Shown here: in pieces, positions 1 through 33,008 of the stretch
How the letters are laid out: every line of letters starts with the position of its first letter
How positions within the stretch are numbered: the first letter of the stretch is position 1
From: a virus
Length of the DNA stretch: 33,008 bases
Virus record (IMG/VR): IMGVR_UViG_3300047560_001896
Location: 1-33,008 of that record
Direction: 5' to 3' (one strand)
Translations under genes and position numbers: made by a program
Notes under the pieces: generated by a model
What the model was told of the DNA's origin: nothing
Database searches by the model: none
Seen by the model: the letters and a program-made list of their open reading frames with translations, nothing else

Positions 1-26
1 CCCTTATGGTTAGGCACGATTTTTAT

Positions 27-101
27 ACCCCGTTAGTATAGTGGAAAATACTCTAGGCTACGAACTTAGGGACGGTGGTTCGATTCCATCACGGGGTGCC
101 A
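27..101 (+). tRNA. tRNA-Arg (anticodon ACG)
   Basis: A full cloverleaf is visible: acceptor stem ACCCCGT/ACGGGGT is a perfect 7 bp, D stem GTAT/ATAC, anticodon loop CTACGAA with ACG at 60-62, T loop TTCGATT, discriminator G and an encoded CCA. The ACG anticodon would be read as inosine-CG if the host deaminase acts on it. It is the first gene of the tRNA island and an early-type promoter follows 12 bases after it. Confidence 0.93.
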
Positions 102-113
102 GACAAATAATAG

Positions 114-142
114 TGTACAACGAATTATTTTTGTGGTATAAT
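114..142 (+). promoter_or_regulatory. early-type promoter of the giant RNA
   Basis: TGTACA at 114-119 and TATAAT at 137-142 are separated by 17 bases, matching the phage-wide promoter form. The predicted start is near 149, with no open reading frame behind it, so the promoter appears to serve a non-coding RNA. Confidence 0.8.
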
Positions 143-598
143 ATAAGTTAATGGCAGCATGATGTCATTAGGATAAGTGTAGCGATACACCCAAAGCTGG
201 AAAGCCTACATACCAGCGCTAGTAATAGTCCATTCATGCAAGCATGCTTGGGCCCGTGAGGGTCTCTTCACTAATAAGACTGGTGGAGATAACAATGAAG
301 CAAGTGTTGTGGAAAGAATGTTCACTTAAAGGCTTGAGTCGAAAGACGAGAGGAACCTAAGTGGATAGAGACCAACAGGTGGTGCTGTGGCTCACAACTA
401 ACCAACTTGTCAATTGGTACGAGAAAGTGTAGTGTTATATTTCGAAGGGTCGCTCCTAAGAGGTGTAGCGCAGTATTAATGGTTAGTGGCGGGTACGCGA
501 AAGCCGAGACCCCGACACCGATCGTGAAATACGTCTGAGTAGCCCGCGAGGCAAAAGGAACATGGTGTGTTGTATTTTGTATCTAACAAGATATGAAG

Positions 599-720
599 CA
601 ACTGAGGCAGCACATCATAGTAGGTTAATGTAGATCAATGGTAGATCGTCTGACTTTTAATCAGAATGCTGTCGGTTCAAATCCGATCATTTAAACAAAA
701 CGCAAAGACTGCCTCAGTTG
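599..720 (+). repeat. 12-bp inverted repeat flanking the embedded tRNA
   Basis: CAACTGAGGCAG at 599-610 is exactly complementary to CTGCCTCAGTTG at 709-720. The two arms are 98 bases apart and contain only the tRNA-Lys and short linkers. This suggests a stem that presents the tRNA or is cut by a double-strand RNase. Confidence 0.85.
624..695 (+). tRNA. tRNA-Lys (TTT) embedded in the giant RNA
   Basis: D stem GATC/GATC with loop AATGGTA, perfect anticodon stem TCTGA/TCAGA with loop CTTTTAA, T arm GTCGG-TTCAAAT-CCGAT. The acceptor stem GTTAATG/CATTTAA is weak, with two of seven positions unpaired (1-72 and 3-70), and CCA is not encoded. Inverted repeats at 599-610 and 709-720 (12 of 12 bp) enclose it, so it sits at the tip of a helix of a larger RNA. 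A second, better-formed tRNA-Lys lies at 2477. It may be a working tRNA cut out of the precursor or a structural tRNA-like domain. Confidence 0.75.
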
Positions 721-1068
721 ATTGTGAAAATCATCTAACGCTCGAGTCGTAAGACAATCGAGTCCGATGGATCCCGCAAGGTGAAGTTGGTTTGTACAAT
801 GAATTTCGTAATGGTTTAGCGACCGTGAATTGCTCGCAAGGCAAATGTAAAGAATTGTGTAGAGTAACAATCAATGATAAGTCTAGTGCCTGACTTTCAA
901 AACGGCGATGATGTTGAAGTACAGTAATACCGCAAGGGTTATTGTGGATGTCTAGAGAAGAGTTGCTCGCAAGGTGGCTTATAATGCTAGAAGCTTCAAC
1001 GCAGAGGGTGTAATCTCAGCCCTCTACATATTAAAGTACATTCGATGAGTGTATTTCAATATGTGATT

Positions 1069-1143
1069 GGACCAATAGCTTAATGGTAAAGCAGTCGACT
1101 CATAATCGACCGAGTCTTGGTTCAATTCCAAGTTGGCCCACCA
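1069..1143 (+). tRNA. tRNA with CAT anticodon (Met or Ile2)
   Basis: Acceptor GGACCAA/TTGGCCC has one A-C mismatch at the third pair. D stem GCTT/AAGC, anticodon stem GTCGA/TCGAC with loop CTCATAA, T arm CTTGG-TTCAATT-CCAAG, discriminator A and an encoded CCA. The paired first position is not the initiator type, so this is elongator Met or, if C34 is converted to lysidine, Ile reading AUA. The sequence does not decide between them. Confidence 0.9.
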
Positions 1144-1172
1144 TTTACAACGAATTAAATCTGTGATATAAT
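1144..1172 (+). promoter_or_regulatory. early-type promoter
   Basis: TTTACA (1144-1149), 17-base spacer, TATAAT (1167-1172). It starts immediately after the CCA of the preceding tRNA and drives the gene at 1193. Confidence 0.75.
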
Positions 1173-1192
1173 GTCTATATAAGGAATATGAA

Positions 1193-1777
1193 ATGCAAGT
1201 AAATCTCCGTAAAGCAAACGCAATCCAATCTGAAATCACTAAAGCAATTGCTGGTGTGAAGGTTGAAGGTACATTGACAGTGAATGAGTTCACTCTTGAT
1301 TTGAATAATGCAATCGATAAAGCACGCACTGATTTTATTGGTGCAATCACTCGTAAGACTGCATTGAATGCAGCTCTCTATGAGATCCGTAAACAAGTTG
1401 CAGTTGCTAATGCATCTGTTGGTATCAACGATGTGTTGAATGAAGTTAACTTGTTAGAAGCAAAAATGGGTATTCTTGGTCTTGCAGCTAATGCACAACC
1501 AGCTAAGGGTTTCGATGAAATCCATGGTCGTATCCAAAAGATTAAGTCTACAGTGACAACTGATAATTCACGTTTGGCATTGTATGGCGAACGTTATAAC
1601 AACGTTGAGTCTCCAGTTTTGACTCAAGCACAAATTGATGCATACAAAGATGAAGTGAAGAATCTCAAGCGTATTCGTCAAGGTTTGCAAGATAAACTGT
1701 TGACATTGAATGTTAGCAATTATATCAACCTTCCACAGGATGTGTTGAATATCTTGCAAGCAGAAGGTATTCTGTAA
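1193..1777 (+). CDS. hypothetical helical protein (194 aa)
   Basis: I do not recognise this protein. It is a soluble, mainly helical protein with several amphipathic stretches (for example around residues 70-95 and 140-170) and no signal peptide or membrane segment. The start is well set: an AAGGAA ribosome site at 1181 lies about 6 bases before the ATG and an early-type promoter precedes it. It stands alone inside the RNA island, between tRNA-Met and a second non-coding structured region, so a role in RNA binding or processing is possible but unsupported by any motif. Confidence 0.85.
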   Translation: MQVNLRKANAIQSEITKAIAGVKVEGTLTVNEFTLDLNNAIDKARTDFIGAITRKTALNAALYEIRKQVAVANASVGINDVLNEVNLLEAKMGILGLAANAQPAKGFDEIHGRIQKIKSTVTTDNSRLALYGERYNNVESPVLTQAQIDAYKDEVKNLKRIRQGLQDKLLTLNVSNYINLPQDVLNILQAEGIL

Positions 1778-2117
1778 AGTTTAGAGGATAGCAAGGATAG
1801 GAAGTTAGTTAGGTGAGCGCAAAAGTATAAACGTCTTGAAAACGCTTAATACTCCAATTAAATTGGTTCTGACGGACTAATTTGACTAAACTCGGCCGAA
1901 TATGGTTGGTTGCTCCTAGCATACCCCGACGCAAGTCACTTGTTTATTGCTACTAGGATTCTATAACTTTGTGGCCTGTCTCTTGTATTTTGCAAATTGC
2001 AGGTTGCTGTGCGACTCGTCGCTAATGGAATTGAATTGTTATCCTCACCTAATGCGTCGCGGCTAATCTCAGGAACTCCCGTACACCTGAGTTAAAATAA
2101 CAAAAAAACGGGGCCAT
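1778..2117 (+). ncRNA. second structured RNA region
   Basis: This 340-base gap between a gene and tRNA-Gly holds no gene. GAGGATAGCAA (1784-1794) pairs over 11 bp with 2036-2046. TTAGGTGAG (1809-1817) pairs with CTCACCTAA (2044-2052), sharing three bases with the first helix, so the two either exclude each other or form a pseudoknot. Local hairpins include a GAC-GCAA-GTC stem at 1928-1937 inside a 1914-1919/1953-1958 helix, and CTCAGG/CCTGAG at 2068-2091. No promoter or T-rich terminator is evident, so it may be read through from 1144. Confidence 0.6.
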
Positions 2118-2191
2118 GCGGGATTAGTTTAATGGTAAAACGAGATCCTTCCAAGTTCAAGTCAGGAGTTCGATTCTCCTATCCCGCTCCA
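2118..2191 (+). tRNA. tRNA-Gly (TCC)
   Basis: Acceptor GCGGGAT/ATCCCGC is perfect, D stem GTTT/AAAC, anticodon loop CTTCCAA (anticodon 2150-2152), T arm AGGAG-TTCGATT-CTCCT, discriminator T and encoded CCA. The anticodon stem AGATC/GTTCA has only three canonical pairs, an oddity compared with bacterial tRNA-Gly. Confidence 0.9.
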
Positions 2192-2217
2192 AATTAATTG
2201 CTGCAAATTTTTAAAGA

Positions 2218-2448
2218 ATGTTTAAAGTATTAGAAAATGATAAGGAACTGTACTTAGCAAAAACTCTAGATGAAGCCATGGTGTTTGCTAAAGGTTATGG
2301 TTATTTTGTGACTATCAAAGGTAATGACTTTGAAGTTGTTGGTAAATTCGGTGTTGATACTGTTGCTGATGGCAAGTGCCCAGACGGTATCGCATATGAT
2401 TGGAATAAGGCATCACGCATTGGTCGTGTAAAGAAAGAACGTATATGA
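2218..2448 (+). CDS. hypothetical protein (76 aa)
   Basis: Not recognised. A small soluble protein with alternating beta-like segments and a basic end (VKKERI). It lies between tRNA-Gly and the second tRNA-Lys and is probably co-transcribed with them. The upstream AAAG is a weak ribosome site. Confidence 0.7.
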   Translation: MFKVLENDKELYLAKTLDEAMVFAKGYGYFVTIKGNDFEVVGKFGVDTVADGKCPDGIAYDWNKASRIGRVKKERI

Positions 2449-2476
2449 AACGAAAACATAAACCTCGAAAACCTAT

Positions 2477-2551
2477 GGGGGTATAACTTAACGGCTAAAG
2501 TATCTGGCTTTTAACCAGGAAATCAGAGTTCGATTCTCTGTGCCCCTACCA
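2477..2551 (+). tRNA. tRNA-Lys (TTT), canonical copy
   Basis: Acceptor GGGGGTA/TGCCCCT with G-T wobbles at the first and sixth pairs, D stem ACTT/AAGT, anticodon stem TCTGG/CCAGG with loop CTTTTAA (anticodon 2510-2512), T arm CAGAG-TTCGATT-CTCTG, discriminator A, encoded CCA. Its ACCA end (2548-2551) is also the first base-paired segment of the next structured RNA, so folding of that element could compete with 3' processing. Confidence 0.92.
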
Positions 2552-2633
2552 TATGCAAACACATTAAGCGAAAATATAACCGTTACTCCTGTTGGACACG
2601 GCATAGTACGTAGATAGTGTGTTTACATATGGT
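2548..2633 (+). ncRNA. structured RNA element, twin A
   Basis: ACCATATG-C-AAACACA (2548-2563) pairs with TGTGTTT-A-CATATGGT (2618-2633): 15 bp plus one mismatch, extendable by three inner pairs. The interior has a CCGT/ACGG hairpin (2580-2601). Its terminal helix is nearly the same as that of the element at 2746, so the two look like diverged copies. Function unknown. Confidence 0.65.
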
Positions 2634-2745
2634 ATATTCCTTACCAGAAGGCTCAAACGTGGAGAGCCTAGCGAAAGCTAAATGTAATGCTTGGTCTAGA
2701 ACAAGACTTACAACAACTCTTTGACAGTTATCAGACTAAACTGTC
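2634..2745 (+). ncRNA. hairpin-rich linker
   Basis: No gene is seen. Hairpins include AGGCTC/GAGCCT (2649-2669), TAGC-GAAA-GCTA (2669-2680), GTCT/AGAC (2694-2707) and GACAGTT/AACTGTC (2723-2745). The last arm can instead pair with GACAGTTT at 2767-2774 inside the next element. Confidence 0.5.
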
Positions 2746-2849
2746 ATCATATAAAAACACATTAACGACAGTTTAACGGACAAGCAGGAATTTATTCCTC
2801 CGTGTTATACAGAAGGCTTTGTATAACGGTTAGTGTGTTTCTATATGGT
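2746..2849 (+). ncRNA. structured RNA element, twin B
   Basis: CATATA-A-AAACACATTA (2748-2764) pairs with 2831-2847 in the same pattern as twin A, including a mismatch at the same place. Inside are two arms: AGGAA-TTTA-TTCCT with outer ACGG/CCGT (2776-2803) and a perfect GTTATAC/GTATAAC helix (2804-2827). The fold is therefore a three-way junction closed by a long stem, of tRNA-like size but without tRNA sequence motifs. Confidence 0.65.
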
Positions 2850-2850
2850 T

Positions 2851-2980
2851 ATAGCGAAGAATATTGAAGTTGGTGGCAAGTAACCGAGACGACCACCTTG
2901 ACGATTAAAGAAAACTGCTGGTAAAACCGATAAATTCCTTCTCAGGATTTGCAGTAGGCGACGTCAATGTTCTTCGCTAT
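2851..2980 (+). ncRNA. structured RNA element with 17-bp closing helix
   Basis: ATAGCGAAGAATATTGA (2851-2867) pairs with 2964-2980 over 17 bp with one G-T pair. Internal arms: GGTGG/CCACC (2872-2897), CTGC/GCAG (2915-2954) holding GGT/ACC and TCCT-tctc-AGGA. The element ends six bases before tRNA-His. It may be an independent RNA or a processing stem. Confidence 0.62.
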
Positions 2981-2986
2981 GACTAT

Positions 2987-3060
2987 GGTGTTAGTAGTGT
3001 AGTGGCTGCACAACTGTCTGTGAAACAGTTAGAGAGGGTTCGATTCCCCCTTTCACCCCA
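2987..3060 (+). tRNA. tRNA-His (GTG)
   Basis: A G at the -1 position opposite C73 fits tRNA-His. D arm GTGT/GCAC, perfect anticodon stem ACTGT/ACAGT with loop CTGTGAA (anticodon 3020-3022), T loop TTCGATT, encoded CCA. Pairing GTGTTAG with CTTTCAC leaves two T-T mismatches, and the 3' half is one base short for a standard 5-bp T stem plus 7-bp acceptor, so the fold is slightly abnormal. Confidence 0.85.
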
Positions 3061-3068
3061 GAATTTAT

Positions 3069-3142
3069 GCCTCTTTAGTTTAAAAGTAGAACACCCTCCT
3101 TACAAGTGGGATACGGCGGAGCGTTACCGTCAAGAGGTACCA
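3069..3142 (+). tRNA. tRNA-Val (TAC) with unusual T loop
   Basis: Acceptor GCCTCTT/AAGAGGT (one G-T pair), D stem GTTT/GAAC, anticodon stem CCCTC/GTGGG with loop CTTACAA (anticodon 3101-3103), T stem GGCGG/CCGTC, discriminator A and encoded CCA. The T loop reads AGCGTTA instead of the near-universal TTCRANY, losing T54, T55 and A58. Confidence 0.82.
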
Positions 3143-3150
3143 AGTTTAGT

Positions 3151-3223
3151 TCCTGATGTGGTGTAAGTGGTATGCACACAATAGCGCGCAGAGGTGGCAG
3201 TTCGATTCTGTCCGCAGGAGCCA
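3151..3223 (+). tRNA. tRNA-like gene, anticodon not assignable
   Basis: The 3' half is tRNA-like: GGCAG-TTCGATT-CTGTC T arm, CGCAGGA acceptor strand, discriminator G and CCA. The 5' TCCTG pairs with CAGGA and a GTGT/GCAC D-like arm exists. The middle (3177-3195) does not form a 5-bp anticodon stem with a 7-base loop containing T33. It may be a decayed tRNA (the TCC start, GGA end and G73 recall tRNA-Asn) or a tRNA mimic. Confidence 0.5.
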
Positions 3224-3256
3224 ATGATAAATATGTAAAACAACTTTGGAGTGATC

Positions 3257-3814
3257 ATGAATGTTTTAGCACTAGATGTAGGTGGAATTCCTCGTCAATG
3301 GCTATCGTTCGAGCAAGCGATCCTCTATCAAGCTAAAAAGCAAGTAGCATGGTCGCTTGGAGAAACGGTAGCAACTTTCCGTGGTGGATTACAAAATGAT
3401 GGAACAGAATCCATCTTAGAAACACCATCAATCATTGCTATTCGTGGCGGTGAAGGTTTCAACCCAGCAAAATTAGGTAATGTTGTTTTGACAAACAAAA
3501 CCCTATTCGGTAGAGATCGACATGTCTGTGCGTACTGTGGCAATCATTTTACTGCTAACAACCTTTCCCGTGATCATATCACTCCTGTGTCACGTGGCGG
3601 TCAGAATGTTTGGATGAACGTTGTGACTTCATGTAAGAAGTGTAACTCTGTGAAGAGTGACAAGACACTTAAGGAAGCCGGTTTAGAATTGTTGTATGTT
3701 CCATATGCACCTAATCATTACGAACATATGATTCTTCTGAATCGTGGAATTTTGGCAGATCAAATGGAATACTTGGCAGCTGGTGTTCCAAAACATAGTA
3801 GAGTGTTTAACTAA
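3257..3814 (+). CDS. HNH endonuclease
   Basis: A 185-residue HNH-family nuclease. The zinc-binding pairs CAYC (residues 91-94) and CKKC (126-129) surround the catalytic segment SRDHITPVSRGGQN, with the D106-H107 pair and N121 in the usual positions. The N-terminal 85 residues are of unknown fold. I chose the ATG at 3257 because GGAG ends 5 bases before it; a GTG two codons upstream would overlap that site. It lies directly behind the tRNA array and ends in its own terminator. HNH enzymes in phages can be homing enzymes or DNA-processing nucleases; no intron is seen beside it, so its role is open. Confidence 0.9.
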   Translation: MNVLALDVGGIPRQWLSFEQAILYQAKKQVAWSLGETVATFRGGLQNDGTESILETPSIIAIRGGEGFNPAKLGNVVLTNKTLFGRDRHVCAYCGNHFTANNLSRDHITPVSRGGQNVWMNVVTSCKKCNSVKSDKTLKEAGLELLYVPYAPNHYEHMILLNRGILADQMEYLAAGVPKHSRVFN

Positions 3815-3818
3815 AGAT

Positions 3819-3840
3819 GGGGACTTCGGTCCCCGTTTTT
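3819..3840 (+). terminator. intrinsic terminator after the HNH gene
   Basis: GGGGAC-TTCG-GTCCCC hairpin followed by GTTTTT. Confidence 0.9.
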
Positions 3841-3854
3841 ATTATGAGGTGATT

Positions 3855-4400
3855 ATGAAGAACTATATTTCAGTATATGATAATGTGTTGCCAGATGAAT
3901 TTTGTGATGAGCTCATTGCCAAATTCGAATACAATAAACAAATACAAGTTAGACGAGATGATAAGTATAAGACATTCTCAGAAATTAACTTTGCGCAATA
4001 TCCAGTGTTCGCTGAAGAACAGAACACAATTCTAACAACAATCCAACCGTTTATCAAAAAATATACTGATGAACATGGTATCAATTTCTTCCCTGAAAAA
4101 ATCGGTTTTGAACAAGTTCGTATGAAGAAATACGAAACCGGTGGTCAAGAAGAATTCAGAGAACATGTTGACGTAGGTGATTATGCATCTGCACGTCGAT
4201 TCTTAGTCATGTTCTTCTATCTCAATAACGTCGCAGAGGGCGGCGAAACCGAATTTATCGGTATCAATAGTGACATTCGTATACAACCTAAGAAAGGTCG
4301 AATGCTCATGTTCCCTCCAATGTGGACACATCCACATGCTGGTCTTCCCCCAATCTCCAATGCAAAATATATCTGTGGTTCGTATCTGCATTATACGTAA
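3855..4400 (+). CDS. 2OG-Fe(II) oxygenase, prolyl-4-hydroxylase-like
   Basis: A 181-residue iron and 2-oxoglutarate dependent dioxygenase. The iron ligands are readable as H104-x-D106 (EHVDVGD) and H161 in WTHPHAG, with K171 (ISNAKYI) placed to bind the 2-oxoglutarate carboxylate. The GETEF and KGRMLMFPP strands fit the double-stranded beta-helix core. Enzymes of this type are common in T4-like phages of aquatic bacteria; the substrate (protein proline, base or other) is unknown. The ATG at 3855 follows GAGGTGATT; the longer open frame upstream overlaps the HNH gene and terminator and is not used. Confidence 0.87.
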   Translation: MKNYISVYDNVLPDEFCDELIAKFEYNKQIQVRRDDKYKTFSEINFAQYPVFAEEQNTILTTIQPFIKKYTDEHGINFFPEKIGFEQVRMKKYETGGQEEFREHVDVGDYASARRFLVMFFYLNNVAEGGETEFIGINSDIRIQPKKGRMLMFPPMWTHPHAGLPPISNAKYICGSYLHYT

Positions 4401-4415
4401 TACTTAAGTTCTATA

Positions 4416-4444
4416 TGTACAACATGTAAAAAGTGTGGTATAAT
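4416..4444 (+). promoter_or_regulatory. early-type promoter
   Basis: TGTACA (4416-4421), 17 bases, TATAAT (4439-4444), 26 bases before the metallophosphoesterase start. Confidence 0.82.
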
Positions 4445-4470
4445 AAATCTATTCTTAGTTGAGGTAAGTA

Positions 4471-5400
4471 ATGAAAATCGCAATCGCATCTGATGTACAT
4501 CTTGAATTTGGTCCATTACAATTGGTCAATGACGAAGGCGCTGATGTATTAGTGCTTAGCGGTGATATTTGTACTGCTAAAGATCTTGATCGTCCAAGTT
4601 CAGTTTATGGTGATATGCCAAATAGCAAAACTGCTATGCGCATGCATGACTTTTTCAAGAATGCATCTGAACAATTCCCTCATGTTGTATATGTTCTTGG
4701 TAATCATGAACACTATAACTATGATTTTAAATACACAGCAAGCAAAATCAAAAATGAACTAGCACACTTAGAAAACATCTATGTGTTAGATCGCGAATGT
4801 AAAGTCATCGATGATGTTACATTTGTTGGTGGCACAATGTGGTCTGATATGAATAAACGTGATCCACTCACATTGTTTCACATGAAGCAAATGATGAATG
4901 ATTTTCGTTGTGTGAAGAATAGTGATCGTGAAGTTTATCGCACTGTTCCATTATACAAGCGTAAAGAAGATGATAGCGGTTATGAACTCGATGAAAAGGG
5001 TTTCATGATCCAAATCGGTACAAAGAAAAAAGCAGAACCATCTACATTTTCTCCTGATGATGCCGCTGATGAATTTGACAAGTTTGTACAATATCTTCAA
5101 GTTGTAACGGCATTTCTTGGTAAAGATCCAAAGAAATATGTAGTATGCACACATCATAGTCCAAGTCATCAATCATGCCATCCACGATATGCTCATGATC
5201 AACTTATGAATGGCGGTTATCATAGTGATTTAGAAGACTTCATCAATGAACGTCCTAATATCAAACTGTGGACACATGGACATACACACGAAGATTTTGA
5301 TTATATGGTTGGAGAGACACGAGTAGTCTGTAACCCACGCGGTTATATCGGTTACGAAGGTCGAGCCAAAGAATGGAAACTTAAATACGTAGAGGTGTGA
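4471..5400 (+). CDS. calcineurin-like metallophosphoesterase
   Basis: A 309-residue phosphoesterase with all blocks of the family: DVH (D8, H10), GD (G31-D32), GNHEH (77-81), a THHSPS block in the last third, and the final GHTH metal site in WTHGHTHED. The two metal ions would hydrolyse phosphodiester or phosphomonoester bonds; the substrate (nucleic acid, cyclic or dinucleotide) cannot be told. An insertion rich in charged residues lies near residues 160-200. It leads an operon from the early-type promoter at 4416; GAGG lies 7 bases before the ATG, and the next gene starts one base after its stop. Confidence 0.92.
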   Translation: MKIAIASDVHLEFGPLQLVNDEGADVLVLSGDICTAKDLDRPSSVYGDMPNSKTAMRMHDFFKNASEQFPHVVYVLGNHEHYNYDFKYTASKIKNELAHLENIYVLDRECKVIDDVTFVGGTMWSDMNKRDPLTLFHMKQMMNDFRCVKNSDREVYRTVPLYKRKEDDSGYELDEKGFMIQIGTKKKAEPSTFSPDDAADEFDKFVQYLQVVTAFLGKDPKKYVVCTHHSPSHQSCHPRYAHDQLMNGGYHSDLEDFINERPNIKLWTHGHTHEDFDYMVGETRVVCNPRGYIGYEGRAKEWKLKYVEV

Positions 5401-5401
5401 T

Positions 5402-5626
5402 ATGAGTGATGGAATTTCTAGAATGTATGAAGATGCATATGAACTAGCATATAAAGCAGCACTTGAAAGATTTAAAGCAAAAAATCCAGAAGATGTGTAT
5501 CTGCTTCTAAAGGATCTTGCTAGTGATCTTCAACACATTGGTTATGATGACAGTCTACAGCTTACGCGTAATCAATGGGCAACATTTAATCGACTTCAAG
5601 CAACAATTAAAGAATTAATGAAATGA
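5402..5626 (+). CDS. small helical hypothetical protein (74 aa)
   Basis: Not recognised. An acidic-basic mixed helical protein with no motif. It starts 1 base after the phosphoesterase stop and overlaps the next gene by 4 bases (ATGA), so it is translated as part of that operon. Confidence 0.8.
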   Translation: MSDGISRMYEDAYELAYKAALERFKAKNPEDVYLLLKDLASDLQHIGYDDSLQLTRNQWATFNRLQATIKELMK

Positions 5627-6198
5627 AAGTAAATATTGGACCTTACCGTCGTTGGATTGGCCCATATCAAATCGCAGAGAAGATCTGTTTTTGGTGGGAT
5701 AAAGAAGATGATCGTGTATTTGCATTTGGCCATTGGCTTGCTGAAAACAAAGATGGCACAGATTCTCGATTAACACGTCTTTGCCAATGGTTTGAAACTA
5801 AGCGTGATCGTAAAGTTCAAGTTCGTATCGATAAGTATGATACTTGGAGTATGGATGCTACGTTAGCATATATCATTCTTCCAATGCTGAAGCAATTGAA
5901 AGAAACCAAACACGGTTCACCAATGGTTGATGATAAGGATGTGCCTAAAGAATTGCGTAGTACATCTGCACCAGCAAGAGAAAATGAATGGGATATCGAT
6001 GATAACCATCATAAACGTTGGGATTGGGTGATGGATCAGATGATTTGGTCTTTTGAACAAATTCATCCTGATAATGATTCAGAGGCACAATTCCATAAAA
6101 AAGGAGAGTTCGATATCGAAGGCTTTAAAAAGCATGATGAACGACTTCAAAAAGGTTTAACATTATTTGGCAAATATTTTAGAGGACTTTGGGATTAA
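5623..6198 (+). CDS. conserved phage protein of unknown function (191 aa)
   Basis: This resembles a hypothetical protein repeatedly found in T4-like and other large aquatic phages, with the same run of blocks: IGPYRRW at the start, DTWSMDATLA, ILPMLKQLK, DVPKELRS and RWDWVMDQMIW. Rich in Trp, His and Asp, soluble, no known catalytic motif. It sits fourth from the early-type promoter at 4416 with translational overlaps on both sides. The family assignment is from memory of the sequence pattern, not from a search. Confidence 0.85.
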   Translation: MKVNIGPYRRWIGPYQIAEKICFWWDKEDDRVFAFGHWLAENKDGTDSRLTRLCQWFETKRDRKVQVRIDKYDTWSMDATLAYIILPMLKQLKETKHGSPMVDDKDVPKELRSTSAPARENEWDIDDNHHKRWDWVMDQMIWSFEQIHPDNDSEAQFHKKGEFDIEGFKKHDERLQKGLTLFGKYFRGLWD

Positions 6199-6524
6199 TG
6201 GAAGCATTCGTACTAGTTGGCATTGGATTTATTTGTGGTGTATGGTTTCACAAACTTTATGTGTCGATTCGTAAACAGATTATTGAATTACGAATCGAAA
6301 AAGAAATTGATGCGAAGGTGAAGACTCTTAAAGAAAAGATTATCCCTTCTCGTATCGAAGAAGCGAATGGTTTATTGTTTCTCTATAACAATGAAACAAA
6401 CGAATTCCTAGGACAAGGCGCTAATGCAGATGAATTAGAAACATCTGTTAAAGCACGATTCCCAGGAAAATTATTTAATGTACCGCAAGAGCAACTTGAC
6501 AAATATTTTAAGGAAACAAAATGA
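6198..6524 (+). CDS. membrane-anchored hypothetical protein (108 aa)
   Basis: One N-terminal membrane segment (about residues 2-20) followed by a charged helical region and a small C-terminal domain (FLYNNETNEFLGQG). The ATG overlaps the preceding stop as TAATG and has AGAGGA 12 bases upstream; a TTG three codons earlier is less likely. No function recognised. Confidence 0.78.
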   Translation: MEAFVLVGIGFICGVWFHKLYVSIRKQIIELRIEKEIDAKVKTLKEKIIPSRIEEANGLLFLYNNETNEFLGQGANADELETSVKARFPGKLFNVPQEQLDKYFKETK

Positions 6525-6694
6525 AAGCATCTAAAGACTTCCGTATGAAAAGCACAACAAAAACTTTGTTGGCACTTGGTAAATTTAAAAGTGAGGAAGA
6601 TCGTGCATCATTCCGTCGTGCAATGGTTCAAGCGCAATTGGCCGAAGAAAAAGCAAGTCGTGACAACCAACGCGGAAAGCCAAAAGATGAATAA
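6521..6694 (+). CDS. small basic protein (57 aa)
   Basis: A short, strongly charged protein (MKASKDFRMKS start, GKPKDE end) that overlaps the gene before it by 4 bases and the gene after it by 8. It has the conserved look of small phage proteins with an SFRRAMVQA helix. Function unknown; nucleic-acid binding is a guess from charge only. Confidence 0.72.
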   Translation: MKASKDFRMKSTTKTLLALGKFKSEEDRASFRRAMVQAQLAEEKASRDNQRGKPKDE

Positions 6695-6911
6695 TACACG
6701 TTTCATTACAATTGTTGTGGCAGTAACAATCTTCTTTGGTGCATTGATTGGTTGGGGAATTGCAGCTACACAGTGGAAAAAGGAATTAATCCAAGTAGCA
6801 CTTGATAAAGGTCAAAACCCAATGTACATTAAGTGTGCAATGGAACGAGATACTTCACAGGAATGTAAGACACTAATTACTGCTATTGCTATTGCAAAAT
6901 CTGATAAATAA
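6687..6911 (+). CDS. small membrane protein (74 aa)
   Basis: One membrane segment (about residues 6-26, ITIVVAVTIFFGALIGWGIA) and a soluble tail with two cysteines (CAMERDTSQEC) that could form a disulfide if exported. The ATG at 6687 lies inside the end of the previous gene; a longer frame from 6576 is an overlap artefact. Function unknown. Confidence 0.75.
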   Translation: MNNTRFITIVVAVTIFFGALIGWGIAATQWKKELIQVALDKGQNPMYIKCAMERDTSQECKTLITAIAIAKSDK

Positions 6912-6915
6912 GGAT

Positions 6916-7203
6916 ATGTCAAAAATAGCATTAATCGGGGATAGTACGACAGATGGTGGAACTCTTACACAGAATCCACCGTGTCATGCAAAAATAGGTG
7001 GTGTTGAAATAGCATTGGATCAATGTCATGTCACACCGCACTTGACAAACTTACCTATGAGTACTAAACACCCCGATCAATCGGCAAATGTGGTTACCGC
7101 TTCAGGTAAAGTAACCATAAAAGGTATAAAGGTTGTAATGAATAATGATGTAGCCGCATGCGGTGCTGCTGTAGTAGCTACATCAAAGGCATCTACAGCA
7201 TAA
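6916..7203 (+). CDS. PAAR-domain spike-tip protein
   Basis: A 95-residue protein of the PAAR family: glycine-rich short beta repeats, conserved His and Cys residues (PPCHAKIGG, CHVTPH, NNDVAACGAA) that bind the metal at the point of the spike. In T4-like phages such a protein caps the central tail spike and pierces the outer membrane. AAGGAT directly precedes the ATG. The stop codon is followed at once by the acceptor piece of the tmRNA. Confidence 0.86.
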   Translation: MSKIALIGDSTTDGGTLTQNPPCHAKIGGVEIALDQCHVTPHLTNLPMSTKHPDQSANVVTASGKVTIKGIKVVMNNDVAACGAAVVATSKASTA

Positions 7204-7272
7204 AAGAATTGTTGTAATCCCTTCAACGCGAAGGACTTCTGGACGCGGGTTCGACTCCCGCCATCTCCACCA
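7204..7272 (+). ncRNA. ssrA: tmRNA acceptor piece (permuted gene, 3' half first)
   Basis: This is the 3' end of a tmRNA: T arm GCGGG-TTCGACT-CCCGC (7245-7261), acceptor strand CATCTCC (7262-7268), discriminator A and encoded CCA (7270-7272). The acceptor strand pairs over 7 bp with GGGGATG at 7343-7349, including the G-U at the third pair that also occurs in E. coli tmRNA. A 70-base spacer separates the two pieces, as in circularly permuted tmRNA genes whose precursor is cut to give two RNAs. The 5' end is not certain; CCTTC/GAAGG (near 7219-7234) can form a small hairpin. Confidence 0.88.
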
Positions 7273-7342
7273 AAAGTGTATTAGTGAGGGTCTGTCCCTT
7301 TCAATAGAGATTCCTAAGGAATGCAGCTAATATATTTTTGAT

Positions 7343-7500
7343 GGGGATGCCATGGTTTCGACAGGGGTAGATAGTAGAGACGGCAACACGGTAGGCGATG
7401 ACCGTAAATCAAGCAAATCTCAATAACTGCAAACGATGAGTTATTCGCTATCGCCGCTTAAGGCTAGCTGAGGTAACTATACCTTATTACCAAAAATAGT
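7343..7500 (+). ncRNA. ssrA: tmRNA coding piece, tag ANDELFAIAA
   Basis: GGGGATG (7343-7349) starts the piece and pairs with the acceptor piece; the TTTCGACAGGGG segment matches the tmRNA D-loop region. The resume codon is GCA at 7429 and the frame reads A-N-D-E-L-F-A-I-A-A then TAA (7459-7461). The tag start AND and its hydrophobic AA end are the classic ClpXP-type degron. A 7-bp helix AATAACT/AGTTATT surrounds the first tag codons. ACGGT/ACCGT (7388-7405) has a loop that can pair with ATCGCC (7450-7455), a possible pseudoknot. A terminator follows. Confidence 0.92.
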
Positions 7501-7502
7501 AA

Positions 7503-7526
7503 AGGCTCCTTCGGGAGCCTTTTTTT
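7503..7526 (+). terminator. intrinsic terminator after the tmRNA
   Basis: AGGCTCC-TTCG-GGAGCCT followed by seven T. Confidence 0.93.
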
Positions 7527-7529
7527 ACG

Positions 7530-7537
7530 TATAAATA
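7530..7537 (+). promoter_or_regulatory. T4-type late promoter for the tail fibre
   Basis: TATAAATA, the exact T4 late consensus, sits between the tmRNA terminator and the fibre gene, 29 bases before its ATG. Confidence 0.85.
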
Positions 7538-7566
7538 GAAGTAGATACAACTACACGGGGTGCCAA

Positions 7567-8859
7567 ATGGCAACGATTTTAAAATTTAGACGCTTTACTA
7601 CAAATGATAGCGCATTCATTGGTTCGAATGGTGAACTTACCGTTGATACTGATTTGAAAACACTACGCTTACATGACGGTCAATTGACTGGTGGTACCAT
7701 TATTGCAACACGTGATTATGTTACAGCATATGCAAGTGCGACATATGATACATCATCCACTGTCACATCAAAGATTAATACTGCACTGTCATCATATGAT
7801 ACTACATCAACTGTCAATGGAAAGTTAGTTACTACACTAGCAACAGTTGATACAAAAATTTCTACTGCTCTTGGTTCATATGATACTACATCAACAGTTA
7901 ATGGCAAACTAGTTACGACATTAGCAACAGTTGATACAAAGATTGCTACAGCATTAACATCATATGACACTTCTGCTGGTGTTACTACTAAAATTAACAC
8001 AGCTATTAGCGATGTAGTTGGTTCAGCACCTGCGGCATTAAATACATTGAAAGAACTTGGTGATGCACTTGGTAACGATGCAAACTACGCATCAACTATT
8101 ACTACATCATTATCATTGAAAGCACCACTTGCATCACCAGCTTTAACTGGTACTCCAACTGCACCTACAGCAACTGCTTCTACTAGAACAACACAAATTG
8201 CAACAACTGCATATGTTCAAACTAATCTAGATGATTATGCAAAGTCTGCATCTCCTGCATTAACTGGTGTTCCAACTGCACCTACTGCAGCGACTACTGT
8301 CAATGATACACAGATCGCAACAACTGCATTCGTACAATCATTAATTGATCAAGCATTAAAAGCTGCATTCCCAACAGGTATCATTACAGTTTGGAAAGGC
8401 ACAGTCGCTACAATTCCTACTGGTTATCATCTTTGTGATGGTACGAATGGCACACCTGACTTAAGAGATAAATTCGTAGTTGGTGCTGGTGGATCATACA
8501 CACCAGGAGATACAGGTGGTTCTGATAGCAAGACTCTTACAAATTCTGAATTGCCATCACATGATCATACTGCTACAATCGCAAATAACGGTGCTCATGA
8601 ACACTTTGTTGCTAACGTTGATACTGCTATCGGTGGTCAAAACTTAATCGCTACTAATACAATGGCTGATACTGGTAACTTGGGTACTTCAAGTTCATAT
8701 AACTTGGGTGGTTCAGCAACTGCAGCAACTATTGGTTTAACATCAACAGCTGGCACACATAATCACACAATTGATATTGATTCAACTGGTGATGGTTTGC
8801 CATTTGATATTCGCCCACCATACTATGCTCTTTGCTATATTATGAAATCTTGGGCATAA
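7567..8859 (+). CDS. tail fibre with collar domain
   Basis: A 430-residue fibre or receptor-binding protein. The N terminus (about 1-50, TNDSAFIGSNGELTVDTD and RLHDG) is the attachment type found on many phage fibres. The shaft holds two near-identical 28-residue repeats starting SYDTTSTVNG plus a partial third, then two ALTG-PTAPTA...QIATTA repeats. The C-terminal part is a phage collar domain: LCDGTNGTPDLRDKF, then HDHT, HEH and HNHT histidine pairs that suggest bound metal ions as in the T4 gp37 tip, ending DIRPPYYALCYIMK. It is driven by the late promoter at 7530 and ends in a terminator. Confidence 0.92.
   Translation: MATILKFRRFTTNDSAFIGSNGELTVDTDLKTLRLHDGQLTGGTIIATRDYVTAYASATYDTSSTVTSKINTALSSYDTTSTVNGKLVTTLATVDTKISTALGSYDTTSTVNGKLVTTLATVDTKIATALTSYDTSAGVTTKINTAISDVVGSAPAALNTLKELGDALGNDANYASTITTSLSLKAPLASPALTGTPTAPTATASTRTTQIATTAYVQTNLDDYAKSASPALTGVPTAPTAATTVNDTQIATTAFVQSLIDQALKAAFPTGIITVWKGTVATIPTGYHLCDGTNGTPDLRDKFVVGAGGSYTPGDTGGSDSKTLTNSELPSHDHTATIANNGAHEHFVANVDTAIGGQNLIATNTMADTGNLGTSSSYNLGGSATAATIGLTSTAGTHNHTIDIDSTGDGLPFDIRPPYYALCYIMKSWA
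7792..7959 (+). repeat. two tandem 84-bp repeats in the fibre gene
   Basis: Units start at 7792 and 7876 and encode the 28-residue shaft repeat. DNA differs mainly at third codon positions. A partial third copy follows. Confidence 0.85.
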
Positions 8860-8880
8860 TAACTTAATGCACTATTAAAA

Positions 8881-8902
8881 GGGAACTTCGGTTCCCTTTT
8901 TT
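8881..8902 (+). terminator. intrinsic terminator after the fibre gene
   Basis: GGGAAC-TTCG-GTTCCC followed by TTTTTT. Confidence 0.92.
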
Positions 8903-8922
8903 CGCTTCTGGAAGCCTTTTTA

Positions 8923-8930
8923 CATAAATA
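8923..8930 (+). promoter_or_regulatory. T4-like late promoter (CATAAATA) of the lysis genes
   Basis: CATAAATA, one base from the T4 late consensus, lies between the fibre terminator and the endolysin start, 39 bases upstream of the ATG. Confidence 0.7.
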
Positions 8931-8968
8931 GGAATGCAATTCTGCATTATTTTCAACGGAAGGTGAAA

Positions 8969-9592
8969 ATGGAACTAACATTACAACAATTACAACAATT
9001 GCTTCCAAAAAATCCATACGTGGATCACTGGCACCGTGCACTAGCACAACTATTACCTGACTATGAGATTAACACTCCTCAACGAATCGCTGCATTCATT
9101 GCTCAGTGTGCTCATGAATCTGGTAATTTCATGATTCTTAAAGAAAACCTAAATTATAAGGCGCCAACGTTACGCAAGATTTTCGGAAAGTATTTTCCAA
9201 CAGATGAGATGGCTAATCAATATGCATCATTACCTAACAAGCAAGAAGCTATTGCTAATCTTGTTTATGCTAATCGTATGGGCAACGGTGATGCTGCTAG
9301 CGGTGACGGCTTTCGTTATTGCGGTCGTGGTTTGATCCAATTAACGGGTAAGCAAAACTACACTTGGTTTGCGGCATCAATTGGTATTACCGTTGAAGAA
9401 GCATCAGAATACTTACAGACATTTGAAGGTGCTGCGCAATCAGCTTGCTGGTTCTGGGAAACAAATAACCTAAATCAGTTCGCAGATAAAGGCGACATCT
9501 TGACATTGACTAAGCGTATCAATGGTGGTACGATCGGTCTCGAAGATCGTATCAAACACTATGAGCACGCACTACATGTTTTAGGAGTTTAA
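8969..9592 (+). CDS. endolysin, glycoside hydrolase family 19 type
   Basis: A 207-residue GH19 chitinase-like lysozyme that would cleave the glycan strands of peptidoglycan. Family marks are AFIAQCAHESGNF with the proposed acid Glu50, LNYKAPTLRKIF, YANRMGNGDAASGDG and the RYCGRGLIQLTGKQNY block, with NGG near the end. No signal peptide is present, so release needs a holin. GGAAGG lies 5 bases before the ATG at 8969; the GTG two codons earlier is not favoured. It heads the late lysis operon. Confidence 0.93.
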   Translation: MELTLQQLQQLLPKNPYVDHWHRALAQLLPDYEINTPQRIAAFIAQCAHESGNFMILKENLNYKAPTLRKIFGKYFPTDEMANQYASLPNKQEAIANLVYANRMGNGDAASGDGFRYCGRGLIQLTGKQNYTWFAASIGITVEEASEYLQTFEGAAQSACWFWETNNLNQFADKGDILTLTKRINGGTIGLEDRIKHYEHALHVLGV

Positions 9593-9594
9593 TA

Positions 9595-9888
9595 ATGAAT
9601 GATAAGAAGCTTGTAAAGTTTTTATTCGTTTTGTTATTATTACCTTTGACATTGGCAATGTGTAGCGGAGATAGATATCGTTATCCATGCCAAGACCCAG
9701 AAAACTGGGATAAAGATTTTTGTAAAATGCCGATATGTGATGTGAATCGTACTTGTCCAGAACACATCTTTAAAGGCCAACGTGACCCAAGAATAGGACC
9801 TCCAAAAGATGACATTAAAGCAAATAACACACCTGTGCCAACAGTGGCTCAAGGACCTACTACACAAGGAGCAAATTGTGGAAAATAA
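9595..9888 (+). CDS. small exported protein, probable lipoprotein
   Basis: 97 residues with a hydrophobic signal (about 8-22) ending LAMC, a near lipobox with an unusual Met before the Cys. The mature part is cysteine-rich (CQDPENWD, CKMPIC, CPEHIF) and Pro-rich at the end. In position it follows the endolysin with AGGAG before its ATG, which fits an outer-membrane spanin-like or lysis accessory role, but no spanin motif is seen. Confidence 0.8.
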   Translation: MNDKKLVKFLFVLLLLPLTLAMCSGDRYRYPCQDPENWDKDFCKMPICDVNRTCPEHIFKGQRDPRIGPPKDDIKANNTPVPTVAQGPTTQGANCGK

Positions 9889-10345
9889 CCAACAAGCATT
9901 CATCTATACAGATGAACAACTAATGGCTCGTTTAAAGTTCTTCATCGGTATCTGTTTATCGTTGACACTTTTTGGCATTGTATTCGTTGTGTTATATTCA
10001 CTAATCTTCGTTACACAACCATTGAACGCTATTAGTCCAATTGACCAGAAATTCTTCGAGTTGATTGTGCCTATTGCAACGTTCTTAACTGGTACTCTAT
10101 CAGGTATCATGTTAGCTGGTACATCTAAAGAAGATAAGGAAGCAATGCTCCAAGCACAGAAGAATGCTGAATCAAACTTCGAAGCAACTAAGAAGATGAT
10201 GACCGCACCACCTCCTGTGCAACCACAAAGTGTATATGTACAAGCACCAACCTTTGCTACACCTCCAGCATCATTCACACCAGGTGTTGTAATGAGTTCA
10301 ACTGGTAAACCAATGCCTATTCAACCTCCACAGGAAGAACTATGA
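9878..10345 (+). CDS. two-segment membrane protein (155 aa)
   Basis: Starts at GTG 9878, 7 bases after AAGGAG, overlapping the preceding stop. Two membrane segments (about residues 22-46 and 62-82, the second Gly/Thr-rich) and a long Pro/Gln-rich cytoplasmic or periplasmic tail with a helix between. The frame upstream of 9878 is an overlap. Placement between endolysin and the next small membrane protein suggests a lysis or envelope role; holin function is possible but not shown. Confidence 0.78.
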   Translation: MENNQQAFIYTDEQLMARLKFFIGICLSLTLFGIVFVVLYSLIFVTQPLNAISPIDQKFFELIVPIATFLTGTLSGIMLAGTSKEDKEAMLQAQKNAESNFEATKKMMTAPPPVQPQSVYVQAPTFATPPASFTPGVVMSSTGKPMPIQPPQEEL

Positions 10346-10560
10346 ATTGGTTAAGTAGCATGCTTGCTGATGGAGTCAATGGTTCTGTCAGCAGCAAACG
10401 AGTAGTAACATTTATCGCATTCATTGTGGTATGTGTTTCTTATATTGCTGACCAATTCTTTGGTTACGCAGCTAAAGCAACCTTGTTCGAGTCGATGATG
10501 TACATCGTAATCGCAGGACTTGGTTTTACAGTCTCAGAGAAATTTGCAAAGAAGGAATAA
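10342..10560 (+). CDS. candidate holin (72 aa, two membrane segments)
   Basis: Short protein with two hydrophobic helices (about 22-40 and 50-64) and a basic end (EKFAKKE), the outline of a class II holin. It overlaps the preceding gene by 4 bases in the late lysis operon. Holins vary too much in sequence for a firm call from reading alone. Confidence 0.65.
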   Translation: MNWLSSMLADGVNGSVSSKRVVTFIAFIVVCVSYIADQFFGYAAKATLFESMMYIVIAGLGFTVSEKFAKKE

Positions 10561-10561
10561 C

Positions 10562-10756
10562 ATGAAAAAACTATTAGCAATTGCATTGTGCACACTATCT
10601 CTATCAGTGATGGCAAATGAACCACAAAAGGTTTGTGTTGACAAAATTGGTAAAGATGGTAAAGTGGTTAACGGTAAAGACGGTAAGCCACAACAAGAAT
10701 GTAAGATGATGAAAGTTCATAAGAAACTTGAAGTCGAACAAGCACCTAAGAAGTAA
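10562..10756 (+). CDS. small secreted protein (64 aa)
   Basis: A clear signal peptide (MKKLLAIALCTLSLSVMA, cleavage near residue 18) followed by a lysine-rich mature part with two cysteines (VCVDKIGKDG and QQECKMMK). It starts right after the candidate holin and is the last gene before a bidirectional terminator. Function unknown. Confidence 0.8.
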   Translation: MKKLLAIALCTLSLSVMANEPQKVCVDKIGKDGKVVNGKDGKPQQECKMMKVHKKLEVEQAPKK

Positions 10757-10770
10757 TTTTTAGACAAAAG

Positions 10771-10796
10771 AAAAGGGACCGTGAGGTCCCTTTTTT
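10771..10796. terminator. bidirectional terminator between convergent operons
   Basis: GGGACC-GTGA-GGTCCC with TTTTTT on the plus side and AAAA on the other, so it can stop both the plus-strand lysis operon and the minus-strand operon ending at 10811. Confidence 0.85.
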
Positions 10797-10810
10797 CATG
10801 CATGCTAGAT

Positions 10811-11323
10811 TTATTTAGCTAGTGGATTATCAAGAGCTCTTTGAATCTTGCGATCTACACTGTTATCCAATGCCTTAAGTTCTTTACGAAGTTCATTCAC
10901 ATCTTGCATTGTTTCACGTTGTGATTGTTTAGCACCACGTTCAACACTATCAACGATACCTTCTAAACGACGAATGTCGCTCTTAAGATCATTCTTAATG
11001 TCTTGTGTGTATTGTACTGACTTCTCAGATTTTTCTACTACGATATCCATCTTGGCTTGTAGTTCTGATAGATCAGGTGCAACATATTCAGCGATACGCT
11101 TCTTCATTGATTGGTAATCTTTGTATGTTTCAAATGCACCATACAAACCACCAAGAATGGAAGAAACTAGAGTGAATGCAACCATTAGTTTCGCTGGAGT
11201 AAATTCATATCCACCGATGCTAATAACAGTGTTCGCGCTAGCATACTTCTTTACTGCCTCTTCAGCTGCGTCAATCTTTGCATTGACGTCTTTAACTTCT
11301 ACTTCTTTATTGTCGTCTGACAT
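10811..11323 (-). CDS. membrane protein with coiled coil (170 aa)
   Basis: One membrane segment (about residues 45-65, KLMVAFTLVSSILGGLYGAF) and a long C-terminal coiled coil rich in Glu, Lys and Asp (about 85-165). Similar outlines are frequent in T4-like phages of aquatic hosts, with no known role that I can name. It is the last gene of the three-gene minus-strand operon, starting one base after the stop of its neighbour. Confidence 0.82.
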   Translation of the reverse strand: MSDDNKEVEVKDVNAKIDAAEEAVKKYASANTVISIGGYEFTPAKLMVAFTLVSSILGGLYGAFETYKDYQSMKKRIAEYVAPDLSELQAKMDIVVEKSEKSVQYTQDIKNDLKSDIRRLEGIVDSVERGAKQSQRETMQDVNELRKELKALDNSVDRKIQRALDNPLAK

Positions 11324-11324
11324 T

Positions 11325-12956
11325 TTATTCCCCGTATTGTGAGTTGACTAGATCATTATGTAATCTATCGGATGGGCCATACAATCCCCATCCTAATCGT
11401 TTATTGTCTACGTTCTTTTGATTGTTGTAGACGGTGAATGGTTTATAACCATATGCATCTGGTACCATAACCTTATTGTACGCATCAAAACCTGGTGTGA
11501 AACCCATTGCTTGAATCACAACATTTTGTACTTGTTTCTGTGATTCCATATCAGCAGCTTTACCCATTTCATTGGCAAGATTCTTGCCTTTCTCTACTGC
11601 CTCTTTCTTAGCAGCATCTGCACGTTTAGCCATCATTTCTTGACGAGCAGATGGTTGAGGTTTCTCTCCACCTTGTGGACCATTTCCTTGTGGTTGTGGA
11701 CCACCACCACCTTGTTGACCACCTTCAGGTTTCTTTTCCTGTGGTGCAGGAGCAGGTGGTGGAGGTGGTGTAGGTGATAATGAAACAGTTGCTGTTGCTG
11801 CGGCAGCGGGTGATGTAGATGTTGCTGTTGATGTGACTGCTTGGTTTACAATTGGATCTGCTACAACTGCAACAGCAACTGAACTACTTCCATCACTCGT
11901 TGATGTAGATGTTGTATTTGCTTGTGCAGTTTGTGCTACAACACCAGCAGTTGCAACTGTCGATGCCAAGTTTTGTTGTTCAAGCAAGGTTTTCTTAGCG
12001 TACGCTGTTGCATAATTTGGGCAACGTTGATCGTATAATGCATTCAATCTACATTGCTGATCGAAGTATGCAACTGCATAACCTGGACAGCGCGTGTTAT
12101 ATAATGGATTGATTGAACATTGTTGATCGAAGTATGCTTGCTCATATCCTGGACATGTTGTCGAATACAATGGATTTGCATTACACTGATAAGTCAAATA
12201 CGCTGATGCATATCCTGGACAATCAGGAGAGAACAAAGGATTGATGTTGCATTGTTGTGTTTGATATGCAACTGCATAACCTGGACACGATGGATTATAT
12301 AATGGATTTGCAGTACATTGCTGTGTTAAGTATGCAGCAGCATAACCTGGACATGATGGACTTGACAATGGATCTGATGAACATGCGTCAAATGTATAGT
12401 TCAATGATAGAGATGGGTTTTTAACTTGTGGACCATAATAACCTGCCCAAAATCTAGAATCTTTACCGCTGAACTTCAATGAGAAGTTCGCAATATTGGA
12501 TGCAAGCAAACCATTATTTGCGAATGTCTCTGTACCACTAACATTAGTCCAATCAGTCGTTGGACCTAATACCCAACTCCTAGAATACAATGATGTGTTA
12601 CTTGTGCTAGCAAAGTTTACAATCGCTGACAAGTTACCATTTGCTGGAATACCGTTATATGGATTTTGGTTTATGTAATCCCATGAATAGTTGTAACCAG
12701 TGATAGTCATACCACTATTCTGTAACGCTTGACTAAATGCATATGTGTACGCAACCGTTGCTTGTGTATAACCAAACATGATTGTGTTCGTAGATGAATT
12801 GTAACCAGGTGTTGATCCACCAGAGTAGCCACCACCGAGTGAAGTAGTGGCTACTGTACCTGTTAAATTATTTGGTCCAATCAGGTTAGGTGAAACGTTT
12901 TGAGCTTGTACGAATCCACATACGACAGTTAATAAAACTGCCATTAGTCTCTTCAT
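11325..12956 (-). CDS. exported protein with six 22-residue cysteine repeats
   Basis: 543 residues with a signal peptide (cleavage near residue 18, VQAQN). The N-terminal 190 residues are Ser/Thr/Asn-rich and beta-like. Then six tandem repeats of 22 residues follow the pattern QC-x-x-NPLY-x-x-x-CPGY-x-x-AY-x-x-Q, each with two cysteines. Next come low-complexity Ala/Thr, Pro and Gly/Gln tracts and a C-terminal domain with GWGLYGPSDRL. The repeats suggest a disulfide-pinned rod. It is read with two other exported or membrane genes from the late promoter at 13506, so a virion or surface role is likely but unproven. Confidence 0.85.
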   Translation of the reverse strand: MKRLMAVLLTVVCGFVQAQNVSPNLIGPNNLTGTVATTSLGGGYSGGSTPGYNSSTNTIMFGYTQATVAYTYAFSQALQNSGMTITGYNYSWDYINQNPYNGIPANGNLSAIVNFASTSNTSLYSRSWVLGPTTDWTNVSGTETFANNGLLASNIANFSLKFSGKDSRFWAGYYGPQVKNPSLSLNYTFDACSSDPLSSPSCPGYAAAYLTQQCTANPLYNPSCPGYAVAYQTQQCNINPLFSPDCPGYASAYLTYQCNANPLYSTTCPGYEQAYFDQQCSINPLYNTRCPGYAVAYFDQQCRLNALYDQRCPNYATAYAKKTLLEQQNLASTVATAGVVAQTAQANTTSTSTSDGSSSVAVAVVADPIVNQAVTSTATSTSPAAAATATVSLSPTPPPPPAPAPQEKKPEGGQQGGGGPQPQGNGPQGGEKPQPSARQEMMAKRADAAKKEAVEKGKNLANEMGKAADMESQKQVQNVVIQAMGFTPGFDAYNKVMVPDAYGYKPFTVYNNQKNVDNKRLGWGLYGPSDRLHNDLVNSQYGE

Positions 12957-13447
12957 TACTTCTTCTCTTCACTTGATAGGACGATTTCGTCCTCTTCTTT
13001 GATACGACCTTTTTTCTTCCAAATTTCTTTAGCGTTTTCGCCGATCTTACCTTGCACTGGGCATGGTGTACCTGCATCTAACATAGCTTGGAAAACACGA
13101 TCGTCTTGGCATAGAGTAGCGACAGCCGCTACTTTCATACCCATGTCATATAAGTTTTTAGATAATTTGATGCGTTCACAATTCATGTCTCTGGTTGTAC
13201 CACCCATAGAGATACCAAGGATTTGTGTCTGCACTGCGCCTGATGCTGCTGTTGCGCATACGTCATTATTGATTGTTGTGATTGCTGGAGCCACTGCTGT
13301 TGGAGGTGGCGATTTTACTGTTGTTGTGCTGTTGCTAGTAGTTTCTGAATAAGATCTACTTGTCGAGTCAGTTACGATTGGATCGATAGCCCAAACGCTT
13401 GATGTAGTCATAACAAAAAGCACCGCTGTTGCGATCTTTTTGTACAT
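12956..13447 (-). CDS. exported protein (163 aa) of a recurrent phage family
   Basis: A signal peptide (about 1-20, cleavage after VWA), a Ser/Thr/Pro-rich linker, and a conserved-looking core TRDMNCERIKLSKNLYDMGMKVAAVATLCQD with later GTPCP. I recall this core pattern from many phage hypothetical proteins but know no function. Three or more cysteines could form disulfides in the periplasm. First gene of the minus-strand operon; its stop overlaps the next start by one base. Confidence 0.82.
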   Translation of the reverse strand: MYKKIATAVLFVMTTSSVWAIDPIVTDSTSRSYSETTSNSTTTVKSPPPTAVAPAITTINNDVCATAASGAVQTQILGISMGGTTRDMNCERIKLSKNLYDMGMKVAAVATLCQDDRVFQAMLDAGTPCPVQGKIGENAKEIWKKKGRIKEEDEIVLSSEEKK

Positions 13448-13505
13448 TGATTTACCTTTTAGGTGTATTGTTATAATTTAGGACACCAACTACATGCCCA
13501 TGGTC

Positions 13506-13513
13506 TATTTATA
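13506..13513 (-). promoter_or_regulatory. late promoter, minus strand
   Basis: Read on the minus strand this is TATAAATA. It overlaps by four bases with the plus-strand copy at 13510 and would serve the operon 13447-10811, 58 bases before its start codon. Confidence 0.75.
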
Positions 13514-13517
13514 AATA
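13510..13517 (+). promoter_or_regulatory. late promoter, plus strand
   Basis: TATAAATA ends 6 bases before the ATG at 13524, so transcripts would start at or near that codon or use a very short leader. Confidence 0.72.
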
Positions 13518-13523
13518 AGACAT

Positions 13524-14033
13524 ATGAAAGCACATATTTTGGGTAACGGTCCATCGATAAATTTATATGAACCACAAAACGACTATGTTGTTGGTTGTAA
13601 CTTTCAACAGTTTCCTGTTGATGTTAGTGTAGTTTTAGATGTACGACCATGGCACGTATATTTACGCGATAGAACAATTCTGCAAGGTAAACCTGTTATC
13701 ACATCACAATACGCTATGAATGGAATGAAGCATAAGAATCTTGAAGATGAACTTACCATATTGTATAAATTGCCATTTCTCGAACAGTATGTAAGTGCAG
13801 CGCATATTGCAACAGATTGGTGTCTGAATCATGACTATAGTGAGATACATCTTTGGGGTTGTGATTCGATATGGGCAGATACTGTAGAAACAAAAACAGA
13901 TGCGTTAGTAGAACGCAATAGAATTCAAGAAGATTTGTATGTCCATTGGCGAGAGAAGTGGCAAGCATACAAGGACTTTAACATAATCGTGCATAACACA
14001 ATAGAAGGCACACAACTGAGAGACTTACTATGA
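13524..14033 (+). CDS. GNGPS-motif protein, possible glycosyltransferase-like fold
   Basis: 169 residues starting MKAHILGNGPSINLY, a nucleotide-binding glycine turn like that of DUF115/MptE-like and some sugar-transferase proteins; later blocks are VVLDVRPWH and IHLWGCDSIW. The length fits one Rossmann-like domain. The substrate is unknown. It follows a late promoter with almost no leader and overlaps the next gene by 4 bases. Confidence 0.75.
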   Translation: MKAHILGNGPSINLYEPQNDYVVGCNFQQFPVDVSVVLDVRPWHVYLRDRTILQGKPVITSQYAMNGMKHKNLEDELTILYKLPFLEQYVSAAHIATDWCLNHDYSEIHLWGCDSIWADTVETKTDALVERNRIQEDLYVHWREKWQAYKDFNIIVHNTIEGTQLRDLL

Positions 14034-14302
14034 AAAACGTACAAGAGATAGATTTTGATTTTGGCTTCACTGCAGTAGATGAACAAGAACTCGATGCAGT
14101 ACAAACTGTCAACACACAAGTAGAGGCAGCAACTACAGAAGTTGAGAAGCTTCAAGAGAAGGTAACCAAATTGCGTAATGCGATCGAACCTCTTCTCAAG
14201 AATCTTGAGGCAAATCCTGATAAGGCATACATCCATTGGCCAGATCGTCCAACCAAGGTCAAACAGTTTAGATCCATGCTCGACAGTATCATAAAAAGTT
14301 AG
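14030..14302 (+). CDS. conserved coiled-coil T4-like phage protein (90 aa)
   Basis: Acidic start, a central coiled coil (about 30-60, VEAATTEVEKLQEKVTKL), then NPDKAYIHWPDRPTKV, a block I recall from many T4-like marine phage proteins (often NPEKEYIYWPNR). Function unknown. It ends 48 bases before a terminator. Confidence 0.82.
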   Translation: MKNVQEIDFDFGFTAVDEQELDAVQTVNTQVEAATTEVEKLQEKVTKLRNAIEPLLKNLEANPDKAYIHWPDRPTKVKQFRSMLDSIIKS

Positions 14303-14350
14303 AACTTTTAGCTACCAAGCGAAAATATTTTAGGGCCCCTGGCCCCTCCC

Positions 14351-14396
14351 AAGTCCAATCCCGTCCGTGCAAGTCATTGACAGGATTGGACTTTTT
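14351..14396 (+). terminator. intrinsic terminator with long loop
   Basis: AAGTCCAATCC (14351-14361) pairs with GGATTGGACTT (14383-14393) over 11 bp, followed by TTTATTT. The 21-base loop is larger than usual. Confidence 0.82.
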
Positions 14397-14398
14397 AT

Positions 14399-14427
14399 TT
14401 GCGAAAAAAAGTGAAAATAATTCGCAA
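14399..14427. repeat. inverted repeat TTGCGAA/TTCGCAA before a promoter
   Basis: TTGCGAA (14399-14405) and TTCGCAA (14421-14427) lie just upstream of the -35 at 14434. A tighter copy occurs before the next promoter (14636-14651). Operator function is inferred from position only. Confidence 0.55.
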
Positions 14428-14433
14428 AAAGCA

Positions 14434-14462
14434 TGTACAAAGCCTGCAAACTGCAGTATAAT
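14434..14462 (+). promoter_or_regulatory. early-type promoter
   Basis: TGTACA (14434-14439), 17 bases, TATAAT (14457-14462). The upstream run TTCGCAAAAAGCA is shared exactly with the promoters at 14659 and 27628. Confidence 0.85.
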
Positions 14463-14492
14463 AGATCCAACAAACAAACAAAAGGACATTAT

Positions 14493-14645
14493 ATGATTCG
14501 CACAGTACTCGGTTTCTTCTTGGTTTTCGCAGCTGTTGGTGGCATGGACAATGCTACAGATGCACAACTCTTGCCATTGGTTGCGGTTGCTGCCCTCGGT
14601 CTGGCATCCATGTACTTTGGCGTTACAAAAATAAATGCGAAATAA
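14493..14645 (+). CDS. small membrane protein (50 aa)
   Basis: Two hydrophobic helices (about 1-17 and 27-45) joined by a short polar turn (GGMDNATDA). AAAGGAC precedes the ATG by 7 bases and an early-type promoter lies 30 bases upstream. Small proteins of this look are common in T4-like phages; function unknown. Confidence 0.78.
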   Translation: MIRTVLGFFLVFAAVGGMDNATDAQLLPLVAVAALGLASMYFGVTKINAK

Positions 14646-14651
14646 TTCGCA
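14636..14651. repeat. inverted repeat TGCGAA-ATAA-TTCGCA
   Basis: A perfect 6-bp arm pair with a 4-base centre, spanning the stop codon of the membrane protein and ending 7 bases before the -35 of the next promoter. Same arms as the repeat at 14399. Confidence 0.6.
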
Positions 14652-14658
14652 AAAAGCA

Positions 14659-14687
14659 TGTACAGCATGCAAAAAGTATGGTATAAT
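14659..14687 (+). promoter_or_regulatory. early-type promoter of a leaderless gene
   Basis: TGTACA (14659-14664), 17 bases, TATAAT (14682-14687). The expected start falls on the ATG at 14693. Confidence 0.85.
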
Positions 14688-14692
14688 TAATC

Positions 14693-14839
14693 ATGACAAA
14701 ACAAAAGGTATCTCGCAAACGAAATCCTGTAGCAAAGGACCTTCGTACACCGAAGTATCGAATGCGAGTCACAGTGAGTAAGTTGGCTTTCAAACGTAAG
14801 CCAAAGCATGTTAAAATTTTGACAATTGAATTGGAGTAA
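14693..14839 (+). CDS. small very basic protein (48 aa), leaderless
   Basis: KNPVAKDLR...KYRMR and a C-terminal FKRKPKHVK block match the pattern of small basic phage proteins that usually read NPVAK...RKPKHK. It is likely to bind nucleic acid, by charge. There is no ribosome site: the ATG lies 5 bases after the -10 hexamer, at the expected transcription start, so the mRNA should be leaderless. It is followed after 4 bases by the next gene. Confidence 0.78.
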   Translation: MTKQKVSRKRNPVAKDLRTPKYRMRVTVSKLAFKRKPKHVKILTIELE

Positions 14840-14843
14840 TATT

Positions 14844-15341
14844 ATGGGTCGTAAAGCACGTGTGTATGATGCAGCATTGGTTAAGAAATTCGAAGACAAG
14901 TTCTATAGCGAATTTCCTCAAGTCAAAGACGGTGGCACTTTCCAATGGAAAGACGCTACTAAAGTCATGCGTCAACTCGGTTTGAATCCACGTAATGGTG
15001 ATGAGTATCCTTTCTACTTCTTCACTAACAAAGTTGCTAAAGGTGTGTACAAAATGCCTTTGAAACCAGCTTTGATCAAAGGTACGCCTGAAGCTGATGC
15101 GGCTCTCGCACCTAAAGTGAAAGTTAAGGCTAACAAGTCTATCGTTTCGAAAGGTCCATCTGTGAACTCACAACGTTGGGCTTCAGGTAAGGCACCTTTG
15201 AAAGAAGTCAAAGTTGCTAAGACCGCAAAGTCTGATCGTGATGTATCACTCGGTTACGACAACAGCGTTGAATTCGATGACGTTATGAGCCTTCGTGGTG
15301 AATTCGGTCTCGGTGAATTCCGCAACTCTATGGACTTCTAA
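14844..15341 (+). CDS. hypothetical basic protein (165 aa)
   Basis: Not recognised. A lysine-rich soluble protein; residues 1-70 look folded (ALVKKFEDKFYSEFP, FQWKDATKVMRQLG), the middle is a Lys/Ala linker and the end is acidic (EFDDVMSLRGEFGLGEFR). This suggests nucleic-acid contact but no domain is identified. GGAG lies 7 bases before the ATG. Confidence 0.8.
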   Translation: MGRKARVYDAALVKKFEDKFYSEFPQVKDGGTFQWKDATKVMRQLGLNPRNGDEYPFYFFTNKVAKGVYKMPLKPALIKGTPEADAALAPKVKVKANKSIVSKGPSVNSQRWASGKAPLKEVKVAKTAKSDRDVSLGYDNSVEFDDVMSLRGEFGLGEFRNSMDF

Positions 15342-15517
15342 TGTTCAAATTAGTAGTTACATTCCTACTCTTTTGGGGTGGTGTCACAGGTCTAATCGGC
15401 ATGTGGCGGCATATGCCTAACAAAGAGCGATGGTCAACCATCAAAACTGCAATGTATGGTTTAGCAACAGCTACAATCACGTTCTTGCTTTTGTCAACAA
15501 TCGTTATTTTATTCTGA
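15341..15517 (+). CDS. small membrane protein (58 aa)
   Basis: Two membrane segments (about 3-20 and 38-57) joined by a basic loop (MWRHMPNKERW). The ATG shares bases with the preceding stop (TAATG). Function unknown. Confidence 0.75.
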   Translation: MFKLVVTFLLFWGGVTGLIGMWRHMPNKERWSTIKTAMYGLATATITFLLLSTIVILF

Positions 15518-15525
15518 AGGATTAT

Positions 15526-16344
15526 ATGAAGACATCTATGAAACTCTTGGCTCTTGCTATGGCTATCGCCGCATTGCCTGCATGTACACGTATTGAAACT
15601 GGTGAAGTCGGTCTGCGTCGTGGCTTCGATAAACAAGTTAGTGGTAACGAACTGTTGCCTGGTTCATTCAATCAAACATTTATCGGTGAAGTGTTGACAT
15701 TCCCAATCAAAGATGTTGCTGTTAAGATCGACGACTTAGCTCCATTGGCTGCTGATAATAGCACCATGAAAGATTTTGATCTGACTGTTATCTACAACAT
15801 CAATCAAGCCTCTGTGTCTGATTTGTATAACACTAAAAACAAATCATTTCATGCCACACATGATGGCGACACATATCTGATGTATAATTACATCTTCAAT
15901 GCTGCACGTAATGCATCATACAAAGCAGCACGCAAACATGAAGCTCTTGCAATGGCTGACAATCGCCAAGTTATGGAATCAGATATTCGTCAAGCTATGA
16001 TGGATACTCTTAAAGAAGAAAAACTTGATGGCATGATTACAGTGTCTCAAGTGTTGGTGCGTAGTGTGGTTCCAGCTGATTCGATCGTAGCATCTGCTAA
16101 CGAATTGGTTCGTGCTAAGAATGCCTTTAAACAAAAAGAAGTTGAAGTGCAAACTGCTAAGAAAGAAGCTGAACGTATCGCTGCACTGAATGCTAACGCT
16201 GGTGCTATCCAATACATGGATGCTCAAGCTCGTATGAACTTGTCTGAAGCTGCTAAGATTCAAGCACAAGGTATCGCTAACTTTAAGGGTCAAACCTTGG
16301 TTATCGGTGGTCCATCTCCAGTTCTTAACGTAGGTAAGCAATAA
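15526..16344 (+). CDS. SPFH/Band 7 (prohibitin-like) lipoprotein
   Basis: 272 residues. A signal peptide ends in the lipobox LPAC (Cys20). The SPFH/Band 7 domain follows (about 25-185: GEVGLRRGF, FPIKDVAVKID, STMKDFDLTVIYNI), then a helical coiled region rich in Ala, Glu and Lys (190-250) and a C-terminal VIGGPSPVLN. Cellular relatives form membrane ring scaffolds that control proteases and domains; a few large phages carry copies of unknown role. It is followed without a gap by two membrane proteins, suggesting a shared envelope complex. Confidence 0.88.
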   Translation: MKTSMKLLALAMAIAALPACTRIETGEVGLRRGFDKQVSGNELLPGSFNQTFIGEVLTFPIKDVAVKIDDLAPLAADNSTMKDFDLTVIYNINQASVSDLYNTKNKSFHATHDGDTYLMYNYIFNAARNASYKAARKHEALAMADNRQVMESDIRQAMMDTLKEEKLDGMITVSQVLVRSVVPADSIVASANELVRAKNAFKQKEVEVQTAKKEAERIAALNANAGAIQYMDAQARMNLSEAAKIQAQGIANFKGQTLVIGGPSPVLNVGKQ

Positions 16345-16895
16345 TGTTAGAAGCTCTGTTATTGGTGGCATCATTTGCCTTTGCTTGTGCGATCGTTGTA
16401 TACGTCATCAAGTATTTCATGAAGAAACGTTTGGAACAACATGCCGAAGAGGAAGCTGAACGTCAACGACAACTTGAAGCGACACGTAAGTGGCGTGAAG
16501 GTTTGAATGCGAAATGGAAAACTGAACAGTCGTCTGTGCCTCCTCGAGGTCTTGAGACAACTAAGTCATATACACCAACAAAACAAACATTTGCACCGTC
16601 ACCAACACAGAGCGTTCAATCGCATGATGATAGTAGCAACTTGCTTGCAAATATCTTGATCATGGATGCGCTCACTCGTCATCACAATGAACCGACTATT
16701 AAGTCTGAGCGCTATGATCCAGGTGTGACATATGATGCACGTGCTGAATCTGCAAAAGATACATCATCATGGGGTTTTGATGATAGCGATAGTCGTAAGT
16801 CTATTTCATCATCGATGGATACATCGTCATCGTGGTCTTCAAGTTCATCTGACTCATTCTCGAGTAGTGACAGTGGTCCATCATCAGATTGGTAA
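16344..16895 (+). CDS. membrane protein with serine-rich tail (183 aa)
   Basis: One membrane segment (about 4-26), a charged coiled coil (28-60, EEEAERQRQLEATRKW), a Thr/Pro linker and a tail of mostly Ser and Asp with Trp (SSSWSSSSSDSFSSS). The ATG overlaps the SPFH stop (TAATG), implying coupled synthesis. Function unknown. Confidence 0.82.
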   Translation: MLEALLLVASFAFACAIVVYVIKYFMKKRLEQHAEEEAERQRQLEATRKWREGLNAKWKTEQSSVPPRGLETTKSYTPTKQTFAPSPTQSVQSHDDSSNLLANILIMDALTRHHNEPTIKSERYDPGVTYDARAESAKDTSSWGFDDSDSRKSISSSMDTSSSWSSSSSDSFSSSDSGPSSDW

Positions 16896-16923
16896 TTAAA
16901 TGTTAGATAATAAAAGGAATGTT

Positions 16924-17280
16924 ATGCATAATGTAAAAATGAATCGTCTTGAGTTGCTCAAGATCGTTAAGGCTAATGCTAAGAAGCATGTGACTGATTA
17001 TGATGAAGCAGTCATCGACTATAAAGCAGCAGTCATTAAGGTTGCTAAAGCAAATCTCAAGATTGCAAATACTGGTGAATTGGAAAAGTTGGTGTTCCAA
17101 AAGATGCCAACGACACCAGTGAATTATGCTGACAACTATACACGTGCTATTCGTATGCTCGAGTTGTCTGTTGAAGATACTATTGATGTTGAAGAACACA
17201 TCTTCAATCAACTCGTACTCGATGAGTGGGGTTGGAAACAAGCATTCACTGCACAAGCAGCATTCTATAAATCACTGTAA
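16924..17280 (+). CDS. hypothetical helical protein (118 aa)
   Basis: A soluble, largely helical protein (MNRLELLKIVKANAKKH start, DEWGWKQAFTAQ end). I recall similar small proteins in large phages but no function. AAAAGGAA precedes the ATG at 16924 at good spacing; an in-frame ATG at 16900 has no such site. Confidence 0.8.
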   Translation: MHNVKMNRLELLKIVKANAKKHVTDYDEAVIDYKAAVIKVAKANLKIANTGELEKLVFQKMPTTPVNYADNYTRAIRMLELSVEDTIDVEEHIFNQLVLDEWGWKQAFTAQAAFYKSL

Positions 17281-17289
17281 GGCAACATC

Positions 17290-17697
17290 ATGGATTTAGC
17301 ACTCTTAGTCTATGCAATCAGTTTGTTGCATGGTATCGGTACATTCTTTTTTACGATGATTTTAGTGTGCTGTGCAGTTGGCATTGGTAACTTCATCTAT
17401 TGGATTGATTATTCGTCTAATGATGAACGTGAAGCAGGTGTACGTAAACGATTGTGGAAAGCATTTTGGGTTGGTGTTGTATCAGCATGGGCGCTAATTC
17501 TATTGCCATCTGAAAAGACAGCATACACAATGGTTGGTGCATACGCTGCTCAGAAAGTTGCTGAGAACGACAAGGTTCAACAAATGTCTGGTAAAGTGTT
17601 GACTATTATTGAACAGAAACTTGATTCATATATCGATGAAGGTATTGATGAAGCAAAGAAGAAAGTTGAAGAAACAGCAAAGAAAGCCAAGAAGTAA
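17290..17697 (+). CDS. membrane protein with amphipathic tail (135 aa)
   Basis: Two membrane segments (about 5-40 and 58-75) and a C-terminal charged helix (95-135) ending in KKAKK. Likely envelope-located along with the SPFH protein encoded upstream. Function unknown. Confidence 0.8.
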   Translation: MDLALLVYAISLLHGIGTFFFTMILVCCAVGIGNFIYWIDYSSNDEREAGVRKRLWKAFWVGVVSAWALILLPSEKTAYTMVGAYAAQKVAENDKVQQMSGKVLTIIEQKLDSYIDEGIDEAKKKVEETAKKAKK

Positions 17698-17735
17698 TGA
17701 GTGGTTGGCGTAAACGGCAAATTATGGAGATCGAT

Positions 17736-17978
17736 ATGATTAATAAAGATACATTGAAGCAACAACTGCGTGAAGGTGTGAAGACGGTAACATTCACCAA
17801 AACTGATGGATCACAGCGTGTTATGAAGTGCACACTTCAATCAACTGTAATTCCACCAGCAGATCCTGAGAAAACAGTGACAGCACGTAAAACAAGTGAT
17901 GAAGCACTCGCTGTATGGGATGTGGATGCCTCAGGTTGGCGTTCTTTCCGATACGACGCAATTATTAGTGTACAATAA
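17736..17978 (+). CDS. SH3-like beta-barrel protein (80 aa)
   Basis: The blocks VKTVTFTKTDGSQRVMKCTL and VWDVDASGWRSFRYDAI match a small SH3-fold family common in T4-like phages. GGAG lies 5 bases before the ATG at 17736; an upstream ATG at 17697 overlaps the previous stop and could give 13 extra residues. Function unknown, probably nucleic-acid or protein binding. Confidence 0.82.
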   Translation: MINKDTLKQQLREGVKTVTFTKTDGSQRVMKCTLQSTVIPPADPEKTVTARKTSDEALAVWDVDASGWRSFRYDAIISVQ

Positions 17979-17997
17979 TATCTCGTTGTGGTATAAT
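17969..17997 (+). promoter_or_regulatory. early-type promoter before the replication block
   Basis: TGTACA (17969-17974), 17 bases, TATAAT (17992-17997), 30 bases before the ATG at 18027. Confidence 0.83.
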
Positions 17998-18026
17998 ATA
18001 CCATTGAGATCATAAAGGAATAGAAA

Positions 18027-19205
18027 ATGGTAACAGTCAAAATCAACGGCAAAGCATTCAAACCACCAAAGAAGCGTATCGCTAATCCTTTGTTGGTCGA
18101 TGAGAAATACACTGGTGAAGAACCCAACTTCATGGGCGTAGAGTTCAAAGATGAGAGTGATCGTCGTGTGAAGATGATGCACGCCTTTTTCTATTACAAC
18201 TACTATAACGTTGGTAAGCACTTTAAGAAGGACATGATTAAGTATGCTAAAGACGAACTTAAATACACTAAAGACCAAATTGAACAACTTGAAGCTTCAC
18301 CTGATTGGACTTGTCAACTACAATCTGGAGCTCTATTGCGCATGCGTGGCCGTGGTCTCGTGTTACGCGATAATGAATTTGACAAGATAAAAATTAATCT
18401 CGAAGCTATGTGCAAACATGGCATTCGTAAGCTTGCTGAACCTAAAGATGACACAGATGCACCAGCTAAGGTCGTCATCACAGTACAAGATCGCATTAAA
18501 TTTAAAGCACAAGAGACAGTGTTGGGTGATCTTGAGGACATGCTCGATCAATGGATTATGGGTGAATCACCAACCATTGATGTGTATGAAGCTATGAAAG
18601 CAGCCATTTTGCCTGCCCAAGCATCTCGATTCATCATTGAATGGGCTACTCGTCATCTAGTAGAGATGCAAGGTGCTATAAATAAAGAAGACCCTCAATT
18701 AGTTGAAGGTTATTCCCATCTTACACTGAAGCGTAAGAAGGAATTTGTAAAATGGTTCGAGAGCATTATAACGGACGCTCAGCGCTTTGGTGCCAATACC
18801 AAGGTTGTTCGTAAAGCTCGCGCAAAGAAACCCGTATCCCTCGAGAAGCAAGTCTCGAAAATTAAGTACTTGAAGGAGTCGCCCGAGAATAAACTAGTTT
18901 CGATCAATCCGTCTCAGATGATCGGTGCAACAGAAGTATGGACTTACAATGTTAAGTACAAAACTCTGACCCGATATATCGCTGAGTCAGGTACGGGATT
19001 TGAAATCAAGGGCACTACCCTTCAACGTTTCGATACACAAACATCCCAAACACGCAAGTTGCGTAAGCCTGAAGAAACTCTGGCCGCTGTGCTGTCGTCT
19101 GCGAAGACTAAAGGCATTAAGGCATTTGACGCACTCACTACTAAACCGAGTGAGCCGAATGGACGGATCAACGAGGATACGATCATTTTAAAGGCAAATA
19201 AATGA
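18027..19205 (+). CDS. conserved T4-like phage protein (392 aa)
   Basis: Its second half (about 280-390) carries SINPSQMIGATEVWTYN, LTRYIAESG, IKGTTLQRFD, LRKPEETL and NGRINEDTIIL, blocks I recall from a hypothetical protein of cyanophages and other T4-like phages located near gp33-gp59-gp32. The first half is basic and helical. No enzymatic motif. Its place at the head of this block suggests a replication or transcription role, which is inference. Confidence 0.87.
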   Translation: MVTVKINGKAFKPPKKRIANPLLVDEKYTGEEPNFMGVEFKDESDRRVKMMHAFFYYNYYNVGKHFKKDMIKYAKDELKYTKDQIEQLEASPDWTCQLQSGALLRMRGRGLVLRDNEFDKIKINLEAMCKHGIRKLAEPKDDTDAPAKVVITVQDRIKFKAQETVLGDLEDMLDQWIMGESPTIDVYEAMKAAILPAQASRFIIEWATRHLVEMQGAINKEDPQLVEGYSHLTLKRKKEFVKWFESIITDAQRFGANTKVVRKARAKKPVSLEKQVSKIKYLKESPENKLVSINPSQMIGATEVWTYNVKYKTLTRYIAESGTGFEIKGTTLQRFDTQTSQTRKLRKPEETLAAVLSSAKTKGIKAFDALTTKPSEPNGRINEDTIILKANK

Positions 19206-19786
19206 GAAAGCAAATACTAAAACCTACAACATGGATCATCGCTGCGATGATTATGGTGACAGCAATAGTAACAGCCCAATCAACAATAGACCAAGTAGCA
19301 AAGGTTGAAATCCCGCTAGACGAGAATGACGTTTACTGTCTTACTCGTAATGCATACTACGAAGCGAAGGGAGACTCTCAGATGAGTCAGATCGCTGTGA
19401 CACACGTAGTATTAAACCGATTGAACGATCCAGCATTTCCGAAAAGTGCATGTGATGTCGTCTATCAAAAGAATCGCAAAGAGAACCACTCAACAGTGTG
19501 TCAGTTCTCATGGTACTGCGATAAACGAATGATGAATAGAATCATCGATCCAATTGGATGGCAAGAATCTCTTGATGCTGTAAAGAAAGCAGTCAAGTTA
19601 TATTATGCTAAAGGTGTTGATGTCACTGAAGGCTCAACGTTTTATCATGCAAATTATGTTAACCCACGATGGAATCGACTCGAGAAAGTAACCTCGATTG
19701 GATCCCACATTTATTATAAAGTGAATGAAGAATGTCAGAACAACCAGAAGGCATGCACACGAAGAAGTCGTTCAGTGAACTTGTAG
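19202..19786 (+). CDS. SleB-type cell wall hydrolase
   Basis: 194 residues: an N-terminal signal or anchor (about 11-26), then a hydrolase_2 (SleB/CwlJ) domain with the proposed catalytic Glu54 in RNAYYEAKGD, AVTHVVLNR, and the CQFSWYCD, STFYHANYVNP and SIGSHIYYK blocks. It would cut peptidoglycan, acting as a lysis or entry helper beside the GH19 endolysin. Unusually it sits inside the replication and late-transcription block; the last 55 bases overlap the gp33-like gene. Confidence 0.9.
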   Translation: MRKQILKPTTWIIAAMIMVTAIVTAQSTIDQVAKVEIPLDENDVYCLTRNAYYEAKGDSQMSQIAVTHVVLNRLNDPAFPKSACDVVYQKNRKENHSTVCQFSWYCDKRMMNRIIDPIGWQESLDAVKKAVKLYYAKGVDVTEGSTFYHANYVNPRWNRLEKVTSIGSHIYYKVNEECQNNQKACTRRSRSVNL

Positions 19787-19968
19787 AAGCACGTGTGAGG
19801 AAGGATCGATCAAACTATCTCGATGCAATCATTGAGATTTGTAAAGAGCGGATGATCGATCCTGAAGATATTGCAAAGTTAGTGAATAATCCCATCAAGG
19901 CAAAACTTGAAGCTGAAGGGATGAATCTTGGTTATTTGAAGAAAAAGAATGAGCTTACGTTCGACTGA
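19732..19968 (+). CDS. 33: gp33-like late promoter coactivator
   Basis: 78 residues: SFSELVEARVRKDRSNYLDAI, EICKERMIDPEDIAKLVNN and PIKAKLEAEGMNLGYLKK. This fits T4 gp33, which links RNA polymerase to the sliding clamp and, with the gp55 sigma, drives TATAAATA promoters. T4 gp33 is longer; shorter forms occur in related phages. The start could also be the ATG at 19753. Position directly before the gp59-like gene supports the call. Confidence 0.85.
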   Translation: MSEQPEGMHTKKSFSELVEARVRKDRSNYLDAIIEICKERMIDPEDIAKLVNNPIKAKLEAEGMNLGYLKKKNELTFD

Positions 19969-20569
19969 TCCATTTGATGCGTATAAGATTTACATCGCAT
20001 GTAAGTTGCACTTCGAATCAAAGACATATGACTATTTCAAATACAACGGAAAGTCGAGTGTCACACCGAAGTCATTCTATGCACGTCGTGATAAATTCTT
20101 TTTCGCAAAGGTAGTTAAGAAGTATGGACTAGATGAGTTACCATATTTCTATGCATGTATCTTTGCTCATCATGGTACAAAGTGGATTGGAGACCTCAAT
20201 GAGGAATCCGCTGATAACACATTCAAAGCATACAAATCTTTGATGGAATCATTCACATACCGCTTTGGAAATGATATAGATAAGATTGTAAGCGCAAATG
20301 ACTTCGAGAGTTTGTTTGTGGTAGAGGATGGACAACATCCTAAACTCGTTAAGATGCTACTTCAAAACGAAATACCATTAGAAACGTTCGTTGTTATGAA
20401 CCGCTTTCTGAACTTCATGCCTAAGTTCGACAAGGAAATCAAAGACCCAATCTTGTGGCCTGATATTTCGTTGAAGATCCGTAAGTATGATAAGTTCATC
20501 AAGGTGAATGATAAAAAAGTTGCAGAGGCATTAAAAAACTGTTTACTACAGCATGCCGATGTGATATAA
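19949..20569 (+). CDS. 59: gp59-like helicase loader
   Basis: 206 residues close in length to T4 gp59 and with its typical layout: DPFDAYKIYIACKLHFESKTYDYFKYNGK at the start (read here as DPFDAYKIYIACKLHFES followed by YDYFKYNGK), YFYACIFAHH, and the C-terminal FLPxFD-like FMPKFDKEIKDPILWP. It would load the gp41 helicase on forks coated by gp32. It overlaps the gp33-like gene by 20 bases. Confidence 0.93.
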   Translation: MSLRSTDPFDAYKIYIACKLHFESKTYDYFKYNGKSSVTPKSFYARRDKFFFAKVVKKYGLDELPYFYACIFAHHGTKWIGDLNEESADNTFKAYKSLMESFTYRFGNDIDKIVSANDFESLFVVEDGQHPKLVKMLLQNEIPLETFVVMNRFLNFMPKFDKEIKDPILWPDISLKIRKYDKFIKVNDKKVAEALKNCLLQHADVI

Positions 20570-20570
20570 T
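20542..20570 (+). promoter_or_regulatory. early-type promoter of the gp32 gene
   Basis: TTTACT (20542-20547), 17 bases, TATAAT (20565-20570), within the end of the gp59-like gene. Confidence 0.72.
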
Positions 20571-20616
20571 ATTCATTCCATATTCTGTTAGACAAATTGT
20601 TAAAAAGGAAAATACA

Positions 20617-21516
20617 ATGTCATTAGCTAATCTCAAAAAGTCGCGTGGTAGCGACATCTCTAAACTAGTTGCAGCTGCTGAAAAAGTCGGCGGTGGTGGT
20701 CAGCAACAATCTTTCGAAGACAATCGCATCTGGAAACCAGAAGTTGACAAAGCAGGTAACGGTTATGCTGTTCTCCGCTTCTTGCCAGCTGCTGAAGGTG
20801 ATGATTATCCATGGGCTCGTTATTGGGATCATGGCTTCCAAGGTCCTGGTGGTTGGTACATCGAGAAGTCATTGACTTCAATCGGTCAAGCCGATCCAGT
20901 TTCTGAGGTCAACAGTAAATTGTGGAACTCAGGTTTAGAGAGCGATAAAGATATCGCACGCAAACAGAAGCGTCGTCTTCACTACGTTTCTAATGTGTTG
21001 ATCGTCTCTGATCCAGCACATCCAGAAAACGAAGGCAAGGTATTCTTGTTCCAATACGGCAAGAAAATCTATGACAAGATGATGGACGTTATGCAACCTC
21101 AATTCCAAGATGAGTCACCTGTGAATCCATTCGATTTGTGGGAAGGCGCCAACTTTAAGTTGAAGATTCGTAACGTTGAAGGTTATCGTAACTATGACAA
21201 GTCTGAGTTCGATAAAGTAACCGCTGTTGCGAATGGTGATGAAGCTGAACTCGAAGCGATCTACGCTAAGTGCTACTCACTCAAGGAATTCACTGATCCA
21301 TCTAAGTACAAGTCTTATGATGAATTGAAGGCGAAACTTGAGCGTGTGTTGGGTGGTACAGCTCCACGTACAACTGCAGAGTCAATCAATCTCGATGAGC
21401 ACGCAAGTGCACCATCTGTTGGTCGTGTTGCAGCACCACGTGCAGAACCAATTGAAGAAAGCGGCGGAGATGATGACACTCTCAGCTACTTTGCTAAATT
21501 GGCACAAGACGCTTAA
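20617..21516 (+). CDS. 32: gp32-like single-strand DNA-binding protein
   Basis: 299 residues, same size as T4 gp32. N-terminal basic LAST-type motif (NLKKSRGSDISKL), core blocks YAVLRFLPAAEGDDYPW, HYVSNVLIVSDPAHPENEGKVFLF and GANFKLKI, an acidic C-terminal tail with SGGDDDTLSYFAKLA for partner binding. The zinc-ligand cysteines of T4 gp32 are not present (the only Cys is in IYAKCYS), so it lacks the zinc finger. AAAGGAAAA lies before the ATG. Confidence 0.95.
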   Translation: MSLANLKKSRGSDISKLVAAAEKVGGGGQQQSFEDNRIWKPEVDKAGNGYAVLRFLPAAEGDDYPWARYWDHGFQGPGGWYIEKSLTSIGQADPVSEVNSKLWNSGLESDKDIARKQKRRLHYVSNVLIVSDPAHPENEGKVFLFQYGKKIYDKMMDVMQPQFQDESPVNPFDLWEGANFKLKIRNVEGYRNYDKSEFDKVTAVANGDEAELEAIYAKCYSLKEFTDPSKYKSYDELKAKLERVLGGTAPRTTAESINLDEHASAPSVGRVAAPRAEPIEESGGDDDTLSYFAKLAQDA

Positions 21517-21517
21517 T

Positions 21518-21533
21518 CTATAGCATGCTATAG
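21518..21533. repeat. 16-bp perfect palindrome
   Basis: CTATAGCATGCTATAG lies between the gp32 stop and its terminator. It could be a protein-binding site or a short RNA hairpin. Confidence 0.8.
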
Positions 21534-21536
21534 TAA

Positions 21537-21558
21537 GGGACCGAAAGGTCCCTTTTTT
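21537..21558 (+). terminator. intrinsic terminator after gp32
   Basis: GGGACC-GAAA-GGTCCC followed by TTTTTT. Confidence 0.93.
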
Positions 21559-21563
21559 ACGCA

Positions 21564-21592
21564 TGTACAGCAGGTTAAAAATATGGTATAAT
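21564..21592 (+). promoter_or_regulatory. early-type promoter
   Basis: TGTACA (21564-21569), 17 bases, TATAAT (21587-21592), directly after the gp32 terminator. An ATG follows 6 bases later at 21599. Confidence 0.85.
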
Positions 21593-21598
21593 AGATAC

Positions 21599-21622
21599 AT
21601 GATTAAACTAAGGAAAGAGTGA
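21599..21622 (+). CDS. seven-codon leaderless leader ORF (tentative)
   Basis: ATG at the expected transcription start opens MIKLRKE and stops in TGATG, sharing one base with the ATG of the next gene. The ribosome site AAGGAAAGAG of that gene lies within it. It could couple translation or be accidental. Confidence 0.35.
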   Translation: MIKLRKE

Positions 21623-21837
21623 TGGCATTTCTCAAACTCACAGCGATGTATAATCAAACGAGCATGATCATGGTCAATGCTGATAACATCGTTTCTATTC
21701 AACCAAACTTGGAACGTGAAGGTGGTTGCATCATCGACACAATTAAAGGTCCAATGGCAGCACGCGAAGCAATCGAAGTGGTTGAAGCGATGCTCGAACA
21801 ACATTATCAAATTCAAGGCGCAGTAAAAAATGGATGA
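21622..21837 (+). CDS. small FlbD-like protein (71 aa)
   Basis: The sequence MAFLKLTAMYNQTSMIMVN followed by ADNIVSIQP and a Gly-Cys-Ile turn resembles the small FlbD fold (a short beta sheet found in flagellar and phage proteins). No function known in phages. The ATG at 21622 follows a good purine-rich site; the GTG at 21619 is less likely. Confidence 0.75.
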   Translation: MAFLKLTAMYNQTSMIMVNADNIVSIQPNLEREGGCIIDTIKGPMAAREAIEVVEAMLEQHYQIQGAVKNG

Positions 21838-22252
21838 TATGCAAGACAGTGAGATGTTTCCGTTCGACATCAACTATGATCAGATTTTGACAAGCAACGA
21901 GATATTGCCTATTGTACAAGATTGTGTACGTGCTATTCGCAAGAATGCATACGTCACACCAGGTGAATTTATTCAATCAGTGATGAACAGTGATTTGCAA
22001 GAAGCAATCGAAGTTGCTGATGACGATGAACATGCCAATTACGGTGACTTCATGTTGTTAGCTGAAATGCTTGCACGCGCTGAAGGTTTGGATGCTGCAC
22101 AGAACTTCGAAGAGATGCGTCATCGTATGTCATTGATGATTAGTTTCTTAGTTGTTGAATCACTGAATCGTAAGAAGATGGTTAAGGTGTTCCACGATCG
22201 TATCTCATTTGGTGATGATATGAGCAAAGCGGTTATCGTTGAGAAACTGTAA
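21830..22252 (+). CDS. hypothetical acidic protein (140 aa)
   Basis: Not recognised. Acidic N terminus (MDDMQDSEMFPFD), helical throughout, no membrane segment or metal motif. Overlaps its neighbour upstream by 8 bases and shares one base with the next start (TAATG). Confidence 0.8.
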   Translation: MDDMQDSEMFPFDINYDQILTSNEILPIVQDCVRAIRKNAYVTPGEFIQSVMNSDLQEAIEVADDDEHANYGDFMLLAEMLARAEGLDAAQNFEEMRHRMSLMISFLVVESLNRKKMVKVFHDRISFGDDMSKAVIVEKL

Positions 22253-22563
22253 TGGCTGGTGTTTACAAAGCAAAACAATGTCCGAATTGTGGTACCACAC
22301 ACCGCAAACGAGGCAAGTTTTGCTCTGTTAGTTGTTCGAACTCATATCGTACGCTGTCACCTGAAACGATTGAGAAGCATAGACAGAATGCATTAGAGCA
22401 TGCACAAACGCCAGAAGGTGTTGCTAAGGCTGCAGCGATGTCTAGAGAGAACACAAAGAAGGGATTAGATAATGATAAGCGTCGTAAAGGCGAATACGTA
22501 TCAGTTCCCGATGATTGGATGATGCATCTCGATCATGAAGATGATGATGGTTTTGTACTATAA
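22252..22563 (+). CDS. zinc-finger protein (103 aa)
   Basis: CPNCG (residues 10-14) and FCSVSC (24-29) form a four-cysteine zinc site of the treble-clef type with an intervening basic stretch (HRKRGK). The rest is charged and ends acidic. DNA or RNA binding is likely; a specific role is not evident. Confidence 0.82.
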   Translation: MAGVYKAKQCPNCGTTHRKRGKFCSVSCSNSYRTLSPETIEKHRQNALEHAQTPEGVAKAAAMSRENTKKGLDNDKRRKGEYVSVPDDWMMHLDHEDDDGFVL

Positions 22564-22572
22564 GGAAAGAAT

Positions 22573-22791
22573 ATGCCATACGTTTATGTTGGTACTGATG
22601 TACTCGAAGAATTTGATGATGATGATTTGATTGATGAGCTTAAATCACGCAACATTATGTCTCATCAAGGTGATGATGAATTCGAAACAAAGGAAATCAT
22701 TCGCAAAATCTATGAGAAGCGCCGAATCGGTGAAGACTATCAACAAGAACTCGACATGTTGATTTATGATGTGTTAGGTCGAGTCATATGA
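22573..22791 (+). CDS. small acidic protein (72 aa)
   Basis: Asp/Glu-rich helical protein (EEFDDDDLIDELKSR). Such acidic small phage proteins often bind host factors, but no motif supports a target. AAGGAAAG precedes the ATG. Confidence 0.75.
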   Translation: MPYVYVGTDVLEEFDDDDLIDELKSRNIMSHQGDDEFETKEIIRKIYEKRRIGEDYQQELDMLIYDVLGRVI

Positions 22792-23051
22792 AGATCGAAA
22801 CAACAATGTGTCACAGCCATTTATTGTCGATGCTGTTGATGCCTGAGCAAATGTATAAAGCTGTTGAACGATATGTTGCATTTGTGCCTGATATGCCAGC
22901 AGAAGGCATCATTGGATATATGGAAACATGTGTAGAGTTCGATGTAAAGAATCTGGATGAGTTTACAAAGCTTTGGAATGAATCCTATAAATTCCCATCA
23001 GATCGCACAGAATGGTACCACAAAGTTAAGAGTGGCACATTGGCAAAGTAA
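22788..23051 (+). CDS. hypothetical protein (87 aa)
   Basis: Not recognised. Mixed helical protein, 4-base overlap with the preceding gene; last gene before the promoter at 23066. Confidence 0.75.
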   Translation: MKIETTMCHSHLLSMLLMPEQMYKAVERYVAFVPDMPAEGIIGYMETCVEFDVKNLDEFTKLWNESYKFPSDRTEWYHKVKSGTLAK

Positions 23052-23065
23052 TACTTTTGACTTAA

Positions 23066-23094
23066 TGTACAACACGCAAAAACTGCAGTATAAT
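23066..23094 (+). promoter_or_regulatory. early-type promoter
   Basis: TGTACA (23066-23071), 17 bases, TATAAT (23089-23094), 30 bases before the HD-hydrolase start. Confidence 0.85.
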
Positions 23095-23123
23095 ATAACC
23101 ATAGACAGACAAAAGGATTGGTT

Positions 23124-23597
23124 ATGAAACGCGGCGAAATGTTAGACAAGATGCTCCATATTGCAGTGAATGCGCATCACGGTCAATTCGACAAAGGTGG
23201 AAAGCCTTACATTCTGCATCCACTCAAAGTGATGCACTATCTCAAATCAGATGATGAAGAACTCATGTGCATGGCTCTTGGTCATGATGTGATCGAAGAC
23301 ACTAATGTCACATATCAAGATCTTCGCGATGTTGGTATCTCTGAACGAGTCATCGAAGGTTTGAAGTGTCTCACTAAGCAACGCGGTCAAACTTATGAAG
23401 AATACAAGACTGCTGTGTTTGGCAATGTTGATGCAATGAAAGTCAAGATGGCTGACTTGCGTCATAACACTGACATTCGCCGTTTGAAAGGTGTCACTGA
23501 GAAAGACATCGCACGTATTGCAAAATACCAAAACTTCTACATGGAAATCAAGGCACGCCTCGAATTCTATGCTAACTTAGAAAAGACAGAACCATGA
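23124..23597 (+). CDS. HD-domain (p)ppGpp hydrolase-like protein
   Basis: 157 residues that align by motif with the hydrolase half of RelA/SpoT and with MESH1: H19 (AHHGQFDKGGKPYILHP), the H54-D55 pair followed by E58-D59 (LGHDVIEDT), and D111 in KVKMADLRHN. These residues bind manganese and cut the 3' diphosphate of ppGpp in the family. No synthetase or regulatory domain is present. It would let the phage lower the stringent signal during infection, an inference. AAAAGGA precedes the ATG at 23124. Confidence 0.88.
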   Translation: MKRGEMLDKMLHIAVNAHHGQFDKGGKPYILHPLKVMHYLKSDDEELMCMALGHDVIEDTNVTYQDLRDVGISERVIEGLKCLTKQRGQTYEEYKTAVFGNVDAMKVKMADLRHNTDIRRLKGVTEKDIARIAKYQNFYMEIKARLEFYANLEKTEP

Positions 23598-23761
23598 GCA
23601 AGTTTGTTGTATATGAAGTTGTGTACGGTGGCGATGTAGACGGCACTGGACCTGAACGTTGGCATGGCACATGTGTTGCGGTATGTGATACAATGGATGA
23701 AGCATGTGACGTTGTTTATTCTTCTAATGTGGAATGTGAAATCTTTGAGGAAGACGAATGA
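23594..23761 (+). CDS. small acidic protein (55 aa)
   Basis: Four cysteines (GTCVAVCD, EACDVV, VECEIF) in an acidic protein. It overlaps its neighbours by 4 bases on both sides. No function recognised. Confidence 0.75.
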   Translation: MSKFVVYEVVYGGDVDGTGPERWHGTCVAVCDTMDEACDVVYSSNVECEIFEEDE

Positions 23762-23994
23762 ATGAACGTATCAAATCACTTTTAGCGAAGGCACATTTAG
23801 ATGTGATGGAAGATCTTGGCAATATCGATACAAATCATGTTGCTGAAAAGTTTGCACAGTTGATCATTTTAAAATGTATTGACATTTGTTTAGATCGTCA
23901 TCACACTTGGCGTTGGGATAATGAACCAGATTCGTTTAGTGGTCCTAGAGATTGCGCTCAATCGATAAAACAACATTTTGGAATTGAAGAATGA
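23758..23994 (+). CDS. conserved phage protein, MNERIK type (78 aa)
   Basis: MNERIKSLLAKA at the start, AEKFAQLIILKCIDIC in the middle and IKQHFGIEE at the end match a frequent small protein of T4-like phages. Function unknown. ATGA overlaps on both sides. Confidence 0.83.
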   Translation: MNERIKSLLAKAHLDVMEDLGNIDTNHVAEKFAQLIILKCIDICLDRHHTWRWDNEPDSFSGPRDCAQSIKQHFGIEE

Positions 23995-24347
23995 AATACA
24001 AACAGTGGCGCATTGCCAAACGAGATGGTCAAATCATTCAACAAGTCCGAACAGTTACATCAACTGCAACTATGACAAAATGGTGGAAACCATGGGAATA
24101 CACAGTTGAGTATGACTACTCAGAATGGTTTGATGAACCAATTGAAGAGCTTCATACATTTCGAATCGGTGATCGTGTAGAAGTACGACAAACAGCAGGT
24201 TTCCACAAAGGTGCAATGGGTGAAATCAAGTTCATTGAACCACGTGGCAAAGTTTGGGTTTTACGTGATAATTCAGGATCGCCTGTATATTATCACAATG
24301 ATGAATTGAAATTGATTTGGCGCAACACAAAAGCATCTGATGAGTGA
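23991..24347 (+). CDS. protein with KOW-like motif (118 aa)
   Basis: The segment FRIGDRVEVRQTAGFHKGAMG followed by KVWVLRD has the pattern of a KOW or SH3-like RNA-binding element (read in two parts: FRIGDRVEVRQTAGF and HKGAMGEIKFIE). The N terminus is basic with Trp-rich WWKPWEY. A link to ribosome or polymerase is possible but unproven. Confidence 0.78.
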   Translation: MKYKQWRIAKRDGQIIQQVRTVTSTATMTKWWKPWEYTVEYDYSEWFDEPIEELHTFRIGDRVEVRQTAGFHKGAMGEIKFIEPRGKVWVLRDNSGSPVYYHNDELKLIWRNTKASDE

Positions 24348-24501
24348 TAGAAAGAATCGTGATCGTGGTACGAAGAATGCCAATCGTAGAGGCAAATGGG
24401 AATGCACATGTTGGTTGTGTATCAGCGACAAAGAAAAGAAAAAACGAGTGCTAGAAAAACAAGGTCGTAATGCTCACAAAAGCATGTACAACGAAGAATA
24501 A
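24340..24501 (+). CDS. small basic Cys protein (53 aa)
   Basis: Very basic (DRKNRDRGTKNANRRGK, KEKKKR) with ECTCWLC, three closely spaced cysteines that could bind zinc. The -35 of the next promoter lies in its last codons. Function unknown. Confidence 0.7.
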   Translation: MSDRKNRDRGTKNANRRGKWECTCWLCISDKEKKKRVLEKQGRNAHKSMYNEE

Positions 24502-24513
24502 ACGAGATATAAT
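24485..24513 (+). promoter_or_regulatory. early-type promoter of a leaderless gene
   Basis: TGTACA (24485-24490), 17 bases, TATAAT (24508-24513). ATG of the next gene begins 6 bases after the hexamer. Confidence 0.83.
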
Positions 24514-24519
24514 TAATCT

Positions 24520-24786
24520 ATGACAGATGAACAAAACGAAATTATGGACATTGCACAAGAAGAATGTGCAGAGGTCATTCAAGCACTCAGTAAGGTTAGA
24601 CGATTTGGTCTATTGACTGAGCATAATAATGTAAGCAATCAGGCACACCTCGAAGAGGAAGTTGGAGATCTAGCGTGTATGATTGAATTGATGATCGAAA
24701 AAGGTATGATCGATCAAGTCGCTGTGATGGAAGCATCACTACGTAAACGTGCTAAACTAAAACAATGGTCAGGAATTAGTGTATGA
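24520..24786 (+). CDS. MazG-like nucleotide pyrophosphohydrolase
   Basis: 88 residues with the all-alpha NTP pyrophosphatase signature: E15-x-x-E18 (QEECAEVIQALSK) and E47-x-x-D50 (HLEEEVGDLACM), the four acidic magnesium ligands. The family cleaves NTPs or dNTPs to monophosphates; phage versions are linked to nucleotide cleaning or ppGpp level, the latter debated. No ribosome site precedes the ATG, which lies at the expected transcription start. Confidence 0.88.
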   Translation: MTDEQNEIMDIAQEECAEVIQALSKVRRFGLLTEHNNVSNQAHLEEEVGDLACMIELMIEKGMIDQVAVMEASLRKRAKLKQWSGISV

Positions 24787-24998
24787 GTACAGATAAAAAA
24801 GATTATGAGATTGTGTTTGCGCCAGGTTGTTTCGATGGATTCGACGGCACACAAGAGGAACTCGATGAATTGATCGCTGAGATCCATCGAAAGTTTTCAA
24901 GCGGTGAGGCATTCGATGAGGCAATCCCATTGACTGAAGAAGGTTCACAGGAAATCGCAGAATTTTTGGAGCGTGCTGAGACACGAAAATTACAATGA
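24783..24998 (+). CDS. conserved small acidic phage protein (71 aa)
   Basis: FAPGCFDGFDGTQEELDELI and IPLTEEG blocks resemble a small protein frequent in phages. Acidic and helical; function unknown. Overlaps both neighbours by 4 bases. Confidence 0.82.
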   Translation: MSTDKKDYEIVFAPGCFDGFDGTQEELDELIAEIHRKFSSGEAFDEAIPLTEEGSQEIAEFLERAETRKLQ

Positions 24999-25147
24999 GT
25001 CCACTATCACTATTGACAATTCTATTGATCGTCGCTAAATTGGCTGAATGGATCACTGTATCATGGTGGATTGTATTCGCACCGTTTCTGTTACAATTGG
25101 CAATGATTGCACTCATCGCATTGTGGTGGATCATCTTCACGAGATAA
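24995..25147 (+). CDS. small membrane protein (50 aa)
   Basis: Nearly all hydrophobic, with two membrane helices (about 3-26 and 28-48) rich in Trp and Leu. ATGA overlap with the gene before it. Function unknown. Confidence 0.75.
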   Translation: MSPLSLLTILLIVAKLAEWITVSWWIVFAPFLLQLAMIALIALWWIIFTR

Positions 25148-25151
25148 TATA

Positions 25152-25397
25152 ATGGGTGTGTTCACAGATTATTTCAATCGAATCGGTTATAAATCAACAT
25201 ACGACATTGGTGATCGTGTAACAGGCAAATGGAACAAGATCCCATTCTGTGGTACTGTTGGCAATGATACACTCATCAATCATGATGAAGGTCCACGCAT
25301 CACGATTCATTTGGATCTTCCAATCAAATTCAAAGACAAAGTGTACGACATAATCATTGTCAAGCACAAAGATATTAAGAAAATGAAATCAACATGA
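25152..25397 (+). CDS. hypothetical protein (81 aa)
   Basis: Beta-rich small protein with YDIGDRVTGKW and FCGTVGN, a layout like small SH3/KOW-type barrels. Function unknown. Confidence 0.75.
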   Translation: MGVFTDYFNRIGYKSTYDIGDRVTGKWNKIPFCGTVGNDTLINHDEGPRITIHLDLPIKFKDKVYDIIIVKHKDIKKMKST

Positions 25398-25843
25398 TGA
25401 CACATACAATTAAACGAGATTCTTGGCATTTCAAACTGCAAAACTTTGGTGCTGCTGATCAGTATTACGGTACTAAAGAGACTGACATTTGTACTTACAC
25501 ACGTCGTGTCATTCGCGGTGCATCACTGTTTCTATTAGTATGTTCACTCGCACTGTTTGGTGGTTATTGCGTTGGTGACTTCATATATTGGCTTTACACG
25601 GGTTTGATGTATGAATTCACTAAAATGGCATTAGGTGCATTCATGACTGTTATCATCTTAGGTATGGTGGCATGTGGATTAGTTGCTGCAGCATTGTTAC
25701 ATACACACAAAAAGTATGAAGACTATAAGTATGCGAAGATGAAGTCAGATGATTATGTTGAACCAAAACCATCATTTATGCAATTGGCATATCGCAAATT
25801 CAAAGATAAAACATGTTTCAAATTGAAAGTTACAGATGAGTAG
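25394..25843 (+). CDS. two-segment membrane protein (149 aa)
   Basis: A DSWHFKLQNFG N-terminal motif known to me from T4-like phage membrane proteins, two membrane segments (about 42-66 and 77-104) and a basic C-terminal tail (AYRKFKDKTCFKLK). Function unknown; overlaps both neighbours. Confidence 0.82.
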   Translation: MMTHTIKRDSWHFKLQNFGAADQYYGTKETDICTYTRRVIRGASLFLLVCSLALFGGYCVGDFIYWLYTGLMYEFTKMALGAFMTVIILGMVACGLVAAALLHTHKKYEDYKYAKMKSDDYVEPKPSFMQLAYRKFKDKTCFKLKVTDE

Positions 25844-26162
25844 AGAATACGCACCAGATAAATGGCAAATCGTACGTATCAAAGGGATTGAAGGCGAAGC
25901 ATATAAAGTTCTTGGTTCATGGTATGGCGGTTATGCAGGTTCAGATTCGTGGAGATTGTCAAGCGGCATCACTAAGATCACTGAATCAGATATGTGTTAC
26001 ACAGTATTGAATGAAAGCGGATCGATGTACACTCTTTATAAAGGTGTACAAGGCATGAGTGGATACACATACGGCATCTACAAATCATTGAAAGATCAAG
26101 AGACTGAGTCACTCACAATCAATGTAATCGATATCGCTGACATCACTGAAAAGTTTGCATAA
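25836..26162 (+). CDS. hypothetical beta-rich protein (108 aa)
   Basis: Gly, Ser and Tyr-rich, with WQIVRIKGIEGEAYKVLGSW and WRLSSGITKI strands. Not recognised. It shares one base with the next start. Confidence 0.78.
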   Translation: MSREYAPDKWQIVRIKGIEGEAYKVLGSWYGGYAGSDSWRLSSGITKITESDMCYTVLNESGSMYTLYKGVQGMSGYTYGIYKSLKDQETESLTINVIDIADITEKFA

Positions 26163-26362
26163 TGTACATCATCTTATCAACAAAGATCATGCTCACTCTC
26201 ATTTTGGTGACATATGTGGGTGTGCATATTGGTAATTTCATTTGGGATCACAACGCTAAGCTCATGCCATGGGCATTCAAGTTGCCACTTGGTTTGATTG
26301 CGATGGCAATGTTTGCATCTATTTTTAATTTTGCTCTAGCAGTTATTTGGGGTTTGATATGA
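26162..26362 (+). CDS. small membrane protein (66 aa)
   Basis: Two membrane segments (about 5-27 and 42-64). Function unknown. Overlaps neighbours by 1 and 4 bases. Confidence 0.75.
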   Translation: MYIILSTKIMLTLILVTYVGVHIGNFIWDHNAKLMPWAFKLPLGLIAMAMFASIFNFALAVIWGLI

Positions 26363-26553
26363 GTAAGCAACAGAAAGCCAATTATGTAGTGGCTCATTAT
26401 TGGGAAGACACCGAGGCGATTGGTTGTTATGCATACTTCAATGAAGTGCATTTTGGTACAGTATTAGAAGCACAAGACTTCAAGAATTATGTGACAATGA
26501 AACGCCCTGATAAAGACTGGAAAATCTTTCAAATTGTGGAGACCAACTTATGA
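26359..26553 (+). CDS. hypothetical protein (64 aa)
   Basis: Soluble protein with NYVVAHYWEDTEAIGCYAYF; no motif. The ATG at 26359 is used because it overlaps the previous stop as ATGA; the upstream TTG is not needed. Confidence 0.75.
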   Translation: MSKQQKANYVVAHYWEDTEAIGCYAYFNEVHFGTVLEAQDFKNYVTMKRPDKDWKIFQIVETNL

Positions 26554-26921
26554 TGAATATGAATATGACAATGAAGTGCGCGCGATGTGGTTATAATTAT
26601 AGCAACTCAGGCGATTCAGCACACGTATGTTGGCCAATGACAGCAACAGATTCATCTTCACAATCACTGAAGCCATCATCACATGAGGTTGCAATTGGTC
26701 GTCTAACAAAGAAGATGAACAAGATCAAAGACCAACGTGATAAAGCACGCAAAGAGTTGACACAATACAAAACTGTGTTGCGAGATCTGCCTAATCTACA
26801 ACGTCGTTATGATGACTACCAAAAGTGGAAGAAAGAACAAGAGACTCTGCACACAATGAAGACACGAATCAATGAGCAATCATTACTGATTCAACGTTTG
26901 CAAAAGGAATTAGAGAAGTGA
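26550..26921 (+). CDS. zinc-ribbon coiled-coil protein (123 aa)
   Basis: MKCARCGYNY with a later HVC gives a three-Cys/one-His zinc knuckle near the N terminus, followed by a Ser-rich linker and a coiled coil (about 50-123, KKMNKIKDQRDKARKEL). Possibly a DNA- or RNA-contacting dimer. Function unknown. Confidence 0.78.
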   Translation: MMNMNMTMKCARCGYNYSNSGDSAHVCWPMTATDSSSQSLKPSSHEVAIGRLTKKMNKIKDQRDKARKELTQYKTVLRDLPNLQRRYDDYQKWKKEQETLHTMKTRINEQSLLIQRLQKELEK

Positions 26922-27145
26922 CAGTGCCAATCGAACGCAAGAATGCTGTGATATACACAGAGAAATTCTTGCTTAACTTGGTGAATCCAAAGGTGACACC
27001 ACGTGTACCAAAGTCAGTGAGAGAAGAGGCACGTAGATTGCTTCGTCACTATCCATCACAGTTTGATATGGATACGATAGCTGCACGAGAGGATGGACGT
27101 AGTGAAGTTGTTCGACACAAAGTATTTGGGAATGATTACAAATGA
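26918..27145 (+). CDS. BPSL0761-like phage protein (75 aa)
   Basis: IERKNAVIYTEKFLLNLVNP followed by TPRVPKSVREEARRLLRHYPS matches the pattern of the BPSL0761 family seen in proteobacterial genomes and prophages. Function unknown. It starts at GTG overlapping the preceding stop (GTGA). Confidence 0.8.
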   Translation: MTVPIERKNAVIYTEKFLLNLVNPKVTPRVPKSVREEARRLLRHYPSQFDMDTIAAREDGRSEVVRHKVFGNDYK

Positions 27146-27297
27146 AATTCTTAATGATCATGGCATATAATCTAACGTTGATTATTGGCACCACATGGTT
27201 GGTAGCAGAACGTGGATGGTCAATGTGGACATATTTGTTATGCGTGCTGTTCATGTTACATTTTTCGAAAGCAAAAGATGACACTACAACTACATGA
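27142..27297 (+). CDS. small membrane protein (51 aa)
   Basis: Two hydrophobic segments (about 2-21 and 27-42) and a polar Thr-rich end. ATGA overlap upstream; its last 20 bases overlap the next gene. Function unknown. Confidence 0.72.
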   Translation: MKFLMIMAYNLTLIIGTTWLVAERGWSMWTYLLCVLFMLHFSKAKDDTTTT

Positions 27298-27556
27298 AAA
27301 TCTAGTTGAACGTTTACGTAAGCGTGCTGAGATTCGTAGACAAATCACTACACGCAAATCGGTACAAGAAGGCAAACCTGATCGCATCGCAGATTTGTTA
27401 GAAGAAGCAGCAACAAAGATCGAATCGTTGATGACTGTGTATCATCCAAAATATGATACTTATTTTGATCCAACAAATGGTGAATGGATCGAACCACGAT
27501 GCAGTGATCCAACATGTGAGTTCTGTTCAAAGCGTCCATCTAACGCATTCGAATAA
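27278..27556 (+). CDS. hypothetical protein with Cys pair (92 aa)
   Basis: RIADLLEEAATKIESLM is a helix pattern frequent in small phage proteins, and the end has CSDPTCEFC, a possible zinc site. ATG at 27278 lies within the previous gene; the longer frame from 27212 is an overlap artefact. Confidence 0.78.
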   Translation: MTLQLHENLVERLRKRAEIRRQITTRKSVQEGKPDRIADLLEEAATKIESLMTVYHPKYDTYFDPTNGEWIEPRCSDPTCEFCSKRPSNAFE

Positions 27557-27577
27557 ATCAGAAACAAAAGTATTCAA

Positions 27578-27616
27578 AACCCAAGTGTGTCAAAAAAGAT
27601 ACACTTGGGTTTTTTT
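27578..27616 (+). terminator. intrinsic terminator
   Basis: AACCCAAGTGT (27578-27588) pairs with ACACTTGGGTT (27601-27611) followed by a T run. The loop region is found again, inverted, at the end of the window. Confidence 0.9.
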
Positions 27617-27627
27617 CGCAAAAAGCA

Positions 27628-27655
27628 TGTACAATTGCATGCAATGTTGTATAAT
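27628..27655 (+). promoter_or_regulatory. early-type promoter
   Basis: TGTACA (27628-27633), 16 bases, TATAAT (27650-27655). The spacer holds ATTGCATGCAA, a palindrome, shared in part with 28103. Confidence 0.83.
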
Positions 27656-27686
27656 AGATCCATCGAACGAACAAAAGGACAATACA

Positions 27687-28076
27687 ATGTACTCATTCCA
27701 ACCACTCGCTGATATTCCTGTTGATCACACAGGCTTTGGCATTATCTTCGGCCTTTGCTGCTTCATCACTCTCATCGTATTGATGAATGAGTCAGAACTG
27801 TTTTTCCAATGGTTCTTCATCGCTACTGTCACATGCATTAGTGCTTACTTTGTATCATATAGTTGGACTGATCAAACACCAAAGACTTTCAAAAATGAGA
27901 AGGTTGTGGGTGAGTTTGTTGGTTATGAGTCAGAAGGTTACAAAGAGCGTAGCGGTAAGTCATACGTTGACAAGCATTTTACTTACATCATCTACAAAGT
28001 TGATGGCGGCAATGTGATGCTTCCATGTAAGACAGGCGTTGTGTATCCACAATCAGTGACATTGTACAAGAACTAA
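27687..28076 (+). CDS. membrane protein (129 aa)
   Basis: Two membrane segments (about 16-33 and 38-58) and a soluble C-terminal domain with GEFVGYESEGYKERSGKSY and YPQSVTLYKN, a pattern I recall from T4-like phages. Function unknown. AAAAGGAC lies 7 bases before the ATG. Confidence 0.83.
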   Translation: MYSFQPLADIPVDHTGFGIIFGLCCFITLIVLMNESELFFQWFFIATVTCISAYFVSYSWTDQTPKTFKNEKVVGEFVGYESEGYKERSGKSYVDKHFTYIIYKVDGGNVMLPCKTGVVYPQSVTLYKN

Positions 28077-28099
28077 TAGTCCTACAAAATGGTAGACTA
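28077..28099. repeat. TAGTC-CTAC hairpin, copy 1
   Basis: TAGT-C-CTAC pairs with GTAG-ACTA with one bulged C. It begins right after a stop codon and ends 3 bases before a -35 hexamer. One of five such hairpins. Confidence 0.8.
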
Positions 28100-28102
28100 C
28101 TA

Positions 28103-28130
28103 TGTACAATTGCATGCAGTATGGTATAAT
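28103..28130 (+). promoter_or_regulatory. early-type promoter
   Basis: TGTACA (28103-28108), 16 bases, TATAAT (28125-28130). Confidence 0.84.
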
Positions 28131-28159
28131 AAATCCATCGAACGAATAAAGGAACTAAA

Positions 28160-28369
28160 ATGGCAACATTGACTTGGTGGTACGCAGAATGTCTTGATGA
28201 TGCAGATGCATACTCAATCGTGGCTAAGACAAAAAAGGATGCAGTTGCTCAACGTAATGAACGTGGTGCTGATCGATTCGCAGAACCAGTACGTAAAACT
28301 TTTGTCTACAAAGATGCATTCGATTTGTTTGAGTATGCCACAAGCGAGGGCGGTGGACGAGGTATGTAA
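28160..28369 (+). CDS. small conserved phage protein (69 aa)
   Basis: TWWYAECLDDADAYSIVAKTK start with a YKDAFDLFEYATSEGGG end, a pattern seen in small phage proteins. A ribosome site AAAGGAA precedes the ATG. Function unknown; single-gene transcription unit. Confidence 0.8.
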   Translation: MATLTWWYAECLDDADAYSIVAKTKKDAVAQRNERGADRFAEPVRKTFVYKDAFDLFEYATSEGGGRGM

Positions 28370-28372
28370 TAG

Positions 28373-28394
28373 TCCTACATTTTAGTAGACTACT
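28373..28394. repeat. TAGTC-CTAC hairpin, copy 2
   Basis: Same arms as copy 1 with loop ATTTTA, again between a stop codon and a -35 hexamer. Confidence 0.8.
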
Positions 28395-28395
28395 A

Positions 28396-28424
28396 TGTAC
28401 AAAACATGCAAACTGCAGTATAAT
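28396..28424 (+). promoter_or_regulatory. early-type promoter
   Basis: TGTACA (28396-28401), 17 bases, TATAAT (28419-28424). Confidence 0.84.
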
Positions 28425-28454
28425 TGATCCAACACACAAACAAAGGAACATATC

Positions 28455-28751
28455 ATGGCTAAAATCACTAAAGCAACCTTCAAATCATTCGTTAAAAAGA
28501 ATCGCGCAAACTTGGTCATTCGTGTCAAGTCGAAGTTTGATGGCATGTCAGATATGTGTGAAGCAACAGGCGAGACAGCATTCACACCAGTTCTCGAAGC
28601 TGATCGTACATTCGACAACAATCTTGGCATTCAAGGTGTCTGGTTGGTTGGCACAGGCGGTGATTATTTCACAGCGTATGAACAGAACGGCGTTAAAGGT
28701 ATCGAAGTCTATAACTGTTGCGGTCAATTTGTGGTAGGAGTCAAAGCTTAA
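28455..28751 (+). CDS. conserved phage protein (98 aa)
   Basis: FKSFVKKNRANLVIRVKSKFDGM, then a beta-rich section (GIQGVWLVGTGGDYF, GIEVYNCCGQF). I recall this pattern from T4-like and other large phages without a function. AAAGGAAC precedes the ATG. Confidence 0.83.
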   Translation: MAKITKATFKSFVKKNRANLVIRVKSKFDGMSDMCEATGETAFTPVLEADRTFDNNLGIQGVWLVGTGGDYFTAYEQNGVKGIEVYNCCGQFVVGVKA

Positions 28752-28900
28752 TGTACACAGTCATCTTCGCATCTGGTCGTATCATGACATTCCACATCAA
28801 AGCAGTTGCTGAGATGTATGCTCAATCGATGGAATCTAAACGTGGCCACCTCATCACTCCTGAGATGGTCAAAACTTTTGAAAGAATGGCAAATGCTTAA
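28751..28900 (+). CDS. small hypothetical protein (49 aa)
   Basis: Starts at the ATG sharing a base with the previous stop (TAATG). Helical, no motif. The longer upstream frame is an overlap artefact. Confidence 0.7.
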   Translation: MYTVIFASGRIMTFHIKAVAEMYAQSMESKRGHLITPEMVKTFERMANA

Positions 28901-29090
28901 GACATACAAAGTGTGGATGTTAGATGAATCGCATATCGATGAGCACGATTACAATGTGCCATTGATCGAGAATCCATTTGTGAAGATGATCGTTGGCACT
29001 GCAAAGAGCGCAATGCATTTGATCAATGAGTATGATCCATTGTGCACGATGTATGTGTTGAAGTCAGAGGAAGTACATGAAGTGGTATGA
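28893..29090 (+). CDS. small hypothetical protein (65 aa)
   Basis: LKTYKVWMLDESHIDEHDYN start, acidic; overlaps the previous gene by 8 bases. Function unknown. Confidence 0.73.
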   Translation: MLKTYKVWMLDESHIDEHDYNVPLIENPFVKMIVGTAKSAMHLINEYDPLCTMYVLKSEEVHEVV

Positions 29091-29193
29091 GTATTTGAAG
29101 AGCACGAAGAATCAGTCCACAGGTGAGGATGTGGCTGATTCGATAGTATTGCTCGTCATATGTTTTTTGTTAATGATGATGGTGTTTTCATGA
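29077..29193 (+). CDS. tiny membrane protein (38 aa)
   Basis: Polar start and one membrane helix (about 23-38, SIVLLVICFLLMMMVFS). Overlaps the previous gene by 14 bases and the next by 4. Coordinates are supported by this overlap pattern only. Confidence 0.6.
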   Translation: MKWYEYLKSTKNQSTGEDVADSIVLLVICFLLMMMVFS

Positions 29194-29381
29194 GCGCATG
29201 GAATTTTATGTGGGATGTGGCTCAAGAGGAGCGTATCAAAGCACAAGAAGAGAGAACTGCTAAACTCGAGAAACGTGTGAAGGAACTCGAGGATCAAATG
29301 GAAATGGCAGCAAAATGGATTTTGTTTTTAGCCACACATGGTAAGAAGATTGAGGAGATCACTGATGCCACTGACGCTTGA
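29190..29381 (+). CDS. small coiled-coil protein (63 aa)
   Basis: A charged coiled coil (about 12-40, EERIKAQEERTAKLEKRVKE) with a short hydrophobic tail. ATGA overlap upstream. Function unknown. Confidence 0.73.
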   Translation: MSAWNFMWDVAQEERIKAQEERTAKLEKRVKELEDQMEMAAKWILFLATHGKKIEEITDATDA

Positions 29382-29616
29382 TGAACTGAGACAAATACGT
29401 GAGTCTCTTCGCGAACTCGTTGCTGATCCACAGATTGATTTTGGTCCAGCATATGAAGGTGCCAAGCAACGGCAAATTGCAGCACTCAAACTGTTGAACA
29501 AAGGCATTCGTCATCTCACCCCACCTGTGGATGTGAAGAAGATCATTCAAGCACATGCGGATGCATTGGCCAAAGAGATCGATAAAGAAGTCCTTAATAG
29601 TCTACTAAAACGGTAG
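29365..29616 (+). CDS. helical hypothetical protein (83 aa)
   Basis: TLDELRQIRESLRELVADPQ and KQRQIAALKLLNKG are helix patterns; no domain recognised. ATG at 29365 overlaps the previous gene; the last gene before hairpin copy 3. Confidence 0.76.
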   Translation: MPLTLDELRQIRESLRELVADPQIDFGPAYEGAKQRQIAALKLLNKGIRHLTPPVDVKKIIQAHADALAKEIDKEVLNSLLKR

Positions 29617-29625
29617 TAGAACTAT
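29597..29625. repeat. TAGTCTAC hairpin, copy 3
   Basis: TAGT-CTACTA pairs with TAGTAG-A-ACTA (one bulge). Unlike the others it begins inside the last codons of the preceding gene. It stands 9 bases before the -35 of the next promoter. Confidence 0.75.
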
Positions 29626-29634
29626 CTTCCTACA

Positions 29635-29662
29635 TGTACATTCTCCGCAATTGTGGTATAAT
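29635..29662 (+). promoter_or_regulatory. early-type promoter
   Basis: TGTACA (29635-29640), 16 bases, TATAAT (29657-29662). Confidence 0.82.
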
Positions 29663-29696
29663 TGTCCTAACAAATCAAAAATAGTAAGGAAATTAT

Positions 29697-29963
29697 ATGA
29701 CTCAGATTGCTAAACTCGTTGAGGCTATGAAAGCCCAAATCGTTAAACCTACACGTGCTGTAGTAAACAGTGAATGTGCATTCGTTATGGAACGTTTGTA
29801 CAAAATGGATGAGCCATCATTGGCTGCTCAATATTGGAACTGGACATGTTCTGATTGGAAATCGAATCCAAAATTTGGTGATGAAGTCCAAGAACTTCAA
29901 ACTCAACTTCGTGCAATCGATGCACAATCAACAATGCCATCATGGGGGACATATGGAACTTAA
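29697..29963 (+). CDS. hypothetical protein (88 aa)
   Basis: Helical protein with LAAQYWNWTCSDW, rich in Trp; no known family recognised. AAGGAAA lies before the ATG. Confidence 0.78.
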   Translation: MTQIAKLVEAMKAQIVKPTRAVVNSECAFVMERLYKMDEPSLAAQYWNWTCSDWKSNPKFGDEVQELQTQLRAIDAQSTMPSWGTYGT

Positions 29964-30150
29964 GACTGTTGCAGAGAATCTGCGCAATACGATCAAAGGC
30001 AAAGAGATGCTCTTGGCTAGTTTTGTGAACAGTGGAGAAGTTGGTTACGAAGTGATCAAGCACATGTTGACAATGAATATCGATGAACTCAATCGCATCC
30101 TCACTGATGTTGAGGCATGTATGAATAAGGACACAGAAAATGGCTCGTGA
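29953..30150 (+). CDS. small helical protein (65 aa)
   Basis: ELKTVAENLRNTIKGKEMLL and a C-terminal acidic helix. Overlaps the genes on both sides by 11 bases. Function unknown. Confidence 0.73.
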   Translation: MELKTVAENLRNTIKGKEMLLASFVNSGEVGYEVIKHMLTMNIDELNRILTDVEACMNKDTENGS

Positions 30151-30505
30151 AACTAAAGCACAACGTGAAGCTCGTGAAGCATTTGATCGTGCACAAGAAT
30201 TGGCACAAGCAGAGGCCTCGTATGTTGATCGATTAATGGGATCACTGCGACGTGCTGTCAAGTACAATTTTGAATTGGATGTGGCTGAGACAGATCGATT
30301 CTTGCTTGTGGATCGAGATGACACTAGTGAACTTTTCTATGTGTCACCAACATGGTCCAAACAAGCGGATGATGAACTTGAGGACCTCAATCAAGCAGTG
30401 GACTATAAGGTTGCTGTTGAAGATGAACGAAATCGTCGTCGTCGTTTACGTGAACAAGCATTGTCTAAGCTTAGTCCAGAGGAACGTGAAGTCCTCAACG
30501 TGTAA
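30140..30505 (+). CDS. charged helical protein (121 aa)
   Basis: A basic N-terminal helix (ETKAQREAREAFDRAQELA), a middle beta-like part (RFLLVDRDDTSELFYV) and a C-terminal charged helix (ERNRRRRLREQALSKL). No domain recognised. Confidence 0.78.
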   Translation: MARETKAQREAREAFDRAQELAQAEASYVDRLMGSLRRAVKYNFELDVAETDRFLLVDRDDTSELFYVSPTWSKQADDELEDLNQAVDYKVAVEDERNRRRRLREQALSKLSPEEREVLNV

Positions 30506-30530
30506 TAGTCTACCGTTTCGGTTGTAGTAC
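30506..30530. repeat. TAGTCTAC hairpin, copy 4
   Basis: TAGT-CTAC and GTAG-T-ACTA arms with loop CGTTTCGGTT, right after a stop codon and 13 bases before a -35. Confidence 0.8.
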
Positions 30531-30542
30531 TATTGTCTCATA

Positions 30543-30570
30543 TGTACAAGTCTCATCCATGTTGTATAAT
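30543..30570 (+). promoter_or_regulatory. early-type promoter
   Basis: TGTACA (30543-30548), 16 bases, TATAAT (30565-30570); identical to the promoter at 31430 over the whole spacer. Confidence 0.84.
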
Positions 30571-30591
30571 TGATCCAACACAACACAATAG

Positions 30592-30879
30592 ATGATCAAC
30601 AAAATGCGTAATCCTCTCGACTTCATCCCTCACCTGATTGTAGGTTGCTTCATTGCAATGCCAATACTTCTCATCACATGTGCTATCGATCAAGGTTTTG
30701 GCAATGATGTCGTGTTGGATACGTATTCTGGTCAAAAGTTAGTGTGCACACGAACACAATACAACTATAGTACAAAGACCACCCAATGTGTGGAACGTGT
30801 CAATGTAGCTGCTGTATGTAAGAAAATCGAGCACACTGGTCCAATCTTTGGTACATTCATCAATGAGCGTTGTGAGTAA
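30592..30879 (+). CDS. exported or membrane-anchored protein (95 aa)
   Basis: One hydrophobic segment (about 13-32, HLIVGCFIAMPILLITCA) and a small soluble domain with four Cys (VCTRTQYN, QCVERV, VCKKI, ERCE) that could pair as disulfides. No ribosome site is evident; ATG at 30604 is an alternative start. Confidence 0.72.
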   Translation: MINKMRNPLDFIPHLIVGCFIAMPILLITCAIDQGFGNDVVLDTYSGQKLVCTRTQYNYSTKTTQCVERVNVAAVCKKIEHTGPIFGTFINERCE

Positions 30880-30891
30880 GGAGAAATAATC

Positions 30892-31155
30892 ATGGACAAA
30901 TCACAAGACTTCCCCGACATCCCCGGTGCCAAAGAGTACTATTGCGAAGTGATCAAACCAAGCGAGATGGTTGCTAAGGCGTATGAAGTGATGGAGATGC
31001 AATTCTTTGCTGCTTATGGTGGTTGCACTCGTGGTTACTCATCTGAACGTAAGGTTGCTGAGGCATCGACCAAAGAAGCAGCTGAGAAGATTGCCAAGAA
31101 GATGATGAGCGATCGAGGCATTGGTGCTCCATTCTATTATTCAGTGAAAGGATAA
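30892..31155 (+). CDS. hypothetical protein (87 aa)
   Basis: CEVIKPSEMVAKAYEVME and ASTKEAAEKIAKKMM; looks like a small alpha-beta domain. AAGGAGAAA lies before the ATG. Function unknown. Confidence 0.78.
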   Translation: MDKSQDFPDIPGAKEYYCEVIKPSEMVAKAYEVMEMQFFAAYGGCTRGYSSERKVAEASTKEAAEKIAKKMMSDRGIGAPFYYSVKG

Positions 31156-31158
31156 CAT

Positions 31159-31392
31159 ATGACATTTTACGCAACAGAACAAGAGGCTATCGCTGCTGCT
31201 CATGGGACTGAGGTCGATGAATTTGATGGCATGAATTGTAATGACTACCTTGCTGAGGATGCATTGAATGATGAATTCTGTACTGGTTGGGATGGCATAT
31301 CGACTCGATGTGATTGTGGCAATCGTCGTGTCCAATGGCTTGGTGTTGAGGTGTCTGAAGGCAAGTGGTTGGCCTATGCAGAGGCATACTAA
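31159..31392 (+). CDS. small acidic protein with Cys pair (77 aa)
   Basis: Acidic, with RCDCGNRRVQWLG near the end, a possible metal or zinc site. Starts 3 bases after the previous stop. Function unknown. Confidence 0.77.
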   Translation: MTFYATEQEAIAAAHGTEVDEFDGMNCNDYLAEDALNDEFCTGWDGISTRCDCGNRRVQWLGVEVSEGKWLAYAEAY

Positions 31393-31417
31393 TAGTCTAC
31401 TAAAACAGTTGTAGTAC
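31393..31417. repeat. TAGTCTAC hairpin, copy 5
   Basis: TAGT-CTAC and GTAG-T-ACTA arms with loop TAAAACAGTT, right after a stop codon and 12 bases before a -35. Confidence 0.8.
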
Positions 31418-31429
31418 TATCGTCCTACA

Positions 31430-31457
31430 TGTACAAGTCTCATCCATGTTGTATAAT
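31430..31457 (+). promoter_or_regulatory. early-type promoter of a leaderless gene
   Basis: TGTACA (31430-31435), 16 bases, TATAAT (31452-31457). ATG begins 6 bases later. Confidence 0.84.
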
Positions 31458-31463
31458 TGACCC

Positions 31464-31631
31464 ATGCAACAAAACAAACGAATCTTCTTTGGCAATACTT
31501 GGTTCCTTCCACCCTTCCGTACACATGGACTGTGGGTTGAGGATGCAACAGGTAAGAATGTAGCTGAGGCATATAGTTATGAATTGGCTAAAGCATTGGC
31601 AGAATTATTGAATAAGGACACAACAAAATGA
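31464..31631 (+). CDS. small hypothetical protein (55 aa), leaderless
   Basis: RIFFGNTWFLPPFRTHGLWV then a helix SYELAKALAELLNK. There is no ribosome site and the ATG falls at the expected transcription start. It overlaps the next gene by 4 bases. Confidence 0.72.
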   Translation: MQQNKRIFFGNTWFLPPFRTHGLWVEDATGKNVAEAYSYELAKALAELLNKDTTK

Positions 31632-31858
31632 CAAATCGTAAACTCTTCGCCCTTGAATTGGACATCTCAGCAGAATATCCAACATCTGATCTGATGGTCG
31701 ATGTGGCAAACTTTGGATTGATTGCTGAGTTGGTTGATGCAAATGGTCCTGGTGGTGGCAATCCAGTGTATAAGTTCTCGAGCTTCAATAAGGACGACCT
31801 TGTCGCCTTTGCCCTTGAATGTGGATATGAAGATGACATTGCAGAGGAGATTGTATAA
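31628..31858 (+). CDS. small acidic protein (76 aa)
   Basis: ALELDISAEYPTSDLMVDVA and FALECGYEDDIAEEIV; acidic, no motif. Overlaps of 4 and 1 bases with neighbours. Confidence 0.77.
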   Translation: MTNRKLFALELDISAEYPTSDLMVDVANFGLIAELVDANGPGGGNPVYKFSSFNKDDLVAFALECGYEDDIAEEIV

Positions 31859-32064
31859 TGAAGACAATCAAGGACATGTATTATGTTGCCTTAGGCAACG
31901 TGCTTGACTTGATTGAGAAGTCAGATACGTATAAGGCATTTGTAGATTTTGCTGAAACAGACGATGAGGCCAATATATATGCTCGCCGCTCACTCAAGTA
32001 CAAAGCAATGTACATCGTCGAGTTTGACCGTGAGATGGATAGACTAATGGAAGGATCAATATGA
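31858..32064 (+). CDS. small helical protein (68 aa)
   Basis: Helical, Asp/Tyr-rich, no recognised domain. Shares one base with the preceding stop and 4 with the next start. Confidence 0.75.
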   Translation: MKTIKDMYYVALGNVLDLIEKSDTYKAFVDFAETDDEANIYARRSLKYKAMYIVEFDREMDRLMEGSI

Positions 32065-32198
32065 CAACACTATATGATGGACTGACACGTAGTCAGATGA
32101 TTTACAAGATCCACATGGAATGTGACACCTCCTCGGCATGCTATAAAATGAGCAACGAGGAACTAATCGAATGTTATAAGGAAATTTTTGGCATATGA
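32061..32198 (+). CDS. tiny protein (45 aa)
   Basis: LYDGLTRSQMIYKIHMECD; three cysteines, no motif. Overlapping starts and stops on both sides (ATGA) support it as real. Confidence 0.68.
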   Translation: MTTLYDGLTRSQMIYKIHMECDTSSACYKMSNEELIECYKEIFGI

Positions 32199-32341
32199 AA
32201 GTACGTGAGTTGATAGAATGGCTAGAGTGTTTCGATGGAGACAAGGAACTGATGATGGAACAAAATGGTGGTGAGTACGTGTCCGACCTAGAGTTCATAG
32301 ACATACAAGAAAAGGATGGGAAGGTTTGGATATATGATTGA
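32195..32341 (+). CDS. tiny acidic protein (48 aa)
   Basis: MKVRELIEWLECFDGDKELM has the look of a helix-turn of small phage modulators (the pattern VxELIxxLxxxDxDxxV occurs in many); GKVWIYD ends it. Function unknown. Confidence 0.72.
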   Translation: MKVRELIEWLECFDGDKELMMEQNGGEYVSDLEFIDIQEKDGKVWIYD

Positions 32342-32426
32342 TGCCACACTCTACATTCTATTAGGACTATTCATCATTGGTATCGTATATGTCCTATCCA
32401 TATTCCATAGGGCAAGAAACATATAA
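32334..32426 (+). CDS. tiny membrane protein (30 aa)
   Basis: Almost entirely one membrane helix (about 5-24) with a basic end (HRARNI). Overlaps the previous gene by 8 bases. Confidence 0.6.
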   Translation: MIDATLYILLGLFIIGIVYVLSIFHRARNI

Positions 32427-32434
32427 GGTTACAC

Positions 32435-32647
32435 ATGAGACTTAGATGGCTAACAGTAATGAATCATGTTACAGCAGAGACGGTACATCAATATGCGATA
32501 GAGAATCAACTTAGTCGCATGGATGCTAAGGCACTATTAGAGAAAAGAACAACTACAGTGCTTCAATACTTGCCCGATGGTGGTACGAATCAAGATTGGA
32601 CGAATGTGCCTCATGTTACAGAGTATAGAACTTCTGTATCAGGATAA
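32435..32647 (+). CDS. small hypothetical protein (70 aa)
   Basis: The section MNHVTAETVHQYAIENQLSR (from residue 9) matches a pattern of small phage proteins that usually start with this Met, so the true start may be 32459. VLQYLPDGG and WTNVPHV follow. Function unknown. Confidence 0.76.
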   Translation: MRLRWLTVMNHVTAETVHQYAIENQLSRMDAKALLEKRTTTVLQYLPDGGTNQDWTNVPHVTEYRTSVSG

Positions 32648-32650
32648 GCA

Positions 32651-32719
32651 ATGAATACTTTGGTATCAGGAATGTCGGTGGTAGGCGAGGCTCGGGGAAT
32701 GTGTCATGGGAGTGTGTAG
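32651..32719 (+). CDS. 22-codon leader ORF (tentative)
   Basis: Opens 3 bases after the previous stop and ends 7 bases before the next start; it may only couple translation. The DNA here is unusually G-rich on the plus strand. No other support. Confidence 0.25.
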   Translation: MNTLVSGMSVVGEARGMCHGSV

Positions 32720-32726
32720 GAGTTGG

Positions 32727-32990
32727 GTGGTGTGCGGGAACTATCATGAATTCACAGAGATGCGTAGAAAATTCTCAGCGGATCACAAAATTTCACCGAA
32801 TTTTTGCTATGTGAGTCATGCAGACGACCTCAGAGGCGTGCAGAATCCACATGGATTTTTCTATGGCACATGGATGAATCGCAGTGACATAGTAGACATT
32901 ATAGTGATGCTCAAGGTGGCCACGAAGATCCCAAATCCACAGCTGGATGCAGTGGTCAACAGTTGGAAACAGAAGTATTCATACAGATAG
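32727..32990 (+). CDS. hypothetical protein (87 aa)
   Basis: CGNYHEFTEMRRKF and GVQNPHGFFYGTWMNR; a small soluble protein, not recognised but with the look of a phage homologue of short T4-like proteins. I chose GTG at 32727 because AGGAG ends 4 bases before it; an ATG at 32706 would add seven residues without a ribosome site. Confidence 0.72.
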   Translation: MVCGNYHEFTEMRRKFSADHKISPNFCYVSHADDLRGVQNPHGFFYGTWMNRSDIVDIIVMLKVATKIPNPQLDAVVNSWKQKYSYR

Positions 32991-33008
32991 TGTATCTTTT
33001 TTGACACA
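32989..33008 (+). repeat. inverted copy of the 27586 terminator core
   Basis: The last 20 bases of the window are the exact reverse complement of 27586-27605. They include a T run and follow a stop codon, so they are likely the start of a terminator that the window cuts. Confidence 0.7.

What the first reader, a model, noticed from the sequence alone, without database searches (positions are those of the whole stretch)
149..1025. Giant GNRA-rich RNA with a tRNA inside
A strong early-type promoter at 114-142 leads into about 880 bases without a gene. On the plus strand only, many stems end in GNRA loops (GCGA, GTGA, GAAA, GTAA, GCAA), the mark of a large folded RNA rather than leftover spacer. 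It carries a tRNA-Lys at the tip of a perfect 12-bp helix. Known giant phage RNAs near tRNAs (GOLLD, ROOL) are of similar size and setting, and some form RNA-only multimers. Whether this belongs to either or is new cannot be told by eye.
Basis: partly seen in the sequence, partly recalled or inferred. Interest (0 to 1): 0.92.

Follow-up and report, generated by a model that had tools for sequence, protein, structure and literature searches.

The report
GOLLD RNA carrying an unchargeable tRNA mimic
The stretch encodes a phage RNA of the known cage-forming GOLLD family, and comparison with 91 relatives shows that the 'tRNA' inside it is not a working tRNA but a conserved tRNA look-alike with its amino-acid end taken apart, swapped between phages like a cartridge, which suggests that these RNA cages carry tRNA bait.

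Summary
In detail: window 149-1025 (+) is one large structured RNA. It is not an unknown family. Rfam places 562-1022 in GOLLD (RF02032, 187.5 bits, gathering score 150, full model). The 5' half is a structured domain: 102 base pairs over 45 homologues, 69 with two-sided changes, 98.4% of cells paired, at most 42% when slid. tRNAs in GOLLD linkers were already reported. The '12-bp helix' is really a 7-bp covarying long-range (pseudoknot-type) helix that clamps the linker.

What seems new is the linker. In 92 distinct phage GOLLDs the embedded 'tRNA' keeps its D, anticodon and T arms and four inner acceptor pairs. The three outer acceptor pairs are at chance, and CCA is never encoded (0/92, against 88% of 1,253 free tRNAs in the same DNA). 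These modules resemble each other, not free tRNAs. 78% of those with 7-nt loops have Lys or Asn anticodons. They are exchanged as cassettes: this GOLLD is 99.5% identical to that of another phage except for the tRNA module (60%).

I infer, without experiment, that the cage holds an unchargeable tRNA mimic as bait for a host tRNA-recognising factor, perhaps an anticodon nuclease. Structural-module and neutral-insertion readings remain open.

The parts
114..142 (+). sigma-70-like promoter (TGTACA-17-TGnTATAAT) in front of the RNA
   Evidence: same motif at 1144-1172
149..1025 (+). GOLLD RNA, whole (5' domain + 3' domain); ends approximate
149..561 (+). [quoted passage not shown]
   Evidence: 45-sequence alignment: 102 pairs, 69 with two-sided changes
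562..1022 (+). conserved 3' domain, Rfam GOLLD RF02032 positions 1-416
   Evidence: 187.5 bits, gathering 150
604..610 (+). pseudoknot strand 1 (GAGGCAG) at the base of the linker
   Evidence: pairs with 709-715; 100% of 92 homologues paired, 29 sequence variants of the two strands with their flanks
709..715 (+). pseudoknot strand 2 (CTGCCTC)
620..626 (+). conserved leader GTAGGTT at which the tRNA module begins
624..696 (+). tRNA-like module, Lys(TTT) anticodon; 2 mismatches in the outer acceptor stem, no CCA
628..700 (+). exchanged cassette: 60% identical to L123 although both flanks are 99.4-99.7% identical
27..101 (+). free tRNA-Arg(ACG) upstream, full acceptor
1069..1143 (+). free tRNA-Met(CAT) downstream, CCA encoded
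2477..2551 (+). free tRNA-Lys(TTT), full 7-bp acceptor and CCA: the embedded copy is redundant as a tRNA

Best explanation
The locus encodes a GOLLD RNA (shown). By homology to the solved GOLLD it should assemble into a protein-free cage, with the linker between the two strands of a covarying helix on the inside (established for env-38 in PMC12286853, inferred here). In this subgroup the linker is not a free strand and not a tRNA gene. It is a conserved tRNA-like domain: D, anticodon and T arms plus a four-pair stump of the acceptor stem, grafted between a conserved GUAGGUU leader and an A-rich trailer (shown). It cannot be charged or decode in its genomic form: the outer acceptor pairs are random and CCA is absent (pairing and CCA shown, inability inferred). 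The module is kept by selection and exchanged whole between GOLLDs (shown). Most likely it is interchangeable bait: many copies of a tRNA anticodon arm, mostly of the Lys/Asn type, presented by the cage to bind, and perhaps trap, a host factor that attacks or reads tRNAs such as an anticodon nuclease. It would thereby protect the phage's own tRNA array (inferred).
For: GOLLD identity. Structured 5' domain. Module statistics, 92 distinct embedded tRNAs: D, anticodon and T stems paired 91-100%; pairs 4:69 to 7:66 paired 89-96%; pairs 1:72, 2:71, 3:70 paired 45/41/48% against 50/44/50% by chance and 91-96% in free tRNAs of the same DNA. CCA 0/92 against 88% of 1,253 (Fisher p about 1e-77). All 7 acceptor pairs formed in 9/92 against 83%. 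Own lineage: most embedded modules are 80-100% identical to another embedded one; none exceeds 77% to any free tRNA; the nearest free tRNA has the same anticodon in only 11/92. Cassette exchange: window and L123 are 99.5% identical over the GOLLD, 60% in the module; L194/L147 97% against 58%. Near-identical modules also sit on backbones only 68-77% alike. Anticodons: GTT 36, TTT 20, CTT 8, TCT 4, TGT 3 of 82 with 7-nt loops. PARIS/AriB targets tRNA-Lys(UUU), Thr(UGU) and Asn(GUU) (PMC12409363). PrrC targets tRNA-Lys and is countered by phage tRNA-Lys (PMC11555353). Redundancy: window, L123 and L124 each hold a free tRNA of the same anticodon. Loci with tRNA-linker GOLLDs carry 1.43 tRNAs/kb against 0.17 for other GOLLD loci.
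Against: No expression, binding or phenotype data. A closed cage may hide the module. About 11% of modules (10 of 92) have 6-, 8- or 9-nt anticodon loops. The Lys/Asn bias comes largely from one clade of 59. Position 39, which E. coli AriB needs as U, is a purine in 91% of embedded NUU modules against 14% of free ones, so most would not be AriB substrates, though they could still bind. Many GOLLDs have no tRNA-like linker, so bait cannot be the only role of the family. A published GOLLD was dispensable for phage production (cited in PMC7567579).
Confidence: 0.45

Rival explanations
1. Structural module: the tRNA-like fold is a compact plug or an inter-chain contact inside the cage, for example through its elbow or through self-complementary anticodon loops (UUAA at positions 35-38), and has no tRNA-related partner.
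For: Conserved fold and fixed position between the covarying helix strands. UUAA in the three commonest loops. The published cage uses palindromic kissing loops (PMC12286853).
Against: Whole modules of 58-60% identity replace each other on 97-99.5% identical backbones. Loops without UUAA and of other lengths occur. Many GOLLDs do without it.
Confidence: 0.27
2. Neutral insertion: tRNA pieces enter a permissive loop by recombination in tRNA-rich phage regions, and the acceptor decays because nothing needs it.
For: tRNA-rich surroundings, cassette turnover, variable anticodons.
Against: D, anticodon and T stems are held at 91-100% by compensatory change while only the outer acceptor pairs and CCA are lost, and in nearly all members. 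Modules are not close to any free tRNA. Fixed leader and trailer.
Confidence: 0.2
3. A genuine tRNA-Lys gene that is cut out of the GOLLD transcript and used in translation.
For: ARAGORN and Rfam call it a tRNA (62.4 bits). Canonical anticodon loop CUUUUAA.
Against: Outer acceptor pairs at chance and no CCA in 92 members. Redundant with the free tRNA-Lys(TTT) at 2477. Ser/Leu-type anticodons sit on bodies with a short variable loop (L216; Mesorhizobium phage L286). The tRNA-like sequence inside the GOLLD of one mycobacterium was called a pseudo-tRNA and no separate expression was seen (PMC6582537).
Confidence: 0.08

Closest known systems
GOLLD RNA (Rfam RF02032; structure of env-38, PMC12286853)
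   Same: Full-length match of the 3' domain above the curated cut-off, a structured 5' domain of about 410 nt, total about 875 nt, phage location within a tRNA array, linker at the same place.
   Different: The linker holds a tRNA-like module instead of the roughly 42-nt disordered strand of env-38. tRNAs in GOLLD linkers were already mentioned; that they lack the acceptor end as a rule and are exchanged as cassettes I did not find in the papers I could read.
Pseudo-tRNA in a mycobacterial GOLLD (PMC6582537)
   Same: tRNA-like sequence inside GOLLD, within a tRNA cluster, not seen as a separate transcript.
   Different: There a single case described as a pseudogene. Here a conserved module over 92 phage sequences, with arms under selection.
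ROOL RNA
   Same: Giant phage RNA near tRNAs, cage-forming, linker inside (PMC12286853).
   Different: Unrelated sequence and structure; no Rfam ROOL match here.
Phage tRNAs that counter tRNA-cutting defences (T5 against PARIS, PMC12409363; phage tRNA-Lys against PrrC, PMC11555353)
   Same: Phage-made tRNA bodies with Lys/Asn/Thr anticodons.
   Different: Those are complete, usable replacement tRNAs. This module cannot be charged as encoded and is part of a large RNA.

Membership tests
GOLLD RNA (RF02032) | Covariance-model score above the curated cut-off over the conserved 3' region | tested here: met
   187.5 bits against 150, model 1-416 complete
GOLLD RNA (RF02032) | Less conserved but structured 5' region, total length often above 800 nt | tested here: met
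   147-560: 102 pairs, 69 with two-sided changes, 98.4% paired; about 875 nt in all
GOLLD RNA (RF02032) | Phage or prophage location near tRNA genes | tested here: met
   Virus record, tRNA genes on both sides
GOLLD RNA (RF02032) | Homo-oligomeric RNA cage | not testable with these tools
   Shown for env-38 (PMC12286853)
GOLLD RNA (RF02032) | Transcript accumulates during phage lysis | not testable with these tools
   No RNA data; a promoter-like site is present
ROOL RNA | Rfam ROOL model match | tested here: not met
   No match at gathering score or at E<=1
functional tRNA | Cloverleaf with conserved D, anticodon and T arms | tested here: met
   Rfam tRNA 62.4 bits; arms 91-100% paired in the family
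functional tRNA | Seven-pair acceptor stem | tested here: not met
   G1.A72 and U3.U70 here; outer three pairs at chance in 92 members
functional tRNA | CCA encoded, as in most other tRNAs of these phages | tested here: not met
   0/92 against 88% of free tRNAs; CCA added after processing not excluded
functional tRNA | Excised and aminoacylated in the cell | not testable with these tools
   needs RNA from infected cells

The most novel reading that the evidence does not exclude
A subgroup of phage GOLLD cages are interchangeable-bait devices: each assembled cage presents many copies of an unchargeable tRNA mimic whose cassette is swapped by recombination to match the host's tRNA-cutting defences. 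This would be a concrete biological role for an RNA-only cage and a new kind of anti-defence element.
Probability: 0.3. Interest if true: 0.92.

Novelty: new variant of a known kind. Interest (0 to 1): 0.6.

Why it matters
GOLLD function has been unknown since its discovery, and the 2025 structures added only that it forms an empty cage with the linker inside. If the linker of a whole subgroup is a selected, swappable, unchargeable tRNA mimic, the cage has an identifiable cargo and the question becomes testable in cultured phages (DSS3_MAL1, Phaeobacter MD18, Mesorhizobium Cp1R7A-A1, and DSS3P8 with a shortened linker). It also means that annotation pipelines record pseudo-tRNAs as phage tRNA genes (tRNA-Arg in DSS3_MAL1 and MD18, tRNA-Leu in Cp1R7A-A1), which distorts codon-usage analyses of phage tRNAs.

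Tried and rejected
(1) An unknown giant RNA family: rejected, Rfam GOLLD match. (2) A conserved pairing of the leader UAGGUU (621-626) with AACCUA (354-359): present in window, L123, L124 and a few others, absent in most of 92, rejected. (3) The full 12-bp helix: only 7 bp supported. (4) A genome-contig scan for the same arrangement: 18 hits, of which by inspection only L246 (Pseudaminobacter soli) is a GOLLD, confirmed by Rfam; the rest look like chance. (5) AriB as the specific target: the anticodon set fits, but U39 is missing in most modules, so I name the class of factor, not the enzyme. (6) GOLLD next to tmRNA as a rule: true in the roseophages, but only 3 of 91 tRNA-linker loci hold a tmRNA in the fetched DNA. 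(7) Stand-alone folding of the module gives no significant cloverleaf (z = -0.09); the comparative evidence carries the claim. (8) A first regex for linkers of the marine GOLLDs failed and was replaced by reading the sequences. (9) The T-loop scan fixes G53-T54-T55-C56, A58 and C61, so those columns are not independent evidence; a leader-based scan without that condition again gave tRNA-like modules in 96 of 97 by eye (87 with the strict T-loop).

Full report
OBSERVATION. Window 149-1025 (+) has no ORF of 60 aa or more before 1024 on either strand, a promoter-like site at 114-142, a tRNA-Lys(TTT) prediction at 624-696 and a stable fold (z -2.3). GNRA loops on perfect stems of at least 3 bp number 6 on the plus strand (2.3 expected, p = 0.03) and 0 on the minus strand. 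So the description holds, though the GNRA count alone would be weak.

IDENTITY. Rfam places 562-1022 in GOLLD at 187.5 bits (cut-off 150) over the complete model. ROOL does not match. The model covers only the 3' domain. For the 5' half I aligned 147-560 with 44 relatives from phage contigs. RNAalifold gives 102 pairs; 98.4% of cells pair, 69 pairs have two-sided changes and 0 of 500 shuffles reach either value, while slid controls pair at most 42%. The element is therefore a complete, two-domain GOLLD RNA in a T4-like phage fragment (gp32-like SSB; gp59-like loader). Kretsch et al. (PMC12286853) solved a GOLLD as a 14-mer cage with 5' caps and 3' rings and a disordered linker inside, and noted that tRNAs are sometimes present in the linker. 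The tRNA inside GOLLD is thus not new in itself.

THE HELIX. The perfect 12-bp complement 599-610/709-720 was tested in 92 homologues. Seven pairs, 604-610 with 709-715, form in 100% of them with extensive two-sided change (one pair is UA 40, GC 35, AU 13, CG 3; chance 43%). The next two pairs are at chance, and Rfam assigns 598-602 and 717-725 to other helices. The same long-range helix is visible by eye in GOLLDs without a tRNA. It clamps the base of the linker.

THE MODULE IS NOT A TRNA. A pattern scan of IMG/VR for GOLLD flanks around a T-loop gave 113 contig stretches, 92 distinct with the window. Parsed to tRNA positions, they keep D, anticodon and T stems (91-100% paired) and acceptor pairs 4:69 to 7:66 (89-96%), but pairs 1:72, 2:71 and 3:70 are at chance (45/41/48% against 50/44/50% by column shuffling), where free tRNAs in the same DNA have 91-96%. 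CCA is encoded in 0 of 92 against 88% of 1,253 free tRNAs. ARAGORN's own structures, read independently, show the same. A scan on the leader alone, without the T-loop condition, gave 97 distinct linkers, 87 with a strict T-loop and, by eye, all but one of the rest tRNA-like. The window's own module has G1.A72, U3.U70 and no CCA, while a complete tRNA-Lys(TTT) with CCA lies at 2477-2551, so the module is redundant as a tRNA. In Mesorhizobium phage Cp1R7A-A1 the embedded 'tRNA-Leu' has a short variable loop that a genuine bacterial tRNA-Leu would not have (class rule from general knowledge).

LINEAGE AND EXCHANGE. Most modules are 80-100% identical to another module, but none exceeds 77% to any free tRNA, and the nearest free tRNA shares the anticodon in only 11 of 92. 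They are an old lineage, not fresh captures. Yet they move: window and L123 are 99.4% identical over 149-627 and 99.7% over 701-1025, but 60% in 628-700, Lys(TTT) in one and Asn(GTT) in the other. L194 and L147 show the same (97.5%, 58%, 96.5%). Conversely, modules 95-100% alike sit on backbones of 68-77% identity. The boundaries are the conserved GUAGGUU leader and the A-rich trailer. On a tree of the backbone, acceptor positions 1-3 change 28-33 times, positions 4-7 15-22 times, loop positions 33, 37 and 38 only 1-4 times, position 34 21 times and positions 35 and 36 7 times each.

ANTICODONS. Of 82 modules with a 7-nt loop, 36 are GTT, 20 TTT, 8 CTT, 4 TCT and 3 TGT. A34 is rare, as in real tRNAs. 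The bias to Lys/Asn is strong against free tRNAs (71% against 8% with U35U36 over all 92), but much of it comes from one clade of 59. PARIS AriB cuts tRNA-Lys(UUU), Thr(UGU) and Asn(GUU) (PMC12409363), and its authors consider that viral tRNAs may inhibit it by competition. PrrC cuts tRNA-Lys and phage tRNA-Lys rescues infection (PMC11555353). The fit is suggestive, not proof: AriB needs U39, which is U in only 9% of NUU modules against 61% of free NUU tRNAs. The window's module, with UAAUC|A, is one of 3 that match the AriB site. So a mimic that binds but is not cut, or a different nuclease, fits better than a simple substrate.

MECHANISM. Shown: a GOLLD RNA; a covarying helix that clamps a linker; an unchargeable tRNA-like module under selection; cassette exchange; a tRNA-rich setting (1.43 against 0.17 tRNAs per kb). 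Inferred from env-38: the cage and the position of the linker inside it. Inferred only: the module is bait for a host tRNA-recognising factor. I give this 0.45; a structural role 0.27; neutral insertion 0.2; a working tRNA 0.08. The identity as GOLLD and the unchargeable nature of the encoded module are close to certain (0.97 and about 0.9).

CONTEXT. The closest relatives by the neighbouring gene are L122 to L125. L123 and L124 have the GOLLD with a module. L122 (167.6 kb contig) and L125 (163.5 kb contig) have none, although L122 keeps tRNA-Arg and the neighbouring gene, so the element appears dispensable to a phage of this kind. Cultured phages with a module-bearing GOLLD are DSS3_MAL1, MD18 and Cp1R7A-A1; DSS3P8 has a GOLLD with a shorter linker. 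GenBank annotates the modules in the first three as tRNA genes.

LIMITS. No expression or binding data. Metagenomic contigs may carry assembly errors, though two independent cassette swaps with exact boundaries make that unlikely as a general cause. About 11% of modules have 6-, 8- or 9-nt anticodon loops, which could blur the register of a few acceptors. Papers behind subscription (the 2009 discovery, the 2020 mycobacterial survey) could not be read, so priority for the acceptor observation is not certain.

Noticed in passing
window 1193-1777 and 1778-2117: Between window and L123 this gene (194 aa, phrog_25230, no Pfam match) and the non-coding stretch behind it are only 63-67% identical, while the DNA on both sides is 98-99%: a second hypervariable island. 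The gene shares the GOLLD-type promoter.
   Followed up: partly
window 114-142, 1144-1172, 24487: Shared promoter motif TACAACGAA...(TG)nTATAAT, probably a phage promoter class.
   Followed up: partly
window 7158-7552: Phage-encoded tmRNA matching the beta_tmRNA and permuted tmRNA models, tag ANDELFAIAA by ARAGORN; also in L123. In DSS3_MAL1, MD18 and DSS3P8 an alpha-type permuted tmRNA lies just 3' of the GOLLD.
   Followed up: partly
L285 (Roseobacter phage DSS3P8) about 815-880; L278: GOLLD linkers that seem to keep only a D-arm-like hairpin and a 5-bp/7-nt anticodon-arm-like hairpin (UUUAGGA, as in tRNA-Leu UAG) and no T arm. If real, the anticodon arm is the part that matters. RNA folding gives no strong support.
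   Followed up: partly
L122 3397-3639: Natural GOLLD-less version of the locus: tRNA-Arg and the neighbouring gene are present, GOLLD absent from the contig.
   Followed up: yes
window 1780-2117 and 2560-2986: Two further non-coding stretches of about 340 and 430 bases between tRNAs; no Rfam match.
   Followed up: no
window 3140-3222: tRNA-like sequence ending in GGAGCCA without a recognisable anticodon arm, next to tRNA-Val; ARAGORN does not call it.
   Followed up: no
L283, L284, L286: GenBank records annotate the GOLLD linker module as a tRNA gene (Arg, Arg, Leu); GOLLD itself is not annotated.
   Followed up: yes
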